Below, in pieces: positions 1 to 64,000 of a stretch of DNA of 64,000 nt. The stretch's first letter is position 1. Every line of letters begins with the position of its first letter. Made by a program: the position numbers and the translations under genes. The stretch comes from Gracilaria domingensis. Taxonomy: Eukaryota > Rhodophyta > Florideophyceae > Gracilariales > Gracilariaceae. The notes under the pieces are model-generated. The model saw nothing but the letters and a program-made list of their open reading frames with translations, searched no databases and was not told where the DNA came from. Where the stretch lies: NCBI GenBank assembly GCA_022539475.1, contig VCMS01000022.1, positions 790,237-854,236 on the forward strand, in the 5' to 3' direction.

Positions 1-125
1 ACGTATCGGCGTTCAGGTTTTCCCTTTTCGATAAATTCCGAATAGAACAGGTGATGCTCATCCTCTCCTACCAACCTTCGCGACTTTAACCAGTCCAATG
101 CCCTTGTTAAACGACTCCTCCACAT
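1..125 (-). CDS. NDUFAF2-like complex I assembly factor, N-terminal part
   Basis: Partial gene running off the left edge on the minus strand. The ATG at 125 opens a frame of 41 codons with no stop to base 1. The peptide starts M-W-R-S and continues L-V-G-E-D-E-H-H-L-F-Y and P-E-R-R-Y, the pattern of the B17.2 / NDUFAF2 family (short basic helix, then LVG-D--GN-YY and -KRWV). Family members help build mitochondrial complex I. Directly before the ATG lies a T-rich stretch ending in ACAG, which looks like a 3' splice site, so an upstream exon or a 5'UTR intron is possible. It is divergent from the glutaredoxin gene. The family call is inferred from about 40 residues only; NDUFA12 is the main alternative. 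Confidence 0.5.
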   Translation of the reverse strand, partial: MWRSRLTRALDWLKSRRLVGEDEHHLFYSEFIEKGKPERRY

Positions 126-544
126 CCTGTAAAAAAGAAGAGTCTTTGAATAGGACTGTGTTTGCAGCAGTGGTTCGCAGTGCTCGTCTTTCAATCCATT
201 CACTGCTCAATGCCTACAATAGCGCCTCCCAGAACTGACAGTTTTTAAAGCTACCCCTGTTTGAGAGATTGGGTAGACAGTTTAACAGAGTTGTGTTGCG
301 AAGGTTGACGTTGTCATCCATAACAGATAACTTTCGCTGAGCAATGCGCTCAGGGTTTGAACAAAAACTGCTCTCAGCATTTACTGTACAGGGTACTTCA
401 GCCAGCCAATGCGATCGAATCTACAAATTGACTCAAAAACGCGAGAGGCATTCAAAGAGCACAGCCTCCGCCGCTGCATCTCCGTCCGAGCTCATTGCCC
501 CTTTCTGCGCTTTCGCCCACGCCCGCAAGCCCGCAACTTCAACA
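126..544. other. Divergent intergenic region
   Basis: 419 bp between the NDUFAF2-like start and the preferred start of the glutaredoxin gene; it should hold both promoters. An in-frame upstream ATG for the glutaredoxin lies at 344. No recognised motif or repeat seen. Confidence 0.4.
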
Positions 545-1417
545 ATGACTCCCGAAACAGCCGCATTCACCTTCTCTGTCCCCGTCACACCGTCAGTCCG
601 CCCCACCATCGGCGCGCGAACAGCGCCCGCACGTGGGATACAATTCCATGCCCGCCGCAGTCGTCGCGCGACAATCGCTCCGCTCCGTGTGAGCGCTCAG
701 CATTTCGGAAACGTAGAGGATTTGCCGGTAGAACGAATTCCAATGTCGTTGCCTGAGCTCCCTCAACACTGGTCAAGGCCAGGTGTTTACGGTATCTACA
801 ACTCCCAGAACAGTTTACAATACGTCGCCGCCGTCGCCAACGTCCGCGACGCAATTGCAAATCATGTCCTCTTTGTAGGAGACGCAGATCGCTGTTATGC
901 TGTACGGATGTTGACTGTGGACGATTTGCAACAAAAGGAGGCGCTCGGCGACCTTGCTGAGCAATGGGTCATAACGCACTCGCAGCATGGACCGGGTATT
1001 CCACCGGGTAATTCCGATGCGGCTCCGGAATGGCGTATGGAACGAAAGCCGGAGGATATTTATTTCAGCGATAACGCGCAGCTGGAAATGGTTGCCGGGG
1101 AGATTGAGGATATTATTCGTGATAATGACGTCGTGTTGTTCATGAAGGGCACCAGAAGAATGCCCAGATGTGGCTTCTCTGCAGCTGTTGTCGCCATGTT
1201 GCAGAGCATGACTGACGAATTTGTGTGCGTCGATTGTTTGAATGAGGAGAGGAATATGGGTTTGAGAGGCGCAATTAAGGAGTATTCCAAGTGGCCGACT
1301 ATTCCACAGCTCTATGTCAGGGGCGAGTTCGTGGGCGGCCATGATATTGTGCAGGACATGATGGGTAGCGGCGAGTTGCAGAGCATGTTGGAGATGGTCG
1401 CCGCGGAGAGACCCTAA
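545..1417 (+). CDS. GRXS16: Plastid CGFS monothiol glutaredoxin with N-terminal GIY-YIG-like domain (GRXS16 type)
   Basis: A 290-residue protein. The first ~55 residues are rich in S, T, P and R and poor in acids, typical of a plastid transit peptide. Residues ~75-145 carry a GIY-YIG-like domain (G-V-Y-G-I-Y, then Y-V-A). Residues ~180-285 form a monothiol glutaredoxin domain with the active site C-G-F-S at 209-212, W-P-T-I-P-Q and the glutathione-binding G-G-H-D. Plant GRXS16 has exactly this two-domain order and acts in chloroplast Fe-S cluster carriage and redox control. The frame is open from an ATG at 344, but the ATG at 545 gives the better transit peptide start. It is followed 199 bp later by ARP4 on the same strand. 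Confidence 0.92.
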   Translation: MTPETAAFTFSVPVTPSVRPTIGARTAPARGIQFHARRSRRATIAPLRVSAQHFGNVEDLPVERIPMSLPELPQHWSRPGVYGIYNSQNSLQYVAAVANVRDAIANHVLFVGDADRCYAVRMLTVDDLQQKEALGDLAEQWVITHSQHGPGIPPGNSDAAPEWRMERKPEDIYFSDNAQLEMVAGEIEDIIRDNDVVLFMKGTRRMPRCGFSAAVVAMLQSMTDEFVCVDCLNEERNMGLRGAIKEYSKWPTIPQLYVRGEFVGGHDIVQDMMGSGELQSMLEMVAAERP

Positions 1418-1616
1418 CTCTCGCACCGAGTGGGTGTTGCCGAAGCAAGAGATCTTTCTGCCAGTATCGTATCTAGATCCGAGGGTGGTCGCCGCGTGGC
1501 GTATTTTTTTTCCATAAACAAGAATAACCTTGCTGAGCACGCCGTCGTTCTTCGCCTCGTCCCTGCCTTGTTGCGCAAGCGCCGCGCAGCATCGCGCTTC
1601 CCCACCGCAGCGCATT

Positions 1617-3146
1617 ATGACGGCCGCAAAGACCGTTCTCGGCAGTGATGATGTACGCGCCATCGTCGCCGACTGCGGCACGTACAACCTTCGAATCGGC
1701 TCGTCTGGCCACGACACGCCGCGCGTCATCATTCCTAGCGCAGTCGGTCTTCCCCGTGAACCTACCGACGTCAAAATGACCGACGCTAACGTTCAATCAA
1801 ACCCAGTACAACCCAAGACAACCAACCCGTACATCGCCGGCGACGTGCTTATTAACGCCCCGAAACGCTTTCGTCAAATTGTTCCGTTGCATAACTTTGA
1901 TAACAATCAGATTGACATTAACTGGGATGCCATGGAAAAATGTTGGAGATCTTCTTTGCAATATCTGCAACTTGGAAATGATGCTCCGTTTCTTGTCGTG
2001 GAGCCGACCAGGATGTGGACCCAGCAGCAACGCGCACAGGCGTTGGAACGAGCGATTGAGGCGCTTCAGATGCCCGCAGCCTTTATAGCAAGGGGCAGTG
2101 CCATGGCAGCGTTTGCTTCCGCAAGAACGTCAGCCTGCGTTTTAGATGTCGGCTACTACAATACTTGTGCTGTACCAGTGATCGATGGGTACGCCATGCA
2201 CAAGAAAATGTTCACTTCCGTCGTTGGTGGCAAGTACTTGTCTGAAGCACTTTACGACTGGGTGCAACAGATGCTGCATTCTAGACCTAACTATGATGGA
2301 ACTGAAAGAAAACTCAAGCGTTTAAGAGATGACGACGTCAAGAGAGTTGACTGGTTACGAGCCCCGCATGAAATCCAAAAGGAACGCCTTGAGCGGGACG
2401 GACAGGACAGAAAGTACAAAGTAACGGACCTTTCAAACCAAGGCGTGCTTGCGGACGTTACCGAATCGCACCGTGCGTTTTACCGTCTGCGCGTTATAGA
2501 TGACATGAAGGTTTCCACATTCCGCGTATCTCAGACCAACACGGGCGAAAACGGGAACATCAAACAAGCCGAAAAGAACAACGCTACCGAGAGCAAGCCC
2601 AAGGACGGTAAAGACACTAGCGCCAAGGAAGGAAATGAAAAAGAAGCAGAATCAAAGGCGACCAAAGAATCTAAAGACGGAAGATCGAAGGATAAGGGCT
2701 CGAGCGAAAGGAGCGCAGAGTATTGTTTGCCAGATGGAAATGTGCTTCACTTGCAAGAGAACAATGGTATGTCCATTCCGAACTTATTATTTCAATCGAG
2801 TTCGGATCCCTCCAACGGCATGCTTAGCGTTTCTCACGTAGCGTTTCAAGCAATAAGCGCTTGTGATCTAGACTTGAGGCGTGATTTGTTTAACAGTCTC
2901 GTCATCACCGGCGGATCCAGCTTGATTCCTGGAGTTGTAGAGCGCGTCACAAGAGAAGTGGCTATCTTGACTCCACAAATGTACAAGCTTAAGGTGTATG
3001 CACCGACAAATTATATCGAACGCACCTGTGCATCTTGGATTGGAGGCTCAATTGTTTCTAGTTTGGGCACATTTCAACAAGCATGGGTCAGCAAGGCAGA
3101 ATATGACGAACAAGGAGCAATGAACGCCTTGAGAAAGTGCCCATGA
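1617..3146 (+). CDS. ARP4: Actin-related protein 4 (BAF53-type nuclear ARP)
   Basis: About 509 residues with an actin fold: N-terminal A-I-V-A-D-C-G-T-Y phosphate loop, L-D-V-G-Y-Y-N-T in the second loop, I-T-G-G-S-S-L-I-P-G, and the C-terminal S-W-I-G-G-S-I-V-S-S-L-G-T-F-Q-Q-A-W, which is the ARP4/BAF53 signature rather than that of conventional actin. ARP4 is a subunit of INO80, SWR1, NuA4 and BAF-type chromatin complexes. A lysine- and glutamate-rich insert of about 60 residues (DNA ~2540-2710) interrupts the fold before the GG-S-S-L-I-P motif. The start at 1617 places M directly before the actin fold; an in-frame ATG at 1530 would add 29 residues. Confidence 0.9.
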   Translation: MTAAKTVLGSDDVRAIVADCGTYNLRIGSSGHDTPRVIIPSAVGLPREPTDVKMTDANVQSNPVQPKTTNPYIAGDVLINAPKRFRQIVPLHNFDNNQIDINWDAMEKCWRSSLQYLQLGNDAPFLVVEPTRMWTQQQRAQALERAIEALQMPAAFIARGSAMAAFASARTSACVLDVGYYNTCAVPVIDGYAMHKKMFTSVVGGKYLSEALYDWVQQMLHSRPNYDGTERKLKRLRDDDVKRVDWLRAPHEIQKERLERDGQDRKYKVTDLSNQGVLADVTESHRAFYRLRVIDDMKVSTFRVSQTNTGENGNIKQAEKNNATESKPKDGKDTSAKEGNEKEAESKATKESKDGRSKDKGSSERSAEYCLPDGNVLHLQENNGMSIPNLLFQSSSDPSNGMLSVSHVAFQAISACDLDLRRDLFNSLVITGGSSLIPGVVERVTREVAILTPQMYKLKVYAPTNYIERTCASWIGGSIVSSLGTFQQAWVSKAEYDEQGAMNALRKCP

Positions 3147-4290
3147 ATCCTGCCCTTTAGGAGGAGAATGCTTAACCAACGTCAAGCAAACAAAGGAAAC
3201 TCGCGATTTCGCACTTGACATGAGCAAAGTTCTTCATGTTCAAGACCTCGTCACAAATTGTAATCCCAGTGCTCTCAGCTCGCTCTACTCAAGTACCAAA
3301 GGTACCTTGCTAACTGGATGTTGTTGGTATCTTGAGCACAGAACACATTTGTGAACTCTACTCCTGTTGTGCATCTGAGAACCAAGATGTCGTTATAAGT
3401 CCAAGATGAACCAGAATGGGGGGCGCGGCTTTTGGAGAGTCCTTCGATCACAGCACAAATCGTAGGAAATCAAACGTACCGGTAATCCTGTGCAAGGTTG
3501 TTTTCAGAAGAGACGTTTTCAACGAGCAGTGCATGTGCAACATCTGCACATGTAATCGACGTTTGTTTTGGATCTTATGTTCGTCCGTTTGCATGTTTGT
3601 AAGAGACTTATAATCCCTTAGACTCTTACCGTATTGATTGTTGCAACAACTTGAGGTACTTCTGTTCGGACCCGGACTAAGTCATCCAATTTTTCCAGAG
3701 ATCAACGTTGGGCATGTATCTCGATCTTTTTTCCAGGTAAACTGTCTCATCATTCTTCCTTGAGTAGTACTTCATGTCAGCCCGCTTTTGACGAAACTCC
3801 GTTCAGAGGTTAACTGACTTCATTCACTAGCCTATTATGCTGCATTGGTCTTAAGTCGTATCATGGCTCTCACAATGGGGATTCTTAGGTTACTTTGATG
3901 AATGCCAGCACTGAGGGCGCGCATAAATAGCAAAGCGGAGGAACATAATCAATGGTAATTTAGCCTTGCTAAGAAGCAAAGGTCGTACGAAGAACCTAAA
4001 AAGTTTATACTTCAGCATGATTTGCAGCATGCTCCACTCAAGCTTTCCTGTTGAAATAAAGACGATAGCTTTCAAGGATTTGAACCTTCTTCCACTTCGA
4101 TGCGGAAATCAACCATGAAGTCCTAGTTTCAATTAGATCTTCTATAATAAGCTTTCAGTTATCAACAAGGTTCAGAACCTAACAATCTGAACTGAAACGC
4201 GTAATGATATGCAGGAATTCGGCTAGAGTACCCATAAAGATAGAGAATTACCTATAGAAATAGTGGAGATCTCCGGCTTCTTCGCAATGA
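3147..4290. other. Gene-free stretch
   Basis: About 1.1 kb downstream of ARP4. Only short ORFs without family resemblance are present; no repeat or RNA gene was recognised. Confidence 0.4.
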
Positions 4291-4293
4291 AAA

Positions 4294-4351
4294 GTAGCAG
4301 ACCATACTAAAGAAGAAGAATACCCATAAACAGAGAGACAGAGAGAGAGAA
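4294..4351 (+). repeat. LINE 3' tail remnants, (GAA)n and (GA)n types
   Basis: Two retroelement-like tails in series: GACCATACTAAAGAAGAAG, then CCCATAAACAGAGAGACAG running into (GA)n. The second matches the tail of the complete short LINE copy at 55826-56042; the first matches a tail at about 6338-6358. No coding remains are recognised next to them. Confidence 0.45.
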
Positions 4352-4764
4352 CCTCAAGAGTTTTATCTTTAGTTCGGGAGAATAGGATATTTACTATGTA
4401 TGGTATTCGTGCCACAACGGACTTCAAAGCAGCTCGTTTTTTTGTCTCCGCATCGGAAGTGAAACTCTCGTGAACTAGCGCACGACAAAGAGTCAAGATT
4501 CGTCTCCCAAGGGTACCTTCGTACATCTTATCGGAGAGGGTCCATTTCCCTGCCATTTCCACAGTGAACTCAACATTTATGTATCCATTTCTAGAATCAG
4601 GCCTTCATCATAAGTCTTCCCTAGTACAAAGCATCGCTTATCTCGATAGAGGAATTGCAATGGATGAGTATCCTACGTTGGTGGATTTTTAGCAAAACCA
4701 CGCGTACGTGTTTCAGACTAAAGAGAGAGAGAGGGAGCCTCTCCGTACGCCTCTCCGCAAAACT

Positions 4765-5435
4765 CGGCCAAGCGATCGGTCAGCTTGCCGATCGCCATTG
4801 CGGACCTGGGAAGAACGTCGGTAAAAGACCAACGACTAGCTGCGCGCAAGCAGCAGGCTACGAGCCGATCATCGGAAGAAGATCCTGCCACCGTTTCCCT
4901 GACTTTTTCCCCACATGGAAAGAGCTCCTACGGAGACATTCGTGTGACCGGGGTTTTTCCAGGGTTTTTGCCGGAGGCTTTATGATGAGATCGGGGAACG
5001 TTGGGAAGCTACGAGCTGGTTCTTCTCGTCTAACGTCGCCGACGAAACGAGGCTTTGACGAAAGGAAAGCTGCCATGGTCTCTTGGCGGCACGACGTGAT
5101 ACGTGCTGAGCGCCTTGTCGTGGTGCGCCCCTCAGCCGGTAACCTCGAGAGGATGAATGAAGAGGTACTCAGAAGGAACAAGATATGAACAGGTGGAACC
5201 ACTGGTGAGGAAATGCTTCGGCAGAAGAGAACACCTTCGAGATCTAACGCTTTCTTAGAATAACTACCGAAGGTAACAGCTGCTCAACGTGCGTAACGCG
5301 GCTACATACCCGTAGTCGGTGGCTATATTTTGATGAAAGCCCTATGGGCTGCAGGGGTTCTTAGCAAACCCCACACGATACGAGTAATGAGCGTATAGTG
5401 TCTCACAATAAAGAAGAAGAAGAAGAGAGCCTCTC
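4765..5435 (+). repeat. Dispersed repeat, family B, copy 1
   Basis: Shares long interrupted similarity with 22888-23515. Both copies begin around GCGATCGGTCAGC, share a CGTAAG/CGCAAGCAG..GGC block, AAGATCCT-CCG, TTTCCC-T--AAAGAGCTCC and AGAGGATGAATGAAGAG in the same order and spacing, then diverge into related ends (gggttttgagcaaaccc versus ggggttcttagcaaacccc). This copy ends in CACAATAAAGAAGAAGAAG, a simple-repeat tail typical of non-LTR retroelements. It codes for nothing recognisable; a LINE untranslated region or a SINE-like element is the likeliest source. Confidence 0.6.
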
Positions 5436-5543
5436 TCTCTTTAATGTGAGCAACGTAGTATTCATTGCATATGAAAACGTGTTCAGTTCAATTCTATACT
5501 GCTACCAGCCGCCGAGCAAATAGGGAATATGTCTCTTTGAAGA

Positions 5544-5567
5544 CCCCCCCCCCCCCCCCCCCCCCCC
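5544..5567 (+). repeat. Poly-C tract, 24 bases
   Basis: An uninterrupted run of 24 C in a gene-free region. Such runs can adopt i-motif or, on the other strand, G-quadruplex structure, and are prone to length error in sequencing. Confidence 0.9.
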
Positions 5568-7115
5568 TTAGTCCCGCCATACTGAGCTTCTTATTCTTTT
5601 TTAATGCGGACACTCAGCTTCTCTCTATAATCATCTCTAGGGTTCAGTGTTCGCTGTCTGCAGAACTTTCGAGCTCAGCGTGCGAGCAAAGCATTGCAGA
5701 TCCGCGTACTCGTCACCGTGTCTGGTCGCCACCCCCTCAACGGACCCCCCTGCGTCCCCCGAAAGAATTCCTCATGAAGTTGTGTCGGCGAAGACATTGA
5801 TAGACTCCATGTTTCTCGTTTGTGGGTATATGAGCATATTCGAGAGTCTCGATTTGTGGGCACACGAGCAAAATGGTGAGTCTCTCTATCTCTCTCTTTC
5901 TTTTTCTGTCTCATAGTGCTCGATATCGCTGAGTACTCCCGGATGACATTTGCACGCTACTTTCCTTCCTGTCAAATATGTCGCCACGCACCAACTAGCG
6001 GCTAGTGGGTGCAAACATGGAGCACAACTCACGGGCTGTTGCGATAAGGTGACTACTGCCTCCTTAAGGAAACATTCTTTTCCAAATGTGCGAGAACACT
6101 CTGTGAATCTTGATAAGGCTGGTGTACCCACATACGGGAGGGTGGACTTGAACTTGCGCCCGGCACCTAAGTCTCGATTCTAGACTAAACAGAGGGCGCT
6201 TCTAAAATATATGGTGGCCGTGACCCTGAGGGTCATTCCAAACAAGCGTTCTAATGTGCCGAACGTGCATGGTAGCCCTGGTCATGATCCATGCATTTCT
6301 CGAAGTAAAACAAACACTCGAAATAAGGAGTAGAGGACCATACTGAAGAAGAAGAAAACAAAACACAGGAGCAACGAACTTTTGTTCTCATGAGAAATGT
6401 CTTGGTGCTTGTTATTGACGAGTGGTGCTTATTATGGATGAGTGGTGCTGGGTCCTGAATGCGATGGCATCATTCGCAAATGTTAACACTTTGAGAGCGT
6501 TAATCGCGAAACGCATGCGGAAGAGTTGTGATAGGTGTTAGGGTCATCAGCTAACTTCTTTAGTGCAAGGAAATGAGGTATGCAATTTAGAACAAAACAA
6601 CACAACAAAACTTAAAGAGACATTGACCCCTTCTATCTGAGGGTGATGAACTACGAGACAAGTGAGCTTGGACGAATTGGCCTAAATTCCATCAGTAAGC
6701 GATTGCATGCGATCCATAAAGGTTTCTATCGCTATCGCGACGCACAGACAAAGGACTTCTTTAAACTTTGGGAGGAGCGGGGAGGCGAAAGGCCCGCTTT
6801 GCCTCTCGCATCTAGCACCAGCGTGTTACGCATGGCATGTTCTCCTCAACAGCGTTGCTGCCTAGGGTGGGGGGTATGGGTTTCAAAGAAGCTTCCAGGC
6901 AGCGCGGAGCGGAGCTAACAATGGAAGGCGGCGCGGAAACTAGGCAGACTTGCGCCTTTGCGACAATCTCCACGCCTCCTCTGAATCGGTGATCCAAAGT
7001 CCGCGATAATTCTTCTTCTGCATGCTTGAAATTCCAGTAACGTTACAAAAGTCAGAGGCTGGGCCAACGTTGTTGGAAATCAGGTCAGCGCCTGTGTACC
7101 GTTTCGAAAAGCATA
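5568..7115. other. Gene-free stretch with tail-like repeats
   Basis: About 1.5 kb without a supported gene. It holds a CT-rich patch near 5880-5915 and another GACCATACTGAAGAAGAAG tail near 6338-6358 like that at 4294. Short ORFs (for example from the ATG at 6646) show no family features. Confidence 0.4.
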
Positions 7116-8069
7116 TCAATAGATCCAAGTCCTTGAACCACAATCACCAGAGCCAGTGGCAAAGACTCTGTCAACAGGGCTGTGGGCTAGACCGATGACA
7201 GAGTTCTGATGCGCACAGTAGCTCATGTATGAATCTGGTTGACGGGGATCCCACATGCGAATAGTACCATCGCGGCTGCCGGAAATGATGCGCTCACCAT
7301 CCGGACTGAACGTGACAGATAGAACGAAATCACTGTGGCCCTCGAAGGACATTGGACAACTCTGAACCGGTCGTTTCATGGCAAGGTCCCACAGTTTGAT
7401 AGTGCGATCTAAACCGCCAGAGATCAGAAGTCTCCCACTGGGCGAAAAAGCCACGCAAAGCGGCTTATCGGTGTGCCCTTGAAAGTGACGAAGCAATTGG
7501 CTTGACTGAACATCCCACACACGGGCGATTTGATCATAAGATGCGGCTGCCACCTGCTGCGAACAGGGTGAAACAGCCACTGACGTAACCCAGTCAAAGG
7601 GACCATGTTTCTGACTAAGAGTGCCAAGGGCGTCACCGGTGTGTAGATTCCACAACCTGATAGTATTGTCATCGGCTCCCGACGCAAGAAAACGACCATT
7701 TGCGCTGACATCAATTGACTGAATATCGAAGCCATGTCCTGAGAGACGATGTCTGAGAGTGCGATTATGAATATCCCATATGTTCAATGAACATCCTTCG
7801 GCACCAGTCACGAGGTATTCTCCGTTTGGAGAGAAACAAACAGAACGTACCAGGCGTTCGCTTCGATCGTCATCGTAGGGGTCTGTATATCGCTCTTTGT
7901 GTCCATGTAGTGTAAATGAGGCGACGGACCGAGCGGTGTTGGCGTCGAAGACATGGGCTGCATTATCCGAACCCGTGGCAAGGTATTTACCATCCCAACT
8001 GTATCTGACGCAGCAGACGATGGAATCGAACGGAATAAAGTGCTGCGGCTCCACAGCAACATCAACCAT
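7116..8069 (-). CDS. Tup1-like WD40 repeat protein
   Basis: 317 residues forming a seven-bladed WD40 propeller and little else. Repeats are clear: Y-L-A-T-G-S-D-N, R-S-V-C-F-S-P-N-G-E-Y-L-V-T-G-A-E, I-R-L-W-N-L, A-R-V-W-D-V, I-K-L-W-D-L, I-R-M-W-D-P and a closing S-R-T-W-I-Y. The long loop before V-R-S-V-C-F-S-P-G and the order of blades resemble the C-terminal propeller of the Tup1/Groucho-type corepressor. The N-terminal Q-rich tetramerisation helix of Tup1 is absent. The start at 8069 is the first ATG after an upstream stop. Tup1 partners bind repressors and histone tails; here that role is inferred. A stand-alone WD40 scaffold is the alternative. Confidence 0.8.
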   Translation of the reverse strand: MVDVAVEPQHFIPFDSIVCCVRYSWDGKYLATGSDNAAHVFDANTARSVASFTLHGHKERYTDPYDDDRSERLVRSVCFSPNGEYLVTGAEGCSLNIWDIHNRTLRHRLSGHGFDIQSIDVSANGRFLASGADDNTIRLWNLHTGDALGTLSQKHGPFDWVTSVAVSPCSQQVAAASYDQIARVWDVQSSQLLRHFQGHTDKPLCVAFSPSGRLLISGGLDRTIKLWDLAMKRPVQSCPMSFEGHSDFVLSVTFSPDGERIISGSRDGTIRMWDPRQPDSYMSYCAHQNSVIGLAHSPVDRVFATGSGDCGSRTWIY

Positions 8070-9130
8070 ACGATCAGTACAGGGCAAAAGCGTAGACGTA
8101 GACGTCTACGGTTGAAATGAAGTCAGACGAGTGTGAAGTGAGGCAGAGTCATGAAGGTGAAACCATGGGGGAGATTTAGTGGTGTAACCAAAGCAAGAAT
8201 GATAACAAGTTTTGTGGCACAGGAAGCGGACGCGGGGACGTCAGCGATGGAATACGGAGACTCAGCGCAAGCCAGCGATAACCGTTCTGAGCTAAATCAC
8301 GATGTGGACGGTTGCTAGGCACCGTCGAGATGATACTCGTGTTAGTACTTGTAAGTTACGGCATTCCAACTTTGGGGGTGCCACGTCTTGTGTGTGGCGT
8401 GCGCGCTGTCGTCAAGAGCGTGTCCCTCCACCGCGATTTACCTTCATGAGTTCGTTCAGTGCTGGCAGATATCAGTCAGGGGCTGCTAAGTTAATGCGTT
8501 CGTTCTTGAGCAGAGCTGAGTTTGTTGTGGTATCATGGGCAATGGCGGAGTCTGGTTGGATACAGGCACCTGATGATGACGCATGGGGCACCGGCGTCAG
8601 CCGAAGAGCGAACTGCAACACGGCGGAAAGTCAACGCCGTCATCAGCCGGTGTGTCGTTCTGCTGTAGCACAGATATCATACACGTAGTATCTCAGGATT
8701 TTTCAAACGGCGCTGCGCAGTTTTTTTTGTTCGGTGTGAGGTCACCGCTCATATTGCCCATTTGTGCGACGTGGAACGGATGCGCATGATGCACAACGTG
8801 CATTGCACATGCGTCGTGATGAGATCCGCCAAACAGAACAGAAGTGTGGCGGGGGGCTGGGCGGCGCCACGGTGGTGCCACCACCACCCACACTTTTTCG
8901 CGGCTTACAGTACGCACATTTCAGCACTCCCCCGTTACGTGTACCAAGGGTATTAAGGTTACATACATCCACCCTCACACCTACAATACAAGCCTTGCAC
9001 ATTTTGGCGCCAGAACTGATCAATCCCACCCTTCGCATTCCTCCCTTCCCCTAGCCCGGTCCTCCATCGCAGCCGCCGCATCTCATCCTCCTTCCCATCT
9101 CCCACCAACCATCCGTCCTCGAATGTTGTC
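8070..9130. promoter_or_regulatory. Divergent intergenic region of the WD40 and KMT2 genes
   Basis: About 1.06 kb serving two divergent genes. Just upstream of the WD40 start lies a perfect 14-bp palindrome, CGTAGACGTCTACG (8097-8110), containing the core GACGTC. Several overlapping short ORFs on both strands show no family resemblance. Confidence 0.35.
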
Positions 9131-12100
9131 ATGCAGCCCGAAGCCCCGCCGTCCAAACTCCCTCCTACCGCCTCTATACAGCCTCACCCATCTGTGGTAC
9201 CAAACCCCCCATCCGCTTCCTTCTCGCGTGTAAAGGGATCAAAGCGTCATCGTTTAGCTACCGATTTGATATCCGCTCCAAAACGGCTCAAGACCCCTTC
9301 TGAGCAGTGCGAAAAGCTCGCGCCGCACGCAACTGCCCAGTCCATTCGATGCGTCTTTTGTTCATTACCGGGAGATATTCCAGAATGTGAAGGAAAGCTG
9401 TTTGGACCGTTTCGAGCGCGCACCAAATCTGCAGATCCTCGCTATCACATCTATGCCCATCGAAACTGTGCAATCTGGTCACCGGAGGTGTTTGTCGATG
9501 ACGGGGGCAAGATAAAAGATGTTCATGTCGCCAATCTTCGTTCCCGAAAGAAGAAGTGTATGCTCTGTGCCGATTATGGCGCTTCACTAGCTTGTTCGTT
9601 TCGCGGAGCTGTGTGTTGCCGTCCCATGCATTTTCGTTGCGCACTAAGAGGTGGCGCTAGTCTTCGACACAATTACCAGGTCTTTTGCCCCAAGCACGCC
9701 AAATGTTCTCGAAACGGAAAAGATCCTCCACCTTACCCTGGTACCTTTCTGGATCGAACACCGATTGTTGAGGAGTTGATTACCCCTGGTCACGGTTGTT
9801 CGCTCTGCAAGAGAGACTCGTACAACAGCGATTGCGGCGCAATCCTCACGTGCGCCAAATGCTCTGTGCGAAACCATTCAAAGTGTCTCATCGCCGGCAT
9901 CGAAATAGACACTACCTTCGCAGCACTGTCTTGGGCCGGTCTTTTCTTTTGCAAGAATTGCATGTGCTGTTCCAAGTGCAACTTACCAGTCGACTCTCAT
10001 ATCTACTCTGCAGATCTCGACGACGAAAACGAAGTGAGCGATAGTGTGTTGTGCATTGCATGTCGCCATGTGGCCATGCACATTGAATGCTTACCGACAG
10101 GTGCAAATCCGGAGCAATGGCGTTGTGAGTCTTGTCGAGTATGCCGTCATTGTAATACCTACAACATTCCCTTTGAGAAATGGAGTGAGCGCTACAAGGC
10201 GTGCCCAGATTGTGTCCGTGAGATTAGAAACGGCTGCGTTGTTTGTCCGATGTGTGAAAAGGTATATCGTGAGGGCGAGAATCTACCAATGATACAATGT
10301 GATTATTGTGATAAGTGGATTCACGCAGATACTTGTGCACGTATGAGCAACAAGAAGTTCCTCAAGATGGGCAAAAGCAAAGATCGATACCGGTGCCCAA
10401 TTTGCACGGCAGAGAAGAAGAAACGAGATCAACAGAAGCGACGTTTAAGCAATTCGTCAGCAGATCGATTATCATTGGCTATGAGAGAAAGAGCGTCGAG
10501 TCTGGACTTGGATACTGTTTTGAAACAAATGCTCGTTGACGAAGAAGACGGCATGTCTTTTAGTGTTGTTGCGAAAGCATCAAACCATGCTGCTGAATTG
10601 CCAAGGGTTTGCGAACAGCTTGGCTTCGGTTCTGATGTCTGTCGCCATTGCTGTTCTCGAGGACATGAGGATTCCCTTATATATTGCACAGATTGTGGAG
10701 AGTGCTATCACAAGTACTGCAGTGAAGCCCTGTCACAATCGAGTTATCTAGGGAAAGAGACGAGTCTCAAAGCTAATTTGCCTCCGACGGCCGAGAAAAC
10801 GTCGCGCGTTGGTAAACTTGGCTCAGATGCTGCTGCATGGCGGTGCATTCGTTGTGAAGGTTTTAACAATCTTGATATAGGTGCTACGTCAACTGAGCCT
10901 ACAAAAGCTTTGAATGGTGTTTTGCCGGGCGCAACGTTGGATACGTCCACTGTCGCCTCGGTTGTCCCAATATCATCCAAACCTCCAGGGTCAAACAAAC
11001 CATGGGTTCGCGGCTGGAAGAACGGGAGCGTAAGGAGGTCGCTCTCATTGGCGATGAAGACCGAGAGTGAACGACTTGTTTATGAACCACTTACCTGGAC
11101 AGATGCGAGGAAGTGCTGTCTCTGCTCGCATATCGAGTCTGATGATTGCTCCGCGGGAAGATTAATACCATGGGGAAGCAGTACTGTTACAGATTCATCT
11201 CATGTGTGGGTTCACGTTGGGTGTGTTATGTGGTCTAATGGAGTGACTTTGCATGGCTCAACGGTAAATGACAATGTAACGCTGTTAGGTTTACGAAAGA
11301 ACGTTGTTTCACAGGCCCGGAGAACAACATGTATTCGATGCCATTCAAACGGAGCGTCAATTCGATGCGCAGCTCCAGGTTGTGCGACTGCGTATCACTT
11401 ATCGTGTGCGAAAGACGTTGGTCTAACTTGCACTTTGATAACAACGTCTATACCGGATAGGAACGCAAAGCGCAATGCCAAAAATCATTCCGGTGTGATA
11501 CAACGACTGCTTGTCTTTTGCCCTACTCATGTGGACGGTGCGACTAAAGATGGACAACGTATCTCTATTGGCGAAGCTCTGGCATATATTTCGATGGTCA
11601 GAGTCGTAAAAGTCCTTGACAGGCAAGGATATGAACCCGATTCGGCCCCGCCTCGAAAGAAACCACTATCTGCGGACAGGATGTTGAGTGTTCGCATTGG
11701 ATCTCTATCAGTTTTGAAATTTGGGCAGCTTCTACCTGAAGTTAACGACTTCATTGTCAAGGCCTGTTTAGTGCCGTTGGGTTATTGTGCCGCACGAATA
11801 TTCTGGTCAATCATTAAGCCTGGAGAGCGATGCGTTTACTTCCTGGAGGTTTGCGGACATCCGCAATCCGGTCCTCATTTCGTTATCCGTTGCAGCGATG
11901 CGCCACAATGGAGAGCTGAATCTCGTTGCCCGGACAAAGCATGGTCGCAAGTAGTCAGCTTGGTGAAGAAGACTAGAAAGGATGCAGGTATGGCTGACCC
12001 TTCTTTCCAGTCTATCCGAACCAGCGGATTGGAAGCATTCGGCCTTCTGAACTGTATCCCTGTCGTCACTCATATTGAATCCTTACCAATGGCGTCAATG

Positions 12101-12925
12101 TTTAATGGGAGATATAATCACAAGCGAGTCGTTACACACAAGAACAATGAAATTGTGTTCTATAACTCCCTCTCCAAGAACTTTGCGCCGGTCAAGGTGT
12201 TCATCAACAAGACAGGATCTGCCCGTTCGGAGGGCTACTTGCCGAGAAGGCTCCTCCGAGAGAGAACGTCAAAAGAAGTTGATTCCGTTCCGTCGTACGA
12301 GAACGCAAGGACTGGAGCTGCCTTCCAATTGAGAGTAGCTCGTGATGTGTTTACCAGTAAGGAGCAACCCCATGAAAGGGCGAATGAGCGAGCTAGAACC
12401 AAATGCAGCGCGGCTGGCGGTGTCAGAAATGCTAAAACGAAGGTAACTCCTCACTTACCGGTGGCAACAGAATATCAAGGAATAGCAGAGTCTTCCAAGC
12501 GGAGAACACGAGTATTGCGGTCCGAAATCGAAGGGTGGGGCGTCTTTGCGACCAAAAACATCCCAGCAGGAGAAATGATAATTGAATATGTTGGAGAACT
12601 CATCAGACCGTCTCTGTCAGATGTGAGAGAAACGAAGTATGGCGATAGGGGGATCGGGTGCTACATGTTTGAAAACATTCCGGGAGAGATTGTCGATGCG
12701 ACACTGTGTGGAAACGCCGCGCGATATATCAATCACAGTTGTGCGCCCAATTGTTACTCCAAGACGATCGAGATTGAGAAAGGGAGGCACGTCGTAGTGA
12801 TTATGGCCAAAAGAAGGATTCAAAGAGGGGAAGAGCTATCGTACGACTACAAGTTTCCTTTTGATGACTCCGACAAGGTCAAATGTGGCTGTGGTACAGA
12901 TCAGTGCCGAGGATATATGAACTAA
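9131..12925 (+). CDS. MLL/Trithorax-type histone H3K4 methyltransferase (KMT2 family)
   Basis: 1,264 residues, intronless. Order: extended PHD at 74-189 (C-V-F-C through the final F-C-P-K-H); a dense cluster of PHD fingers at about 224-425; a further PHD at about 505-580; a second extended PHD at about 665-800; a FYRN/FYRC-like region at about 860-1000; and a C-terminal SET domain at 1125-1245 with G-W-G-V, G-I-G-C-Y-M-F, G-N-A-A-R-Y-I-N-H-S-C and S-Y-D-Y, closed by a post-SET C-G-C-G-T-D-Q-C. All catalytic motifs are intact. SET plus FYR plus tandem PHDs defines the MLL/ATX branch that methylates H3 lysine 4 within COMPASS-like complexes. No bromodomain or CXXC domain was recognised. Confidence 0.93.
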   Translation: MQPEAPPSKLPPTASIQPHPSVVPNPPSASFSRVKGSKRHRLATDLISAPKRLKTPSEQCEKLAPHATAQSIRCVFCSLPGDIPECEGKLFGPFRARTKSADPRYHIYAHRNCAIWSPEVFVDDGGKIKDVHVANLRSRKKKCMLCADYGASLACSFRGAVCCRPMHFRCALRGGASLRHNYQVFCPKHAKCSRNGKDPPPYPGTFLDRTPIVEELITPGHGCSLCKRDSYNSDCGAILTCAKCSVRNHSKCLIAGIEIDTTFAALSWAGLFFCKNCMCCSKCNLPVDSHIYSADLDDENEVSDSVLCIACRHVAMHIECLPTGANPEQWRCESCRVCRHCNTYNIPFEKWSERYKACPDCVREIRNGCVVCPMCEKVYREGENLPMIQCDYCDKWIHADTCARMSNKKFLKMGKSKDRYRCPICTAEKKKRDQQKRRLSNSSADRLSLAMRERASSLDLDTVLKQMLVDEEDGMSFSVVAKASNHAAELPRVCEQLGFGSDVCRHCCSRGHEDSLIYCTDCGECYHKYCSEALSQSSYLGKETSLKANLPPTAEKTSRVGKLGSDAAAWRCIRCEGFNNLDIGATSTEPTKALNGVLPGATLDTSTVASVVPISSKPPGSNKPWVRGWKNGSVRRSLSLAMKTESERLVYEPLTWTDARKCCLCSHIESDDCSAGRLIPWGSSTVTDSSHVWVHVGCVMWSNGVTLHGSTVNDNVTLLGLRKNVVSQARRTTCIRCHSNGASIRCAAPGCATAYHLSCAKDVGLTCTLITTSIPDRNAKRNAKNHSGVIQRLLVFCPTHVDGATKDGQRISIGEALAYISMVRVVKVLDRQGYEPDSAPPRKKPLSADRMLSVRIGSLSVLKFGQLLPEVNDFIVKACLVPLGYCAARIFWSIIKPGERCVYFLEVCGHPQSGPHFVIRCSDAPQWRAESRCPDKAWSQVVSLVKKTRKDAGMADPSFQSIRTSGLEAFGLLNCIPVVTHIESLPMASMFNGRYNHKRVVTHKNNEIVFYNSLSKNFAPVKVFINKTGSARSEGYLPRRLLRERTSKEVDSVPSYENARTGAAFQLRVARDVFTSKEQPHERANERARTKCSAAGGVRNAKTKVTPHLPVATEYQGIAESSKRRTRVLRSEIEGWGVFATKNIPAGEMIIEYVGELIRPSLSDVRETKYGDRGIGCYMFENIPGEIVDATLCGNAARYINHSCAPNCYSKTIEIEKGRHVVVIMAKRRIQRGEELSYDYKFPFDDSDKVKCGCGTDQCRGYMN

Positions 12926-13321
12926 CAACTCTAACCCAAAGACCTGTTTATAGCATTATCAGCTTACCGTCTTAACTCTTTTTGAGTTCGGGAGTGTCTC
13001 GTTTTCGAAGTCACACGCCGGGCCCATTTCCAGTTCGCTGGTAAACGCGCTGAAAGTGTGAAACGCACCAGCTCACCGGCGGGGTGGATCGTCATGGAAA
13101 CGTTATCCGAGCAAAACCAATACAATCCCTTTATAGACAAGACAAAGATTGTGTAAAGAGCTACATGTATATATATTTGAAAACATATATACACATATAT
13201 GTATTATATAAGTGTGTAGGATTATGTGTGTTGTCGCAGGCGACCAAGACAAAAAAAAGAGCGATTGACGCGATTTGACGGGTGGTGCGCGTTCACCACT
13301 ATTAGTAGTTTGCTGTACAAG
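12926..13321. other. Convergent 3' region
   Basis: 396 bp between the ends of the KMT2 and MYB genes. It contains an AT-rich block of alternating TATA/CATATA steps (about 13165-13210), probably part of the 3' ends. No gene seen. Confidence 0.4.
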
Positions 13322-15100
13322 CTATGCGTCGCCCCACTTCTGGTCGTCCTGAATGGCTAGCGCAACGGCTCCTGTGTCCTCAAGGTCGTCAAAGCCCATA
13401 TGATTAAGCTGACTGAAACTAAAAGTACGATCTCCCATCGTACCAATCGAGTTGTTGGCCGTCATGGTCTGGCCTGCGGCTACGGCGGCATTTCCCGCAG
13501 CGTCCACGGCCTTTAGAGCGGCTAACACCTTGTCATCGGAAGTATCCAATCCCAACAATCTATCTGTACTTGGGGACTCTCTCATCACTGTGGGAATGCC
13601 GCTGAGAAGGGAAAGGATACTATTAGAGCGAGTTACGCCTTTGCCAGTTTGCATCACGAAAGAGTTGGAGCGGGAAAGTGCTCCAGGATTCTTTGACAAC
13701 TCAGCGAGTACTGAGTTCGAACTACCGTTTCGCCGCAATGGGGGTGGCTTGGACGCACTTGGTCCTGTCTCATCTCCTGGCACGGCACGCATCCATGTCC
13801 GCATGTTGGAAGTACTACCACCACTTCCATTGATAGTAGATGCCTTTTGATCAGGAGCAGGAGGCAGTTGAGTGTTGGCCTGAGACTTCGATGTGACTAT
13901 AACATTCTCAAGCTTAACGGACTTGTCTTTCTGTGAATCTGAATCGGGCGGTGATGTGGAGGACGATGGCATTGGAGGAGGAGTGGGAGCTGATTGTGAT
14001 GGCGTACTTGGATTTGGAACAGTCTTTGGTGGAGACTGCTTGATTACCGAAGGTTTGGCGCGTTTCCTAGGACTACGACGAAGTGCAGATGATGGCGGTC
14101 TTTTCGAGGATTTGGACGGTACTGCTTTTGTGGACGAAGCAGGTTTCTCCGGTGATACGGCCTTTTGTAGCGTAGGAGACGATATTGCAGCAGGTTGAGT
14201 GATGGGGGAAGACGAAGGTGATGCTTGTTTCGCAGGTACATGAGCTTGCGGTTGACCAGAATTTGAGGTGGATGGAAGCGGGTCTGAGGGGTATTGAAGT
14301 GGGGATGCGGCTGTGGGTGCTCGGGCAGAAGCATTTGGGGATGTCTGCTTTGCAGAGGGGTTCGGGGATACCTGTGGATGACTGATTACCGCGTTGGGGT
14401 TATTGCTGATAATTGGGGTGCTAGAGGCACTGTTATTGAGCGAATTGGAGTGACTATTCGACGAGTTGTTTGGGACGGAATTGGGTGCCAGCTGCTCCAT
14501 AGGCTCAGACTTTGCGATAGGGCCGTTGGGCTTGGACGGAGAAGGCTTCTGCGAGTTTTTGAGGTCATTCGCAGCTTTGGCGCGCTCGCGCTCAATGCGA
14601 AGGTAGTACTTCTGAGCGTGAGTGCGCACCTGGGTAGCGTTTCGAGTTCCGACGTGGCGAGCAATGGCCTTGATGTCCTTCTGACCAAAGAGGCGGAGGC
14701 CTTCGAGAAAACGGCTGTGTTCGTCTGCAGTCCAGTAGCGCGAGCTGGTCTTCTTGGCATCGTCGGGATGCTGATGGTGAGCGGCTGCGGGGGGCGGCGA
14801 GGGGTGAGAGGAGTCGACGAGGGGGTTATGCGTGGCGCGAAGGCGCATGAGCTCCATCTGGGTGGAGGCGAGCTCAGCCTCGAGCGTCTTGATGCGTCGC
14901 TGCTGCTCAATGAGCAGCGCGTGCGTGGCGAATTGGCCCTCCATGTAGGTGAGCTGCGGAACGAATGGCTGCGGCGGGAGCTCTGGCGGCTTGTAGCGCA
15001 GCGGCGGGGCGGTGGCGAACGGGTAAACGAACGCGGCCTGCGGCGCGGCCGGCGGCACGGGCGGCGCGGACGAGGAGGGCGGCGTCGGACGACCGGCCAT
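13322..15100 (-). CDS. SHAQKYF-like single-repeat MYB transcription factor
   Basis: 592 residues from the ATG at 15100. A short coiled-coil-like stretch (about 60-90, Q-Q-R-R-I-K-T-L-E) precedes one MYB repeat (about 120-175): S-S-R-Y-W-T-A-D-E-H, L-F-G-Q-K-D-I-K-A-I, ending in V-R-T-H-A-Q-K-Y-Y, a variant of the SHAQKYF motif typical of plant and algal 1R-MYBs (CCA1/I-box type). The rest is S-, P- and N-rich and looks disordered. The frame is open to 15343, but that extension reads through a decayed GC-rich minisatellite and is unlikely to be translated. It is divergent from the DEG protease gene. Confidence 0.88.
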   Translation of the reverse strand: MAGRPTPPSSSAPPVPPAAPQAAFVYPFATAPPLRYKPPELPPQPFVPQLTYMEGQFATHALLIEQQRRIKTLEAELASTQMELMRLRATHNPLVDSSHPSPPPAAAHHQHPDDAKKTSSRYWTADEHSRFLEGLRLFGQKDIKAIARHVGTRNATQVRTHAQKYYLRIERERAKAANDLKNSQKPSPSKPNGPIAKSEPMEQLAPNSVPNNSSNSHSNSLNNSASSTPIISNNPNAVISHPQVSPNPSAKQTSPNASARAPTAASPLQYPSDPLPSTSNSGQPQAHVPAKQASPSSSPITQPAAISSPTLQKAVSPEKPASSTKAVPSKSSKRPPSSALRRSPRKRAKPSVIKQSPPKTVPNPSTPSQSAPTPPPMPSSSTSPPDSDSQKDKSVKLENVIVTSKSQANTQLPPAPDQKASTINGSGGSTSNMRTWMRAVPGDETGPSASKPPPLRRNGSSNSVLAELSKNPGALSRSNSFVMQTGKGVTRSNSILSLLSGIPTVMRESPSTDRLLGLDTSDDKVLAALKAVDAAGNAAVAAGQTMTANNSIGTMGDRTFSFSQLNHMGFDDLEDTGAVALAIQDDQKWGDA

Positions 15101-15438
15101 GGCGCGCGGAGCAGCGGCGGGATGGTGCCGTACCGCGAGCGCACGCCACCGTGGCGCAGTGATAACGGAGGCGGTGCCGCGCGTACGCGTACCAGTCGTG
15201 CCCACAACGCGCCCGTCAACCGTGCGTACCGTGTCGGTCGTGGGGCCGTGGGGCCGTGGCACCGTGGCACCGTGGACGCGTGGAGCCGTGGACGCGTGGT
15301 TCGCACACGTCAGGTGCGTTCGCGCTGGCGCCATCACCTGCACGAATCACCGAAGTGGTAAAAGAGATGCGCTTGTCGTGAGCTCCAACGTCGTCGTCGT
15401 CGTCGCCGTCGTCGCCGTCGTCGTTGCTGCCCTCCACC
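15101..15438. promoter_or_regulatory. Short divergent region with CCGTGG minisatellite
   Basis: 338 bp between the MYB and protease starts, hence probably a shared promoter. At about 15241-15300 an 8-10 base unit repeats (GGCCGTGG, CACCGTGG, ACGCGTGG, AGCCGTGG, ACGCGTGG). A CGTCGT-rich patch lies just before the protease start. Confidence 0.5.
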
Positions 15439-16755
15439 ATGGCCTTTGTCGTCGCCATCCCGCTGCGCCGACCGCCGCCCGCCTCCTCCCGTCTCTCTCG
15501 GCTTCGCCGTCCGCCACCGCTGCAGGCATCTCTCCTACCGGCTCTGTTCAACCCGTTCGCCGCGCCCAAGCATCCCGCGCCTCCAGCGCAGCCCCCGAGC
15601 GTGCAGCCCGCCAAGCCTTCGGCGGCGAAGCCGGCCTCGGACAAGCCCCTTAGGCTCTTCGAGTCAAATAGCAGAAAGCCCCGCCAGAACACCTCGTTTG
15701 TCACACAGGCCGTGCGCTCTGTCGGCTCAGCCGTCGTCCGCATTGACACGGAGCGCGTTATTCGCCAGGCGCCCAACGACCCCTTGTTCGATGATCCCCA
15801 ATTCGCAAAGATCTTCGGCGAGAGTCCTTTCCGCCAACGTTATGAACGCGGTCAGGGCTCTGGTTTCATCATATCGTCCGACGGTCACCTACTCACCAAC
15901 GCTCATGTCGTTCGTGCCGCGCAGAAAGTTACCGTAACTCTTACTGATGGCCGTTCCTTCGTAGGCGTTGTCAAGGGCTCGGATGAGTACCTTGACCTGG
16001 CTGTCATAAAGATCGACGCCGGCGGCAAACCGCTTCCGGTTGCTCCAATGGGCTCCAGTTCTGAGCTCGAAGTCGGCGACTGGGTCATCGCCGTTGGAAA
16101 TCCGGTTGGTCTCGACAACACCGTTACTCTAGGTATCGTCAGTAGCTTGAACCGTTCGGCTGCAGAAGTTGGAATCCCTGAAAAGCGTCTGAACCTCATT
16201 CAAACATCAGCGTCTCTCAACCAGGGATCTTCCGGAGGCCCCATATGCAACCAATGGGGAGAAGTAGTCGGTATCAGCACTGCTATTAGAATCAATGCAG
16301 AGGCCATTGGTTTCGCCATCCCAATAGACATAGCAAAGGAGGTAGCCTCTGAGCTGGCACGTGGAAAGCCAATTGCCCACGCCTACGTCGGTATAAGGAT
16401 GACTAGCATAACTCCCGCATCTGCTCGTCAGAATAATCAAGATCCGAACTCCTTGAGCATTGTTCCCGAGGTTGATGGTGCTTTGGTGGTCCGAGTTATG
16501 CCGAAAAGTCCGGCTGCGAATGGTGGGCTACGTCGCTATGATGTAATTGTTTCCATAGACGGCAAAAAGGTCCGAAACGCGAAGGACGTGCAAGCGGTCG
16601 TCGATCGCTCCCGTGTCGGTCAGCAAGTCAATGTTCAAGTGCTACGTGGGGAGTCGGCTTCCCCTATTCAGTTGGGAATCAAAACTGGCAACCTTTCAAA
16701 CTTGAAAGCTGAACCACCCTCCACTGCGTCAAACCCGTTTGATCAGCTGAAGTAG
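15439..16755 (+). CDS. DEG/HtrA-type serine protease, plastid-targeted
   Basis: 438 residues. The first ~75 are P-, S-, A- and R-rich, a plausible plastid transit peptide. The trypsin-like domain has the full triad: His156 in T-N-A-H-V-V, Asp186 in Y-L-D-L-A-V, and Ser265 in G-S-S-G-G-P. G-N-P-V-G-L-D-N-T-V-T matches cyanobacterial HtrA and chloroplast DEG proteins. One PDZ domain follows (about 320-420). The active-site strand reads N-Q-G-S-S-G-G-P where relatives usually have N-P-G-N-S-G-G-P. DEG proteases degrade damaged photosystem proteins. The start at 15439 lies in a good context (CCACCATGG). Confidence 0.93.
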   Translation: MAFVVAIPLRRPPPASSRLSRLRRPPPLQASLLPALFNPFAAPKHPAPPAQPPSVQPAKPSAAKPASDKPLRLFESNSRKPRQNTSFVTQAVRSVGSAVVRIDTERVIRQAPNDPLFDDPQFAKIFGESPFRQRYERGQGSGFIISSDGHLLTNAHVVRAAQKVTVTLTDGRSFVGVVKGSDEYLDLAVIKIDAGGKPLPVAPMGSSSELEVGDWVIAVGNPVGLDNTVTLGIVSSLNRSAAEVGIPEKRLNLIQTSASLNQGSSGGPICNQWGEVVGISTAIRINAEAIGFAIPIDIAKEVASELARGKPIAHAYVGIRMTSITPASARQNNQDPNSLSIVPEVDGALVVRVMPKSPAANGGLRRYDVIVSIDGKKVRNAKDVQAVVDRSRVGQQVNVQVLRGESASPIQLGIKTGNLSNLKAEPPSTASNPFDQLK

Positions 16756-16828
16756 CGATCGCGCAACTCAGTGAGGCACCGCCATATCCACATTGGAGAG
16801 CGTTCGCTCAGAACTTCATCGTTGATGA

Positions 16829-17125
16829 TCAGTTGCCCTTACTAACTCCACAAATCGCTCGAAAGCTGCGTTCAATGACCGGCTTTTGGCCTTGTTTATT
16901 CATGGTCAGGACTTGAGCTGTGCGAACGTTTCGGAACATGGCTGTAGATTGATAATCGCCCGTGTTAGGATTACTCTGTTGTGTACTGAAAATTTCCAAT
17001 GTCAATGTTATCTTGTTCTCTTTTCTACTGACCGTAAGTAAGTTAACGTGAGGTTGTTTTGTCCCAGAAATATCAGTACCCCGACAGAGAAAAAGGGCAC
17101 GGAGTTTCGATAACTCTACCGCCAT
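16829..17125 (-). CDS. Small hypothetical protein
   Basis: A 98-residue ORF with an ATG start (M-A-V-E-L-S-K-L-R), mixed polar composition and no recognised family. It lies just downstream, on the same strand, of the Cys-rich repeat remains at 17274-17700, so it could be a terminal exon of a broken gene. Coding status is uncertain. Confidence 0.25.
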   Translation of the reverse strand: MAVELSKLRALFLCRGTDISGTKQPHVNLLTVSRKENKITLTLEIFSTQQSNPNTGDYQSTAMFRNVRTAQVLTMNKQGQKPVIERSFRAICGVSKGN

Positions 17126-17273
17126 ACTGGGCCCTACACTTGTACTAAGGTCTCGTGGATGTAATATTATGAGGCTGCAGCACTTAAAACTAACCTATCC
17201 AAATTCTCTGAGGACATAATTGACTCGACCGTTTCGTGATCGGGCGAATCAAATGGCGCTTCTAGCTAGCACT

Positions 17274-17700
17274 TTAGCTAGCGATTGAACCTGCAGCCTT
17301 ATACCAGCACCAGTCCAACATCCTACCATCGCCCGAACAGTTCGGGCCGGAATAGACACGGTCGATGCAGATGAAATTATCGCCCCCTGTCGAATCGACA
17401 GTGTCGATACAGTAATATCTCTGATCTCCGATTTCGTGGTGGTACAGTAGCAAGCAAGACTCGTGAACATGCCAACCGCAGGCAGCGCAAATTCTTGTCA
17501 TCACCCCAACCAGCCAGAGCAGACGGTGCAGACGAGACTGACCGCTTGTTGGTAGTATCTCTGGTACGCGATTCCAAGCGGCGAGCAAGCTCCGTGAACA
17601 TGCCAGCCGCATGCAGCCCAAAAACTTCTTGCCACTTGAATCAGACACGGTAGACGCAGGCGGAATGCTCCTTTTCGATAGCATCCGTGATTCCGAGACT
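17274..17700 (-). pseudogene. Tandem remains of a Cys-rich repeat
   Basis: Read on the minus strand, two diverged units share C-G-W-H-V-H followed by S-C or A-C and then Q-R-Y-Y. One unit lies near 17640-17550 (A-A-C-G-W-H-V-H-G-A-C) and one near 17505-17405 (A-A-C-G-W-H-V-H-E-S-C ... Q-R-Y-Y-C-I-D-T-V). The units are in different frames, so no single ORF covers both intact. The pattern suggests exons of a secreted Cys-rich repeat protein that has decayed. The family is not recognised. Confidence 0.4.
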
Positions 17701-17771
17701 GCGAGACAGGGTAGGTGATTAAGCCGGCTTGCGTGGATTTGGGCGAAGATTTTTGTCATCCCTTCGTAAAA

Positions 17772-19439
17772 TCAGCCCTGCTGTCCTTCCGCGAAATGGA
17801 TTTGTCGCAGCATGGTCTTCACGAAGTCTTTGTCGTGTCCAGGATAATCTAAGAGCCGCATTCCGTACTCCTTTGCTTTCCCAAGGTCATTCTTCAATAC
17901 CCAATACTCTGCTAAGAATCGCAATGCTTGAGCCGTTTCCTCTCCACCCAATTTCTCTTCGTCTCTCATTGCGAGATTAGCAGTATAGTATTTTGCAGCT
18001 CTTTCCGTGTACAGACCTACTCTTTCATGCTGTCGCCCATCCTTCTGTGCTTCCTGCGCCATACGATTGTACAAGTACCCCAATTTGCCAAGAGCCAGGC
18101 CCTCCTGATCGTCGCATCCAACAGCACGTTCGTAGCAGTGAATAGCTTCGTCCCACCTTCTCAGCTCTTGTAGGGTTTGTCCTACAGCGCACCACATTCG
18201 TGCATCGCGGGGACGCAAAGAAGCTGCCTTCTGATAGTAATACAATGTGTACAGGGGCATATTCAATAGTTCATATGTTTGACCAAGACCATACCAAGCA
18301 CGAAAGTCTTTTGGATTGATATCTACTGCCCTCCGATACGCTTCAACAGCGGCAGAAGTGTTCTTCATTTCCATGAACTCATGACCCATCAGAGTCCACG
18401 CAGACAGATAATTGCGGTTCAGTTTCAGAGCTCTTCGGAAGTAGGAAAGAGCTTGATCATGTTGCCCACGAAGAGCATAGTAATTACCAACGACGCAACA
18501 TGTCTGTAGCCTGAACTTGTCGGTTTTCATGCATCTGTTGGCAAGCATGCTCAATTGCACCTTATCTTCCTTCACGTAAAGGATATTGGAATATATATCA
18601 GCACCATCCATGTAGTTCTCATCGCTTGAATAAATGTCCTCGTAGAGTTGTTGTGCTTCGTCAAACATTCGCATGTTATACAAAGATAAGGCAAGTTGGG
18701 TTTTAATGTACAAGGATTCCGGGACTACTTCCAGCACCCTTTCGTACATCATGCGAGCATGATCAGCTGCATCAGTCTCATTCAAAAAGTGTGCAGTGAA
18801 TAGAGTCTTCATCCAACTGTTTTCGATAGCCAAAGATTCAACTGCATCCCGTGTTTCACAAAGAGGAGCTAATTCCAACCATGCACCCCAATTATATGGG
18901 AACAAAGAGATACTCTTCTGCAACGCATGTGATGCCTCCTTTTCGAGCTTAAGATGACGCAAGACAACCCCATAGAGGTACCATAGATGTGCGTCTAATT
19001 CTGAATCCTTGCTCATCTGACTTAACTCATCACGAAGAGAATCAAGTTCTGAGTTAATCGCCTCCTGCCAGCCGTCGTGCTCGTGTCTTTCTTCTTCTTT
19101 TCGCTTTTCTCCATCTAGGTAAGTCGCGAACATACGAAGAAAGCGAGCTAAGGGTGTCGGCAACGTTTTGAGCGTCGAAGCAGCACGGCGGTACTGTTTA
19201 CTATCGAAGAATGACTTGGCGAGGACGTATGTGGGATTTTGCATGTGCTCCAAGACGTTTTGATTGAGCTGGGCATTTATCTGATCCCCACTTTCCTTCG
19301 GAAGCGCGTTAAGCATTTCGGATGCCCATGTCGCGGATTGTACTAAGCCTCTCGCTTTCATCTGATGTATCGCATCGAGAAGCAGTGAGCGCATTTCACG
19401 GTCTTGCAGACACTCTATTTCCACAGCTACTTGCTCCAT
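17772..19439 (-). CDS. APC8: APC8/CDC23, TPR subunit of the anaphase-promoting complex
   Basis: 555 residues, essentially all TPR helices. The central stretch (C-C-V-V-G-N-Y-Y-A-L-R-G, L-S-A-W-T-L-M-G-H-E-F-M-E-M-K-N, F-R-A-W-Y-G-L-G-Q-T-Y-E-L-L) is the CDC23/APC8 signature, and length and N-terminal layout agree with the family. APC8 forms part of the TPR arc of the APC/C ubiquitin ligase that triggers anaphase and mitotic exit. The ATG at 19439 (M-E-Q-V-A-V-E-I) is preferred; the longer frame to 19586 adds an unrelated hydrophobic extension. Confidence 0.96.
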   Translation of the reverse strand: MEQVAVEIECLQDREMRSLLLDAIHQMKARGLVQSATWASEMLNALPKESGDQINAQLNQNVLEHMQNPTYVLAKSFFDSKQYRRAASTLKTLPTPLARFLRMFATYLDGEKRKEEERHEHDGWQEAINSELDSLRDELSQMSKDSELDAHLWYLYGVVLRHLKLEKEASHALQKSISLFPYNWGAWLELAPLCETRDAVESLAIENSWMKTLFTAHFLNETDAADHARMMYERVLEVVPESLYIKTQLALSLYNMRMFDEAQQLYEDIYSSDENYMDGADIYSNILYVKEDKVQLSMLANRCMKTDKFRLQTCCVVGNYYALRGQHDQALSYFRRALKLNRNYLSAWTLMGHEFMEMKNTSAAVEAYRRAVDINPKDFRAWYGLGQTYELLNMPLYTLYYYQKAASLRPRDARMWCAVGQTLQELRRWDEAIHCYERAVGCDDQEGLALGKLGYLYNRMAQEAQKDGRQHERVGLYTERAAKYYTANLAMRDEEKLGGEETAQALRFLAEYWVLKNDLGKAKEYGMRLLDYPGHDKDFVKTMLRQIHFAEGQQG

Positions 19440-20432
19440 GTTCAAAGCTCTCGTGATATTCAGCACGTGAAGGTAAACGGAATGCAAAAAAGATACCAAA
19501 ATGAAAGGTTTCGGAACGACGTACGTCTTCGAGTGTTTGATACAGCAACTCAAAACGATCGAACATATGCCGTGGCGATGAAGCAATACAATAGAAGAAT
19601 CGGTTCGCCTTGGAAGGAACGAACGAGGGAGGGATCAATTTGGTTTGGAAGTCAATTTGACATGTATTGCTGCAAACCGGAGGGCGCTACGCAAACGGTG
19701 GATAAATGAAAGGCATTATATTTCTATTAATTCTAGGTGTATTAGGATACCAGTTGAACGATACACTCCACACTCAGCCTTTCAACTTCCCAAGCATCAA
19801 TTGCAAGAAGATTAGACTCATCTTCTTCTCTCTCCCTGAAGGAAAGGAGCTACATGTATTTGCGAATCACCATAAAAACCTGCAAAGTTTCTATATCGCT
19901 GCCACCCATTACAAACGAAGATCCGTGCTACTTTCCCCAAGCTTCAATGAGGACCCAATAGGTCTCCGAAGTGCTTTTACCACGGAAGCGTTTTGCTATC
20001 GACGATCATCGCCGTTGTTTCTCATGTGCACGCTCTTCTTCCCTTTTCGTTCAGCTTCTATAGATCGCCGTCAGAAGAGTACACCATGAGATGATTCAGT
20101 GAGGGCAGTGCTTCATGTCTGGGAGGTGATGCACAGGTCTGAACTTGAACTTGTCGCTTAAGAATGGTCAACAGCAGGTTTGCGTTACTGGCTTGCTACT
20201 AATCATTATTTCTCAACGTAAGCGCACATATCTTCTGTTTTGAGTTGATTAAAGTTCTGCATATTGAAATACATAGAACCCTGTGCTCTCGAGAGCATCA
20301 CGTTGACGTGATTTCATGTTATTCAATGCAACGGTATAGACATATTCTTTAAGCAGAGTTCTCGGAAGTGTAGGATGACAATGAGTTTAAAGAAAGGAAG
20401 CTCGTTCTTCGTTCAGATCAACAAACCGGAGT
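19440..20432. other. Divergent intergenic region
   Basis: About 1 kb upstream of both APC8 and the LPMO gene. A 127-codon ORF at 19706-20089 starts with a hydrophobic stretch but has no recognisable domain and is not called. A small hairpin (ATCACGTTGACGTGAT, about 20297-20312) is present. Confidence 0.35.
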
Positions 20433-21866
20433 ATGGATATTCGCATTTGGCCAGTTTTGTTCCATCTCTTTTGTTTTTTATCTCATGCAAGAGGACATGG
20501 AATGATGTGTACTCCTCGGCAGAGAGGAGCGTATCATGCGAAGGATAAATGTGGGTCAAACTTACCTCACCCTTCAAACCCAATCACCGACTACTGCCCA
20601 CATTGTTTAAACGGCGGAACTGTGGCGACAGTGAAGCAAAACCTACCTCCTGGAGGTTGGAAGGAATACAATCCGATTACAGATGCCTCTACGTTGAAGA
20701 GAGCCGGACTCTGTGGAGATCCAAGAGGGAAGAACGACCACATGATTGGCGGAAAGTTCATGAAGTACGATAAGGTTCCAATTGTCAGTAAATGGAAGAG
20801 TGGGAGCGTCGTTGACCTTCAAATAGAGGTCGACACGAACCACAATGGGTACTTCGAATTCATTCTTTGCAACTTGGACGTCTGTGGAGTTCCTGATATT
20901 TCTGAGAAGTGTTTCAAAGAGCATTGCTATCGGCTTCAGAGAGTTAGAGCTCGCAAATGTGAGTCCCCATCACAGGGAACCCATTTTCAGTGCGGTCCGA
21001 TTGACGCCAAATACCCCTCTCGTTTTTATGTTCCTTGTCGAAAGACTGGTCACGTTGGAGTGCACCTTGTTGGTGGTGATGGGACAATGCTATACAAACT
21101 ACCAGACGGAGTTTCCTGTGTTCATTGCGTTCTTCAATGGTATTGGGCTACTGGAAATTCATGTGCACCTCGTGGGTTCTTGGATTACTTTGAAAGATAT
21201 GATAACCCTTTCGGAACAACTTGTGATAGTGATGGAGGCGGTACGGGAGCTCATAGAAAGGGAATGGGTAGTTGTGGGGGTCAAGTTGTCCCTGAGGAGT
21301 TTTGGTCGTGTGCGGATGTCAGTATTACTGGAAGTGGTAAGCGAAAACCACCGAGAGCGGGCAACTCTAAGCCGTTCACGGCAGAAGCAGAAGCGATACA
21401 GAAACCCAAAGATATTCCAGCATTTTCAACGAAGAAACCTAAGCCTGTAGAGCCCCAATCTGGAACCACAAGAAAGCCAGCATCACAATCAATGAAGTCC
21501 AACAGACCGCAGAAGGAGGACGTATCAATGACTCCCAAGCCTAAAACACCGCGGAAAGGTCGTCCGAAGAGACGCCCAGCCCGAAAAAGATGTATCAGGG
21601 AGCACAGCGTTTGTAATGGTAAGGTTCCATGCTGTGGTTCAGAGCACGTGTGCGTCTACAAGAAGAGCAAAAGCCGCTTTATGTGTGAAATTTGGTGGAA
21701 GTTGTGGAGTGAAGTAAAGGATGCTGGAACAGATCGTGCTGTCATCATGGAAGAAGAGGAGTTGTTTGACCTTAACAATGATGATTTCGATGATGGAGAA
21801 TATCACTTAGGACAAGATGAAAGTGAAGAACTTGACGAGTACGATGCATATGACAAAGAGTTATAA
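20433..21866 (+). CDS. AA15-like lytic polysaccharide monooxygenase with knottin-like tail
   Basis: 477 residues. The signal peptide (1-21) ends A-R-G, so the mature chain begins with His22, as LPMOs need for the copper histidine brace. The second brace histidine is His137 in D-T-N-H-N-G-Y-F-E-F. The core (22-300) also has C-V-L-Q-W-Y-W-A-T-G-N-S-C (232-244) and E-E-F-W-S-C-A-D near its end, the AA15/chitin-binding-3 pattern. A K/P-rich linker leads to a six-Cys module (C387, C394, C400, C401, C407, C418) spaced like an inhibitor cystine knot. The C-terminus is very acidic and ends D-K-E-L, an ER-retrieval-like tetrapeptide. LPMOs cleave chitin or cellulose oxidatively; the substrate here is unknown and may be the alga's own wall or that of an associated organism. 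Confidence 0.88.
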   Translation: MDIRIWPVLFHLFCFLSHARGHGMMCTPRQRGAYHAKDKCGSNLPHPSNPITDYCPHCLNGGTVATVKQNLPPGGWKEYNPITDASTLKRAGLCGDPRGKNDHMIGGKFMKYDKVPIVSKWKSGSVVDLQIEVDTNHNGYFEFILCNLDVCGVPDISEKCFKEHCYRLQRVRARKCESPSQGTHFQCGPIDAKYPSRFYVPCRKTGHVGVHLVGGDGTMLYKLPDGVSCVHCVLQWYWATGNSCAPRGFLDYFERYDNPFGTTCDSDGGGTGAHRKGMGSCGGQVVPEEFWSCADVSITGSGKRKPPRAGNSKPFTAEAEAIQKPKDIPAFSTKKPKPVEPQSGTTRKPASQSMKSNRPQKEDVSMTPKPKTPRKGRPKRRPARKRCIREHSVCNGKVPCCGSEHVCVYKKSKSRFMCEIWWKLWSEVKDAGTDRAVIMEEEELFDLNNDDFDDGEYHLGQDESEELDEYDAYDKEL

Positions 21867-22197
21867 AACACGAGAAATCGGAGAGATTTCTCTGAAAGCT
21901 TCGTATCATCGAGGACAGTTGACCAGAGGTGGAACAGCGATGCACAGTCAGACTCTTCACCGTGAGGGTGAAGTGTTCTTCAATGGGAGTATAACAAACT
22001 ATTTTGTCTAACCTTATTGTTATTCATTATCACTTCATACTCTTCACGATGAGGTACAATCATGAGCTACCTGCATCTAGTACACTTTGTCGTTTGTAGC
22101 GGATGTGGAGCTCGGTACGAGGTACACCGATACTGTTTAGTTCGCTTCAGTCACCGTAAATGAGCAACACCTACTAGTGGGCACTCTGAGAATACTA

Positions 22198-22198
<1 letters not shown>

Positions 22199-22229
<31 letters not shown>

Positions 22230-22260
22230 GTTTATGAATATTCTAACCTAATTCCGTCAT
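22199..22260 (-). repeat. LINE 3' tail with (TC)n, minus orientation
   Basis: Read on the minus strand it gives CGGAATTAGG, a short spacer, then CATAAACAGAGAG running into (GA)n. This matches the 3' end of the element at 55826-56042 (CCGGAATTAGGC ... CCCATAAACAGAGAG). Confidence 0.6.
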
Positions 22261-22261
22261 A

Positions 22262-22512
22262 GTACTAGTGAGTAGGCATCTTCAACGCAAAAGACTCGTC
22301 TGTCTAGGTACCAACCTTGGAGTGCTGAACACTGTTGAGCACTACATCTTTCAGTATCCGAAAACAACTTGTCAAGACGGTTATGCTTGCCAGTGTTTCG
22401 CAATCGTTAAGAGTACTGCTGTTTATCAACCAATTAAGAAATGGTCTGAAGAGGTACTGGCCTTTCTCGTGAGAGAGCGTTCTTTGGTCAGAAGCGCTCC
22501 AATGTATGGAGC
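22262..22512 (+). mobile_element. LINE C-terminal fragment, plus orientation
   Basis: Encodes L-N-T-V-E-H-Y-I-F-Q-Y-P, matching the conserved C-terminal region of many non-LTR retroelements (ETxEHxLFxCP). Its later part (AAATGGTCTGAAGAGG, TGGCCTTTC, GTGAGAGAGCGTTCTTT) aligns with the 55826-56042 copy. It lacks its own tail and abuts an oppositely oriented tail at 22513. Confidence 0.5.
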
Positions 22513-22700
22513 CTCTCTCTTTCTCTGTCGCTTTCTTTTTTTATGGGCACACTAGCTTAACGAGAGCTAAGTGCAGAGCGAACTTCAAAGAAGAGCTCCC
22601 TCACCAGAAAGGCCAACATGGAGCCTCTAAAGTTTAGAGTCTGAACGATGCCATAATTAGACTAAGATGCCAGTAAACAGTGTGAGAGAAGACTGAGCGC
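22513..22700 (-). mobile_element. LINE 3' end fragment, minus orientation
   Basis: On the minus strand: TTGGCCTTTCTGGTGAG, then GTTAAGCTAGTGTGCCCATA and a purine-rich tail. A nearly identical ~55-bp block recurs at 37325-37380. Its far end is not defined. Confidence 0.45.
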
Positions 22701-22887
22701 AGACTCTGAAAGAGTGGGGATGCTCTGAGTTACCCCGTGTACCATCCACAGTACAAACAAATCCGAACGTGTTTATGTTTCAGTATTCACGGCGACCTTT
22801 GCGATGATCATAAACATCGTATTCTTCTCTCGAAGTTGTCGTTTAGGCACAATCATAACAAAACTTCCGTCCCGGGAGGTCGTTAAA

Positions 22888-23515
22888 TTCGTCCGAGCGA
22901 TCGGTCAGCTCGCTGGTCGCTCGTCATGGACCTGGGTGGCACGACGCTAAAATACCCCCCTCCAGCAGCACGTAAGCAGTAGGTCACGAGCAGGTCATTG
23001 GAGTAAGATCCTACCGCCGTTACCCTGAACTTTCCCTCTGAAGGAAGAGCTCCAACGGGGCGCTGGAAGGGGAGCTCTTTCAAGGGGTTTCTCGGACGGA
23101 CTACACTAGTAGGGTTGGATGACGGTGAAAGGCTACGGACTGGTGCTTGCACCTGGGTTCGCCGGTGATATGAGGATTGGGTGGAAAGAACGTCGCTCAT
23201 GGTTTCTTGAGTGGCTGATGTGGAACATGCGGAGCGCCTTCTCGTGGTATTCCCCTTCTGCCGACGGTCTCTAGAGGATGAATGAAGAGAGTAATGGGAG
23301 GACGAAGGGCGATAAGCGTCGGCAGCAAAACGACCGCGGTCAGAAGCACCTAAGATATCTAATATTTTCACATCGTAGTCCAGAAAGTATAGCACGGCTA
23401 CTTCGTTGTGGTCAGTGGTTGCGATGTAGAGGTATAACAGGTCGCTGGGTTTTGAGCAAACCCACGCGTAGGAACGGAAGTAGCCTTCTAGCCCCGCCGT
23501 TTCCATAAAAGAGGA
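22888..23515 (+). repeat. Dispersed repeat, family B, copy 2
   Basis: Diverged relative of 4765-5435 in the same orientation, with conserved blocks in the same order, including GCGATCGGTCAGC and AGAGGATGAATGAAGAG. Its right end is a GAGGAG-rich stretch instead of (GAA)n. No protein is recognised in either copy. The divergence suggests old, independently decayed copies. Confidence 0.6.
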
Positions 23516-24073
23516 GAGGAGGAGAACAAAAACTTGATGGGATGTGCATTTCCCAAAAAAGTTTTTTTCTTTGGTTGTACAGAACGCTCGTCAACATCAG
23601 AATTGATATTATTAACAGAGGAACACCATAAGGAAGATGACTCGCTTACTGGTAGTAGATACCATAAGAGATAAAAATGCGATGATGGCTTCATCTGATT
23701 TCAAAGACCTTCAAGACCTTAACAATCGCCCGATTGCGCTGAACTTGTTGCCAACAAAAGAGCAGTTAGCGAGGTTAAGGTCTTCCACCAATCAGACTCA
23801 TACGTAGACCTGGGCGTGTGCTGAAACCGTTGTTTCAATTTTGACTCGGATGGAAGGGTTCCTGCCGTTCTGCACAAGCACGTGTGTATTGCACATACAC
23901 ATGACGTTTCTGAGCGCAGTTTCTTCAACATCCGTGATGAAACACGAGATAGCAGTCTCTCGTTCATGGCTTTCGCGTCATGATATGATGGTGCGAAATA
24001 TGGCTACTCTGTACCACAGCACCTGCCGATATTAATCTACCTCCCCCATTCCGCCCCAGTTTTCTCCGAAGCC

Positions 24074-25288
24074 ATGTTTGTCATTTTGCTCGATCCCATC
24101 ACTGTGGCAGTCCTTCTTGCACTGCTTGTGGAGATAGTTGTAGCGCCGCTATTTGATTTTGCCGCACAAAAGCTTGGTGCTCTATGCAATCGCAATGTAC
24201 TGGTTCGACGTGGCAAAGGAACTTTAGCAGTAGACCGCTCTCTGGTGGTTCCGACGGCTGGAATCTTTCTTTCTCGGAGACCTCTCTACATATCGTCATC
24301 ACTGAAGAAGATATTGATATTTGGTGTCTTCCTAGGTGAAATTTTCTTGGATACTGAGCCTGAAGACCAGCTCAAACCAGTCTCTGGTATCGTATTGAAG
24401 CGCTTGGACACTTTCCGTGACATCATAACATGGGAAGGAATAAGTGAGGAGCTAGTTCGGGAGCTTCCTTATGCCCGCAGGGCTTGTAGAAAAGGCGACA
24501 CGTTCTTCGAAACGGCATTTGTCGGCAACGACACCATCTGCGGGGAGATTGAGTTGTTTTCGATATCTTTCGAAGGACCAGGTGTTGAACAGTATGATAC
24601 TGATAAGCCTTGCGCTCTTGGCGATTTGGCAGATGAGAGAATGCTGTGTGAAGGAAATAGAATAACTTTTCCGTGCACAGCAGAGAGTTTTGAGAGTCCG
24701 CTTGCAGATAGTAGCTGCACTAAGCACAGAATGTTTGAGCTGTTGAATGAAACCGCCTTAAGATACGCAGGCATTGATTCGGAAGGGAATGTGTATGGCG
24801 ACATTGTGAACGTAAATTTTCGTTCTCCTGTAACAACTGAACTCATTGGTAACATAACGCTCACTGAGTTCGGATTCGAGATGCCAGTTGACTTCACACT
24901 CTTGACAGCGTCGATTAAGGACGATCCACTGCAGGACTTCGGCGGAGACCCTCCGATTCGAACGGCAAATGTTTTCGCAAGCGTTGCGTTTCATACCAGA
25001 GTAACCAGAACAGCGTTGATTTGCTTTTGCGTCGTGCTGGCCTTATTCGCTTCGTTCTTGCTTCTCGTTGCCTTTGCCCATATCGCAAACCGTCAGCCGT
25101 CTGAAACAAAAGCCGTCAACCCGGTAAATACATTAGAAAGCATCGTCTTGTCAGCGGTGCATTATGATGATGTCAAGAAAAAGCCCAAGTTCCAAGTCTT
25201 GCTCTCCCACACAGAAGACGGTCCTCGCGTGAAGCTGGCTGCGCTTTCCGCTGTTGAAAATGCGCGGTCGGACGAATCATTAGCATGA
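24074..25288 (+). CDS. Orphan membrane protein with Cys-containing lumenal region
   Basis: 404 residues, family not recognised. A hydrophobic helix at about 6-28 and a clear membrane span at about 316-342 (C-F-C-V-V-L-A-L-F-A-S-F-L-L-L-V) bracket a ~220-residue region with several cysteines and N-x-T/S sites, suggesting an extracytoplasmic domain; a weaker hydrophobic stretch lies near 78-93. The ~60-residue tail is hydrophilic and probably cytosolic. The start ATG sits in a good context (GCCATGT). It converges on the nucleoporin gene with only 87 bp between stops. Probably a lineage-specific surface or endomembrane protein. Confidence 0.7.
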   Translation: MFVILLDPITVAVLLALLVEIVVAPLFDFAAQKLGALCNRNVLVRRGKGTLAVDRSLVVPTAGIFLSRRPLYISSSLKKILIFGVFLGEIFLDTEPEDQLKPVSGIVLKRLDTFRDIITWEGISEELVRELPYARRACRKGDTFFETAFVGNDTICGEIELFSISFEGPGVEQYDTDKPCALGDLADERMLCEGNRITFPCTAESFESPLADSSCTKHRMFELLNETALRYAGIDSEGNVYGDIVNVNFRSPVTTELIGNITLTEFGFEMPVDFTLLTASIKDDPLQDFGGDPPIRTANVFASVAFHTRVTRTALICFCVVLALFASFLLLVAFAHIANRQPSETKAVNPVNTLESIVLSAVHYDDVKKKPKFQVLLSHTEDGPRVKLAALSAVENARSDESLA

Positions 25289-25375
25289 TTCCTCAAGCTT
25301 AACACAATACGCGATGCCCATGGTTGAACACATTCCTCTGTGTCTATACACAATCGTTTTCATAGTATTACCCTT

Positions 25376-28300
25376 CTAGGCCCTTCTTTGAGTAAATGCC
25401 GCTGAGGTAAACGCTGGAGGTCCACCACCGTTGCCGAAAACCAGACCGTTTGAATTTGCGGCCAAAGCAGCAAATCCCGACGCGGAACTAGCTGACTCAC
25501 CAAACCCTGTTCCTGTCGCCAGTGCCCCAAATGGCGAAGCACCCCCTGTGCCGCCAGAACTGGCTCCAAAGCCAAGCATCGATGTCGATTGCGAGGACTG
25601 GCTCCCGAAGCTAGACTCGCCAAATCTTGCGCTTGGCATACCAAATGGAGAGCTCTGAGCTCCGATAGGAGACGCATTACCAAATGCTGGGGGCCTGCCA
25701 ATGGCGGAAGGCGCACCAAAAACCGGCGATTCACCGATGCGAGAAGCAACCCCAAAGGAAGGACTAACACCGAAAGGAGAGTTGTTGAGCCCGGAATTCC
25801 CTCCAATTGCATTGGTACCAGGGGTTCCAAAGCTGCCCGGCGATGTTTTCAACTGTGGTGTACCGAAAGCGCTTCCCACTTGAGACTGCGGTTGCCCAAA
25901 CACCTGCGTCCCTGAAGTCGGTGTTCCAAACGCCGACGAAAAAGCCTGACCAAAGAGAGAGCCCCCGGCGGGTGATTGACTTGAAATTCCATGACTACCA
26001 CTGGTGTTCGAGACTCCAACGCTCGTGTCCATACCTTGCCTCAGATTCTCATCTTCGCTATCGTCAGACTCTGTTGCGGCAATCGGTGATCCACCATCAC
26101 CGCCTCTGTTAACTTCGTTTGGTCGGTTCATTTGCATTGCAGCCCCAAAGACTGATGTTCCAGCTTGGTTTGAAGCCGATGGCACAGTCTGGAAACCAGA
26201 AGACATAAGGTTTTCAGCAGTAGCTGCAAGCAAACTACTCATTCCGAAGACATCATTCCCTTTGCCTTCATTTTGGTTCGAGATCTGCCCAAACGGGGAC
26301 GAATCAACGGTATTCACAGCAGCTGAGCTCATAGTACCGAAGAACGAATTGTTTGAATCATGCTTTGACTGTTCCGCGGATGGGTCCGATTGACTGGTAG
26401 GGAAGTCTGATTGAATAGTCTGCGACCGAGGTTTCAGAGCTGACCCGAAAGGCGACATGTCTGCACCTACTGATGTTGATTCTGTCCGTGCACTGTCGCT
26501 GACCACAGCCGCGTGAACGACACTGTCCTTTCCGCTATTGGCAATGGTTTTGGGTGTCATCGATTTTCCTTCTTCTGCTTCCAAGTTAATATCTTCTACC
26601 GCGGGCGTGTCTCGGCTGGTGTCCAATGGTGCTTCATCCTCATCGGGAGGTAAGCTCGCAAACTGAACCTCCGTTTTCTTTGAGTGTTTTTCTGTAGCAC
26701 CGAAATCGTCGGGGGGCAAAGATGCAAATGGAGATTTTGGAGGCAGGCTTGTGAATGGGGCCTTCGTTTTCAAGGAATCTTCCTTTGCGTCGAATTCGTC
26801 GGGTGGCATAGACGCAAAAGGCGGTTTGGGAGGCAGGTTTGTGAGTGGCGTCTTCGCTTTCAGTGAGTCTTCATTTGCGTCGAAATCGTCGGGTGGCAAA
26901 GACGCAAACGAGGGTTTTAGAGACAGACTTGTGAGTGGAGTTTTCGTTTCCAATGAATCTTCCTTACCGTCGAAATCGTCAGGAGGTAAGCCAGCAAAGG
27001 GTATTCCGATCCCATTGTTTCTGCTCGCGGAAAGGTGGGAGTCTTGAGAGGAACCTTTCTGTACGGCCGGCGCTGCACGAGAGGTAATACTATGTTCCTC
27101 TTCTATTTGTCCTTTTGAGTTAGGAATCTCTGAGCTGTTGGACGATGTACGGGGTATTGTTAGCGTTGAGTGTTCCGTTGGTACATTTTGTACACGTTGA
27201 TGGTCTTGCAATTCCCCCGATGAAAAGAGAGAAGACATTAGCTCCGCTCGAGACTTTGTCTTGTCCAGAGGGTCATCGTTGCAAAGAGAATTGCTGCCGA
27301 GCTTACTTTCACGATTGGGTTTCATAGACTCGCTTCTTGAAGAAAATGCACTAGACGGGCCTCTTCTCTCGATACTTGAACTCAATTCTTTGCCAGAGAA
27401 GGGTGTCTCGACCAGCTCTTGAGGAGGAACCAAATAATCCTCTATCTTCATCTGCTGTCTAAAATTCTTTTGCACCGAAGTCTCGAATGATAACGTTGAA
27501 TCTGACAACTTAGGTGGGACCTTTACGGATTCCGCACTGTGCCCGGCTTTTCGGTCCAGCAACGATTTCATATTCTGATCATATGTCAACGGCGTAGTCT
27601 GCTTCAGGATACTTGACGCGGTGAACGCTCCCGTGTCTGCTGCTTGAAGTCTGGACGACGGGCTTACTGCTTCCAATAATTTCCTAACATCAGCCATTTG
27701 AGATTCTCCTGTTTTGTCGTACCCAGCTGAATTCCTGTCCTTCTGCAGCTCTCGACGAGAAATTGAGTCCTTTTGAGCCGAAGCATTATCCACACTCAAT
27801 TGTTGTGCAAGAGGGCAGATTAGTTCGCGACCGCCACTCATGGCAAGCTTCCGTAAGAGAGCATCGATATTCGGGGGAAATAATTCGTGGCCCTCATCTG
27901 TGAAAGTTGAGGAATGTACAGGTACCGCTTTTGAGTCCGTTATATTCTGCGGAATTCCAGTGGTAGAGCATTGATCTCCATCAGCCTTCAGAGTCCTGGT
28001 GGATTTGCTTTCCTCTAAACTCAGCTGCTCCAATCGTGCCAGAGATAATCCAAGAGATGACTGACGTCCTCCCTGATCGTGTTCTTCGAGTCTTTGTGAG
28101 AGCGAATTCAGTAGCTCAAGAACTCTTCTAATGCGAATCCCTTGAAGACTAAGAGATGAAAATATCTCTCTAACTACATCGGCAGAGTCCTTGTACTTTT
28201 TCGGAGCAACCTCTTCCGCTAATCTTCCTTCAATTGACGTCAGAGATTTGACAACCTCCGCTTCCTTGCAGGAGATTTGTTCATCCATGGCCATATCTTC

Positions 28301-30565
28301 AGGCTTCAAACTTCGGGAAAGCCCTGTAGTATCCTCTACTTGTAGCTCAAGAGCCAGAGTCTCATACGCTCTAGAAATTCGTAAGATATGCTTCAAGGTT
28401 TCGCTAACTTCCTTCCGCAAAACAGACTCCCTATGAAACCTAACCATTGTAGAATCCATCATCTCACCCAAAGCGTTGCGCATAGCATCTAGCCCACCTA
28501 GAAGCTCATAGCTTTGCGATTTTAACTCTTTAGTCAATACTGCTCCTGCTTTTCTGTTTGTTGTCAGCTCTTCTGACATTTCGCACAGTATGGACCGAAT
28601 AACATCAACGCCTTCTCCAGATTTAGCAATTATGAGAGCTTGTTCCAAAGATGGTTGCAAAGACACACTTTCAGGTTTTCTTTCAAGTTGCTTAGGTTGT
28701 TCCGGAAACATGTTCACTGTTTTCGCGTTTGGCCCTAGACGTCCCATGTACGTTGTAGACGATCTTTGATCCTGGTCATCCTCCTTTTTAGTTTCGGTGT
28801 AAAACTGCGACAGGAATGCACCTGTTTCAGAAAATGTTTCACTAGGAGGAACCTTCAGCATGGAAGAGAGATGCGCGGGTTCTCTGCTTCCAGTTCTACT
28901 GGAACTGTCGTGAGTGAGAAAAGATTTCTCCATTACACTAGCTTGACTCAATGTACCGTTTGGCGAAATTTTGGGTGCTGAGGGTCTAGAAGTTGAGTGA
29001 GGGCGGTGAGAAACTTCAAGGGAAGAAGAATCTCGAGAGTGTACGGCGAACGAGGCCTTACTTATGCTTGTGCTATCCGTCCACGCTTTTACCCCGTCAT
29101 GCGTATTCTCGGTGCGCTTATCATCATTTGAGGCTTGGGCTATGGTCCTCACATCCTTCGATAGTTCTCGAAAGCCGAAAATGTCTCCATTTCTAGAGAA
29201 CGAGGACGTGCCAGCGGTGCTGAGACTACTGTTTTCCTTAATCTGAGCACCTTGATATGTACTTGACGAAGATCGTATGTTTTGAGATCCGGGCTGTTTA
29301 GACGACTCGTGTTCGCGAGAGAAGTCTGGGAAGATAATTTGTCCCTCTGGCCTTTCGAGTTCCGAAACCTGTGGTACAGCAGACGGAGGTCGAACTAGAT
29401 CACATTTCGCTCCTGCACGCGCGTCAGTCAAAGAGTAGGGAAGTATCTTGAATTCTGAAGTCAAAACAAGAAAGCGGGGCATTGGTTGAATCATTCCCGA
29501 TGATGGATCTTCTGGTTCAATGGGGTTGACATCAGTATAATCAATAGCAGAACCCAAAGGGAATGTGTCGTCTTCATCTTCGTTGATAGGCAAATATACG
29601 GACTTGCTTTCATCAAGCTTCCATACTTGCCATTCGTTTTCAACCTTTGCAACGATCTCTGCTTCTGTGCTGATTGATGACGAGATGATGCACATGTTCC
29701 ACGATGTTATATTGTTGAACACAACGTTTGGAAGTTGGTCAGAATCCACATCGGGGCTCGGTAAGCATAATTCTCCTAATGGAAAGTGAGATGCAACCGA
29801 TACGGTTTTACCGCTCACTTCAAGTGTCCACATTACGTAGCGGATATTGTCGTCTTTGCTGTACGTCACGAGTACAGAATTTTCACTCACAAAGTGAATA
29901 GCAAACGGTATCCATCCAGACTCAACTTCAACGATTGTTGCCGCCAAGGACGCGTCTGAGGTGAAATGGATGTATACACAGCCCCGTTGAGTGCCGACCG
30001 CAAGCAGAGTATCGGACGGGGCGAAAGCCAAGGATAGAGGACCCGGGACATTGATCTTAACAGTGGGTTCACACGATGTGGTAGAAACGTTATAGACGTG
30101 CACCGCTGACGTAAGGGTTGCTATTAGTTGCGACGAAGGCGTAACTGTAGGGTTAGATTCCGAGAACGCTCCGAACGTGATAGCCGCCACAGGCGTAGTT
30201 AACATTTGAACATTCCCTGCAATGAGCGCTGGAAATTGTAGAAGGAAAACTTCCGCCCCTTTAGATTCTGCATGGACGAGGAGAATAACATCACCCATGA
30301 TAAACTGAATCGACAGAACTGACTGGACGCCTTGGTCAGAAAGATCCAAGTTGGTGATTGAAGACTTGGCTTCTTGGATATCCGCAAGTTTAAGAACTGA
30401 TAAAGTCACACTGCTCGCAACAACAGCATATCCAAACCGAGAGGAACATGCCAAGAGATTTGTGGAGTTCTCAGAGACCTCCGCTTTCGGCAGAGTTACA
30501 GGCGCCTTTGCTGTGCAGGAAAAGAACTCTGGCGAAGCCTCTATCGGTTCTCCAATGTCATCCAT
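25376..30565 (-). CDS. NUP214: FG nucleoporin of the NUP214/Nup159 family
   Basis: 1,729 residues, intronless. Residues 1-~400 look like the Nup214/Nup159 beta-propeller (N-L-L-A-C-S-S-R-F-G-Y, L-A-F-A-P-S-D-T-L-L-A-V-G-T-Q-R-G-C-V-Y-I, L-P-N-V-V-F-N-N-I). A long S/K/E-rich middle has predicted coiled-coil stretches (~640-880). It is followed by a 30-residue repeat array built on F-A-S-L-P-P-D-D-F-D and, from about 1390, many F-G, S-x-F-G and V-F-G motifs. Family members sit on the cytoplasmic face of the nuclear pore; the propeller recruits the DEAD-box protein Dbp5/DDX19 for mRNA export. The C-terminal coiled coils of animal NUP214 appear to lie before the FG region here. Confidence 0.88.
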   Translation of the reverse strand: MDDIGEPIEASPEFFSCTAKAPVTLPKAEVSENSTNLLACSSRFGYAVVASSVTLSVLKLADIQEAKSSITNLDLSDQGVQSVLSIQFIMGDVILLVHAESKGAEVFLLQFPALIAGNVQMLTTPVAAITFGAFSESNPTVTPSSQLIATLTSAVHVYNVSTTSCEPTVKINVPGPLSLAFAPSDTLLAVGTQRGCVYIHFTSDASLAATIVEVESGWIPFAIHFVSENSVLVTYSKDDNIRYVMWTLEVSGKTVSVASHFPLGELCLPSPDVDSDQLPNVVFNNITSWNMCIISSSISTEAEIVAKVENEWQVWKLDESKSVYLPINEDEDDTFPLGSAIDYTDVNPIEPEDPSSGMIQPMPRFLVLTSEFKILPYSLTDARAGAKCDLVRPPSAVPQVSELERPEGQIIFPDFSREHESSKQPGSQNIRSSSSTYQGAQIKENSSLSTAGTSSFSRNGDIFGFRELSKDVRTIAQASNDDKRTENTHDGVKAWTDSTSISKASFAVHSRDSSSLEVSHRPHSTSRPSAPKISPNGTLSQASVMEKSFLTHDSSSRTGSREPAHLSSMLKVPPSETFSETGAFLSQFYTETKKEDDQDQRSSTTYMGRLGPNAKTVNMFPEQPKQLERKPESVSLQPSLEQALIIAKSGEGVDVIRSILCEMSEELTTNRKAGAVLTKELKSQSYELLGGLDAMRNALGEMMDSTMVRFHRESVLRKEVSETLKHILRISRAYETLALELQVEDTTGLSRSLKPEDMAMDEQISCKEAEVVKSLTSIEGRLAEEVAPKKYKDSADVVREIFSSLSLQGIRIRRVLELLNSLSQRLEEHDQGGRQSSLGLSLARLEQLSLEESKSTRTLKADGDQCSTTGIPQNITDSKAVPVHSSTFTDEGHELFPPNIDALLRKLAMSGGRELICPLAQQLSVDNASAQKDSISRRELQKDRNSAGYDKTGESQMADVRKLLEAVSPSSRLQAADTGAFTASSILKQTTPLTYDQNMKSLLDRKAGHSAESVKVPPKLSDSTLSFETSVQKNFRQQMKIEDYLVPPQELVETPFSGKELSSSIERRGPSSAFSSRSESMKPNRESKLGSNSLCNDDPLDKTKSRAELMSSLFSSGELQDHQRVQNVPTEHSTLTIPRTSSNSSEIPNSKGQIEEEHSITSRAAPAVQKGSSQDSHLSASRNNGIGIPFAGLPPDDFDGKEDSLETKTPLTSLSLKPSFASLPPDDFDANEDSLKAKTPLTNLPPKPPFASMPPDEFDAKEDSLKTKAPFTSLPPKSPFASLPPDDFGATEKHSKKTEVQFASLPPDEDEAPLDTSRDTPAVEDINLEAEEGKSMTPKTIANSGKDSVVHAAVVSDSARTESTSVGADMSPFGSALKPRSQTIQSDFPTSQSDPSAEQSKHDSNNSFFGTMSSAAVNTVDSSPFGQISNQNEGKGNDVFGMSSLLAATAENLMSSGFQTVPSASNQAGTSVFGAAMQMNRPNEVNRGGDGGSPIAATESDDSEDENLRQGMDTSVGVSNTSGSHGISSQSPAGGSLFGQAFSSAFGTPTSGTQVFGQPQSQVGSAFGTPQLKTSPGSFGTPGTNAIGGNSGLNNSPFGVSPSFGVASRIGESPVFGAPSAIGRPPAFGNASPIGAQSSPFGMPSARFGESSFGSQSSQSTSMLGFGASSGGTGGASPFGALATGTGFGESASSASGFAALAANSNGLVFGNGGGPPAFTSAAFTQRRA
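26638..27001 (-). repeat. 90-bp in-gene tandem repeat of the nucleoporin
   Basis: Five occurrences of F-A-(S/G)-(L/M)-P-P-D-(D/E), spaced exactly 90 bp (30 residues) for the first four and shorter for the last. Each full unit reads P-P-D-D-F-D-x-x-E-D-S-L followed by T-P-L-T-S-L-P-P-K. The units are diverged at codon level but strictly in register. Confidence 0.85.
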
Positions 30566-31270
30566 GATGGTTTTCTGACGAAAAAAGAAGGTGAGAGGAG
30601 GAGAGGTTTTCCTTCAAATTGTCCCAGCCGCTGGAGAATGTAGGTGAACAGCTCGCTTGTTGAAGCTTGATGTGCTTAAGTCCACGACTTGCTTGCCCAG
30701 ATTGTTACAATGTGGTGCTCCCTGACGTTACTAGTGGATTTAAAATTTTCGATTGTACTCTCCACAGCATCATGTGTATGAAATACTACCTTAAGAGTAA
30801 GCTCCTGTCTTATCGAAGAGCGCTTGAAAACGGTGCCGAGGAAGATCACGAACGGGACCTTTATTTCACGGTTCACGGCAGAACGGCAACTGCCGTGTTA
30901 TTTCACGGCAATTTAGGTAACTTCAAATACAGTAGCCTTCTAACTTTACCCTTGGTACCAGCTTGGTACCAACGGTAAGATAAAACAGCCATTTGAAAGA
31001 ATCAAATCAAATAAAAAACTAAACGCCGTGCGAGTACGAAAGCCAGACCTGGGTCTGCCAGCATAAGGATTATCCTTATAACGCTTCGTACCATCTGCCT
31101 CAAAAGCAAATCCCTCTTCGCACCTAAAAGCACAGTAGGCACGATTCAAGTGACAATCTGTTTCTTGGAGAAGTTCAAAATTTCGCAACCGAACCTAGTT
31201 TACTCTAAACGTTCGAGTACCGGCACCCACCAAGCCTTCTAGATGCTTGGAAACCCGACTTTTGTAACTT
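30566..31270. other. Intergenic region with KpnI-core palindrome
   Basis: 705 bp between the nucleoporin start and the FKBP stop. It contains an imperfect palindrome at 30946-30978 built from two TTGGTACCA cores, and a smaller inverted repeat CACGGCAG/CTGCCGTG at 30874-30897. No gene recognised. Confidence 0.4.
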
Positions 31271-32020
31271 TTACACAGTTATATGTTTTGATGGGTCTAC
31301 GTCATCTACTCCAACACCCCTCTGTTCTTCGAATATTTGTATAATTTCTTCATCTGTGGGAGTGATATCAGTATAATATCCTCTGTCGTCAGGATCTTTT
31401 GAAATCGTGCGCAACTCAATATCAAACACAACTGTTCCGTCTCCACTGTTAATAGCATCAATGAAAGCTTTTCTTCGTCTAAATTTCAACGGGATAGGAG
31501 CAAAGCCACTCTTTGAATAGCCGATTCTTAATGGAACAATGGCTCTGCGCTTTCCTCCAGCTCTCATGGTGTGCAGGGCCTCTTCGAGGCCCAAGACATG
31601 CTCCCCGTTTCCATGATGGATAAGGTATCCATGATTTCCACGGTCATAGGTAGAATCATGCTTTACAAGAGCATCTCCAGAAGGTTTGATGGTGTACAAA
31701 ACGTAGTGAATGTTGAGAATGTCACCCCATTGGGGAGTCGGGCCATCACCAACACTGAAGTCGAAAAACTTCAAGCCACTAATTGTTTGAAAGCCTCTAA
31801 TTCGCTGAGATTCGTCATCTTCCTGTTCTTCTGCAAGAGCAGGTAACAATGGTAGTGAAAACAAAAGACTGATGGCCTTTCTTCGTGACATAACAGGTGG
31901 GGCCCGTTCTATGTTGCGACTTGCAGAAGCACAGCAGACAACTCTCTGCTTGGCGTTACCGACGGTGCCCGCAGGCCGGGGAACAAAAGGTGTGCAGAAG
32001 TTAAGTGAAATAGAGCACAT
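31271..32020 (-). CDS. Thylakoid-lumen FKBP-type peptidyl-prolyl isomerase (FKBP16-like)
   Basis: 249 residues from the ATG at 32020. A transit-like N-terminus is followed by M-S-R-R-K-A-I-S-L-L-F-S-L-P-L-L-P-A-L-A, a twin-arginine thylakoid-transfer signal, which points to the lumen. The FKBP domain (about 85-215) shows W-G-D-I-L-N-I-H-Y-V-L-Y, F/L-G-L-E-E-A-L-H-T-M-R-A-G-G-K-R-R-A-I-V-P and V-F-D-I-E-L. Several active-site aromatic residues of classical FKBPs are not conserved, as in many lumenal FKBPs, so isomerase activity is uncertain. Such proteins assist assembly of photosynthetic complexes. A longer in-frame start at 32092 is possible. Confidence 0.87.
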   Translation of the reverse strand: MCSISLNFCTPFVPRPAGTVGNAKQRVVCCASASRNIERAPPVMSRRKAISLLFSLPLLPALAEEQEDDESQRIRGFQTISGLKFFDFSVGDGPTPQWGDILNIHYVLYTIKPSGDALVKHDSTYDRGNHGYLIHHGNGEHVLGLEEALHTMRAGGKRRAIVPLRIGYSKSGFAPIPLKFRRRKAFIDAINSGDGTVVFDIELRTISKDPDDRGYYTDITPTDEEIIQIFEEQRGVGVDDVDPSKHITV

Positions 32021-33225
32021 CGTCAAGGATGGCAAATTCAAAGGATTCCAGTCGATACCTGGTGAAGGGTCAGGGGGACTGAGCGGAAACACTCTTCTTG
32101 CTCTGGTTCAGAATTTCGACGTACGAAAACGTTCAAGCCAGTCTTGAGCGTATTGGTAGTCCAAACAGGGATGAGCAAGAGCTTGATTATGGCGGGTTTA
32201 ACTTGCTGAAGATCGAACGGACAGGACCTTTTCTTGAAGAAGTACAATTCTGATGATCTCGAACGGAGATTCTATTTTCGGTATCCGCCTTCGGTACGAA
32301 GGTACATATTCATATGTCATGAGCATCACGGTTGATTAAAAAAAAACACAATTACGGGAAAACCAATCGCGCAGTTACTTCTTTTTGTAGGTTGACTGAC
32401 GTCTTGGGGAATCTCTCTCATTTCCTACCGTCTACGACTAACCGTCAACGCATGTTAAGACAGGGCCACCTACCTTTGGTAGCTTCGTACTGGAAGAGCC
32501 TAGGGCTGAAGAGGAAGGCTAGCCTTTGTTCTAGGCGGGAGATATATGCTTATCTTCCCTTTAATGGATTCAGATAAATGTGCTACCCAATGGATGTGGA
32601 GAATCTCTACCTGCTTGCATATCTCTCGACAGAACGGTGAACAGGGAACAGAACATATTCCTTCCGTTGACATGATCATGACGAACATCATGATGACACT
32701 TCTTGTGGAGAGGGAGCAACAGCTCTAACCACAAACAGCACCTTGAAACAAATGCCTGCCGTTTTCGCAGTTCTGACAAAAGGTTGTGACAGGTGCTTAT
32801 ATCATTTATGGACTGCAAAAAAAGATACGGGCTGAAGATATTATACCGGCAGTTTTCGTTTATCAACAATTCTCATTCCAAAAACCAGAAGCAGACGGCG
32901 AGGGTCCCAGGCGTTCAACGCAGGGTACATGACCCGTGCGATTGATGCAAAATTCCATTTCGAACGAAGCCACAGGGCGCAGTGATTCCATTTCTTGAAT
33001 GGGGGTAGAGGTAAGTGTTTTGTGAGCAAATCAAGGTTCTTGACATAAGACGTGCTCTCTAGCAACCCACGCAATTAAGGAACTATGACATGAACATGAT
33101 ATGTTCCTCCGTCACTTTGAAGAAGAAAAACGAGCATCATGAGGCAGCTCTGACGAGAGTGAGAGATGTCGTGAAACGAGGTACCAACGCCTTGGCAACG
33201 TGGGAGTCGCACAACGCTATCAACT
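32021..33225. other. Intergenic region with LINE scrap
   Basis: 1.2 kb between the FKBP start and the NblA stop. It includes a LINE-like fragment (32425-32577, listed separately). A 77-codon minus-strand ORF (32841-33074) resembles no known family. Confidence 0.4.
32425..32577 (+). mobile_element. LINE C-terminal fragment
   Basis: Encodes M-L-R-Q-G-H-L-P-L-V-A-S-Y-W-K-S-L-G-L-K, matching the L-R-T-G-H-x-P-L...Y motif near the C-terminus of non-LTR retroelement ORF2. The motif is short and the flanks are not defined. Confidence 0.4.
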
Positions 33226-33675
33226 TCAATCGTTTTGCATATCTTCGGGGTCTGGCGGTTCGACGCCGAAATTCACATCTCTGTTCAACATTTTCTTCAT
33301 AATGTTATCCTTGACCATCATCTGGCGTACAACTTCAACAGCAAGTTTACGACATTCATCGCCAGTCATCCGCTCTACCTGCTCTTCATATTGCTTCATT
33401 AGCAGTTGTTGTGCAAGCGTTAGTTCGTTAGGTGTCTCTGGAAGCGCCTCTGCCTTGTCCTCATCAGAAGGTTGATAGACGGCGCGAGGAAACTGGGGGG
33501 TGGTGTGCTTCGGAGTCGAACGAGGGCGCTTGCACAAAGGGCTGTAAAACGTTGACGTTTTAGTTTGATTACCATGCGAAATGGGAAGAGGAAGGATAAA
33601 CGAGCACAGAGGTGAGAGGGCGGAAATGGCCCCCATGACGGAAGAAGGTGGCGGGCATGCGTATGTCCGCACCAT
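33226..33675 (-). CDS. nblA: Nuclear-encoded NblA (phycobilisome degradation adaptor) with plastid transit peptide
   Basis: 149 residues. The C-terminal ~60 residues (about 83-143) match the NblA/Ycf18 family: N-E-L-T-L-A-Q-Q, E-E-Q-V-E-R-M-T, and the hallmark R-Q-M-M-V-K-D-N-I-M-K-K-M-L. In cyanobacteria NblA binds phycobiliproteins and the Clp HSP100 partner to start phycobilisome breakdown under nutrient starvation. In red algae the known copy (ycf18) is a plastid gene. Here the domain follows about 80 residues rich in S, T, P, K and R, a likely transit peptide, so this is a nuclear copy whose product probably returns to the plastid. Starts are possible at 33675 or at an internal M 13 codons later. 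Confidence 0.88.
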   Translation of the reverse strand: MVRTYACPPPSSVMGAISALSPLCSFILPLPISHGNQTKTSTFYSPLCKRPRSTPKHTTPQFPRAVYQPSDEDKAEALPETPNELTLAQQLLMKQYEEQVERMTGDECRKLAVEVVRQMMVKDNIMKKMLNRDVNFGVEPPDPEDMQND

Positions 33676-34748
33676 GAATGTTCTGGTTGATGTTCAGGAC
33701 ATCAGTCTCCGCTCATGCTGGTGGGCGGCATCGGGAGTCACTACTCTCTTGCGGAACGCGAGATGTAGATGTAGGGTTTTAGGATCGTTGCAGAAATTGC
33801 AGAAAATCAGCAACACGTGTGCAGCCGAGCATTCTCCGCATGTTGAGTCCGCAAGCCCCATAGCAATGGACACCCGTCTTGAAGAATTACCATAGTCGTT
33901 TCGCTCGACTTCGTCACGAACATTTCCACTTGCTAGTCTGCCTGGGCACACAGCGAAGTGCCCGTAACATGCGCTTCTCTTGGTTTAGGAAGGGCTCACC
34001 GGTGCTGGATTCACGGTGAGCGTTGGCACCACCTCAAAGCCGTTTTACAAGCGCGTGTTTACTCAGGTCGTTACCTGTGGTTTCTTATGGCTCAGAAGTC
34101 TAGTTCGCATGCAGAGCTGGTCATTACAACCCGGGTGATGCCATAGTCCTCCGAAAGGCCATCCTTCAAATTCGTAAATAAAATGGTTGTTGCGCACTAC
34201 TGGTACATAACCCACGTTCCGTTAAACAGGTATAAGGAATCTTAGAGAAGACGAAACAGTTCCATACAGGACCTCGAAATTCGAAGGTCTGGCTTGATGG
34301 GCACAGATCTCGGCTCTTCGTAGCTTTTTCCACCTAAGGGCACAGTATCAAAGGTCATTCCAAACGGTGATGAAGTATATTGAGTACTTGTCAATTATTC
34401 CAAGATTAGCTTTCTGTTAAGACGGTCAATATAAATGATGCAAAGAGAAAAGAAAGCCGCTAAGCATCTCAGCGCGCACGGTCGAAACGTTGAGCGCATG
34501 AAGGTGAATCTGTCACAAATTTGATGTGCACCACTTGATATGCTCTCAAACAACTTGTTACTCTCCAACAACGATTGAAGCCATCGTCAACATGCTGCAT
34601 ACGCAACGACATCTGCATATCACTCGCAGGCGGGATATGCAGGCAAAATAGAGAAGCAGCGAATCGCCGCATAAAGTTTTGGCCACTAGCGTTTCCGTTA
34701 CACCGGTAGCTTGGTCGTAGAACCCGCTAATCGGTCCGCAATCTGATT
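33676..34748. other. Gene-free stretch
   Basis: 1.07 kb between NblA and GOT1. A short plus-strand reading near 33990-34110 (V-G-T-T-S-K-P-F-Y-K-R-V-F) looks protein-like but has no frame support on either side. No repeat or RNA gene recognised. Confidence 0.35.
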
Positions 34749-35210
34749 TCATTCATAAGATAATGGGAGTAGAACGAAAGTCAGCAACAGTCTAGCAGTG
34801 AAGGAAGGGAAAAATGAACGCACATTTCGAACTATTGGCAATCCAAGAAGCTTGCCAAATACGGGGGCTCGTCTTAAGAAAGCAATCACGACTGGAAAGA
34901 AGTCACCGAACAAGTTGATGAAACCAAAGAGCTCGACGGCCATGCCAATCATTGGTAGACCAAACAGTACGAAAGCCATACCACTGAAGAAAAAGACAGA
35001 AGCTTTTGCTTTTCGTTTTTGAAAGAAGAAGCGCACAGAACGAGTCGGACCAATTATCATCATGACTCCCGCAAGATACAGAACGTTGCCCATAGCGAGG
35101 AGACCCTTATCGAAAAAGAGCGCAACACCAAGCACGGAAAACGCCAGCCCGAAGGCGGTGAGACCGATTCCGATCTTTCGCACATCTGTAATAGCGAACG
35201 GGGACGACAT
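34749..35210 (-). CDS. GOT1: GOT1-type vesicle transport protein
   Basis: 153 residues with four hydrophobic spans, matching the GOT1/SFT2-like family: I-T-D-V-R-K-I-G-I-G-L-T-A-F-G, G-V-A-L-F-F-D-K-G-L-L-A-M-G-N-V-L-Y-L-A-G, G-P-T-R-S-V-R-F-F-F-Q, and a later G-F-I-N-L-F-G-D-F-F-P. GOT1 is a small tetraspan protein of ER-derived vesicles needed for COPII traffic to the Golgi. The ATG at 35210 matches the family N-terminus; the frame is open to 35318. It is divergent from RPN9. Confidence 0.94.
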   Translation of the reverse strand: MSSPFAITDVRKIGIGLTAFGLAFSVLGVALFFDKGLLAMGNVLYLAGVMMIIGPTRSVRFFFQKRKAKASVFFFSGMAFVLFGLPMIGMAVELFGFINLFGDFFPVVIAFLRRAPVFGKLLGLPIVRNVRSFFPSFTARLLLTFVLLPLSYE

Positions 35211-35643
35211 CTGGAGCAGGGATTTGGAGGCGAAATATTTGCAGAAACAACTGCGAAAGAGTATAGAACGGAAAGAAACTCTGTGGTACGGGGGGGGATG
35301 GGGTGCGGTGACGGTCACCGGAACTGCTTGTGCAGGACTCCAGCAGCAGGAGCGGTTTGAAGTTCAATGAACGCTTGTTGACTGCGCGGCAGCACTCGAG
35401 TTGACTCAACGCAGTGTCACTGATTCAGGGTGATGTTGATGCCGCTCCGCACGTGGCCACGAACGACAGGCATGAGTGCTCGTCCTAGGCACCGGCGCAG
35501 TTCTGCCTGCTGCTCATACATCGGTGACGCTGACTGCGCTCATTCCCGCTGGAGGATCTTTCCCGCCCTGTGCGCCGCGCCCTCCTCGAAGAGTGCGCCG
35601 TCTCTGCAATCGCGTTCGTGTGTCCAGCCCCATCCGATCCGTC
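35211..35643. promoter_or_regulatory. Divergent region of GOT1 and RPN9
   Basis: 433 bp, probably a bidirectional promoter. It contains a G-rich run and a short palindrome, CGGTGAC-G-GTCACCG (35306-35320), whose half-sites include the core GTCAC. Confidence 0.35.
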
Positions 35644-36816
35644 ATGACGACCCCAGCCGCCACTGAATACATCGAACAGCGTGTAGCATCAGCACCCGAC
35701 GAATCCACCAAAGCCGCCCTTACCACCTTGAAAGACCTGTACAGTCAAAAGCTATGGCACCAGCTGACTGAGTACGTCAAGACGATTGTCGCCGATCCCA
35801 AAATCAGCGATAAGATTGGACTCTACACTTCCTTTCTCAAGCATTTTGAAGCCAAGCTGAATCCCGTATCGCTCGTTCAGATCCTCGTCGACGTCGTCCG
35901 CGCAGAGTTACATCAAAACCCGGTTGATGCTGTAGCGTTCCTTTCCCCCCTACTCGTTGCCGATGGTGAAAAGAGTACCGTCGTCACTTCCAGCGATGAA
36001 GCGCATGTACTATTACTGTCACACGTCGCCGTACTTCACATGCACGCCAACGATAATGCCGCGTGTAAGAAGGACGTCGAAGGTGCTCGCGTTCTGGTTG
36101 AAGCTGCGCATGACATGAGTCCTCTCGTTCATTCTGCATTCTACCGTGCTGCTGCGGAGTATCATAAGGTTGTTGGTACCGCTTCCGATTTCTTTCGAAA
36201 CGCTCTCCAGTTCCTGGCCTACACCCCGCCAGAAGCTCTAACCGTGCCGGTTCAGCATAGATGGGCCTTTGATATTGGTATAGCCGCTTTGGTCGGGAAT
36301 GACATTTACAACTTTGGTGAAGTTCTATCACATTCCATTGTCCACTCGTTGCGGGGCTCCGAGAATGAATGGCTTTTACTCCTTCTCGAAGCCTTCAATA
36401 GTGGAGATCTAGAAAAATTCGACTCCGTATGCCAACAATCCTCGGCACAGATGAATGCGCAACCAGTGCTTGTAGCCAATGAGGAGTTTTTGAAACAGAA
36501 AGTCACCATCCTGGCCCTCATGGAATTGTGCTTTTCTAGGTCTCTAGAAAACTCAATTCCATTTGCTGATGTTCAAAAAACATGTCGTCTACCACTTAAA
36601 GAAGTCGAATACCTCTTAATGCGATCGATGAGCCTGGGGCTCATATCAGGAGAAATTGATAATGTTGATCAATGTGTCACAATCTCCCGTGTTCAGCCAA
36701 GGGTGCTAGGAAGGGAATCTATCGGTGAAATGGCCAAACGTTTATCAAAGTGGAGTCAGCATGTTACTGACACCGTTGCGTTTTTGAACAAGACCACGGT
36801 AGGTATTGTGGAATAG
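35644..36816 (+). CDS. RPN9: 26S proteasome lid subunit RPN9/PSMD13
   Basis: 390 residues, the usual family length. Helical repeats (L-Y-T-S-F-L-K-H-F-E-A-K-L-N-P, F-Y-R-A-A-A-E-Y-H-K-V-V, F-R-N-A-L-Q-F-L-A-Y, D-I-Y-N-F-G-E-V-L-S-H) lead into a PCI domain (about 270-345; K-V-T-I-L-A-L-M-E-L-C-F, I-P-F-A-D-V, V-E-Y-L-L-M-R-S-M-S-L-G-L-I-S-G). RPN9 is one of the six PCI scaffold subunits of the regulatory lid. The ATG at 35644 (M-T-T-P-A-A) is preferred over 35476, whose extension is R/P-rich and not family-like. Confidence 0.95.
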   Translation: MTTPAATEYIEQRVASAPDESTKAALTTLKDLYSQKLWHQLTEYVKTIVADPKISDKIGLYTSFLKHFEAKLNPVSLVQILVDVVRAELHQNPVDAVAFLSPLLVADGEKSTVVTSSDEAHVLLLSHVAVLHMHANDNAACKKDVEGARVLVEAAHDMSPLVHSAFYRAAAEYHKVVGTASDFFRNALQFLAYTPPEALTVPVQHRWAFDIGIAALVGNDIYNFGEVLSHSIVHSLRGSENEWLLLLLEAFNSGDLEKFDSVCQQSSAQMNAQPVLVANEEFLKQKVTILALMELCFSRSLENSIPFADVQKTCRLPLKEVEYLLMRSMSLGLISGEIDNVDQCVTISRVQPRVLGRESIGEMAKRLSKWSQHVTDTVAFLNKTTVGIVE

Positions 36817-37312
36817 ATAAACGCGGTCTGCGAGCTGTTGGCAACAACAACTGACTTGTCCAGGGAATATGGACTTTGTAAAGCTTCGTTTAACTGGAAT
36901 ATGGAGTTCTTGTTCCTGTAGGAGGAGATTTGCAGCGTTTCGCGTTAACACTTTCAACGAAAGCTCATGAACCCTCACCATGCTGTAGATAATGTGCTTG
37001 AGCGACAGCACGGGAAGGCGACTAGCAAATAGCACTCATGTGATGCTCAGGCCTATTCTCTCTCCCATTGGGTGCATTTAGGAGTCCCAAATGAGATGCG
37101 TTTCGCTTGAAAAGGACGTCAAGAACTCCACGAGAAGGTGGATCGCATACACCCCGACTTGTTCATTGTTCATGCCCATTCTTTCCAGCGACTGATAAGA
37201 TTTCTTCCCAGTTGTAGACAAGCTTTCTACCCAGAATACGGGGTAACATACCATAACTCGAGTGTGTTTGCTGCTGAGCTCAAGTTCATTCTTTTCGATG
37301 AAAGCTCAATGT

Positions 37313-37450
37313 TCTCTCTCTCTCTCCTATGGGCACACTAGCTTAACGAGAACTAAATGCAGAGCGATCTTCAAAGAACTGAAATCGACAAAACCATTGC
37401 AGGGCAGTGTGCCGAAACTATTGCCGATTAACGTGAGGCGCGAAGATCTG
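37313..37450 (-). mobile_element. LINE 3' end fragment, minus orientation
   Basis: On the minus strand: TCTTTGAAGATCGCTCTGCA, GTTAAGCTAGTGTGCCCATA, then (GA)n. The block is nearly identical to that at 22545-22600 and matches the tail type of 55826-56042. Confidence 0.5.
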
Positions 37451-37455
37451 AAGTT

Positions 37456-37692
37456 GTGTTAGTGCAATCTTGCACAGGGCACGTACCTACACTTCATCCG
37501 GTTGCATCTTACCTAGAACAACGCCTATTGAAATGTGATTGTAGTACGCAGATCAAAAAGGATGTAGACCACGTTCTTTTTCGATGCCCACTGACAAGCG
37601 TGTCCCGGCGAAATGAGCTCCCCACATCCAAAGAGCGAGAAGAAAAACCTCTGTTAGACTTGATTAACGTTTGCTCCAGGGCGGCAGAATAA
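37456..37692 (+). mobile_element. LINE C-terminal fragment, plus orientation
   Basis: A 78-codon ORF with C-T-G-H-V-P-T, S-Y-L-E-Q-R-L-L-K-C-D-C and D-V-D-H-V-L-F-R-C-P-L. This is the TGH..YL...C.C...EH.LF.CP pattern at the C-terminus of many non-LTR retroelement ORF2 proteins. Only this end remains. Confidence 0.6.
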
Positions 37693-38080
37693 GTCGTCTT
37701 GATAGTGTTCTGAGCAGGCGACGAAGAAGCAATGCTCAAAATCATTCGACTCCTGGTCTACAGCGACATACAATTCGTTTCTGCAGCAGATACGAGCCAA
37801 AAGGATGTACAGAAGGTGCATGTCCAACAAAAAGCTGTGACATAACAACTTCTGCTTCTCGTTATGATATCACCTGCCTCACCATTTCCGGAAAAGACGA
37901 CAAGATTGGCTCGACATTCACATTCGGACGCGCTCTTCGTCGTACTTCCGAGAAGTCAATCGGTACTTGGATTTTTGCATCGAGCGTTAACAATAAGCTT
38001 CGCTTTGTCAAAAGCTGTCCACAAACTCATTTCGATGTGAGCCGCAATGACTGGGAACCCAGACAATATCAACAAGCTCA

Positions 38081-38138
38081 ATGTTTGAATGCTCGTTATG
38101 CCATATGACTTAATATGGTATAACGAGCATTCGAACAT
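38081..38138. repeat. Imperfect palindrome, 26-bp arms
   Basis: Arms 38081-38106 and 38113-38138 pair at 24 of 26 positions around a 6-base spacer. The arms contain ATGCTCGTTAT and are AT-rich at the tip. Confidence 0.9.
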
Positions 38139-38283
38139 ATGATATCGTATCATTGATATGAGGCGTAACGGGCAGTAATCGGCTTGCGACTTAACCTTGT
38201 ACTCAGCTAAAGATTGACTTTTGTCAAATGCCTCTTCCGCAAATGTGTTTTGCTGTTCGCCCGAATAGTGTTCGGCTTTTGCA

Positions 38284-38342
38284 GTATTATCCTGCCGTCA
38301 ACTACCTTCGTACTACGAAGGTAGTTGACGGCAGGATAATAC
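38284..38342. repeat. Perfect palindrome, 29-bp arms
   Basis: Arms 38284-38312 and 38314-38342 are exact reverse complements around a single C (38313). The tip reads CTTCGTA-C-TACGAAG. The exactness implies recent formation or conservation. Confidence 0.95.
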
Positions 38343-38908
38343 GAAGTTCGTTCACATTGTGCGCAGCTGTGAACAGGCTCTTGTCTGATGTGGCCGCGCC
38401 AGCTCGCGTGTATTACACACTTTTGAGATATGCTAAATCCGTACATGTCAGTTCACCACGCACGTACATGCGGGCTGCTGATCCCTGCCCCAGAGTGAAA
38501 GTTTGTCATCCACCCCTCCCCACCCTTCTAGACTAGATACCTCTGGTAACTCTGCAACGGGTAGATGGCTACACCCCCGCTTCTTATACTCGATGTTTTA
38601 CCCCCGACAACTCTGAACTGTATCTATGGGGCACCGATTCCGTGACCTCTCGACTCAGGAGTGCCGAGCGTCGGCATCTGCGCGCAAATCTTGCACGAGG
38701 TCTGTGCCCAGTCAGCCACGTTCCCAGCGCGCGGCTACAACGTGCAAATCACACCCAGCAATTGAGCCCGCACAATAATGAGTCTTTGCTCGTTCGTCTT
38801 CCATGACGTGTCCATGTTCCTCCGCACCGTTCCACCCTTAGCGGAGTCATGCACGCGCTAGCTTTGGAAGCTTTTTAACGCCCAAGACGCAACCGACCGG
38901 CGGCAGAG

Positions 38909-41290
38909 ATGGACCAAGAATTTGTGCGCGTGTGCAACCTTGTCAAGGCATTCCCGGACGTAAATCATGCTCTAGAAGTCTACTTTCTGCTCAACTCAGA
39001 CCCCAAACTCTGGGGGTATGGCAAACCGATAATGCTGCAAGTGGAAGTCACCATGACCGACTGCATCAAATACACCGCTCTGCATGTAAGCTCGTATTCT
39101 TTACGAATATCCCAGGGGGAGAACAATTATTTCACACTATCCGAACCAAAGAGCGGGATACAGAATGCGGTGATGTTTAGTGCCTCCTACGTCGACTTGC
39201 AAAATATGTTTAATAACACCCATAAGAAATTATCAGACGTTCCCCCAAGGGAGGCATTGTTTCGTTTCGGAGGAAATCTAGAACTTTGGAGTAAAGGTAA
39301 TGTGCTCAGTCTTGACGAAAAGAAGGAAGTGATTGAATCACGTCTACTCGAAGCTTGTTCCCACTTTGGGAGTAGTATCTACTGTTCAGGGGGACAAAGA
39401 AATATCCATTCTTCACTGGAAAACCCGAGTGTTCAGACACGGCGAAGTCCAACGGCAGATAAAAGTCACATGCCACCCACAGCCACACCACAACTTCCGC
39501 CCAAGCCACCGGCAAAGACGCCACCATCTTTGGCCGGGCCACGGCCAAACACGTCTCCAACGCTATTCTCGATGGCAAAAAACACGGCACAACGGCTCAT
39601 GCCACCCACAGTCACAGCACAACTTTCGCTCAAACCACCGACAACGACGCCACCACCTTTGGCCACGCCACGGCCAAACACGTCTGCACCGCCCTTCTTG
39701 ATGACAGAAGACATGGCACAAGTGCTAATACCTATATTTACATCTCTTGGACTTCCATTTCAAATGCCGCAATCAGCAGCTGAAACTGATGTCAATCTAC
39801 AACATTCACTATCATCGACAGAACTATCATTTCCATCGGGACGATCAGTACAACATTCACTACCATCGACAGAACTATCATTTCCATCGGGACGATCAGT
39901 ACCAGACCCTGATGACAACTCACAACATCTACAACCATCAACAGCACCATCATTGTGTTTAAGAGAATCAGATCAAGGAGCTTTCGACGATCAATGGACA
40001 CAACTTGAAGATGCATTTCAAACACCACGATCAACAGCAGAAACTAATGTCAGTCCAGAATGTTCACTACCGTCAACAGGATCATCAATTCCATCAGGAC
40101 AATCAGCACGAGATGTTTCTGACGTTCGACATGTATACGTACCTTTGGTACCAATGGAACCATTTAAAATACCACCACCTTTGAACTATCCTGAACTTCC
40201 ATTTCAAATACCACAACCACAAATACCACAACCAGTACCAGAAACTGATGACATGGATGTCGTGGAACAACATCCACAATCATCAACACCACCGTCGTGC
40301 GCAATAAGCCGGGACAAGATTAAAGTCCTGTGGGAAAGAACGAAGGAGCGAACTAAAAGGAGCTCATACACAACAATGATACGTTGTCTGTGCTCTTATC
40401 ATGAGAAGGATATGTTGAAAATTTATAACTTTTACTTCGAAATTCTCTACGCCGTTGGCGATGTTGCCATGACTCGGGGAAATTGCCCGATGTGTTGCAT
40501 TTCTCCTTGCAAGAGATCGGAGCGGCCCCTGGTACGATTCACGGAAGAGATAGCTATAACTGAGGAGGATGACCATGATTGGTGTGACTTTCAGTTCAGG
40601 GGCATGCTGTTCGAGATGTTTCCCAGCAACTGGGTGGTAGTAGAGAACAAAGTGTTCAAAGACAAGACCCTTGTGATCTCTGCTAAGGCAAATATATCGC
40701 TGTCCTGTCTAGAAAAGAGAAGGAAAGAACTCGTGCAATGCGATATTAACACGGAAGAAGTCTTTTCATCTCACCTTTTGAGACCTTGGCCTCTGTACGA
40801 GATGGCAATATCCCAAAGCCATGGCGAAAGAGCACGTTATCTAACGTTGCAATATCTTGATGTTGCATTTGGAGAAGTGTTTCGCAATCAGTTTAGAGAA
40901 TGGTTCATTGATGAAAACCAAGTTCTCAAGCGAATTATGATCAGTGCCGCGCAGATGATTCCTGGAGGCAATTGCTTGTTAGACGACACTAGTGAATCAA
41001 TACCACATTCAAGATCTAGGAGTCATATGTTGGGTTGTTTGGTAACCTATAGAAGCCTGGGGAACAGAGTTCTTGCAGAGATGTTGCGGACGTGGGACTC
41101 TGTGGAGTGGAATGGGGACACAGCCTCCTACCTGACATCAATATTTGGGGAAGAATTCTGTGAAGGAGCCTTTGACTACTACTTCAACTCAAAGAGATCG
41201 ACAGCTGTCAGGGTAGAGATGTTCCAAGGCTCTCTGCATGTCACTAGTATAACGTACAGAGACGAAGACAGAATGGAAACGAGCATGTGA
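38909..41290 (+). CDS. Orphan 793-residue protein with internal tandem repeats
   Basis: Family not recognised. Three parts are visible: a folded-looking N-terminus (1-~165, with W-G-Y-G-K-P and F-R-F-G-G-N-L-E-L-W); a P/S/T/Q-rich middle (~175-470) with in-frame repeats; and a C-terminus (~475-793) of mixed composition with a small Cys cluster (N-C-P-M-C-C-I-S-P-C) and several conserved-looking W, F and C positions. Middle repeats include two ~42-residue units (M-P-P-T-x-T-x-Q-L-x-x-K-P-P) and two adjacent near-identical 17-residue units (Q-H-S-L-x-S-T-E-L-S-F-P-S-G-R-S-V). The long open frame argues for a real gene. Lying in a repeat island suggests a young or fast-evolving lineage-specific gene. 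Confidence 0.7.
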   Translation: MDQEFVRVCNLVKAFPDVNHALEVYFLLNSDPKLWGYGKPIMLQVEVTMTDCIKYTALHVSSYSLRISQGENNYFTLSEPKSGIQNAVMFSASYVDLQNMFNNTHKKLSDVPPREALFRFGGNLELWSKGNVLSLDEKKEVIESRLLEACSHFGSSIYCSGGQRNIHSSLENPSVQTRRSPTADKSHMPPTATPQLPPKPPAKTPPSLAGPRPNTSPTLFSMAKNTAQRLMPPTVTAQLSLKPPTTTPPPLATPRPNTSAPPFLMTEDMAQVLIPIFTSLGLPFQMPQSAAETDVNLQHSLSSTELSFPSGRSVQHSLPSTELSFPSGRSVPDPDDNSQHLQPSTAPSLCLRESDQGAFDDQWTQLEDAFQTPRSTAETNVSPECSLPSTGSSIPSGQSARDVSDVRHVYVPLVPMEPFKIPPPLNYPELPFQIPQPQIPQPVPETDDMDVVEQHPQSSTPPSCAISRDKIKVLWERTKERTKRSSYTTMIRCLCSYHEKDMLKIYNFYFEILYAVGDVAMTRGNCPMCCISPCKRSERPLVRFTEEIAITEEDDHDWCDFQFRGMLFEMFPSNWVVVENKVFKDKTLVISAKANISLSCLEKRRKELVQCDINTEEVFSSHLLRPWPLYEMAISQSHGERARYLTLQYLDVAFGEVFRNQFREWFIDENQVLKRIMISAAQMIPGGNCLLDDTSESIPHSRSRSHMLGCLVTYRSLGNRVLAEMLRTWDSVEWNGDTASYLTSIFGEEFCEGAFDYYFNSKRSTAVRVEMFQGSLHVTSITYRDEDRMETSM
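39815..39905 (+). repeat. 51-bp direct repeat inside the orphan gene
   Basis: Two nearly identical 51-bp units side by side around CAACATTCACT and ACAGAACTATCATTTCCATC, giving 17-residue protein repeats. A more diverged third unit lies near 40057-40110. Confidence 0.8.
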
Positions 41291-41617
41291 GCATTGTGTT
41301 AATGGGGTAGATGTACTCTGAAACAAATCTACAATTAGACCTCGGCGTGGTGAGCCATGCACGTGCGTTCGAAGAGAGAAAAGCTTCGATGATGGAAGTC
41401 CAGCTGTTTCGCATGCGGTATTTCGAACATTTTGGTGGCGAAGTTCTTGTGATCGCAACGCGTCATGCACGATGCAAGGCCGGCTTTCACGTACATTTGG
41501 TACTTCAACGTCAATCGATGCTAACGTCTTCAGAAGGGAAGTAGTCGGGGCACCTTCTCATAGGAGGCTCAACTACTTCATTCCTTTCTCGTTCACATGC
41601 GACATGATGGTTGCATT
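41291..41617. other. Convergent 3' region
   Basis: 327 bp between the stops of the orphan gene and the aminotransferase. No feature recognised. Confidence 0.4.
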
Positions 41618-42895
41618 CTACTGTTGACTGCTCAGAAAAACAGTTTTACAAACCCTTCTCGAAGCCTTTGGTCCAAGTACCAATTGGAGACGTTGAAGAG
41701 CAACAGTCATCGTGTCGTGATCTGCTGTTGCGAAACATAAACGGAAAAATCCGTAAGTACTTCCGTAGCATCCGCCACATCCGTTACCAGGAGTGAGGAT
41801 TACACCACCATCTGTAAGAGTTTGCCAAAGTTCCATCTCTCCTTCGGGAGTTGAATCTTTAATCCACTTTCGCAAGTCAATCCAGACAAAAAAACCTGCT
41901 TGGGGTTCACAAAACGGAATGTCTAAGGTACTGAGGAAATTGGATACTCGTTGAGAAGCACCCCTCAGACGACGGGCGTTCTCTTGTAGATAGTTATCGA
42001 GCCACTCCTTTCTCGAAAGAATATGTGCAAAACTCCACTGGCTAATGAATGAAACTGGTGAGGCACATGCAAGAATAGAGGCACATTTCTGCAGTTGCTC
42101 GTTTTGTGTGTACAATACTCCAAAGCGTAAACCAGATGTGCAGAAGTCCTTTGAAGTTGTCCATACAAGATGAACATGAGGGGGAAGTTTGCCGTTGAAC
42201 ATGTCAATGACGCTGGTAAACTCTGCTTTCGGGTGATATACACTAAGAGCGTAAGCCTCGTCGAAAACAATGTGAAGTTGATTGTCTTGTGCCCATGCTG
42301 CTAGCTCCAAAATCAGCGTGGGCGACCAAATGAGACCGGTGGGATTGTCGGGTGAAAGGACTATAGCGAAACGAACGCGTTTTGTGCTCGACTTGAGAGC
42401 AGCATCGAGCGTTTCAACGCTCAGAAACGGCTCTTGATCTGGGGAGTTTGCGATAACCGGGCGCGCAGCGGACAAAGCGCTAACATCCCTCGAAAGGGCA
42501 GAGTATCCCGGTCCAGTTATTATGACAGCTTCATCTGGGTCGCACAAGGCAAAAGCCAACACGTCTATTGCACAAGTGGCACCGGAATGAATAGAAAAGC
42601 CTGCGCGGTCGACGGGGTGATGACCAATTCGCGTCGAAAAGAGTTCCACGAGTTGATCCAGCAGTTCTGGGAGAGGGTGACATGTCTTTGGCGAAGGCGA
42701 GAGTACGGAAGGAGGGATATCTGGAAGCTGATTAAGTGCGTCGCAAACAAGCGGAAGCGAAAGCCGATTCTCCGCGACTGAGAGGTTTATTGGACCGTCG
42801 GGACGAAGTTCTCGATGGTACGGGGGTATGAAGAAGGCGGAAACATGAGGCGGCAACGTCAAGTCTAAGCTTTCCGCGCGCGATGAAAGCGCCAT
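41618..42895 (-). CDS. ACC-synthase-like PLP aminotransferase (fold type I)
   Basis: 425 residues. It has the class I/II aminotransferase motifs in order: G-A-T-C-A-I-D with G-P-G-Y (cofactor phosphate and Tyr regions), S-P-D-N-P-T-G, F-D-E-A-Y-A-L (Asp for the pyridine N), T-S-K-D-F with Lys as the PLP lysine and the following G-L-R-F-G, and F-R-L-C-F-A with the substrate-carboxylate Arg. Spacing and S-K-D-F-C-T-S-G-L-R-F-G resemble the ACC-synthase-like branch of plants, fungi and animals. Most such relatives in non-seed plants act as aminotransferases or C-S lyases, so ethylene synthesis should not be assumed. No targeting signal is obvious. Confidence 0.88.
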   Translation of the reverse strand: MALSSRAESLDLTLPPHVSAFFIPPYHRELRPDGPINLSVAENRLSLPLVCDALNQLPDIPPSVLSPSPKTCHPLPELLDQLVELFSTRIGHHPVDRAGFSIHSGATCAIDVLAFALCDPDEAVIITGPGYSALSRDVSALSAARPVIANSPDQEPFLSVETLDAALKSSTKRVRFAIVLSPDNPTGLIWSPTLILELAAWAQDNQLHIVFDEAYALSVYHPKAEFTSVIDMFNGKLPPHVHLVWTTSKDFCTSGLRFGVLYTQNEQLQKCASILACASPVSFISQWSFAHILSRKEWLDNYLQENARRLRGASQRVSNFLSTLDIPFCEPQAGFFVWIDLRKWIKDSTPEGEMELWQTLTDGGVILTPGNGCGGCYGSTYGFFRLCFATADHDTMTVALQRLQLVLGPKASRRVCKTVFLSSQQ

Positions 42896-43259
42896 AGTGT
42901 TGGCGCCCGCGTTGTGTTGCCACGGCGTTTACCTTCGCAAGACGACACTGCGGTGGAGGCGGAACGGATTCAGGTGAAACTGGGAGATACACGAACTGTA
43001 GGCGCGTCTGGTTGGCGCGCCCGCGATAAATTGCATCCACTCAACGAAGCGCCGCACGCGCCGTGGCGGCGCGTGCACAGCGACTGCTGCATCATGCAAC
43101 TGCGTTCGAAATACAAATTGGTCTCAACCTCAAAGCGCGCCATTTCACTGCCACTGTGCAGCTGATACCGCTGCTACCGCCCTCTCTTCCTCCGGCCTTC
43201 CACTCAGCCATTCGCGTTGGTTGCAGAAAACTGCAAGTCGATACCATTCCCACATCGCA
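42896..43259. promoter_or_regulatory. Divergent region of the aminotransferase and F-box genes
   Basis: 364 bp, GC-rich near the aminotransferase start, rich in GCGCG steps. Likely holds both promoters; no specific motif assigned. Confidence 0.35.
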
Positions 43260-43952
43260 ATGCCTTCCAAACGCGTTCATGCCACCCTGGGCCACAAGCG
43301 CGTCTTCAACGCCGGGGTTGCCAAGCCCAAGCGAAGAAACATCGACCACCTCTCAGACCTTCCCGCAGACCTCTCAACGCTCATTATCGACAAGCTTCCC
43401 GAGCGTGATTTGCGATGTCTGCCCAAAGTCTCTCATCGCTGGGCGAAATTGTTCATCCGCAGCGACACTCAATCCCACTTTCGCAGCCTGGTACGCTCTC
43501 GATTCGGTCTCAATCACAAGCCGCGTGATGTTCAGTCTTGGGGCACCTTATATCTCTGGCTTCGTCGCGAACGCTGTCACCTCTGCCCCAATTCGAACGT
43601 CGCCCCCTTCGTTTACGCTGGCAGCTCATCTCTATCTGTCATTCTTTTACCCCAAGAACAACGTGCCGGGCTTACACTCTTCCCAGTATGTCGCACGTGC
43701 TTCGCTCGTCTGCTGACAAGTCGCAATGACCCTTTCGTGCCGGTTGTTGAGCATGCCGAACTTGATTTTGTCTTCCCTCAAGTCTCCACAGCAATTGCCC
43801 GCAACGCACCAGTTCAAGATGGATTCCTGTACTCGGACATACCGCTTCTTGAAAAACGCAACGTCAACAGCATACAATACACTCTGGCAAGACCACTTTT
43901 GGTTGGCACAGTGTCTTCTTCAACAACATTAAGTACCACAGAGCATAGTTAG
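43260..43952 (+). CDS. F-box protein with putative zinc motif
   Basis: 230 residues from the ATG at 43260 (M-P-S-K-R-V-H-A). An F-box lies at about 33-75: L-P-A-D-L-S-T-L-I-I-D-K-L-P-E-R-D-L-R-C-L-P-K-V with V-S-H-R-W-A-K-L-F, written here in parts. Downstream C-H-L-C and C-R-T-C pairs (about 107 and 144) could bind zinc. F-box proteins link SKP1-cullin ligases to substrates; no substrate-binding repeat such as LRR or Kelch is visible, so the target is unknown. The upstream codon at 43221 is TTG, so the longer frame is not preferred. Confidence 0.8.
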   Translation: MPSKRVHATLGHKRVFNAGVAKPKRRNIDHLSDLPADLSTLIIDKLPERDLRCLPKVSHRWAKLFIRSDTQSHFRSLVRSRFGLNHKPRDVQSWGTLYLWLRRERCHLCPNSNVAPFVYAGSSSLSVILLPQEQRAGLTLFPVCRTCFARLLTSRNDPFVPVVEHAELDFVFPQVSTAIARNAPVQDGFLYSDIPLLEKRNVNSIQYTLARPLLVGTVSSSTTLSTTEHS

Positions 43953-44038
43953 CAACCTATGATGTACATGCAAACAGCTTCATAGTATGGAGTTGACACC
44001 CTTTGAATGTACAATCCTATTAACATAAACCATCGTAC

Positions 44039-46474
44039 TCATCGCCGCACACTGCTTGATGCCTCCTGCGCCGACATTCTCCACGCCCTTAAACGCTCCT
44101 GTTCATCGCTACCTTTTTCCAAGTCTTTCGTTTTTTCTCCCTCGCTCTCAACTCCCTTTTCTTCAAGAGGGTCGACCTGCGCTGGAGAAACAAGGGGATC
44201 TTCACCACTTCGGTAAGACTGCCATTCATCGCCTGCACTTTTTCCGAATACAGCCCCTCTTGACGGACTCTGCATATCCTCACTGCGGTCAGTCTGTTTC
44301 TCTGTTGCTGGCGCATCAACCTCAGACTCCTTCGGAAACATACTTTTCCATGAAAACGATTTGGGGTCTCGAGTCGAGCTGTGTCCCTGTGTGTATTGTC
44401 TATCTGACGATTTACTTCTACTTCTGTATATACCACGCCTTCGATCCCCCGGTGAGCGTGGAGAGGTATGGGTTGGTAGTTCCAGAGGGTCTTCGTCGGC
44501 CTCCAGTAAGCTTGCTCCACTTGCAGGTTCCAAGCTCCCCACTCCTTTTCCTTTGTCTTCATCTCCATCTATATCCACTTCTTCATCTTCTTCTCGAGGC
44601 GGCAGTGGCGCACGCATCCAGTCACTTGTAACCAATGATTCTGAATAGTTTCTCAAAGGAGCAGGCCCGCGTCCGACAAATGTCCCTGTCGAACGCATAC
44701 CAACCTTTTCTGATGAGACATAATCGCTCAATGCTTCGCCATCTTCAGAATACGCACGACCTCGCACTCTTCGATGAGTTCTGCTACTCGACCGACTAAG
44801 TTTTCTCGAATCTCCCTCCACTGGCGAATCCCTCCCAGTGCTTGACGAAGTGTAGCCATCGTCAACTTCCTGATGGATTATCGTCTCCATGCTGCTCAGT
44901 CTAGTTTGCATAGGTTCACCATCTTTTTCAGGTGAATTGCTGTTTGCATCTGCATCTCGAGCATTCATAGCCGGAATGGGAATGGCATCATGTTCTTCAG
45001 TGCTGGTCTGCTGTGGGAGCTCTTCGGACTCGTCCGAGATATAAACTTCTGACACAATCGTCTTCGAAACTGATGTCTGACGACTGCCTAGCGGATGCCG
45101 TTCTGTGCTTGAAGAAGCAGAAACGCTTTCATTGTCGTACTCCTTCTGTCCTTCCACATCACCGGAGGCATTACGCTCCGTTACAGTTTCGCCTGTCTCG
45201 TGTATCGACACATCACCGGACTCTTCTTGTCCTTGAGTTTCGCGGGAGTGCTTCTGATTCTCTTCTTCGCGAATCGTTTCGCAGGCGCACTTGAATGCTT
45301 CCTTCTTATAATGGTCATAAAACATGTCGTCATATATGTTGTTTCGAACGTTTATGAGAGCAAGATCGAGATCTCCCTCACAATGGCTCATCACAGCTGC
45401 GAGGAATGCATCATCTCTTTCAGGTAAATAATCCTTCAAATGGACAATCTGTTGTCTGAAACGTTGAACATTTAGCGCTTCATCTTGTTGAACAGCAGAA
45501 TGTGCTCTTCTTTCGATTTCCTCTTGTGACACCGAGGTTCGGTTCCCCATTTCCCTCTTTTTTCTTCTTCGGCGCACTATAGACGGCGGCAGAGGTCTGG
45601 GCTTGGCTGGAGGTGGGACCGGAATAGGTCCTTCGGGCTTGGGTGCATTGCGGCGCATATGCACTACCAGGTGAACATTGACGTCCTCAGGAACTGAGAG
45701 ATATGGGAAATCGGAGCCGCGCTTCAAAAGCGCTCTCCTTGCACGTGGTAGCTGGGAAGCTGTATCATCCGACAATTGAAGAGCGGCAGGAGAGCGGTCA
45801 AGAGTGTCAATTAATGTGATTCGCTGCCCCGGAACAAGAATTCTGTCGATAACGGACGTGGTGGACAGGGATAGCGCGAGACGAGATGCGAGGGTGTCAC
45901 GATTGCACCGCAATGTATGGCCAATGGCAAACTCAGCGGCATTCGCCAGTTGAACAGTAGTTCGACCCTTTGGTAGTATGGCTCGCATGGTGCTGTGTAC
46001 CAAAAAGCTAGGTAACCATTTCAGAACGGAAATCGAGTACGGAACTGGCAAGTTAAGGTTCGCTGTAGAAAGAAAAGAGTGCGTGAGCATGAGCGACACA
46101 ACGCGTTCCGGGCGCCGCGCGGTGTAGTGCAACGCCAAAAAGCCGCCGAGCCCTGCGCCATAAAAATGAGCTCTGCGGATGCTGAGCGTCTCCAAAAAGA
46201 TGTGCAGAGCATCACAAAACTCTGGAACCGACCAGTATACCGGGATGTTCACGGTGATAACACGATATCCCAAAGGCGCCAGCGCTATGAGCTGGTAAAA
46301 GAAAGACTCCGCAGAGCCGATGAGAGAGTGCAGACATATGATGGGCTCCGGATAGGAGCGCGGACCCCAGTCATAGTATACCCACTGGTTGGGGTTGGTG
46401 TGGCCGATTGGCAGACGATTGCGCGGTACCCATGCACGGAAGTTGGCGAACGGCTGCGAGTAGGCCAGCTCCAT
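44039..46474 (-). CDS. Maspardin-like alpha/beta-hydrolase fold with CUE domain and disordered tail
   Basis: 811 residues. Residues 1-~290 follow maspardin (SPG21/ACP33): W-V-Y-Y-D-W-G-P-R-S, I-I-C-L-H-S-L-I-G-S-A-E-S-F-F-Y-Q, G-Y-R-V-I-T-V-N-I-P and F-Y-G-A-G-L-G-G-F-L-A. The nucleophile elbow reads G-A-G-L-G-G: Gly108 stands where maspardin has Ser, so hydrolase activity is unlikely. A P-rich linker leads to a CUE-like ubiquitin-binding helix bundle (~345-395; Y-L-P-E-R-D-D-A-F-L-A-A-V-M and C-E-G-D-L-D-L-A-L). The remaining ~400 residues are S/E-rich and disordered. Maspardin works on late endosomes; the CUE domain would fit ubiquitin-dependent sorting, which is inference. Confidence 0.82.
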   Translation of the reverse strand: MELAYSQPFANFRAWVPRNRLPIGHTNPNQWVYYDWGPRSYPEPIICLHSLIGSAESFFYQLIALAPLGYRVITVNIPVYWSVPEFCDALHIFLETLSIRRAHFYGAGLGGFLALHYTARRPERVVSLMLTHSFLSTANLNLPVPYSISVLKWLPSFLVHSTMRAILPKGRTTVQLANAAEFAIGHTLRCNRDTLASRLALSLSTTSVIDRILVPGQRITLIDTLDRSPAALQLSDDTASQLPRARRALLKRGSDFPYLSVPEDVNVHLVVHMRRNAPKPEGPIPVPPPAKPRPLPPSIVRRRRKKREMGNRTSVSQEEIERRAHSAVQQDEALNVQRFRQQIVHLKDYLPERDDAFLAAVMSHCEGDLDLALINVRNNIYDDMFYDHYKKEAFKCACETIREEENQKHSRETQGQEESGDVSIHETGETVTERNASGDVEGQKEYDNESVSASSSTERHPLGSRQTSVSKTIVSEVYISDESEELPQQTSTEEHDAIPIPAMNARDADANSNSPEKDGEPMQTRLSSMETIIHQEVDDGYTSSSTGRDSPVEGDSRKLSRSSSRTHRRVRGRAYSEDGEALSDYVSSEKVGMRSTGTFVGRGPAPLRNYSESLVTSDWMRAPLPPREEDEEVDIDGDEDKGKGVGSLEPASGASLLEADEDPLELPTHTSPRSPGDRRRGIYRSRSKSSDRQYTQGHSSTRDPKSFSWKSMFPKESEVDAPATEKQTDRSEDMQSPSRGAVFGKSAGDEWQSYRSGEDPLVSPAQVDPLEEKGVESEGEKTKDLEKGSDEQERLRAWRMSAQEASSSVRR

Positions 46475-46931
46475 GCTGAGCGGCGCGGAAGGACTCTAGC
46501 AGTGTGCCGGGTGGTAGATGATGCGGCAACGATGGGGAAGAGTCCACGGACGAGCGCGATGAAACCAAATTCTGCGTCTCGCACTCCGTCAACTGAAATC
46601 ACTGTACAGTGTACAGACTCGACTCTCCTGTGTACAGTGTACACAGGAGAGTCGAGTCGTGAACCGTGGTCTCACAGTTCTGTAAGCAGAAGCTTACATC
46701 CAAAGTCGTTCACGGCGCATGATCTGCAAACTGCAACACAGGCCTCCAAAGTTTCGCGCCAAAGCGGCGTGTTGGAACAACGTCGACCTGCGAGCGCCGT
46801 TGCAAAGATGACCGCAAAGCCGCTCGTTGCCCTTGACTTGTGCCCTCTCGCCCGACGGAACGGTCGAAGCGTAGAGGCCGCCACACTGAGGCTCTTGGCG
46901 CCGCCCACGCTCTTCTCAGTCTACGGCCGCC
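46475..46931. promoter_or_regulatory. Divergent region of the maspardin and RTEL1 genes with palindrome
   Basis: 457 bp between two divergent starts. It contains a perfect palindrome at 46616-46658 and two GTGTACA/TGTACAG steps beside it. Confidence 0.45.
46616..46658. repeat. Perfect palindrome, 20-bp arms
   Basis: Arms 46616-46635 and 46639-46658 are exact reverse complements around AGT. The tip is GTGTAC-AGT-GTACAC, and a further copy of TGTACAGTGTACA overlaps its left flank. It lies midway in a bidirectional promoter region. Confidence 0.95.
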
Positions 46932-48593
46932 ATGGTGCTACTGCCCGTAAACGGCATCGAGATCGACTTTCCCTATGAACCCTACGGCGCACAGATCCGC
47001 TATATGTCCCATGTTATCGACGCGCTTCGAAACGGAAGTAACGCGCTTCTCGAATCTCCCACGGGCACTGGAAAAACGCTTTGTCTCTTGTGCGCATCGC
47101 TAGCGTGGCGCCATACGTACATCGCAGCCCTTCAAGCTGGGGTCGTGGCTTCCTCCTCATCAGCTCCGTTATTGAAGAAAGCGGGCGTCCGCCCCAGCCA
47201 CAGTGCGAAGAGCACGTCTGCGCTAGATGTCCTCCTTCGTCCCCAGGCTAATGCTCATCTAGCAGCGCCGCGGATCATCTTTGCGTCGCGCACGCATTCT
47301 CAGCTGGCACAAGCCATCAATGAACTGAAACAGACTGTTTACAAGCCTAGCATGTCTATGCTGGCTAGTCGCGACCAACTTTGCGTTCACCCAATTTCCG
47401 ATTCCTTGTCTGGTTCGCGCTTGAATTCGATGTGCAGACGCATCACCCAGAAGAGACAATGTCGTTTCCACATCCCAATTGCGTCCCCTCGCCTGCATGA
47501 AAACCAAAGCGTAGAACTAATTAGTAAAATGCAGCAAGCTGGCGTCATGGACATCGAAGAACTTCGCGATTTTGGCAAGTCCCAATGTGCATGCCCCTGG
47601 TTTCTTTCGAGGGCCGCTGCCCAAGCCGATGGCTGTGAGGTTTTATTCATACCTTACAACTATCTTCTTGATAAGAGCATTCGCTCAACCCTGGAAATCG
47701 ATTGGAGCAATGACATTGTCATCATCGATGAAGCTCATAATTTGGAATCCATCTGCGCCGATTCTTATAGCTTCGATCTTACGTCATCCCTCAGGTCTCA
47801 ATGTGATGCTGAGTTATCTGCCATTTTGGAGAGTGGCATACGCCCGGGCGGTATTACTATTCCAGCCCTGCAGCATCTCGAAAAAACTGAGCAAGGTCTA
47901 AATGCATTGATTGGAACGGAGAACCGCGAGCTTCAAGAAATCAGGGTTCTGCGAAATATGCTAAACACCATTGAGCACTTCGCAGGAAGTGCTCGTCTGG
48001 ATCAAGGTCAAAACGGTGACGTATCGTTTTCTGTGTACCCAGGCGGACAAATTCAGCGAGTGCTTCAAGAAAACCAAGGACCTACGGCTGATACATATGA
48101 GTTGTTTATTGAATTGCTTGATCGGGCAATGGGCAGAGAAGCAGAGATCAGTGATTCTTCTAACCAAAGGGGTACGCAGCGTTCATCTGGTGCAGGGAGT
48201 AGTGCAATGAAAGTATTGCAAACTGCTATTCGCTTGCTGTTTGAAACCAAGATGTCTGGGAATGAAGACAGTTTTCGCACAGTGGTTCAGCAGTCCAAGT
48301 CCAAACAAGCGACGGGTCGTACCTTATCCTATTGGTGCTTTAAACCTGCGATCGCAATGGGTTCACTGAAGACTCTGAATCTACGATGTTTGCTGTTGAC
48401 CAGCGGTACATTGTCACCTATGGATTCTTTTGCTGCGGAACTAGGCTTAGAATTTCCTGTTCGTCTAGAAAACCCTCATGTCGTAACCAGGGCACAAATA
48501 TGGGCTGGAATCATCCCCACTGGTCCGGATATAAACGGCGTACGCGGCGCTCGCCTTACTTCCGCATTTTCACGCCAGAGGAGAACACTCTAG
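46932..48593 (+). CDS. RTEL1: RTEL1-type Fe-S DNA helicase, N-terminal part
   Basis: 553 codons. The start M-V-L-L-P-V-N-G-I-E-I-D-F-P-Y-E-P-Y and the Walker A motif S-P-T-G-T-G-K-T-L-C-L-L-C match RTEL1. The four Fe-S cysteines (M-C-R-R, Q-C-R-F-H, A-C-P-W, G-C-E) and I-I-D-E-A-H-N follow. The frame ends in a stop at 48591-48593, just after G-A-R-L-T-S-A-F-S-R-Q, a conserved region of the family. The protein continues in the +1 frame at once (next entry). RTEL1 unwinds D-loops, T-loops and G-quadruplexes at telomeres and forks. Confidence 0.92.
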   Translation: MVLLPVNGIEIDFPYEPYGAQIRYMSHVIDALRNGSNALLESPTGTGKTLCLLCASLAWRHTYIAALQAGVVASSSSAPLLKKAGVRPSHSAKSTSALDVLLRPQANAHLAAPRIIFASRTHSQLAQAINELKQTVYKPSMSMLASRDQLCVHPISDSLSGSRLNSMCRRITQKRQCRFHIPIASPRLHENQSVELISKMQQAGVMDIEELRDFGKSQCACPWFLSRAAAQADGCEVLFIPYNYLLDKSIRSTLEIDWSNDIVIIDEAHNLESICADSYSFDLTSSLRSQCDAELSAILESGIRPGGITIPALQHLEKTEQGLNALIGTENRELQEIRVLRNMLNTIEHFAGSARLDQGQNGDVSFSVYPGGQIQRVLQENQGPTADTYELFIELLDRAMGREAEISDSSNQRGTQRSSGAGSSAMKVLQTAIRLLFETKMSGNEDSFRTVVQQSKSKQATGRTLSYWCFKPAIAMGSLKTLNLRCLLLTSGTLSPMDSFAAELGLEFPVRLENPHVVTRAQIWAGIIPTGPDINGVRGARLTSAFSRQRRTL

Positions 48594-50157
48594 CATTGAG
48601 CTAGGAAGGACGCTCATTAGGGTTTCGTCGATTGTGCCGGATGGGCTTCTGGTTTTCTTCCCGTCATACGGTTCTTTAAATTACTGCATGGATGTCTGGC
48701 AAAAATTCGGCCCGTTCCCAAACAGGGCTAAGCCATCCATATGGGAGCATCTTCTACAAAAGAAAGGTATTGTCGCAGAGGAACGAGATTCTTCCAAATC
48801 AGCTGCTGCTATTCTTGCTCATCGTTCAAATGTAGACAGCCGTCTTGGCTCAATACTGCTCGCAGTATGTCGCGGAAAAGTTTCTGAAGGTATCGATTTC
48901 AGTGACGAGTACGGACGAGCAGTGATTATCACAGGTCTTCCGTACCCGTCCGCATTGGATCCAAAAGTAGTTTTGAAACGAGAGTTCGCTGATAAAGAGG
49001 CAGCAGCGTCTAGTAAGCAGCCGATTCAACTAGCAGCTAGAAAACGTACTGCCAAGGTATTGAATGGATCAGAGTGGTACACCACGCAAGCTGTCCGTGC
49101 CGTGAACCAAGCTGTCGGTCGTGCCATTCGGCATCGCTTTGATTATGGAGCCATTATTCTCTGTGAGGAACGTTTTCAGGCTAAGAGCTTGCAAGGGAAA
49201 GTCTCAAAATGGATTCGTCCGAATCTCTCTGTTTGTCCTACGTTCACTGCAGCTGAAAGATCTCTGGAAAGATTCTATTCGGGAGCTGTAGTCTCAAAGT
49301 TTGCTAAGGAAGGGGAGCAGAAAAGGCTCGAAGCTCAAAAACGTCGACGAGAACGGTCCTCACAACCTCTAGCTACTGAAGTGGAGAGGGAAAGTATCAA
49401 AACGGCGCAGAAGCTCCTCAATGATATGAATCCTCCTAAAACAACGGATCGAGAATTCTTGGATGAACTGATGAAGTTCTCGGCGCGCTTCAAGGACGAT
49501 TATTCAGTCAAGCAGAAGAACTTGGTAGAAGACAAAAGGAAGATTTCGAAAGTGTTGGATTTCGGAAGTCAGGAGGCGAGAGGGGGTATGCTGGACAGTG
49601 GCTCCCTGCGTTTTTCCGTCACCAATGGTACTGCGAAGAATGTCCGAAGCAGTAGCAAGCGGCGCGCCGTATTTCTTGCCGCTCAGGCGGAAACGATAGA
49701 GGACGACGAGGAGGATGGTTCAAAGCCAAAGCGATTTCGAGGCGACGACCAGCGAACAGAGCACAATGTGACTCAGCAAAAAACACAAGCTCAGAGTGCA
49801 CCAAGTCTAAAGAACAAGGTCGATGGAAAACCAAAGCTTTCCGATCAAATCAAAATAGTTTTTTCTAGTCGAGGAGATCAACGGGAATTCCTTAAACGGT
49901 TCCGTGAGTTTCTGACTCAACAGGCTAAGATTAAGGAAGGCGTTGGTCCTTTGCAAACCGAAGGAGAGTTGAAACAAAATGAAGACAAAGCGAAACAAGC
50001 ATTGGAAAAGGTGGTCTGCTTCACTGTGGAACAGGAAAGCGCAAAAACTCTTAAGAAACACTTTCTGAGAGAATTGCGAGCCAAGATTCCTTCTACCTTT
50101 CAGCCTTTTTACGACGCCACGATTTCCCAAGCAGAGACCAGATTAGACCCATCATGA
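48577..50157 (+). CDS. RTEL1: RTEL1-type helicase, C-terminal part in the +1 frame
   Basis: Continues the helicase one base out of frame: H-S-S-I-E-L-G-R-T-L-I-R-V, P-D-G-L-L-V-F-F-P-S-Y, G-K-V-S-E-G-I-D-F-S-D (motif V), I-I-T-G-L-P-Y-P, and Q-A-V-G-R-A-I-R-H-R (motif VI). A harmonin-N-like domain occurs near the C-terminus (about 49850-50130). The first ATG in this frame is at 48634, too late to start a separate protein that would make sense alone. The spacing across the junction equals that of RTEL1 if one base is skipped, and no intron of suitable phase would keep the conserved residues. It may be a sequence error, a recent mutation or +1 recoding. Confidence 0.88.
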   Translation, partial: RGEHSSIELGRTLIRVSSIVPDGLLVFFPSYGSLNYCMDVWQKFGPFPNRAKPSIWEHLLQKKGIVAEERDSSKSAAAILAHRSNVDSRLGSILLAVCRGKVSEGIDFSDEYGRAVIITGLPYPSALDPKVVLKREFADKEAAASSKQPIQLAARKRTAKVLNGSEWYTTQAVRAVNQAVGRAIRHRFDYGAIILCEERFQAKSLQGKVSKWIRPNLSVCPTFTAAERSLERFYSGAVVSKFAKEGEQKRLEAQKRRRERSSQPLATEVERESIKTAQKLLNDMNPPKTTDREFLDELMKFSARFKDDYSVKQKNLVEDKRKISKVLDFGSQEARGGMLDSGSLRFSVTNGTAKNVRSSSKRRAVFLAAQAETIEDDEEDGSKPKRFRGDDQRTEHNVTQQKTQAQSAPSLKNKVDGKPKLSDQIKIVFSSRGDQREFLKRFREFLTQQAKIKEGVGPLQTEGELKQNEDKAKQALEKVVCFTVEQESAKTLKKHFLRELRAKIPSTFQPFYDATISQAETRLDPS

Positions 50158-50269
50158 AGAAGAGAAAGAAACAGGAACAGAACTCCACTCCCGGAATCCA
50201 GGTTTTACACCGGCATTCGGCGCTCTGTGGACGGCACAGTAATCAATGGACCATCAGGATTTAATCCAG

Positions 50270-50735
50270 TCATGAGTCTTTGGTTTCCTCTGGGGCACTA
50301 CCTTTTTCGGTCGGCTTAGAGGTTTCTTCCTCTTTCTCCTCTTTGGTATCGTCCTTCTCTGGATTTGCGTTCTTTTCTCCATTCTCCTGCTCCTTCTCGT
50401 TACGCTTACTGAAGTACTCATCCATCTCAGCGTCTAACGCTGCAGCACGTTTCGCACGCAGCTGTTCCTGAGCTTCCTTCTTGAACTCCTCCTCGCGCCC
50501 TTCGCGTTTCGCTCGCAAAAGATCCATTTCGTAGTCCAACTGCTCTTGAGCAGTTCGCTGGTAGAAATCCTTACGGCGGTCTGCAAGATGTTAGAGTTGA
50601 TAAAGAAACTTGACAGGAACTTCGTTGCAGAATGTGGGAGATGTGCTGCGTACCGTTTCGCCTAGATCTTCGGTCGCGACCTCTTCCGCGACCGCGACCG
50701 CGATTCACACGTCTTCCAGACTTTTGAATGACCAT
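50270..50735 (-). CDS. RGG / FoP-like RNA-export adaptor, two exons
   Basis: Exon 1 is 50654-50735, intron 50581-50653 (73 nt, GT...AG), exon 2 50270-50580; joined length 393 nt gives 130 residues in frame. Exon 1 encodes M-V-I-Q-K-S-G-R-R and an R-G-R-G-R-G-R-G-R run. Exon 2 holds two related motifs, E-Q-L-D-Y-E-M-D-L and A-L-D-A-E-M-D-E-Y-F, like the FoP-duplication / UAP56-binding motifs of CHTOP and related TREX mRNA-export adaptors, and ends in a K/E-rich tail. The family call rests on these short motifs. It is convergent with the helicase gene, 112 bp apart. Confidence 0.65.
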
Positions 50736-51517
50736 GTTTATTTCAGAAAACCCTGCACTGGGAGCAACTTTCGAAGATGAACGGTGGTCTACCTATTCAA
50801 TGAGCCGAACAGCAATCCTGAAGACAGTGGTGGCCGATAGTTTGACGGCTCTGTAGAAGCTGTTTGGTTTTTGCTTTAAGCAGAAGATAATGGTTGGCAA
50901 GACCCGCAAGGTGCGGAACAACTGGGAAGCGACGTCGGGCCGGCTTTCGGCATTCGCTAAAGGCGTTCACTTTGTCTTTGCCGCCGGACGCTCGTCGAAG
51001 CATTTTCTATTTTGTTCACCGAGTTTTTCGCGCCAGAAATTTTGAATTTACGTAAATTCCTTTGTAAACAAACTTTCGCGGATGTTCGAAGTTTGAACTT
51101 CAAACAAACACCGCAAAGAGGTCACATTGAACGTTTTTCAGTTTTTCCGCTCCGAATTTCAACCCCAATTACAGTGGGAAACGGAGAATGGTTACACGTA
51201 TCGGAATCGTACATGTTTCCCCGTGAAAGATTAGTCAAATAATCCATTTGATCTACGAAACAAACCCACGTTCTCCAAAACATTACCCAACATCCTTGAG
51301 CTTGCTTCAGTCGTCGCTAGAGTTGGACGAGCTTATGATAAACATCCGAATGTATTGTAAATGCTATGCTCGGTGCTATGAAGTTTGACACAAGAGCAGT
51401 TTCCTCCCCGAGTTCTCGAACAACGTCCAGAGAAGCAACACAAGAGACGCTTACTATTGGCTCCACCAAATTTTGTGGGAGCGCCCAGTGAGCGTGGTTT
51501 CATATTTCTCTTCTGGT
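50736..51517. promoter_or_regulatory. Divergent region of the FoP-like and SMG-like genes
   Basis: 782 bp upstream of both genes. No repeat or small gene recognised; short ORFs are not supported. Confidence 0.35.
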
Positions 51518-54049
51518 ATGGAAGAGGCTTTGAAGTCTCGAAAAGCTGCAAGGGATTCCTTCTGTAGAATTCGAAAAGAGTTGGGTCTAAATGACGGGGA
51601 TGACTTTGAAATGAGTCTTCGAGACCTTGCGCTAGAGAAGGGTAAAAACAGATTTCTCAAATTCCTCAGACGCCAACGGCGTTTTCTTGATGCCGTCACT
51701 TCTGTTATTAAGAACGCAGTACGTCCAATATAGCCTTCCCTGTGTTCCTCGCTTGAGTTTTTTCATTATTTCTCACAGTTCATGTCACTCACTGTGTTCC
51801 TGTAGAGTTTTGGTCACCAGATTCTTGATGCTGTTTCACTCTGCGAGAAGCAAGGTCTGGATCCGAACCAATACGATATCGCTGCTGAAATTGGGCAGCT
51901 GTTCCATTCAGGAGTAAGCAAGCCAACTAGTAAGCTGCGATCTTATGTGGACAAGAAAGTGAATTCAAAGTTGGGAAAATTTGCGAAGACTCTTATACAA
52001 AACATAGTGGCGCAGCCAATTGAGATGTTAATCGAAGCTGGAAATACTATTCTCAGCACTTATCTTAATTTAGATGATCACTCACAGCAGAAGAAACGGC
52101 TTCGAGAATCTGCTGTCCGCATCCTCATGCATCTTAGTGATTGCTTCCGATATCGCTTTGATTGCAAAACGGCTCAGAATATGGCAGAGATCATGCTCTA
52201 CTCAGAGTCTAAGAATCCCGAAGCATATATGCGTATGGCAATGAATGCAGGAGTGGCAACCGATTTCGCTCAAGATATTACCCCTTTCTTTCATTATTGT
52301 GTGTTTCTGGATAATAGAAATGTGCTTATCGAACATGCCGAAGCAAAAGTGGTTCACCTATATGTGAAGGAGATGCTGAATGGAAGAGGAAGCCGTCCTG
52401 ATTCTGTTCGAAGCACGGCGATCCTGATGTTCGTCGATGCTATATGGGGGTTGATATCGGGAGATATGAAGAATGCATCACGTAAAGTTCGTGATGAAAC
52501 CCTTTGGAAGAGCTTAACAAAATTCGTGAAGGAAGCCACTGGAAAGGATATTCTGTACATGATTGGCGCGTTCATGTTTGCTCACTATAGATCTACAACT
52601 GAAGCAAATGACAATAGTGAACATAATCTTCATTGCGAGCTAGCGGATTACGCTCTTTCCCGATTGGTAACTGTTCTAGCAGATGCAGTGGCAGAAAAGT
52701 TGAAAGAAGTGAAGACTTTAGTTCGAAGTCGAAAAAAGAACAGACGGCGCTCGATCCAAAAGAAGCGAAAGAAGAAGGACCCAAATCATATCAGTGGTGA
52801 TGGAGCGGAAATCGTTGCGTATGAGGCCTTGAACTATGTTGGACCAATTGAAGAACGTGTGCCACATCTGGGAGCCTTAAGCTTCATAACGCATTATTGG
52901 GCTTCGAGAAAGGTTCATATCCGCCATCCACCTGACACCCAAGCCGTAGCGAATACATTACAAGGTTTACAGACGGTGGTAAACGAGATAAGGCTCATTA
53001 ATGAAATGACTTTCACGCTGAGTTTAAGCCAGCACTTGGAAAACCGAACGTTGAAGAACTCAAGAGCCTTGCCTCCCCTGTTCGAAGATTCTTTGTTTTG
53101 TAACCTCTCGCTGTGCGAAAAGCTTGGATTGTTCCGGGATGTGCGGGTAAGCAGAGTCACATTCGAAAGTCTGTTCAACAGCGAACCACCGAATCTTCGG
53201 AATATCATTCACGGCAACTCAACGACGACCTATGAATCTATTGTCCAGACCACTGCTGCAAGATATATCAGAGCGTTTTCACTTCAATGTGCTCGAGAAG
53301 CAAAGGTCAATGTCGACGAGCTAGGCGTCGTTGCAACCATATCCATAGTAGCGTCGATTATCAGAAAACAGCGCATCTCTAATTTGATATCTGAGCTAGA
53401 AAAGTTTGGGGGAGGCAAACTAGCTCGCATGCTGATACAGGTACCGAAGTTTGGCGAAGCTCAGCGACTGGATTTCGAGCGCGACGGGTCTCTTTCTCCT
53501 CCTCTACCTGGTCAGAGGCCCTTCGAAGAGTGCCAAAATGTTCAGGACAACCAAGAAAGCGTTGACATTGAAGCGCTTTTGACGAAACGTCGGAGACTAA
53601 TCGGCTCATTCACTCCTGGGCAATCTAAAGCCCAATACACAATAGAGAACGAAGGCGAAAGTGATGCCATTGCACGAGCTTCTTCCCTCTCAAGTGGACA
53701 TCGTGAAGCGTGTCTGAGTGCGGAGCCAGCATTACGACATCCCAATTGCGCACAAACTCATGGAAAAGGTGCCACTATTCACGCAAACAGGAGTTCTAAA
53801 GAGCTTTCAGGTTTGTCTTTCAGAACACGACGACCAATGGATACTGGAAAGGTTTCTATCCGAGATGAGCCCTTACTCGAAGAGACCAAGAGCACCACTC
53901 TCAGCTTGCTAAAGCTAATCTATCCAGATCACACGAATTCTGTTTCACACCTCTGCTGCGAAGACCGAGACGACCCAGACTGGAGGACTCTACCCTCTGA
54001 ACTCCACTACGCCAACGTCACCACGTTTCCTGCTCTTGATGCTCCTTAA
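51518..54049 (+). CDS. EST1/SMG5-SMG7-like protein, two exons
   Basis: Exon 1 is 51518-51718, intron 51719-51805 (87 nt, GTACGT...TGTAG), exon 2 51806-54049; the joined 2,445 nt encode 814 residues. After the join, I-R-Y-type helices lead to L-S-D-C-F-R-Y-R-F, A-E-I-M-L-Y-S-E-S-K-N-P-E-A-Y and F-F-H-Y-C-V-F-L-D, the order seen in the 14-3-3-like TPR domain of EST1/SMG5/6/7 (LGDxxRYR...A..L.P..G..Y..LA...F.YC). A K/R-rich stretch (about 375-395) may be a nuclear signal. No PIN domain is seen at the C-terminus. Family members bind phosphorylated UPF1 in nonsense-mediated decay. The assignment is by motif order only. Confidence 0.6.
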
Positions 54050-54238
54050 AGACACAACAACTAAGTATGTTGAGGTGAATTGTGGCATTTTGTTGCACCT
54101 GGTCTCTACACCCGAGTCAGTCCATCAGATCATGGCGCTTCTCCTTTCCACTAAGTTTGAGCACTTCGTACCACTCTGGTACACATAGCGCTTTGATAAA
54201 CTTTGTGCAAGTTGGTATCTTTTCTGTTGTACTGAGAG

Positions 54239-54917
54239 CTATACAGTCAACGCGGTAGACCCAGGAACCTCTTCATCAAGATGAGCTCTTGAAAGAGTAG
54301 GGGTTTTCAGCTTGTACCTAATCAAAAGTGGTGGCCCAAGAGGTTCCGAAGAGGCAAATCGAGTGTTCCACCGATAGAAGAAGATAATGACAGAAACAAC
54401 CAAGTTATCGTCTTCTAGACCTGTTTTCAAACCATGGTCATGGTTTGTCTGTGATTTGAATGTCACCCCGCCCCAAGCAAAGCTGCGGCGCGGACGTGGA
54501 ACAGAAGAGGCACTAGGAACCAAATGCGGGCCTGTAACAGACGTTGGTAACAGGTCCGCAAAGCCTAGCGCTCTTAATTGCTTTCAAAGACAGCCAGGAA
54601 GATCTAATGAATGCCAATAAATAAAAACAAAGTCAATCGACCCAGTTAAAACCTTTGGGCGTCAACGCCTACGCTACCCACTCTATGCAACGTACCCATT
54701 CTGGTTTGGTAAGCTGCCAAAGTTGACCAAGAGCTGGAGCTTGTCCATTGGATATCGAAAACATTTCGCGTACAACGGTACGCATCCTCCTGCCTTCTTC
54801 TCCATCGTCTTCCTTTCGCTCTATCCCGTAAGCTTGAGAACGAGGCGCATACTGCTGAAGGGCTGTAGTACCCTTTGCCCCGTAAGAGCTTCGAGCATAC
54901 ATATTGCAGTTCACCAT
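54239..54917 (-). CDS. Hypothetical two-exon protein, divergent from TSR3
   Basis: Proposed exons 54696-54917 and 54239-54580, joined across a 115-nt intron with GTACGT donor and TTTGAAAG acceptor; 564 nt give 187 residues. Exon 1 encodes M-V-N-C-N-M-Y-A-R-S-S-Y-G and L-G-Q-L-W-Q-L-T-K-P-E-W; exon 2 L-R-A-L-G-F-A-D-L-L, W-G-G-V-T-F-K-S and L-I-R-Y-K-L-K-T-P. No family is recognised. Its ATG at 54917 overlaps the TSR3 ATG within one CATG; a later start at 54902 (M-Y-A-R) would separate them slightly. Gene structure is inferred and needs transcript support. Confidence 0.4.
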
Positions 54918-55740
54918 GCCGAAAAGGAAGTACAATAATCGCAAGCGTGCTGGAAGACAAGAACCCTCTATGAATCAGGCGCACGTAAATGGCCAAGTAG
55001 GGCAAACTAATCGTGACTATACTGGCCCTTCTTTAGCAATGTGGGACTTCAATCATTGCGCACCACAGAAATGTTCAGGAAGGAAGCTCGCGCGTATGGG
55101 AATGTTACGCTCTCTACGACTCTCTCAGAAACACCCGGGAGTAGTCTTGACACCGATGGGTACACGTGCCATATCGAGAGCCGATGCATCACTCGTAGAA
55201 GGATGTGGACTTGGAGTGGTTGACTGTTCATGGGCGAGGGTTGATGAAGTACAGTTTGACAGATTAAAAAGTGGTGCAGACCGACTTCTTCCGTTTCTAA
55301 TTGCTGCAAATCCTGTGAACTACGGAAAGCCTCTCAGGTTGACATGTGCCGAAGCCCTAGCCGGGGGGCTCTACATCATGGGGTTCACAAACCCAGCTCG
55401 CCAGGTTCTTAGCAAATTTGTTTGGGGTGATTCGTTTTGGCAATTGAACGAGGATTTGCTGGAAAGATATCGCAACTGCGAAAGTAGTGCAGCAGTTGTC
55501 GCTGTTCAAAACGCATATATTGCTGCGTGCGAAAAAGAAGTGGAAGAACGAAAACAGAGTGATGACCCTTTCTGGGGTCTTGGAAAAAGTGATAATGAAG
55601 CAAGCGGAAGTGAGGACTACGGGGCTGACGTTGAGAGCGAGGCAGAAAAGGAAATGTACATTGCTAATGTGGAGGTCATGTTAGATGCTATGCATGTGAC
55701 AAACGATGGTCAAGAAGAGACGCCTCATTCTGCTCGTTAG
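54916..55740 (+). CDS. TSR3: TSR3, 18S rRNA aminocarboxypropyltransferase
   Basis: 274 residues. The core (about 40-220) is clearly TSR3: L-A-M-W-D-F-N-H-C, K-C-S-G-R-K-L-A-R-M-G, H-P-G-V-V-L-T-P-M-G, V-V-D-C-S-W-A-R-V-D-E, A-A-N-P-V-N-Y-G-K-P-L-R-L-T-C-A-E-A-L-A. TSR3 transfers the 3-amino-3-carboxypropyl group of S-adenosylmethionine to the hypermodified pseudouridine of 18S rRNA, a late cytoplasmic step of 40S maturation. The N-terminus is basic and the C-terminus acidic, as in relatives. The ATG at 54916 is the first in frame. Confidence 0.96.
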   Translation: MPKRKYNNRKRAGRQEPSMNQAHVNGQVGQTNRDYTGPSLAMWDFNHCAPQKCSGRKLARMGMLRSLRLSQKHPGVVLTPMGTRAISRADASLVEGCGLGVVDCSWARVDEVQFDRLKSGADRLLPFLIAANPVNYGKPLRLTCAEALAGGLYIMGFTNPARQVLSKFVWGDSFWQLNEDLLERYRNCESSAAVVAVQNAYIAACEKEVEERKQSDDPFWGLGKSDNEASGSEDYGADVESEAEKEMYIANVEVMLDAMHVTNDGQEETPHSAR

Positions 55741-56204
55741 TTAATCTCACGTGCTAGAGCTGTTGGTAAACTAACTGTTCAAACCCACCATTACCCTGTT
55801 CTAGAGTATTTAAGCAGCTCATTGATGCCCAGCGAGGACCTTGTCCCGACGTTTGTGCTTGCCTGCGCTAAGTGATCGTCAGGGTCTACCTTCGGTAGCT
55901 GTTAAGACGATAATTAGAAAGGGCCTGAAAAGGTTTTGGCCTTCCCAGTGAGCAGTTGCCAGTGAGAGAACGTTTCTTTCAACAGAAACGTTCTTTAGCA
56001 AGCCGGAATTAGGCTGTTACACCCATAAACAGAGAGAGAGAGAAGCAGCTCATTGACCTTCAGGAGACCAATCCTGATGAGCGGCTTCTTCAGTCAATAC
56101 GCGAAATTCGCTGAAAAGATGAGCCCGAGTTGCTTAGAACCTACGGAGTACACAGTTGTTGTATCTCTCTTTATATGCACTCACTACCTGTGACTTCTTA
56201 AGCT
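55741..56204. other. Intergenic region carrying a short LINE insertion
   Basis: 464 bp between TSR3 and the ANTH gene (both stops face this gap). About half of it is the LINE copy listed next; the rest shows nothing recognisable. Confidence 0.5.
55812..56056 (+). mobile_element. 5'-truncated LINE copy with 14-bp target-site duplication
   Basis: The element spans 55826-56042 (217 bp) and is flanked by a perfect direct repeat AAGCAGCTCATTGA (55812-55825 and 56043-56056). It ends in CCCATAAACA followed by (GA)n, the retroelement tail also seen near 4322, 22199, 22513 and 37313. Its body aligns with the LINE C-terminal fragment at 22430-22500 (CTGAAGAGG/CTGAAAAGG, TGGCCTT, GTGAGAGA-CGTT). Long target-site duplication, 5' truncation and a simple tail are hallmarks of target-primed reverse transcription. 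It contains an 11-bp hairpin, AGAACGTTTCT/AGAAACGTTCT. Confidence 0.8.
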
Positions 56205-58442
56205 CTATTTGCTAATCCCCGTCTTCTTCATCTGATCAATTAGGGGGCCGAAAGCAAGATCATCTTCATTCACTCTTGATGATTTCGTACCCTTCTGGAC
56301 ACGGTAACTTCCAGGTTGCGTCTTGACTTGCTCAGATTGCATTACTGGTACTGATTGATTTCCTCGAGGGACGGGAGTATATGCACCTGCCATGCCCATA
56401 TGTTGCATACCGTTCATTCCGTGCATACCAGCATGTTGCATTTGGTACATCGCCAGCTGCTGGTTTTGTGCCGCCATCGTCTGATACGCAGCCATCGTCT
56501 GATACGCAGCCATTTGTTGTTGCTGTTGCAAAGACATTGTGTTATACATCTGCTGCTGCTGGGCTTGCTGTTGAGCTTGTTGCTGAGCTTGCTGCTGTGG
56601 AGTTGCTTGCGCTCCATATAGTGCCAACTGCATGTTCGAACCATCTACTCCGAATCCACTTCTTTGCTGGTTTTGCCATCCAGAGTTAGCCATGATTCCC
56701 TTAACGTTGGCAACGCGGTCGTCAACGGTGTTCTCCAATGCAGCCGGTTGGAACATACCTGGCATAGGACCTCCGGCGCCATAGACTTGCAGAGCCATAT
56801 TCTGTGGCGTAACTTGTGGCTGGCCAGGTTGACCTGCCGCAGGTCCGACACCAGAGTCAATGCCCAGTAGATCTCGCAACGGATCGAACGGTTTTGGTGG
56901 TGGTGGTGGTTCAGGAGCGGAAGGTAGGATATCAATGTCATCATCTTCCTCTTCTGACGATGACTCTTCCTCCGACGAGGATTCCTCCGACGAGGATGAC
57001 GGAGGAGTCGGCAAACGAGGCGGTGGTGGAATAATTTCTGGCTCTTCTTCAGAATAGTATTCCGGTTCAGGCTCGTAGTAATCTTCTGGAACGGGTTCCG
57101 GCTCCGGTTCTGGTTCATACTCCTCGTCATCCGAAAACTGAGGTTGTCTAACTTCATCCTTTTGCGGACCTTTGTCAATGTACTCCTGCATGGATTCTGT
57201 TAGTTCAAATGATATGGAACTCAACTCGGGAGCTCGCCATCTTGATGACAGTGACTGTGCCAGATCAAAGAACGGTTTCGCATTTGTAATTATGGTTACA
57301 AAGCGTTTGTACACGTCAAGCGCAATGATAGCGTCCTTCACCTCGAGGTTGAAGAACAAGTCAAGAAGTCGAATAACACCGCACTGCATAGTCGTAACAA
57401 GGAGTGACAAGTCGCGCAAAATCATTGATCGGGCTGGCATGGTGACAGGGGAATAACGAGCTTGGCCCTCCAATCGAACCGATGTGAGGGCTTCAAACGT
57501 ATCCATGAGAATCGGAAGCGCAGCCAACAGCTCCTCGATAGGAGCTTGTCCATATCGGTTGGTCAGGGTCTGATCATCCTCTCTGGAGTTCTTGGGGGGG
57601 AAGTTAATAGCGGCTTTCATAGTGAGCCATTGTTCCAGATATGCACCATAGGATCGAATAAAGCCACTGAAGGCCAAGCCCTCTGAGGTGCTATCACCAA
57701 AGAACTCCATTTTAAACATGGCTCGATAGTGGTTGGCTATGTGAGCGACAAATTTCTCGTTACCGTCACGAAAAATGTGGTGAAAGATAGTTAAAGCCTT
57801 CACAACGACTACCCACTCGTTCTGCATCATTCGCTTGCGGAGATGGTAGAAGATTCCGCCGGCGGGACTCTCTCTGTTGGATATGCTCCCACCGTAACGA
57901 AGCGCCTCCATTATAACGCGAACATGCTTGCCCTTTGGTGCCGCACTCTCACGATTGGTAGCCTTCATGCAGTAGATCTTCCAGTCATCACCCTTTATGC
58001 TAGCCATGGTCTGACGAACCTGATCCTTCATCTTGGACTGGAAATTGACGTTGCCCTTAGAAGAATAAAACGGCATTCCGCCGCTCATGCCACCATCGCC
58101 AACATCGGCATAGTTGGAGGTGGGCGGCGCGCGGGTGGAAGCGTATGCGTTTGTGGCGTAAGGATTCTCAACTTGGCCGTTATTAGTCATGACATTGACG
58201 TTGCCACGCATTGTAGCCATGGCGGCCTGTGCGTTGGAGATGGCGGTAGCAGCGGAGGCGGAAGAGGCGCCACGACCGGCGGAGTTGTCGGAGGAGTCGC
58301 GCGCAGACTGAGAGCGTTGAAGTGAGCTGCGGGCCGGCGGCTCGTTCATGCGACCTGCAAGAGAATCGTAGGAGCCCCTTGGGATGGAGGGTCGGGTGGA
58401 CGGTACTGGCGGACGTCCAGTTCTGTAGTCATCGTACGACAT
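56205..58442 (-). CDS. AP180/CALM-type ANTH-domain clathrin adaptor
   Basis: 745 residues from the ATG at 58442 (M-S-Y-D-D-Y-R-T-G). The ANTH domain (about 115-400) shows H-V-R-V-I-M-E-A-L-R, W-V-V-V-V-K-A-L-T-I-F-H-H-I-F-R-D-G, F-I-R-S-Y-G-A-Y-L-E-Q-W and L-D-L-F-F-N-L-E-V-K-D-A. The membrane-binding region around A-P-K-G-K-H-V-R fits the PIP2 site (K-x-x-x-x-K/H). An acidic E/S-rich stretch with S-S-E-E repeats and P-rich linkers is followed by F-D-P-L-R-D-L-L-G (clathrin/AP2-binding type) and a Q/A/M-rich tail with poly-Q. Such proteins recruit clathrin to membranes. The frame to 58856 is open, but that extension is antisense-like and R-rich. Confidence 0.93.
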   Translation of the reverse strand: MSYDDYRTGRPPVPSTRPSIPRGSYDSLAGRMNEPPARSSLQRSQSARDSSDNSAGRGASSASAATAISNAQAAMATMRGNVNVMTNNGQVENPYATNAYASTRAPPTSNYADVGDGGMSGGMPFYSSKGNVNFQSKMKDQVRQTMASIKGDDWKIYCMKATNRESAAPKGKHVRVIMEALRYGGSISNRESPAGGIFYHLRKRMMQNEWVVVVKALTIFHHIFRDGNEKFVAHIANHYRAMFKMEFFGDSTSEGLAFSGFIRSYGAYLEQWLTMKAAINFPPKNSREDDQTLTNRYGQAPIEELLAALPILMDTFEALTSVRLEGQARYSPVTMPARSMILRDLSLLVTTMQCGVIRLLDLFFNLEVKDAIIALDVYKRFVTIITNAKPFFDLAQSLSSRWRAPELSSISFELTESMQEYIDKGPQKDEVRQPQFSDDEEYEPEPEPEPVPEDYYEPEPEYYSEEEPEIIPPPPRLPTPPSSSSEESSSEEESSSEEEDDDIDILPSAPEPPPPPKPFDPLRDLLGIDSGVGPAAGQPGQPQVTPQNMALQVYGAGGPMPGMFQPAALENTVDDRVANVKGIMANSGWQNQQRSGFGVDGSNMQLALYGAQATPQQQAQQQAQQQAQQQQMYNTMSLQQQQQMAAYQTMAAYQTMAAQNQQLAMYQMQHAGMHGMNGMQHMGMAGAYTPVPRGNQSVPVMQSEQVKTQPGSYRVQKGTKSSRVNEDDLAFGPLIDQMKKTGISK

Positions 58443-59081
58443 GTAGGAGTGGGTCGTTGTGGGGGGGGGGAGGGGGGGTTTGAGGTTGGGGGATGGGTAG
58501 CTATGCAGGTGACGGTGAAAAGAGGCGAATGGCAGATAACGGAAGACAGGTGGGGGGGCTTTCTGCTGTGGGTGGCTACCACGGCGGGTGAGATGGCGGC
58601 TACGTGCGGTGGATGTGGACAGCGCGAATGGGGTAGAAACGCGCCGCGCGGCAAGCGGATGACAGTGACGGACTACGGCGCCGCTTACGAGACCACGCAG
58701 CAGCTTCTCAGTTCTCCACAGCGTGCTTTCCGCCCGCCATGCGCAGCGCAGTCTGCGCCGCGAGAAACGCTTCCTCCGGCAGGCACCGGCGGTCCGGCAG
58801 TGTGCGCGCGCACGACATCTGCACTTCCCCCTCCACCGCGCACGCGTGCCGCCCACTGTCAGACTTTGAGCTTACAGCGCCCCTTACAGAGCGACTTGGT
58901 CGCGCTGCGCTTTCGCAGAGGACGTGTTCCCTGACACCTTGCCACAGTCGCATCGCTGCGCCCTCGCCCGCAGTCATCTTTCGCCGTCCTGCTCGCCAGC
59001 GATCCGCGCGCGCCGCGCCCGTTGCTGTGTGCTTTGTTCCCGGTCGAGCGTGGTGCCGCTTCATCTCCCCCCTCCGCAAAC
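58443..59081. promoter_or_regulatory. Divergent region of the ANTH and gamma-COP genes with poly-G tract
   Basis: 639 bp. Immediately upstream of the ANTH start is a G10-A-G7 run (58461-58478), that is a C-rich 5'UTR on the transcribed strand. The part near gamma-COP is rich in CGC. Probable shared promoter region. Confidence 0.4.
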
Positions 59082-61826
59082 ATGGCGATGGTTTCTGACG
59101 AACGCGCGCTTGCAAAGTACAAAGATGAGGACATGATCATGTCGCCCTTCGAGGGCATTGAGAAGGGAGCCGTGCTGCAGGAGTGCAGGATTTTCAACGA
59201 CATCCAGCTCAATACCTCCAAATGCGAGCTCGTTCTCGTCAGACTGCTCTACCTCGTCGGGCAGGGAGATCGCCTCACCCCCGAGGAAGCCACCGAGGTG
59301 TTCTTCTCCGTGACAAAACTTTTTCAGGCCAATCAACCCTCCTTGCGTCGTCTGGTCTATCTTGCTATCAAGGAGCTTGCCCATACCGCAGAGGAAGTTA
59401 TCATCGTCACTAACTGTCTTACTAAGGATATCAACTCCGATGTGGACATGTACCGCGCCAATGCTACGCGCGTGCTTTGCAAGATCACCGATGCCCAAAT
59501 GGTGCAACAAATTGAACGCTATCTCAAGCAAGAGATTGTCGACAAGAACCCCGTCGTTGCTTCTGCTGCACTCGTTTCGGGTCAACAGCTCATTATGCAC
59601 AACAAAGGTGATGTTGTCCGTCGCTGGGTGAACGAAGTGACACAGGCTTTGGACCATTCATCTCCTATGGTTCAGTACCACGCCTTGGCTCTTCTATACC
59701 TTATCAAGCAGCATGACAGGCTGGCCGTTTCCAAGCTGGTTCAGTCAATGTGCCGCCAAGGCGCCCGTTCTCCAATGGCGACTGTTTTGATTATTCGATA
59801 TGTCGCCCGTATTATTGCTGAAGAAGCAACTGATGCGAGTCAGTACAAGGAAAACGCCTTCTTCAACTTCCTGGAGCACTGCCTCCGCCATCGATCCGAC
59901 ATAGTAATGTACGAAGCTGCGCGTGCGATTGCTCTGCTACCAAACGTAACTCCCGCCGAGTTGCAGCCAGCAGTGTCAGTATTGCAGCGCTTTTTGGTGC
60001 AGCCCAGACCAGCCCAGCGCTTCGCAGCGATAAGAACTCTCAGTATGATTGCTACTACTATGCCGTTAGCCGTCACGTCGTGCAACGCTGATATGGAGGT
60101 GCTCATTACTGATACGAACCGATCCATTGCAACATTGGCCATCACTACTCTTTTGAGAACTGGTTCGGAGAACTCTATTGAGCGGCTTTTGAAACAGATT
60201 CAGAACTTCCTGTGCGAGATCAGTGATGAATTTAAGGTCAAGATAGTCGTTGCGATTCATGCGCTGTGCATTAAGTACCCAAGTAAGTACTATGCGCTCA
60301 TGAACTTCTTGGGCAATGCGCTTCGTGAAGAGGGTGGATATGAATTCAAGCGCGCCATTGTTGACGCTTATCTGGGACTTATGAACAAGATTCCAGAGTC
60401 GAAGGAGACTTGTCTCTCGCACTTATGCGAGTTCATTGAAGACTGCGAACATACTCAACTATCTACACGCGTTTTGCATCTGCTTGGAAAGGAAGGCCCT
60501 CATATGCCGGAACCCGGAAAGTACATTCGTTACATTTACAACAGGCTGATACTGGAGAATGCGGTTGTCAGAGCTGCAGCAGTCTCCGCTCTGGCCAGCT
60601 TTGCTACAGAGAGTGCCTCAGAATCGCTTCGTAAGTCCATAGCGATTCTCTTGCAACAGTCTCTCATGGACAGCGACGACGAGGTAAGAGACAGGGCTGT
60701 TTTCTTCACTCAAAAACTTGGCTTGGAAGCCTACCAAACAAAAGAAGACACGCCACCTGTTGCGGAACAAGTCGCAAAAATGCAAGGGGATACTAAGGAA
60801 GGAATGAACCTGGCTTGTCCAGTTGTTAACTTGGAAGCCGAACTAATGCGCTATCTATCCACAGGGAACTTTGACGCGGCATTCGATATCAGCAAGGTTT
60901 CTAAGGCTGCCTTGACGACATCCCAGGAGACCGAGGTAACTGCCCGTGACGACTCCTTGTTCGCTGGCTCAGTAATGGCCAATTCGTCAATGGCTGCGTC
61001 CATCAAACCACCAGTGGATCTCGCTGCTGAAGTTATGGCTGTACCAGACTTTGCACCTCTTGGAAGACCGTTTAAATCGTGCCCTCCGCAAGATCTCACT
61101 GAAGCTGAGACCGAGTACACAGCCAAGGTTATTGTTCACTTGTACGCAACGAACGTAATTCTGGAGTTCATCTGTGTCAATACTCTAAACGATCAATTGC
61201 TTGAGCACGTATATGTGCAAGTGGACACATCTGACTCTGAAGGATTAGGAGACATGACTCTTATTCCAGCGGAGAAACTCGCATATGGTGAACCTGCGCG
61301 CACTTATGTATCTATTCAGCGAATTGACGATGGCGAATTTCCGCTTGGGCAGTTAGCGTGTACGATGAAATTCAGCGTCAAGGATGTGGACCCTGCAACT
61401 GGCGAGGCGGATGAGGAAGGCTATGAGGATGAGTATGGCCTCGATGAGTTGGATCTTAACATCGCAACGCTTATGGCGAAGCCTGGTGAGCTGCCGTCGT
61501 CCTTTAAGTCAGCATGGGAAGCTCTTGGTCCCGATAACGAGGTCGGTGATAGTTTCACGCTAGAACAACATGATAATATTCCCTCTGCTGTCACTGCTGT
61601 CATGGAACTCCTCGGAATGGTTGCTTGTGATGGTACAGAGAATGTGAACGAAAGGGCGAGAGGGCACATTCTTTTGTTGACTGGAGTGTTTATGCCTGGA
61701 GTGCAAACAATGGTACATGCCAAATTCTTATTGACGTCAGAATGCGTGGCTCTGGAACTAGTACTACGAAGCGAGCTGTTAGCCGTGAGCGAACTTCTCT
61801 CGAACTCCATATCCGGCTCAGATTAG
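59082..61826 (+). CDS. COPG: Coatomer subunit gamma (gamma-COP)
   Basis: 914 residues. The adaptin-like helical trunk (1-~560) carries family blocks such as S-P-F-E-G-I-E-K-G-A-V-L-Q-E, L-V-R-L-L-Y-L-V-G-Q-G, K-E-L-A-H-T-A-E-E-V-I-I-V-T, F-L-E-H-C-L-R-H and K-E-G-P-H. The C-terminal appendage (~675-914) includes L-T-E-A-E-T-E-Y, H-V-Y-V-Q-V-D and a platform subdomain ending N-S-I-S-G-S-D. Gamma-COP is a core subunit of the COPI coat for Golgi-to-ER retrograde transport and binds Arf1 and ArfGAP. The ATG at 59082 has an AACATGGCG context; the upstream extension is not conserved. Confidence 0.97.
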   Translation: MAMVSDERALAKYKDEDMIMSPFEGIEKGAVLQECRIFNDIQLNTSKCELVLVRLLYLVGQGDRLTPEEATEVFFSVTKLFQANQPSLRRLVYLAIKELAHTAEEVIIVTNCLTKDINSDVDMYRANATRVLCKITDAQMVQQIERYLKQEIVDKNPVVASAALVSGQQLIMHNKGDVVRRWVNEVTQALDHSSPMVQYHALALLYLIKQHDRLAVSKLVQSMCRQGARSPMATVLIIRYVARIIAEEATDASQYKENAFFNFLEHCLRHRSDIVMYEAARAIALLPNVTPAELQPAVSVLQRFLVQPRPAQRFAAIRTLSMIATTMPLAVTSCNADMEVLITDTNRSIATLAITTLLRTGSENSIERLLKQIQNFLCEISDEFKVKIVVAIHALCIKYPSKYYALMNFLGNALREEGGYEFKRAIVDAYLGLMNKIPESKETCLSHLCEFIEDCEHTQLSTRVLHLLGKEGPHMPEPGKYIRYIYNRLILENAVVRAAAVSALASFATESASESLRKSIAILLQQSLMDSDDEVRDRAVFFTQKLGLEAYQTKEDTPPVAEQVAKMQGDTKEGMNLACPVVNLEAELMRYLSTGNFDAAFDISKVSKAALTTSQETEVTARDDSLFAGSVMANSSMAASIKPPVDLAAEVMAVPDFAPLGRPFKSCPPQDLTEAETEYTAKVIVHLYATNVILEFICVNTLNDQLLEHVYVQVDTSDSEGLGDMTLIPAEKLAYGEPARTYVSIQRIDDGEFPLGQLACTMKFSVKDVDPATGEADEEGYEDEYGLDELDLNIATLMAKPGELPSSFKSAWEALGPDNEVGDSFTLEQHDNIPSAVTAVMELLGMVACDGTENVNERARGHILLLTGVFMPGVQTMVHAKFLLTSECVALELVLRSELLAVSELLSNSISGSD

Positions 61827-62510
61827 TCTGCTTTTGTACCACGAACTGGTGAAGGGGGCGCCGAAGTGCACAGTCATGCATGTTAAACACCTATATGCGA
61901 AAAATATTAAACATACAAACATTTACAACTGTCGCCCCTTTGATGATTAATGTTAGTTCCCTTGCACGCAAAATTTGCATTTCTGGTATGGTATCTACCA
62001 GTGGTATTGAAGCAAGAGTGTAATCGAGGTCATGCCCATGGGGGCGTGTATGGGGTTCGCATTTTTATTTGATGACTCCGGCTTTGAAAGCCTTGTCTTA
62101 CTTTCTTGTTTGACATGCGTATTGCAAGCACTCTGATGGTAGGTGACGGACCGTGTCCTAAAGATGACGTACCCTTGGTATGCTGGTCCTAGCGTTTGGT
62201 GCTGAGGTGATTTCGATCAACGAATGAGAGTATTTATTAGTCGTATCCTTTGTCTTGGATACAACGAAAACAGTTCGAGAAGTGGAGTTACTCAAAACCC
62301 CAACGTATTAATTTATTTATTATCAAAGTTTTCAAATACTTTAATTGCAATTGTCACGCATAGAAGCGAGTTTATCGTCGTGTGTTCGCTGTTTGGCAGT
62401 ACGACTTCCGGTTCCGAAATTGGCTTTCGCTGCCGGCTAAGCTGTTCTCCCTAACTTCTCGTTCCTGACTCTGAACTGGAGAAGAGCGCCTTCTGTTAAG
62501 AACATTCACA
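61827..62510. other. Intergenic region before NBS1
   Basis: 684 bp between the gamma-COP stop and the NBS1 start on the same strand. AT-rich around 62305-62340. No gene or repeat recognised. Confidence 0.4.
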
Positions 62511-64000
62511 ATGTGGTACATTCAAGAAGAATCTCGGAAGAAGGGGCCGAAATACTGGCTCGGCGGCACGCAGTCAGCGGGGCGCACCATCGGTCGGAAG
62601 ATGGTTGACATACGCTTGAAGGCGTCCTCCGTATCGCGGGTCCATGCCAAAATAAGCGTCAATCGCGCCTCGTTTTACGCTCCGACAGGTTCTCACAAGC
62701 AGACCACTGTAGTGTGTGTTGTCGACTTTTCTGCGTATGGTACTTTTCTCAAGTATCCCAAGAATCATGCTGCTAGCAGGGAGGAACCCGCTGGTCATCA
62801 CCGTCGCCTCAACAAGGAGCACCCAACCGAGGTTTATGAAGGCGCATTTCTGGCCTTTGGGGCTCCGAGTGCGTGGTGGCAAGTGTGCTGGTATCCTCTT
62901 CTTGTGCTCCCGTCACGTTTGCCTCCGGCAGCGCGTACTCGCTTGGGGGAGGTTGCCGCTGCTACATCGCTGCAAGTAGCAGACCAAATGTCCGAGAATG
63001 TAACACATTTGGTCACATGTTCGTGTGTCTCCACGAGTCAAAAGTTCCTCATTATGCTCGCGAGAAACGGGCACGTGGTGCAACCCGCTTGGTTGGAGGC
63101 ACTGCATATGATTGTTATTAATGCATGTACATCAATTGCTGTTGCCGAGTCAGATGATGTCGCGAGCACATCAACAAACCTACCCATGGAAGAAAACTAC
63201 CTTCCGCCATTCTCCGAAGACGATGCTGCGAATTACGTCCCGGATATCCTTCAAAACGTTTTGAAGCCAACACAAAGGGGGAAACGAAAGAATATGTTTG
63301 AGAATATAGTTTTTGCGTTTGAAACAGAAGATCGAAGCTATTGGTGGGCACCTATTGTTGACATACTTGGTGGGGTAACCGTTATGTCCAGAAGTTTGAG
63401 TAAGAGACCTGAACTGAAGGGCAAGCGAGTTCTCTATATGGGGGATAAGGCGCTCGAAAGAAGAAATTACGAGCAAAACGTTAGCGGTATGTGCAGCAAG
63501 GAAAAAGACGTAATAGAGTGTATTCTTCGTGCCGACTTAACACCTATTGAGTCTACATTACATATTGTGTGTGAAGACATCTTTAGACATGGGAATGGTG
63601 GAGTTACCACCAGCAACAATGTTCTTAAGTCGACGCCGGTCTTGGGAGGGGCTGACGTAACTGATGTTGCCACTCCTGGTCCGCTAGACGCGGATAGCGA
63701 TGCCGAAAGTGATGTGAGCGGTGCGGCAGAAACATATCGCGCTTCCTCTCGAGGAAGTGCGAAGAACTTTTCTAAGTCAAAACAGACTGAACAACGGTGT
63801 GACACAAAAGCAAAACCAGGCTCAGAAGATGTGTCGCAGTGGCATGATCTGAAGAAGAAGGACCAAAATTGCGACAAAGAAGGGGACTCGCAGCAAAAAA
63901 GAGTCCGTTCTAATGCGCAACGGGTAGAATCTGGAAACAACATATCCGAAAATGACCGAGAAATCGCCCCCCGAATTGTAGGTAACAAACCTAATGAAGA
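62511..64000 (+). CDS. NBS1: Nibrin/NBS1, DNA double-strand-break sensor (5' part)
   Basis: Open from the ATG at 62511 to the window edge, at least 496 residues, so the 3' end is missing. The start M-W-Y-I and an FHA domain (about 1-115; A-G-R-T-I-G-R-K, S-S-V-S-R-V-H-A-K-I) are followed by a first BRCT (about 120-205; M-S-E-N-V-T-H-L-V-T and V-Q-P-A-W-L-E-A-L) and a probable second BRCT (~230-360; M-F-E-N-I-V-F-A-F and V-L-Y-M-G). The rest is S/K/D-rich, as in NBS1. FHA-BRCT-BRCT at the N-terminus of a protein beginning M-W is the NBS1 signature. NBS1 joins MRE11-RAD50 and recruits ATM; the MRE11- and ATM-binding motifs would lie beyond the window. Confidence 0.9.
   Translation, partial: MWYIQEESRKKGPKYWLGGTQSAGRTIGRKMVDIRLKASSVSRVHAKISVNRASFYAPTGSHKQTTVVCVVDFSAYGTFLKYPKNHAASREEPAGHHRRLNKEHPTEVYEGAFLAFGAPSAWWQVCWYPLLVLPSRLPPAARTRLGEVAAATSLQVADQMSENVTHLVTCSCVSTSQKFLIMLARNGHVVQPAWLEALHMIVINACTSIAVAESDDVASTSTNLPMEENYLPPFSEDDAANYVPDILQNVLKPTQRGKRKNMFENIVFAFETEDRSYWWAPIVDILGGVTVMSRSLSKRPELKGKRVLYMGDKALERRNYEQNVSGMCSKEKDVIECILRADLTPIESTLHIVCEDIFRHGNGGVTTSNNVLKSTPVLGGADVTDVATPGPLDADSDAESDVSGAAETYRASSRGSAKNFSKSKQTEQRCDTKAKPGSEDVSQWHDLKKKDQNCDKEGDSQQKRVRSNAQRVESGNNISENDREIAPRIVGNKPNE

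Follow-up and report, generated by a model that had tools for sequence, protein, structure and literature searches.

In cyanobacteria, NblA serves as an adaptor of ClpC that delivers phycobiliproteins to the Clp protease, as set out in the available part of PMC7966870. The cyanobacterial proteins of solved structure (2q8v, 3cs5, 2qdo and 1ojh) are chains of 54–65 residues without a leader. Members of the family are also found outside cyanobacterial chromosomes, in the Microcystis phages MaMV-DC and LMM01, and red algae carry the domain on their plastid genomes as Ycf18. A nuclear form has likewise been described: the accessible sections of a 2013 paper (PLoS One, PMC3594237) present g3612 of Pyropia yezoensis as a nuclear NblA gene that is spliced, expressed and confirmed by RT-PCR. 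The premise of the original prediction for the locus described here, that red algal NblA is known as a plastid-encoded protein, is thus out of date. A nuclear red algal NblA is not a first discovery, since its kind was reported in that year; among the matches listed for the openly licensed literature (subscription papers lie outside it) no report beyond PMC3594237 appears.

The locus lies in a phycoerythrin-bearing red alga, Gracilaria domingensis. The window, meaning the whole stretch of 64,000 nucleotides that was analysed, occupies positions 790237–854236 of contig C22 in an assembly of 77.9 Mb and 680 contigs. Within the window the features are as follows.

33226–33675, minus strand: nuclear gene of the NblA family, with 149 codons counted from the first ATG and a TGA stop, found by profile search.
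33634–33636, minus strand: Met14, the likelier start, with G at −3 (Met1 has T at −3).
33481–33636, minus strand: putative transit peptide, residues 14–65, from composition, its end placed by eye (...FPRA) and its import presumed.
33542–33549, minus strand: TTTTACAG, a speculative 3' splice site in the leader, picked by eye, use of which would replace the first 44–45 residues.
33283–33426, minus strand: NblA domain, residues 84–131 (Pfam PF04485), with predicted helices at 87–102 and 105–134 (AlphaFold2).
33229–33279, minus strand: acidic C-terminal extension, residues 133–149, from the translation and AlphaFold2.
34749–35318, minus strand: Got1 family gene, the upstream neighbour (Pfam), marking a nuclear context.
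31271–32092, minus strand: FKBP-type prolyl isomerase, the downstream neighbour (Pfam), with a twin-arginine leader seen by eye.

The reading frame runs from 33675 to 33226 on the minus strand, ATG to TGA, giving 149 residues and leaving the predicted coordinates unchanged; upstream, the frame is closed by a stop that ends 18 bases short of the ATG. An NblA/Ycf18 hallmark had been recognised at the C-terminal end and a search with the NblA Pfam profile proposed. PF04485 matches residues 84–131 over profile positions 1–48 of 50, with 42.3 bits (E 1.1e-10) against a gathering cut-off of 25 bits, and the protein carries both of the motifs originally quoted, R-Q-M-M-V-K-D-N and E-x-Q-V-x-x-M. The NCBIfam model NF045916 gives 32.6 bits, below its equivalog cut-off of 100, but this cut-off does not discriminate here, because the alga's own plastid NblA scores merely 26.4 bits and also falls short of 100. 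When solved structures were searched with phmmer up to E 1, five chains were returned: the four cyanobacterial NblA structures, which share the same domain by sequence (E 1.2e-5 to 1.4e-3), and an unrelated fifth (E 0.69). A two-helix (helix-loop-helix) NblA domain is predicted with high confidence by AlphaFold2, for which a 21-row alignment was the input for the full-length protein: block pLDDT is 85–97 across residues 81–130, and the same two helices appear when residues 78–149 are modelled alone. The leader is modelled with no helix (block pLDDT 48–72), and beyond residue 134 there is a single short predicted helix (143–146). Foldseek found no match in the PDB for either model, a result that we regard as uninformative for a two-helix protein, and a bacterial promoter scan, irrelevant to a nuclear gene, stayed at chance level.

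The gene is nuclear. Pfam matches were found for 16 of 20 frames scanned, out of 45 in the window with at least 150 residues, and the eukaryotic-type neighbours comprise a SET/FYR protein, APC8, an NUP159/214 propeller protein, Got1, PSMD13, a DEAD_2 helicase, an ANTH protein and coatomer gamma; less can be read from a glutaredoxin, the FKBP, an aminotransferase and an LPMO_10 protein. The same contig has an LHC-family match at 473337, and blastn of the 64 kb window against 171.8 kb of plastid sequence, with its default filter, gave no match at E ≤ 1e-3 (the plastid contig opens with 8,000 N, which fall outside this comparison). It is these neighbours, the LHC-family gene and the absence of a plastid match that place nblA in the nucleus, and the location proposed originally is borne out, with Got1, APC8, PSMD13 and coatomer gamma nearby and no plastid-like DNA in the window. 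A recent insertion of plastid DNA is ruled out by the absent blastn match and by base composition (GC 50%, compared with 24% for plastid nblA), and cyanobacterial contamination by the eukaryotic neighbour genes. A phage origin was also rejected, the protein having no match in phage records at E ≤ 0.01; the cyanophage proteins, whose context is a phage and not an organelle, went unmatched with it as query, and viral contigs scanned for NblA gave 9 and 117 pattern stretches, none of them confirmed. The changed conserved residues discussed below could be taken to mark a decaying pseudogene or an unexpressed transfer, but the 149-codon frame is intact, plastid-like DNA does not surround it, and its composition has become nuclear-like while the NblA domain is still recognisable, which argues for long selection; we regard such decay as highly improbable.

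Two of the neighbours deserve mention in their own right. The FKBP, whose gene immediately follows nblA on the same strand, has a twin-arginine bipartite leader in which the SRRKAISLLFSLPLLPALA stretch resembles a Tat signal for entry into the thylakoid lumen; it is probably a thylakoid-lumen protein, judging from its sequence, and nblA and FKBP are then probably two adjoining genes for plastid proteins. The LPMO_10 protein (46.7 bits; lytic polysaccharide mono-oxygenase family), at 20433–21866 on the plus strand of the window, has a secretory-looking N-terminus.

What, then, has become of the plastid gene? When PF04485 was run across the 77.9 Mb assembly, a search that could miss a copy split by an intron, it found two matches, the nuclear gene and a plastid copy on contig C680. 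The nuclear protein as query found the same two loci at E ≤ 1e-3, with chance-level extras at 0.12 and 0.17. The plastid contig is 179.8 kb long, has a GC content of 28.7% once its 8,000 N are set aside, and encodes an NblA/Ycf18 of 57 residues that scores 60 bits with PF04485. Its gene order, accA, psaK, ccsA, cpeA, cpeB, nblA, cpcG, was read by eye (cpcG also by PF00427), and the available part of PMC5217408 gives the same order for the ancestor of Bangiophyceae and Florideophyceae. The original prediction had suggested looking for ycf18 in the plastid genome and had allowed that the nuclear gene might either coexist with it or replace it; because ycf18/nblA is retained on C680, next to cpeBA and cpcG in the same assembly, coexistence holds and replacement does not. 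The two copies share the NblA domain. Ycf18, in contrast, is plastid-encoded, has no leader and is only 31% identical to the nuclear domain.

That domain is 44% identical to the cyanobacterial locus L060 and 40% to L059. A tree of 22 NblA domains (53 columns, with no other red alga among the rows) leaves two histories standing in AU tests: a clade of nuclear and plastid NblA (p 0.214) and a grouping of nuclear NblA with L059 and L060 (p 0.198). Since neither is rejected, plastid-to-nucleus transfer and a separate cyanobacterial origin are both compatible with the data. NblA matches occur in 104 of the 292 sampled genomes of the cyanobacterial phylum. One cyanobacterial genome (G004, with loci L060, L064 and L067) has at least three NblA genes, two of them with domain matches 122 bases apart (contig C7) and the third of a different type (C21).

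Comparison with g3612 of P. yezoensis, as it is described in PMC3594237, shows both likeness and difference. Each gene is nuclear, stands alongside a plastid ycf18 and is closer to cyanobacterial NblA than to Ycf18. The available part of that paper, however, describes two exons for g3612, with the intron between the conserved regions, and 65.0% GC, whereas in G. domingensis the domain lies in one exon and GC is 50%; by these differences in composition and in the intron the two are not the same gene. For g3612, mRNA and splicing were shown and the product was not predicted to be chloroplast-targeted, whereas the G. domingensis gene is known from DNA alone. What is new here is a second alga, a domain in one exon and the presence of both copies in one assembly, together with a transit-like leader unlike this alga's usual ones and changes at E88 and F91 (and L112).

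These changes stand out in an alignment of 21 rows, comprising 19 cyanobacterial domains picked for variety from 48 loci, Ycf18 and the nuclear protein. Positions 88, 91 and 112 are E, F and L throughout the other 20 rows, Ycf18 included, and are A, L and A in the nuclear copy, which retains L85 and Q89; column 131 is K or R elsewhere and N here. Conserved positions of both helices are thus altered. The same E, F and L occur in 38/38 distinct cyanobacterial domains from the 48 loci (34 counted by script and four mis-anchored ones by eye). All four solved structures keep the E and F, but in the Synechococcus elongatus structure, 3cs5, position 112 is F, so that L112 is not universal. Because E88, F91, L112 and K/R131 have changed, binding by the nuclear protein may differ, as far as its sequence can indicate.

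A protein altered in this way could be made and imported and yet no longer be an adaptor, acting instead as a regulator or a decoy, pairing with Ycf18 to modulate it, or in some other antenna role. Loss of two residues, E88 and F91, that are kept in every other NblA checked, along with L112, would fit such a role, as would the retention of both copies in one genome; Synechocystis reportedly needs an NblA1/NblA2 heterodimer, to go by the title of a 2014 paper, and we count this on the same side. The fold, the [RK]-Q-M-x-x-K-D-N motif and other positions are nevertheless kept, and binding can survive change at conserved positions, so that we think a regulator or decoy unlikely.

The preferred reading, in which the nuclear protein is an adaptor working inside the plastid, depends on its leader. 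This is an open frame of approximately 77–83 residues whose first acidic residue is D71; none of 200,000 shuffled versions of the protein is free of acidic residues over its first 70 positions. Its composition, taken over residues 1–65 or 14–65, is 25% S/T, 11–12% K/R and 0% D/E. For reference we used the 18 nuclear PBS-linker and LHC-type genes of the assembly (9 + 9, with split matches merged), of which 17 loci were inspected and leaders were taken from 11 genes, their ends being placed by eye. Nine of these 11 leaders are acid-free, compared with 0/18 of the other N-termini in the window, although the two sets are not fully matched (34–45 residues as against 55 each), and the leader count is biased, the start at L049 being an internal Met judged credible partly by its AF.

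A phenylalanine rule has been described for red algal transit peptides. At the PBS-linker/LHC loci L034–L057 an M(x)AF(V/I/T) transit-peptide start is nearly uniform, and this may be useful locally for predicting the plastid proteins of this alga. The M(x)AF start is found in 17 of the 18 genes, 11 at first and six in a second pass, upstream of the domain, at L045, L046/L047, L051, L052, L054/L056 and L055; for L048, the sole exception, none was found. It is absent from the NblA leader, in which the first F is residue 26 (position 13 from Met14), within SFILPLPIS. The predicted transit peptide thus stands as regards its acid-free composition with S/T and K/R, and does not as regards the start typical of the alga's PBS-linker and LHC genes; by composition a transit peptide is plausible. 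Since the FKBP with its twin-arginine leader also has no early AF, this feature may be common rather than obligatory.

The missing start could also mean that nuclear NblA acts outside the plastid, in the cytosol, vacuole or mitochondrion, where it would never meet intact phycobilisomes. The chloroplast prediction that g3612 did not receive, in the portion of PMC3594237 available, would agree with this. Against it stand the leader, with its likeness in composition to this alga's transit peptides, and the adjoining FKBP that manages without an early AF. No partner of NblA is known to us outside plastids. Such a location appears to us decidedly improbable.

Met14 is the likelier start to judge from its sequence context, which shares G at +4 with Met1; a purine at −3 is present in 9/11 reference starts. 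Over residues 1–77 the codon signal is weak, at 0.063 bits per codon, compared with means of 0.167 for 80 in-frame stretches, which come from the training genes themselves, and 0.000 for 160 out-of-frame ones; 8.75% of the in-frame stretches score lower and 22.5% of the out-of-frame ones higher. When only synonymous choices are scored, residues 14–77 (0.033) resemble the NblA domain (0.039) and lie within the span of the 11 leaders (0.014–0.110), and residues 1–13 score −0.031, on 12 codons, a number too small for a decision.

It is also conceivable that part of the gene has been missed and that the real start lies on a short exon further upstream, spliced to TTTTACAG in the leader. Six of the M(x)AF starts (L045, L046, L051, L052, L054 and L055) are separated from the frame that contains the domain, as though they belonged to an exon of their own, and for this reason we give the possibility more weight; the splice-like site within the leader, read by eye, has a fitting phase. 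The 3,000 bases upstream, however, hold only one MAFV-type start (34979), within the Got1 gene, and a MAFRRT candidate at 34162, itself picked by eye, has a poor donor (GG|GTTGTA). Synonymous codon scores, moreover, are alike over residues 14–45 (0.035), residues 46–77 (0.031) and the domain. A missed exon therefore seems improbable, and that translation starts at Met14 and the protein is imported into the plastid seems to us quite probable.

Our favoured reading, to which we give a probability of roughly 0.6, is that the gene encodes a divergent, nucleus-encoded adaptor of the NblA type. Synthesised in the cytosol, the protein would carry a leader of some 50–65 residues by which it probably enters the plastid; once inside, its two-helix domain would, as a dimer, grip phycobiliproteins and pass them to the ClpC–Clp protease, like cyanobacterial NblA and beside Ycf18. 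We infer that the gene is expressed, that its product is imported, forms dimers and binds phycobilisomes and ClpC, and that it answers to a physiological trigger, by which the nucleus might control phycobilisome breakdown under nitrogen starvation.

Partners for such a mechanism may be at hand. Among the plastid genes is one for a ClpC-like chaperone of 822 residues, 690 of which were scanned; the name ClpC is our own reading, the best NCBIfam models being ClpB and ClpA, below their cut-offs. Because it is encoded there, the components of the cyanobacterial pathway could come together in the plastid, given import of NblA. The ClpP family (CLP_protease) has 13 matches on 10 non-plastid contigs, which does not indicate where the products are targeted. 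Also plastid-encoded are a response regulator of the LuxR type, an NblS-like histidine kinase (632.7 bits, where the equivalog model asks for 1000) and a weakly NtcA-like protein (42 bits, where the NtcA equivalog asks for 245, and no Pfam match at 1e-5). The last, at 165577–166236 of C680 (L020:5577–6236, plus strand), looks like a strongly drifted plastid nitrogen regulator.

Why would a red alga keep two NblA genes? C. merolae CMV052C is presumably a plastid gene, and NblA of that alga falls under nitrogen depletion, according to the part of the source available. In P. yezoensis, the accessible text of PMC3594237 has ycf18 induced by ammonium and not by nitrogen-poor medium. These observations leave room for another factor, and the nuclear protein would be a sensible candidate for the starvation signal that is missing. 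A possible but tentative view is that the ancestral role has been split, with an ancient nuclear copy of remodelled contacts serving as the starvation adaptor and Ycf18 being constitutive or linked to ammonium, which would explain why ycf18 is not induced when nitrogen is lacking.

Finally, how red algae dismantle their phycobilisomes under starvation is a standing question, the NblA gene responding, in the portions of the literature available, unlike that of cyanobacteria. The changes at conserved positions offer direct mutants to try, and with a second alga, what the literature searched shows as a finding in one species becomes a gene that may recur and whose candidate role can be tested.
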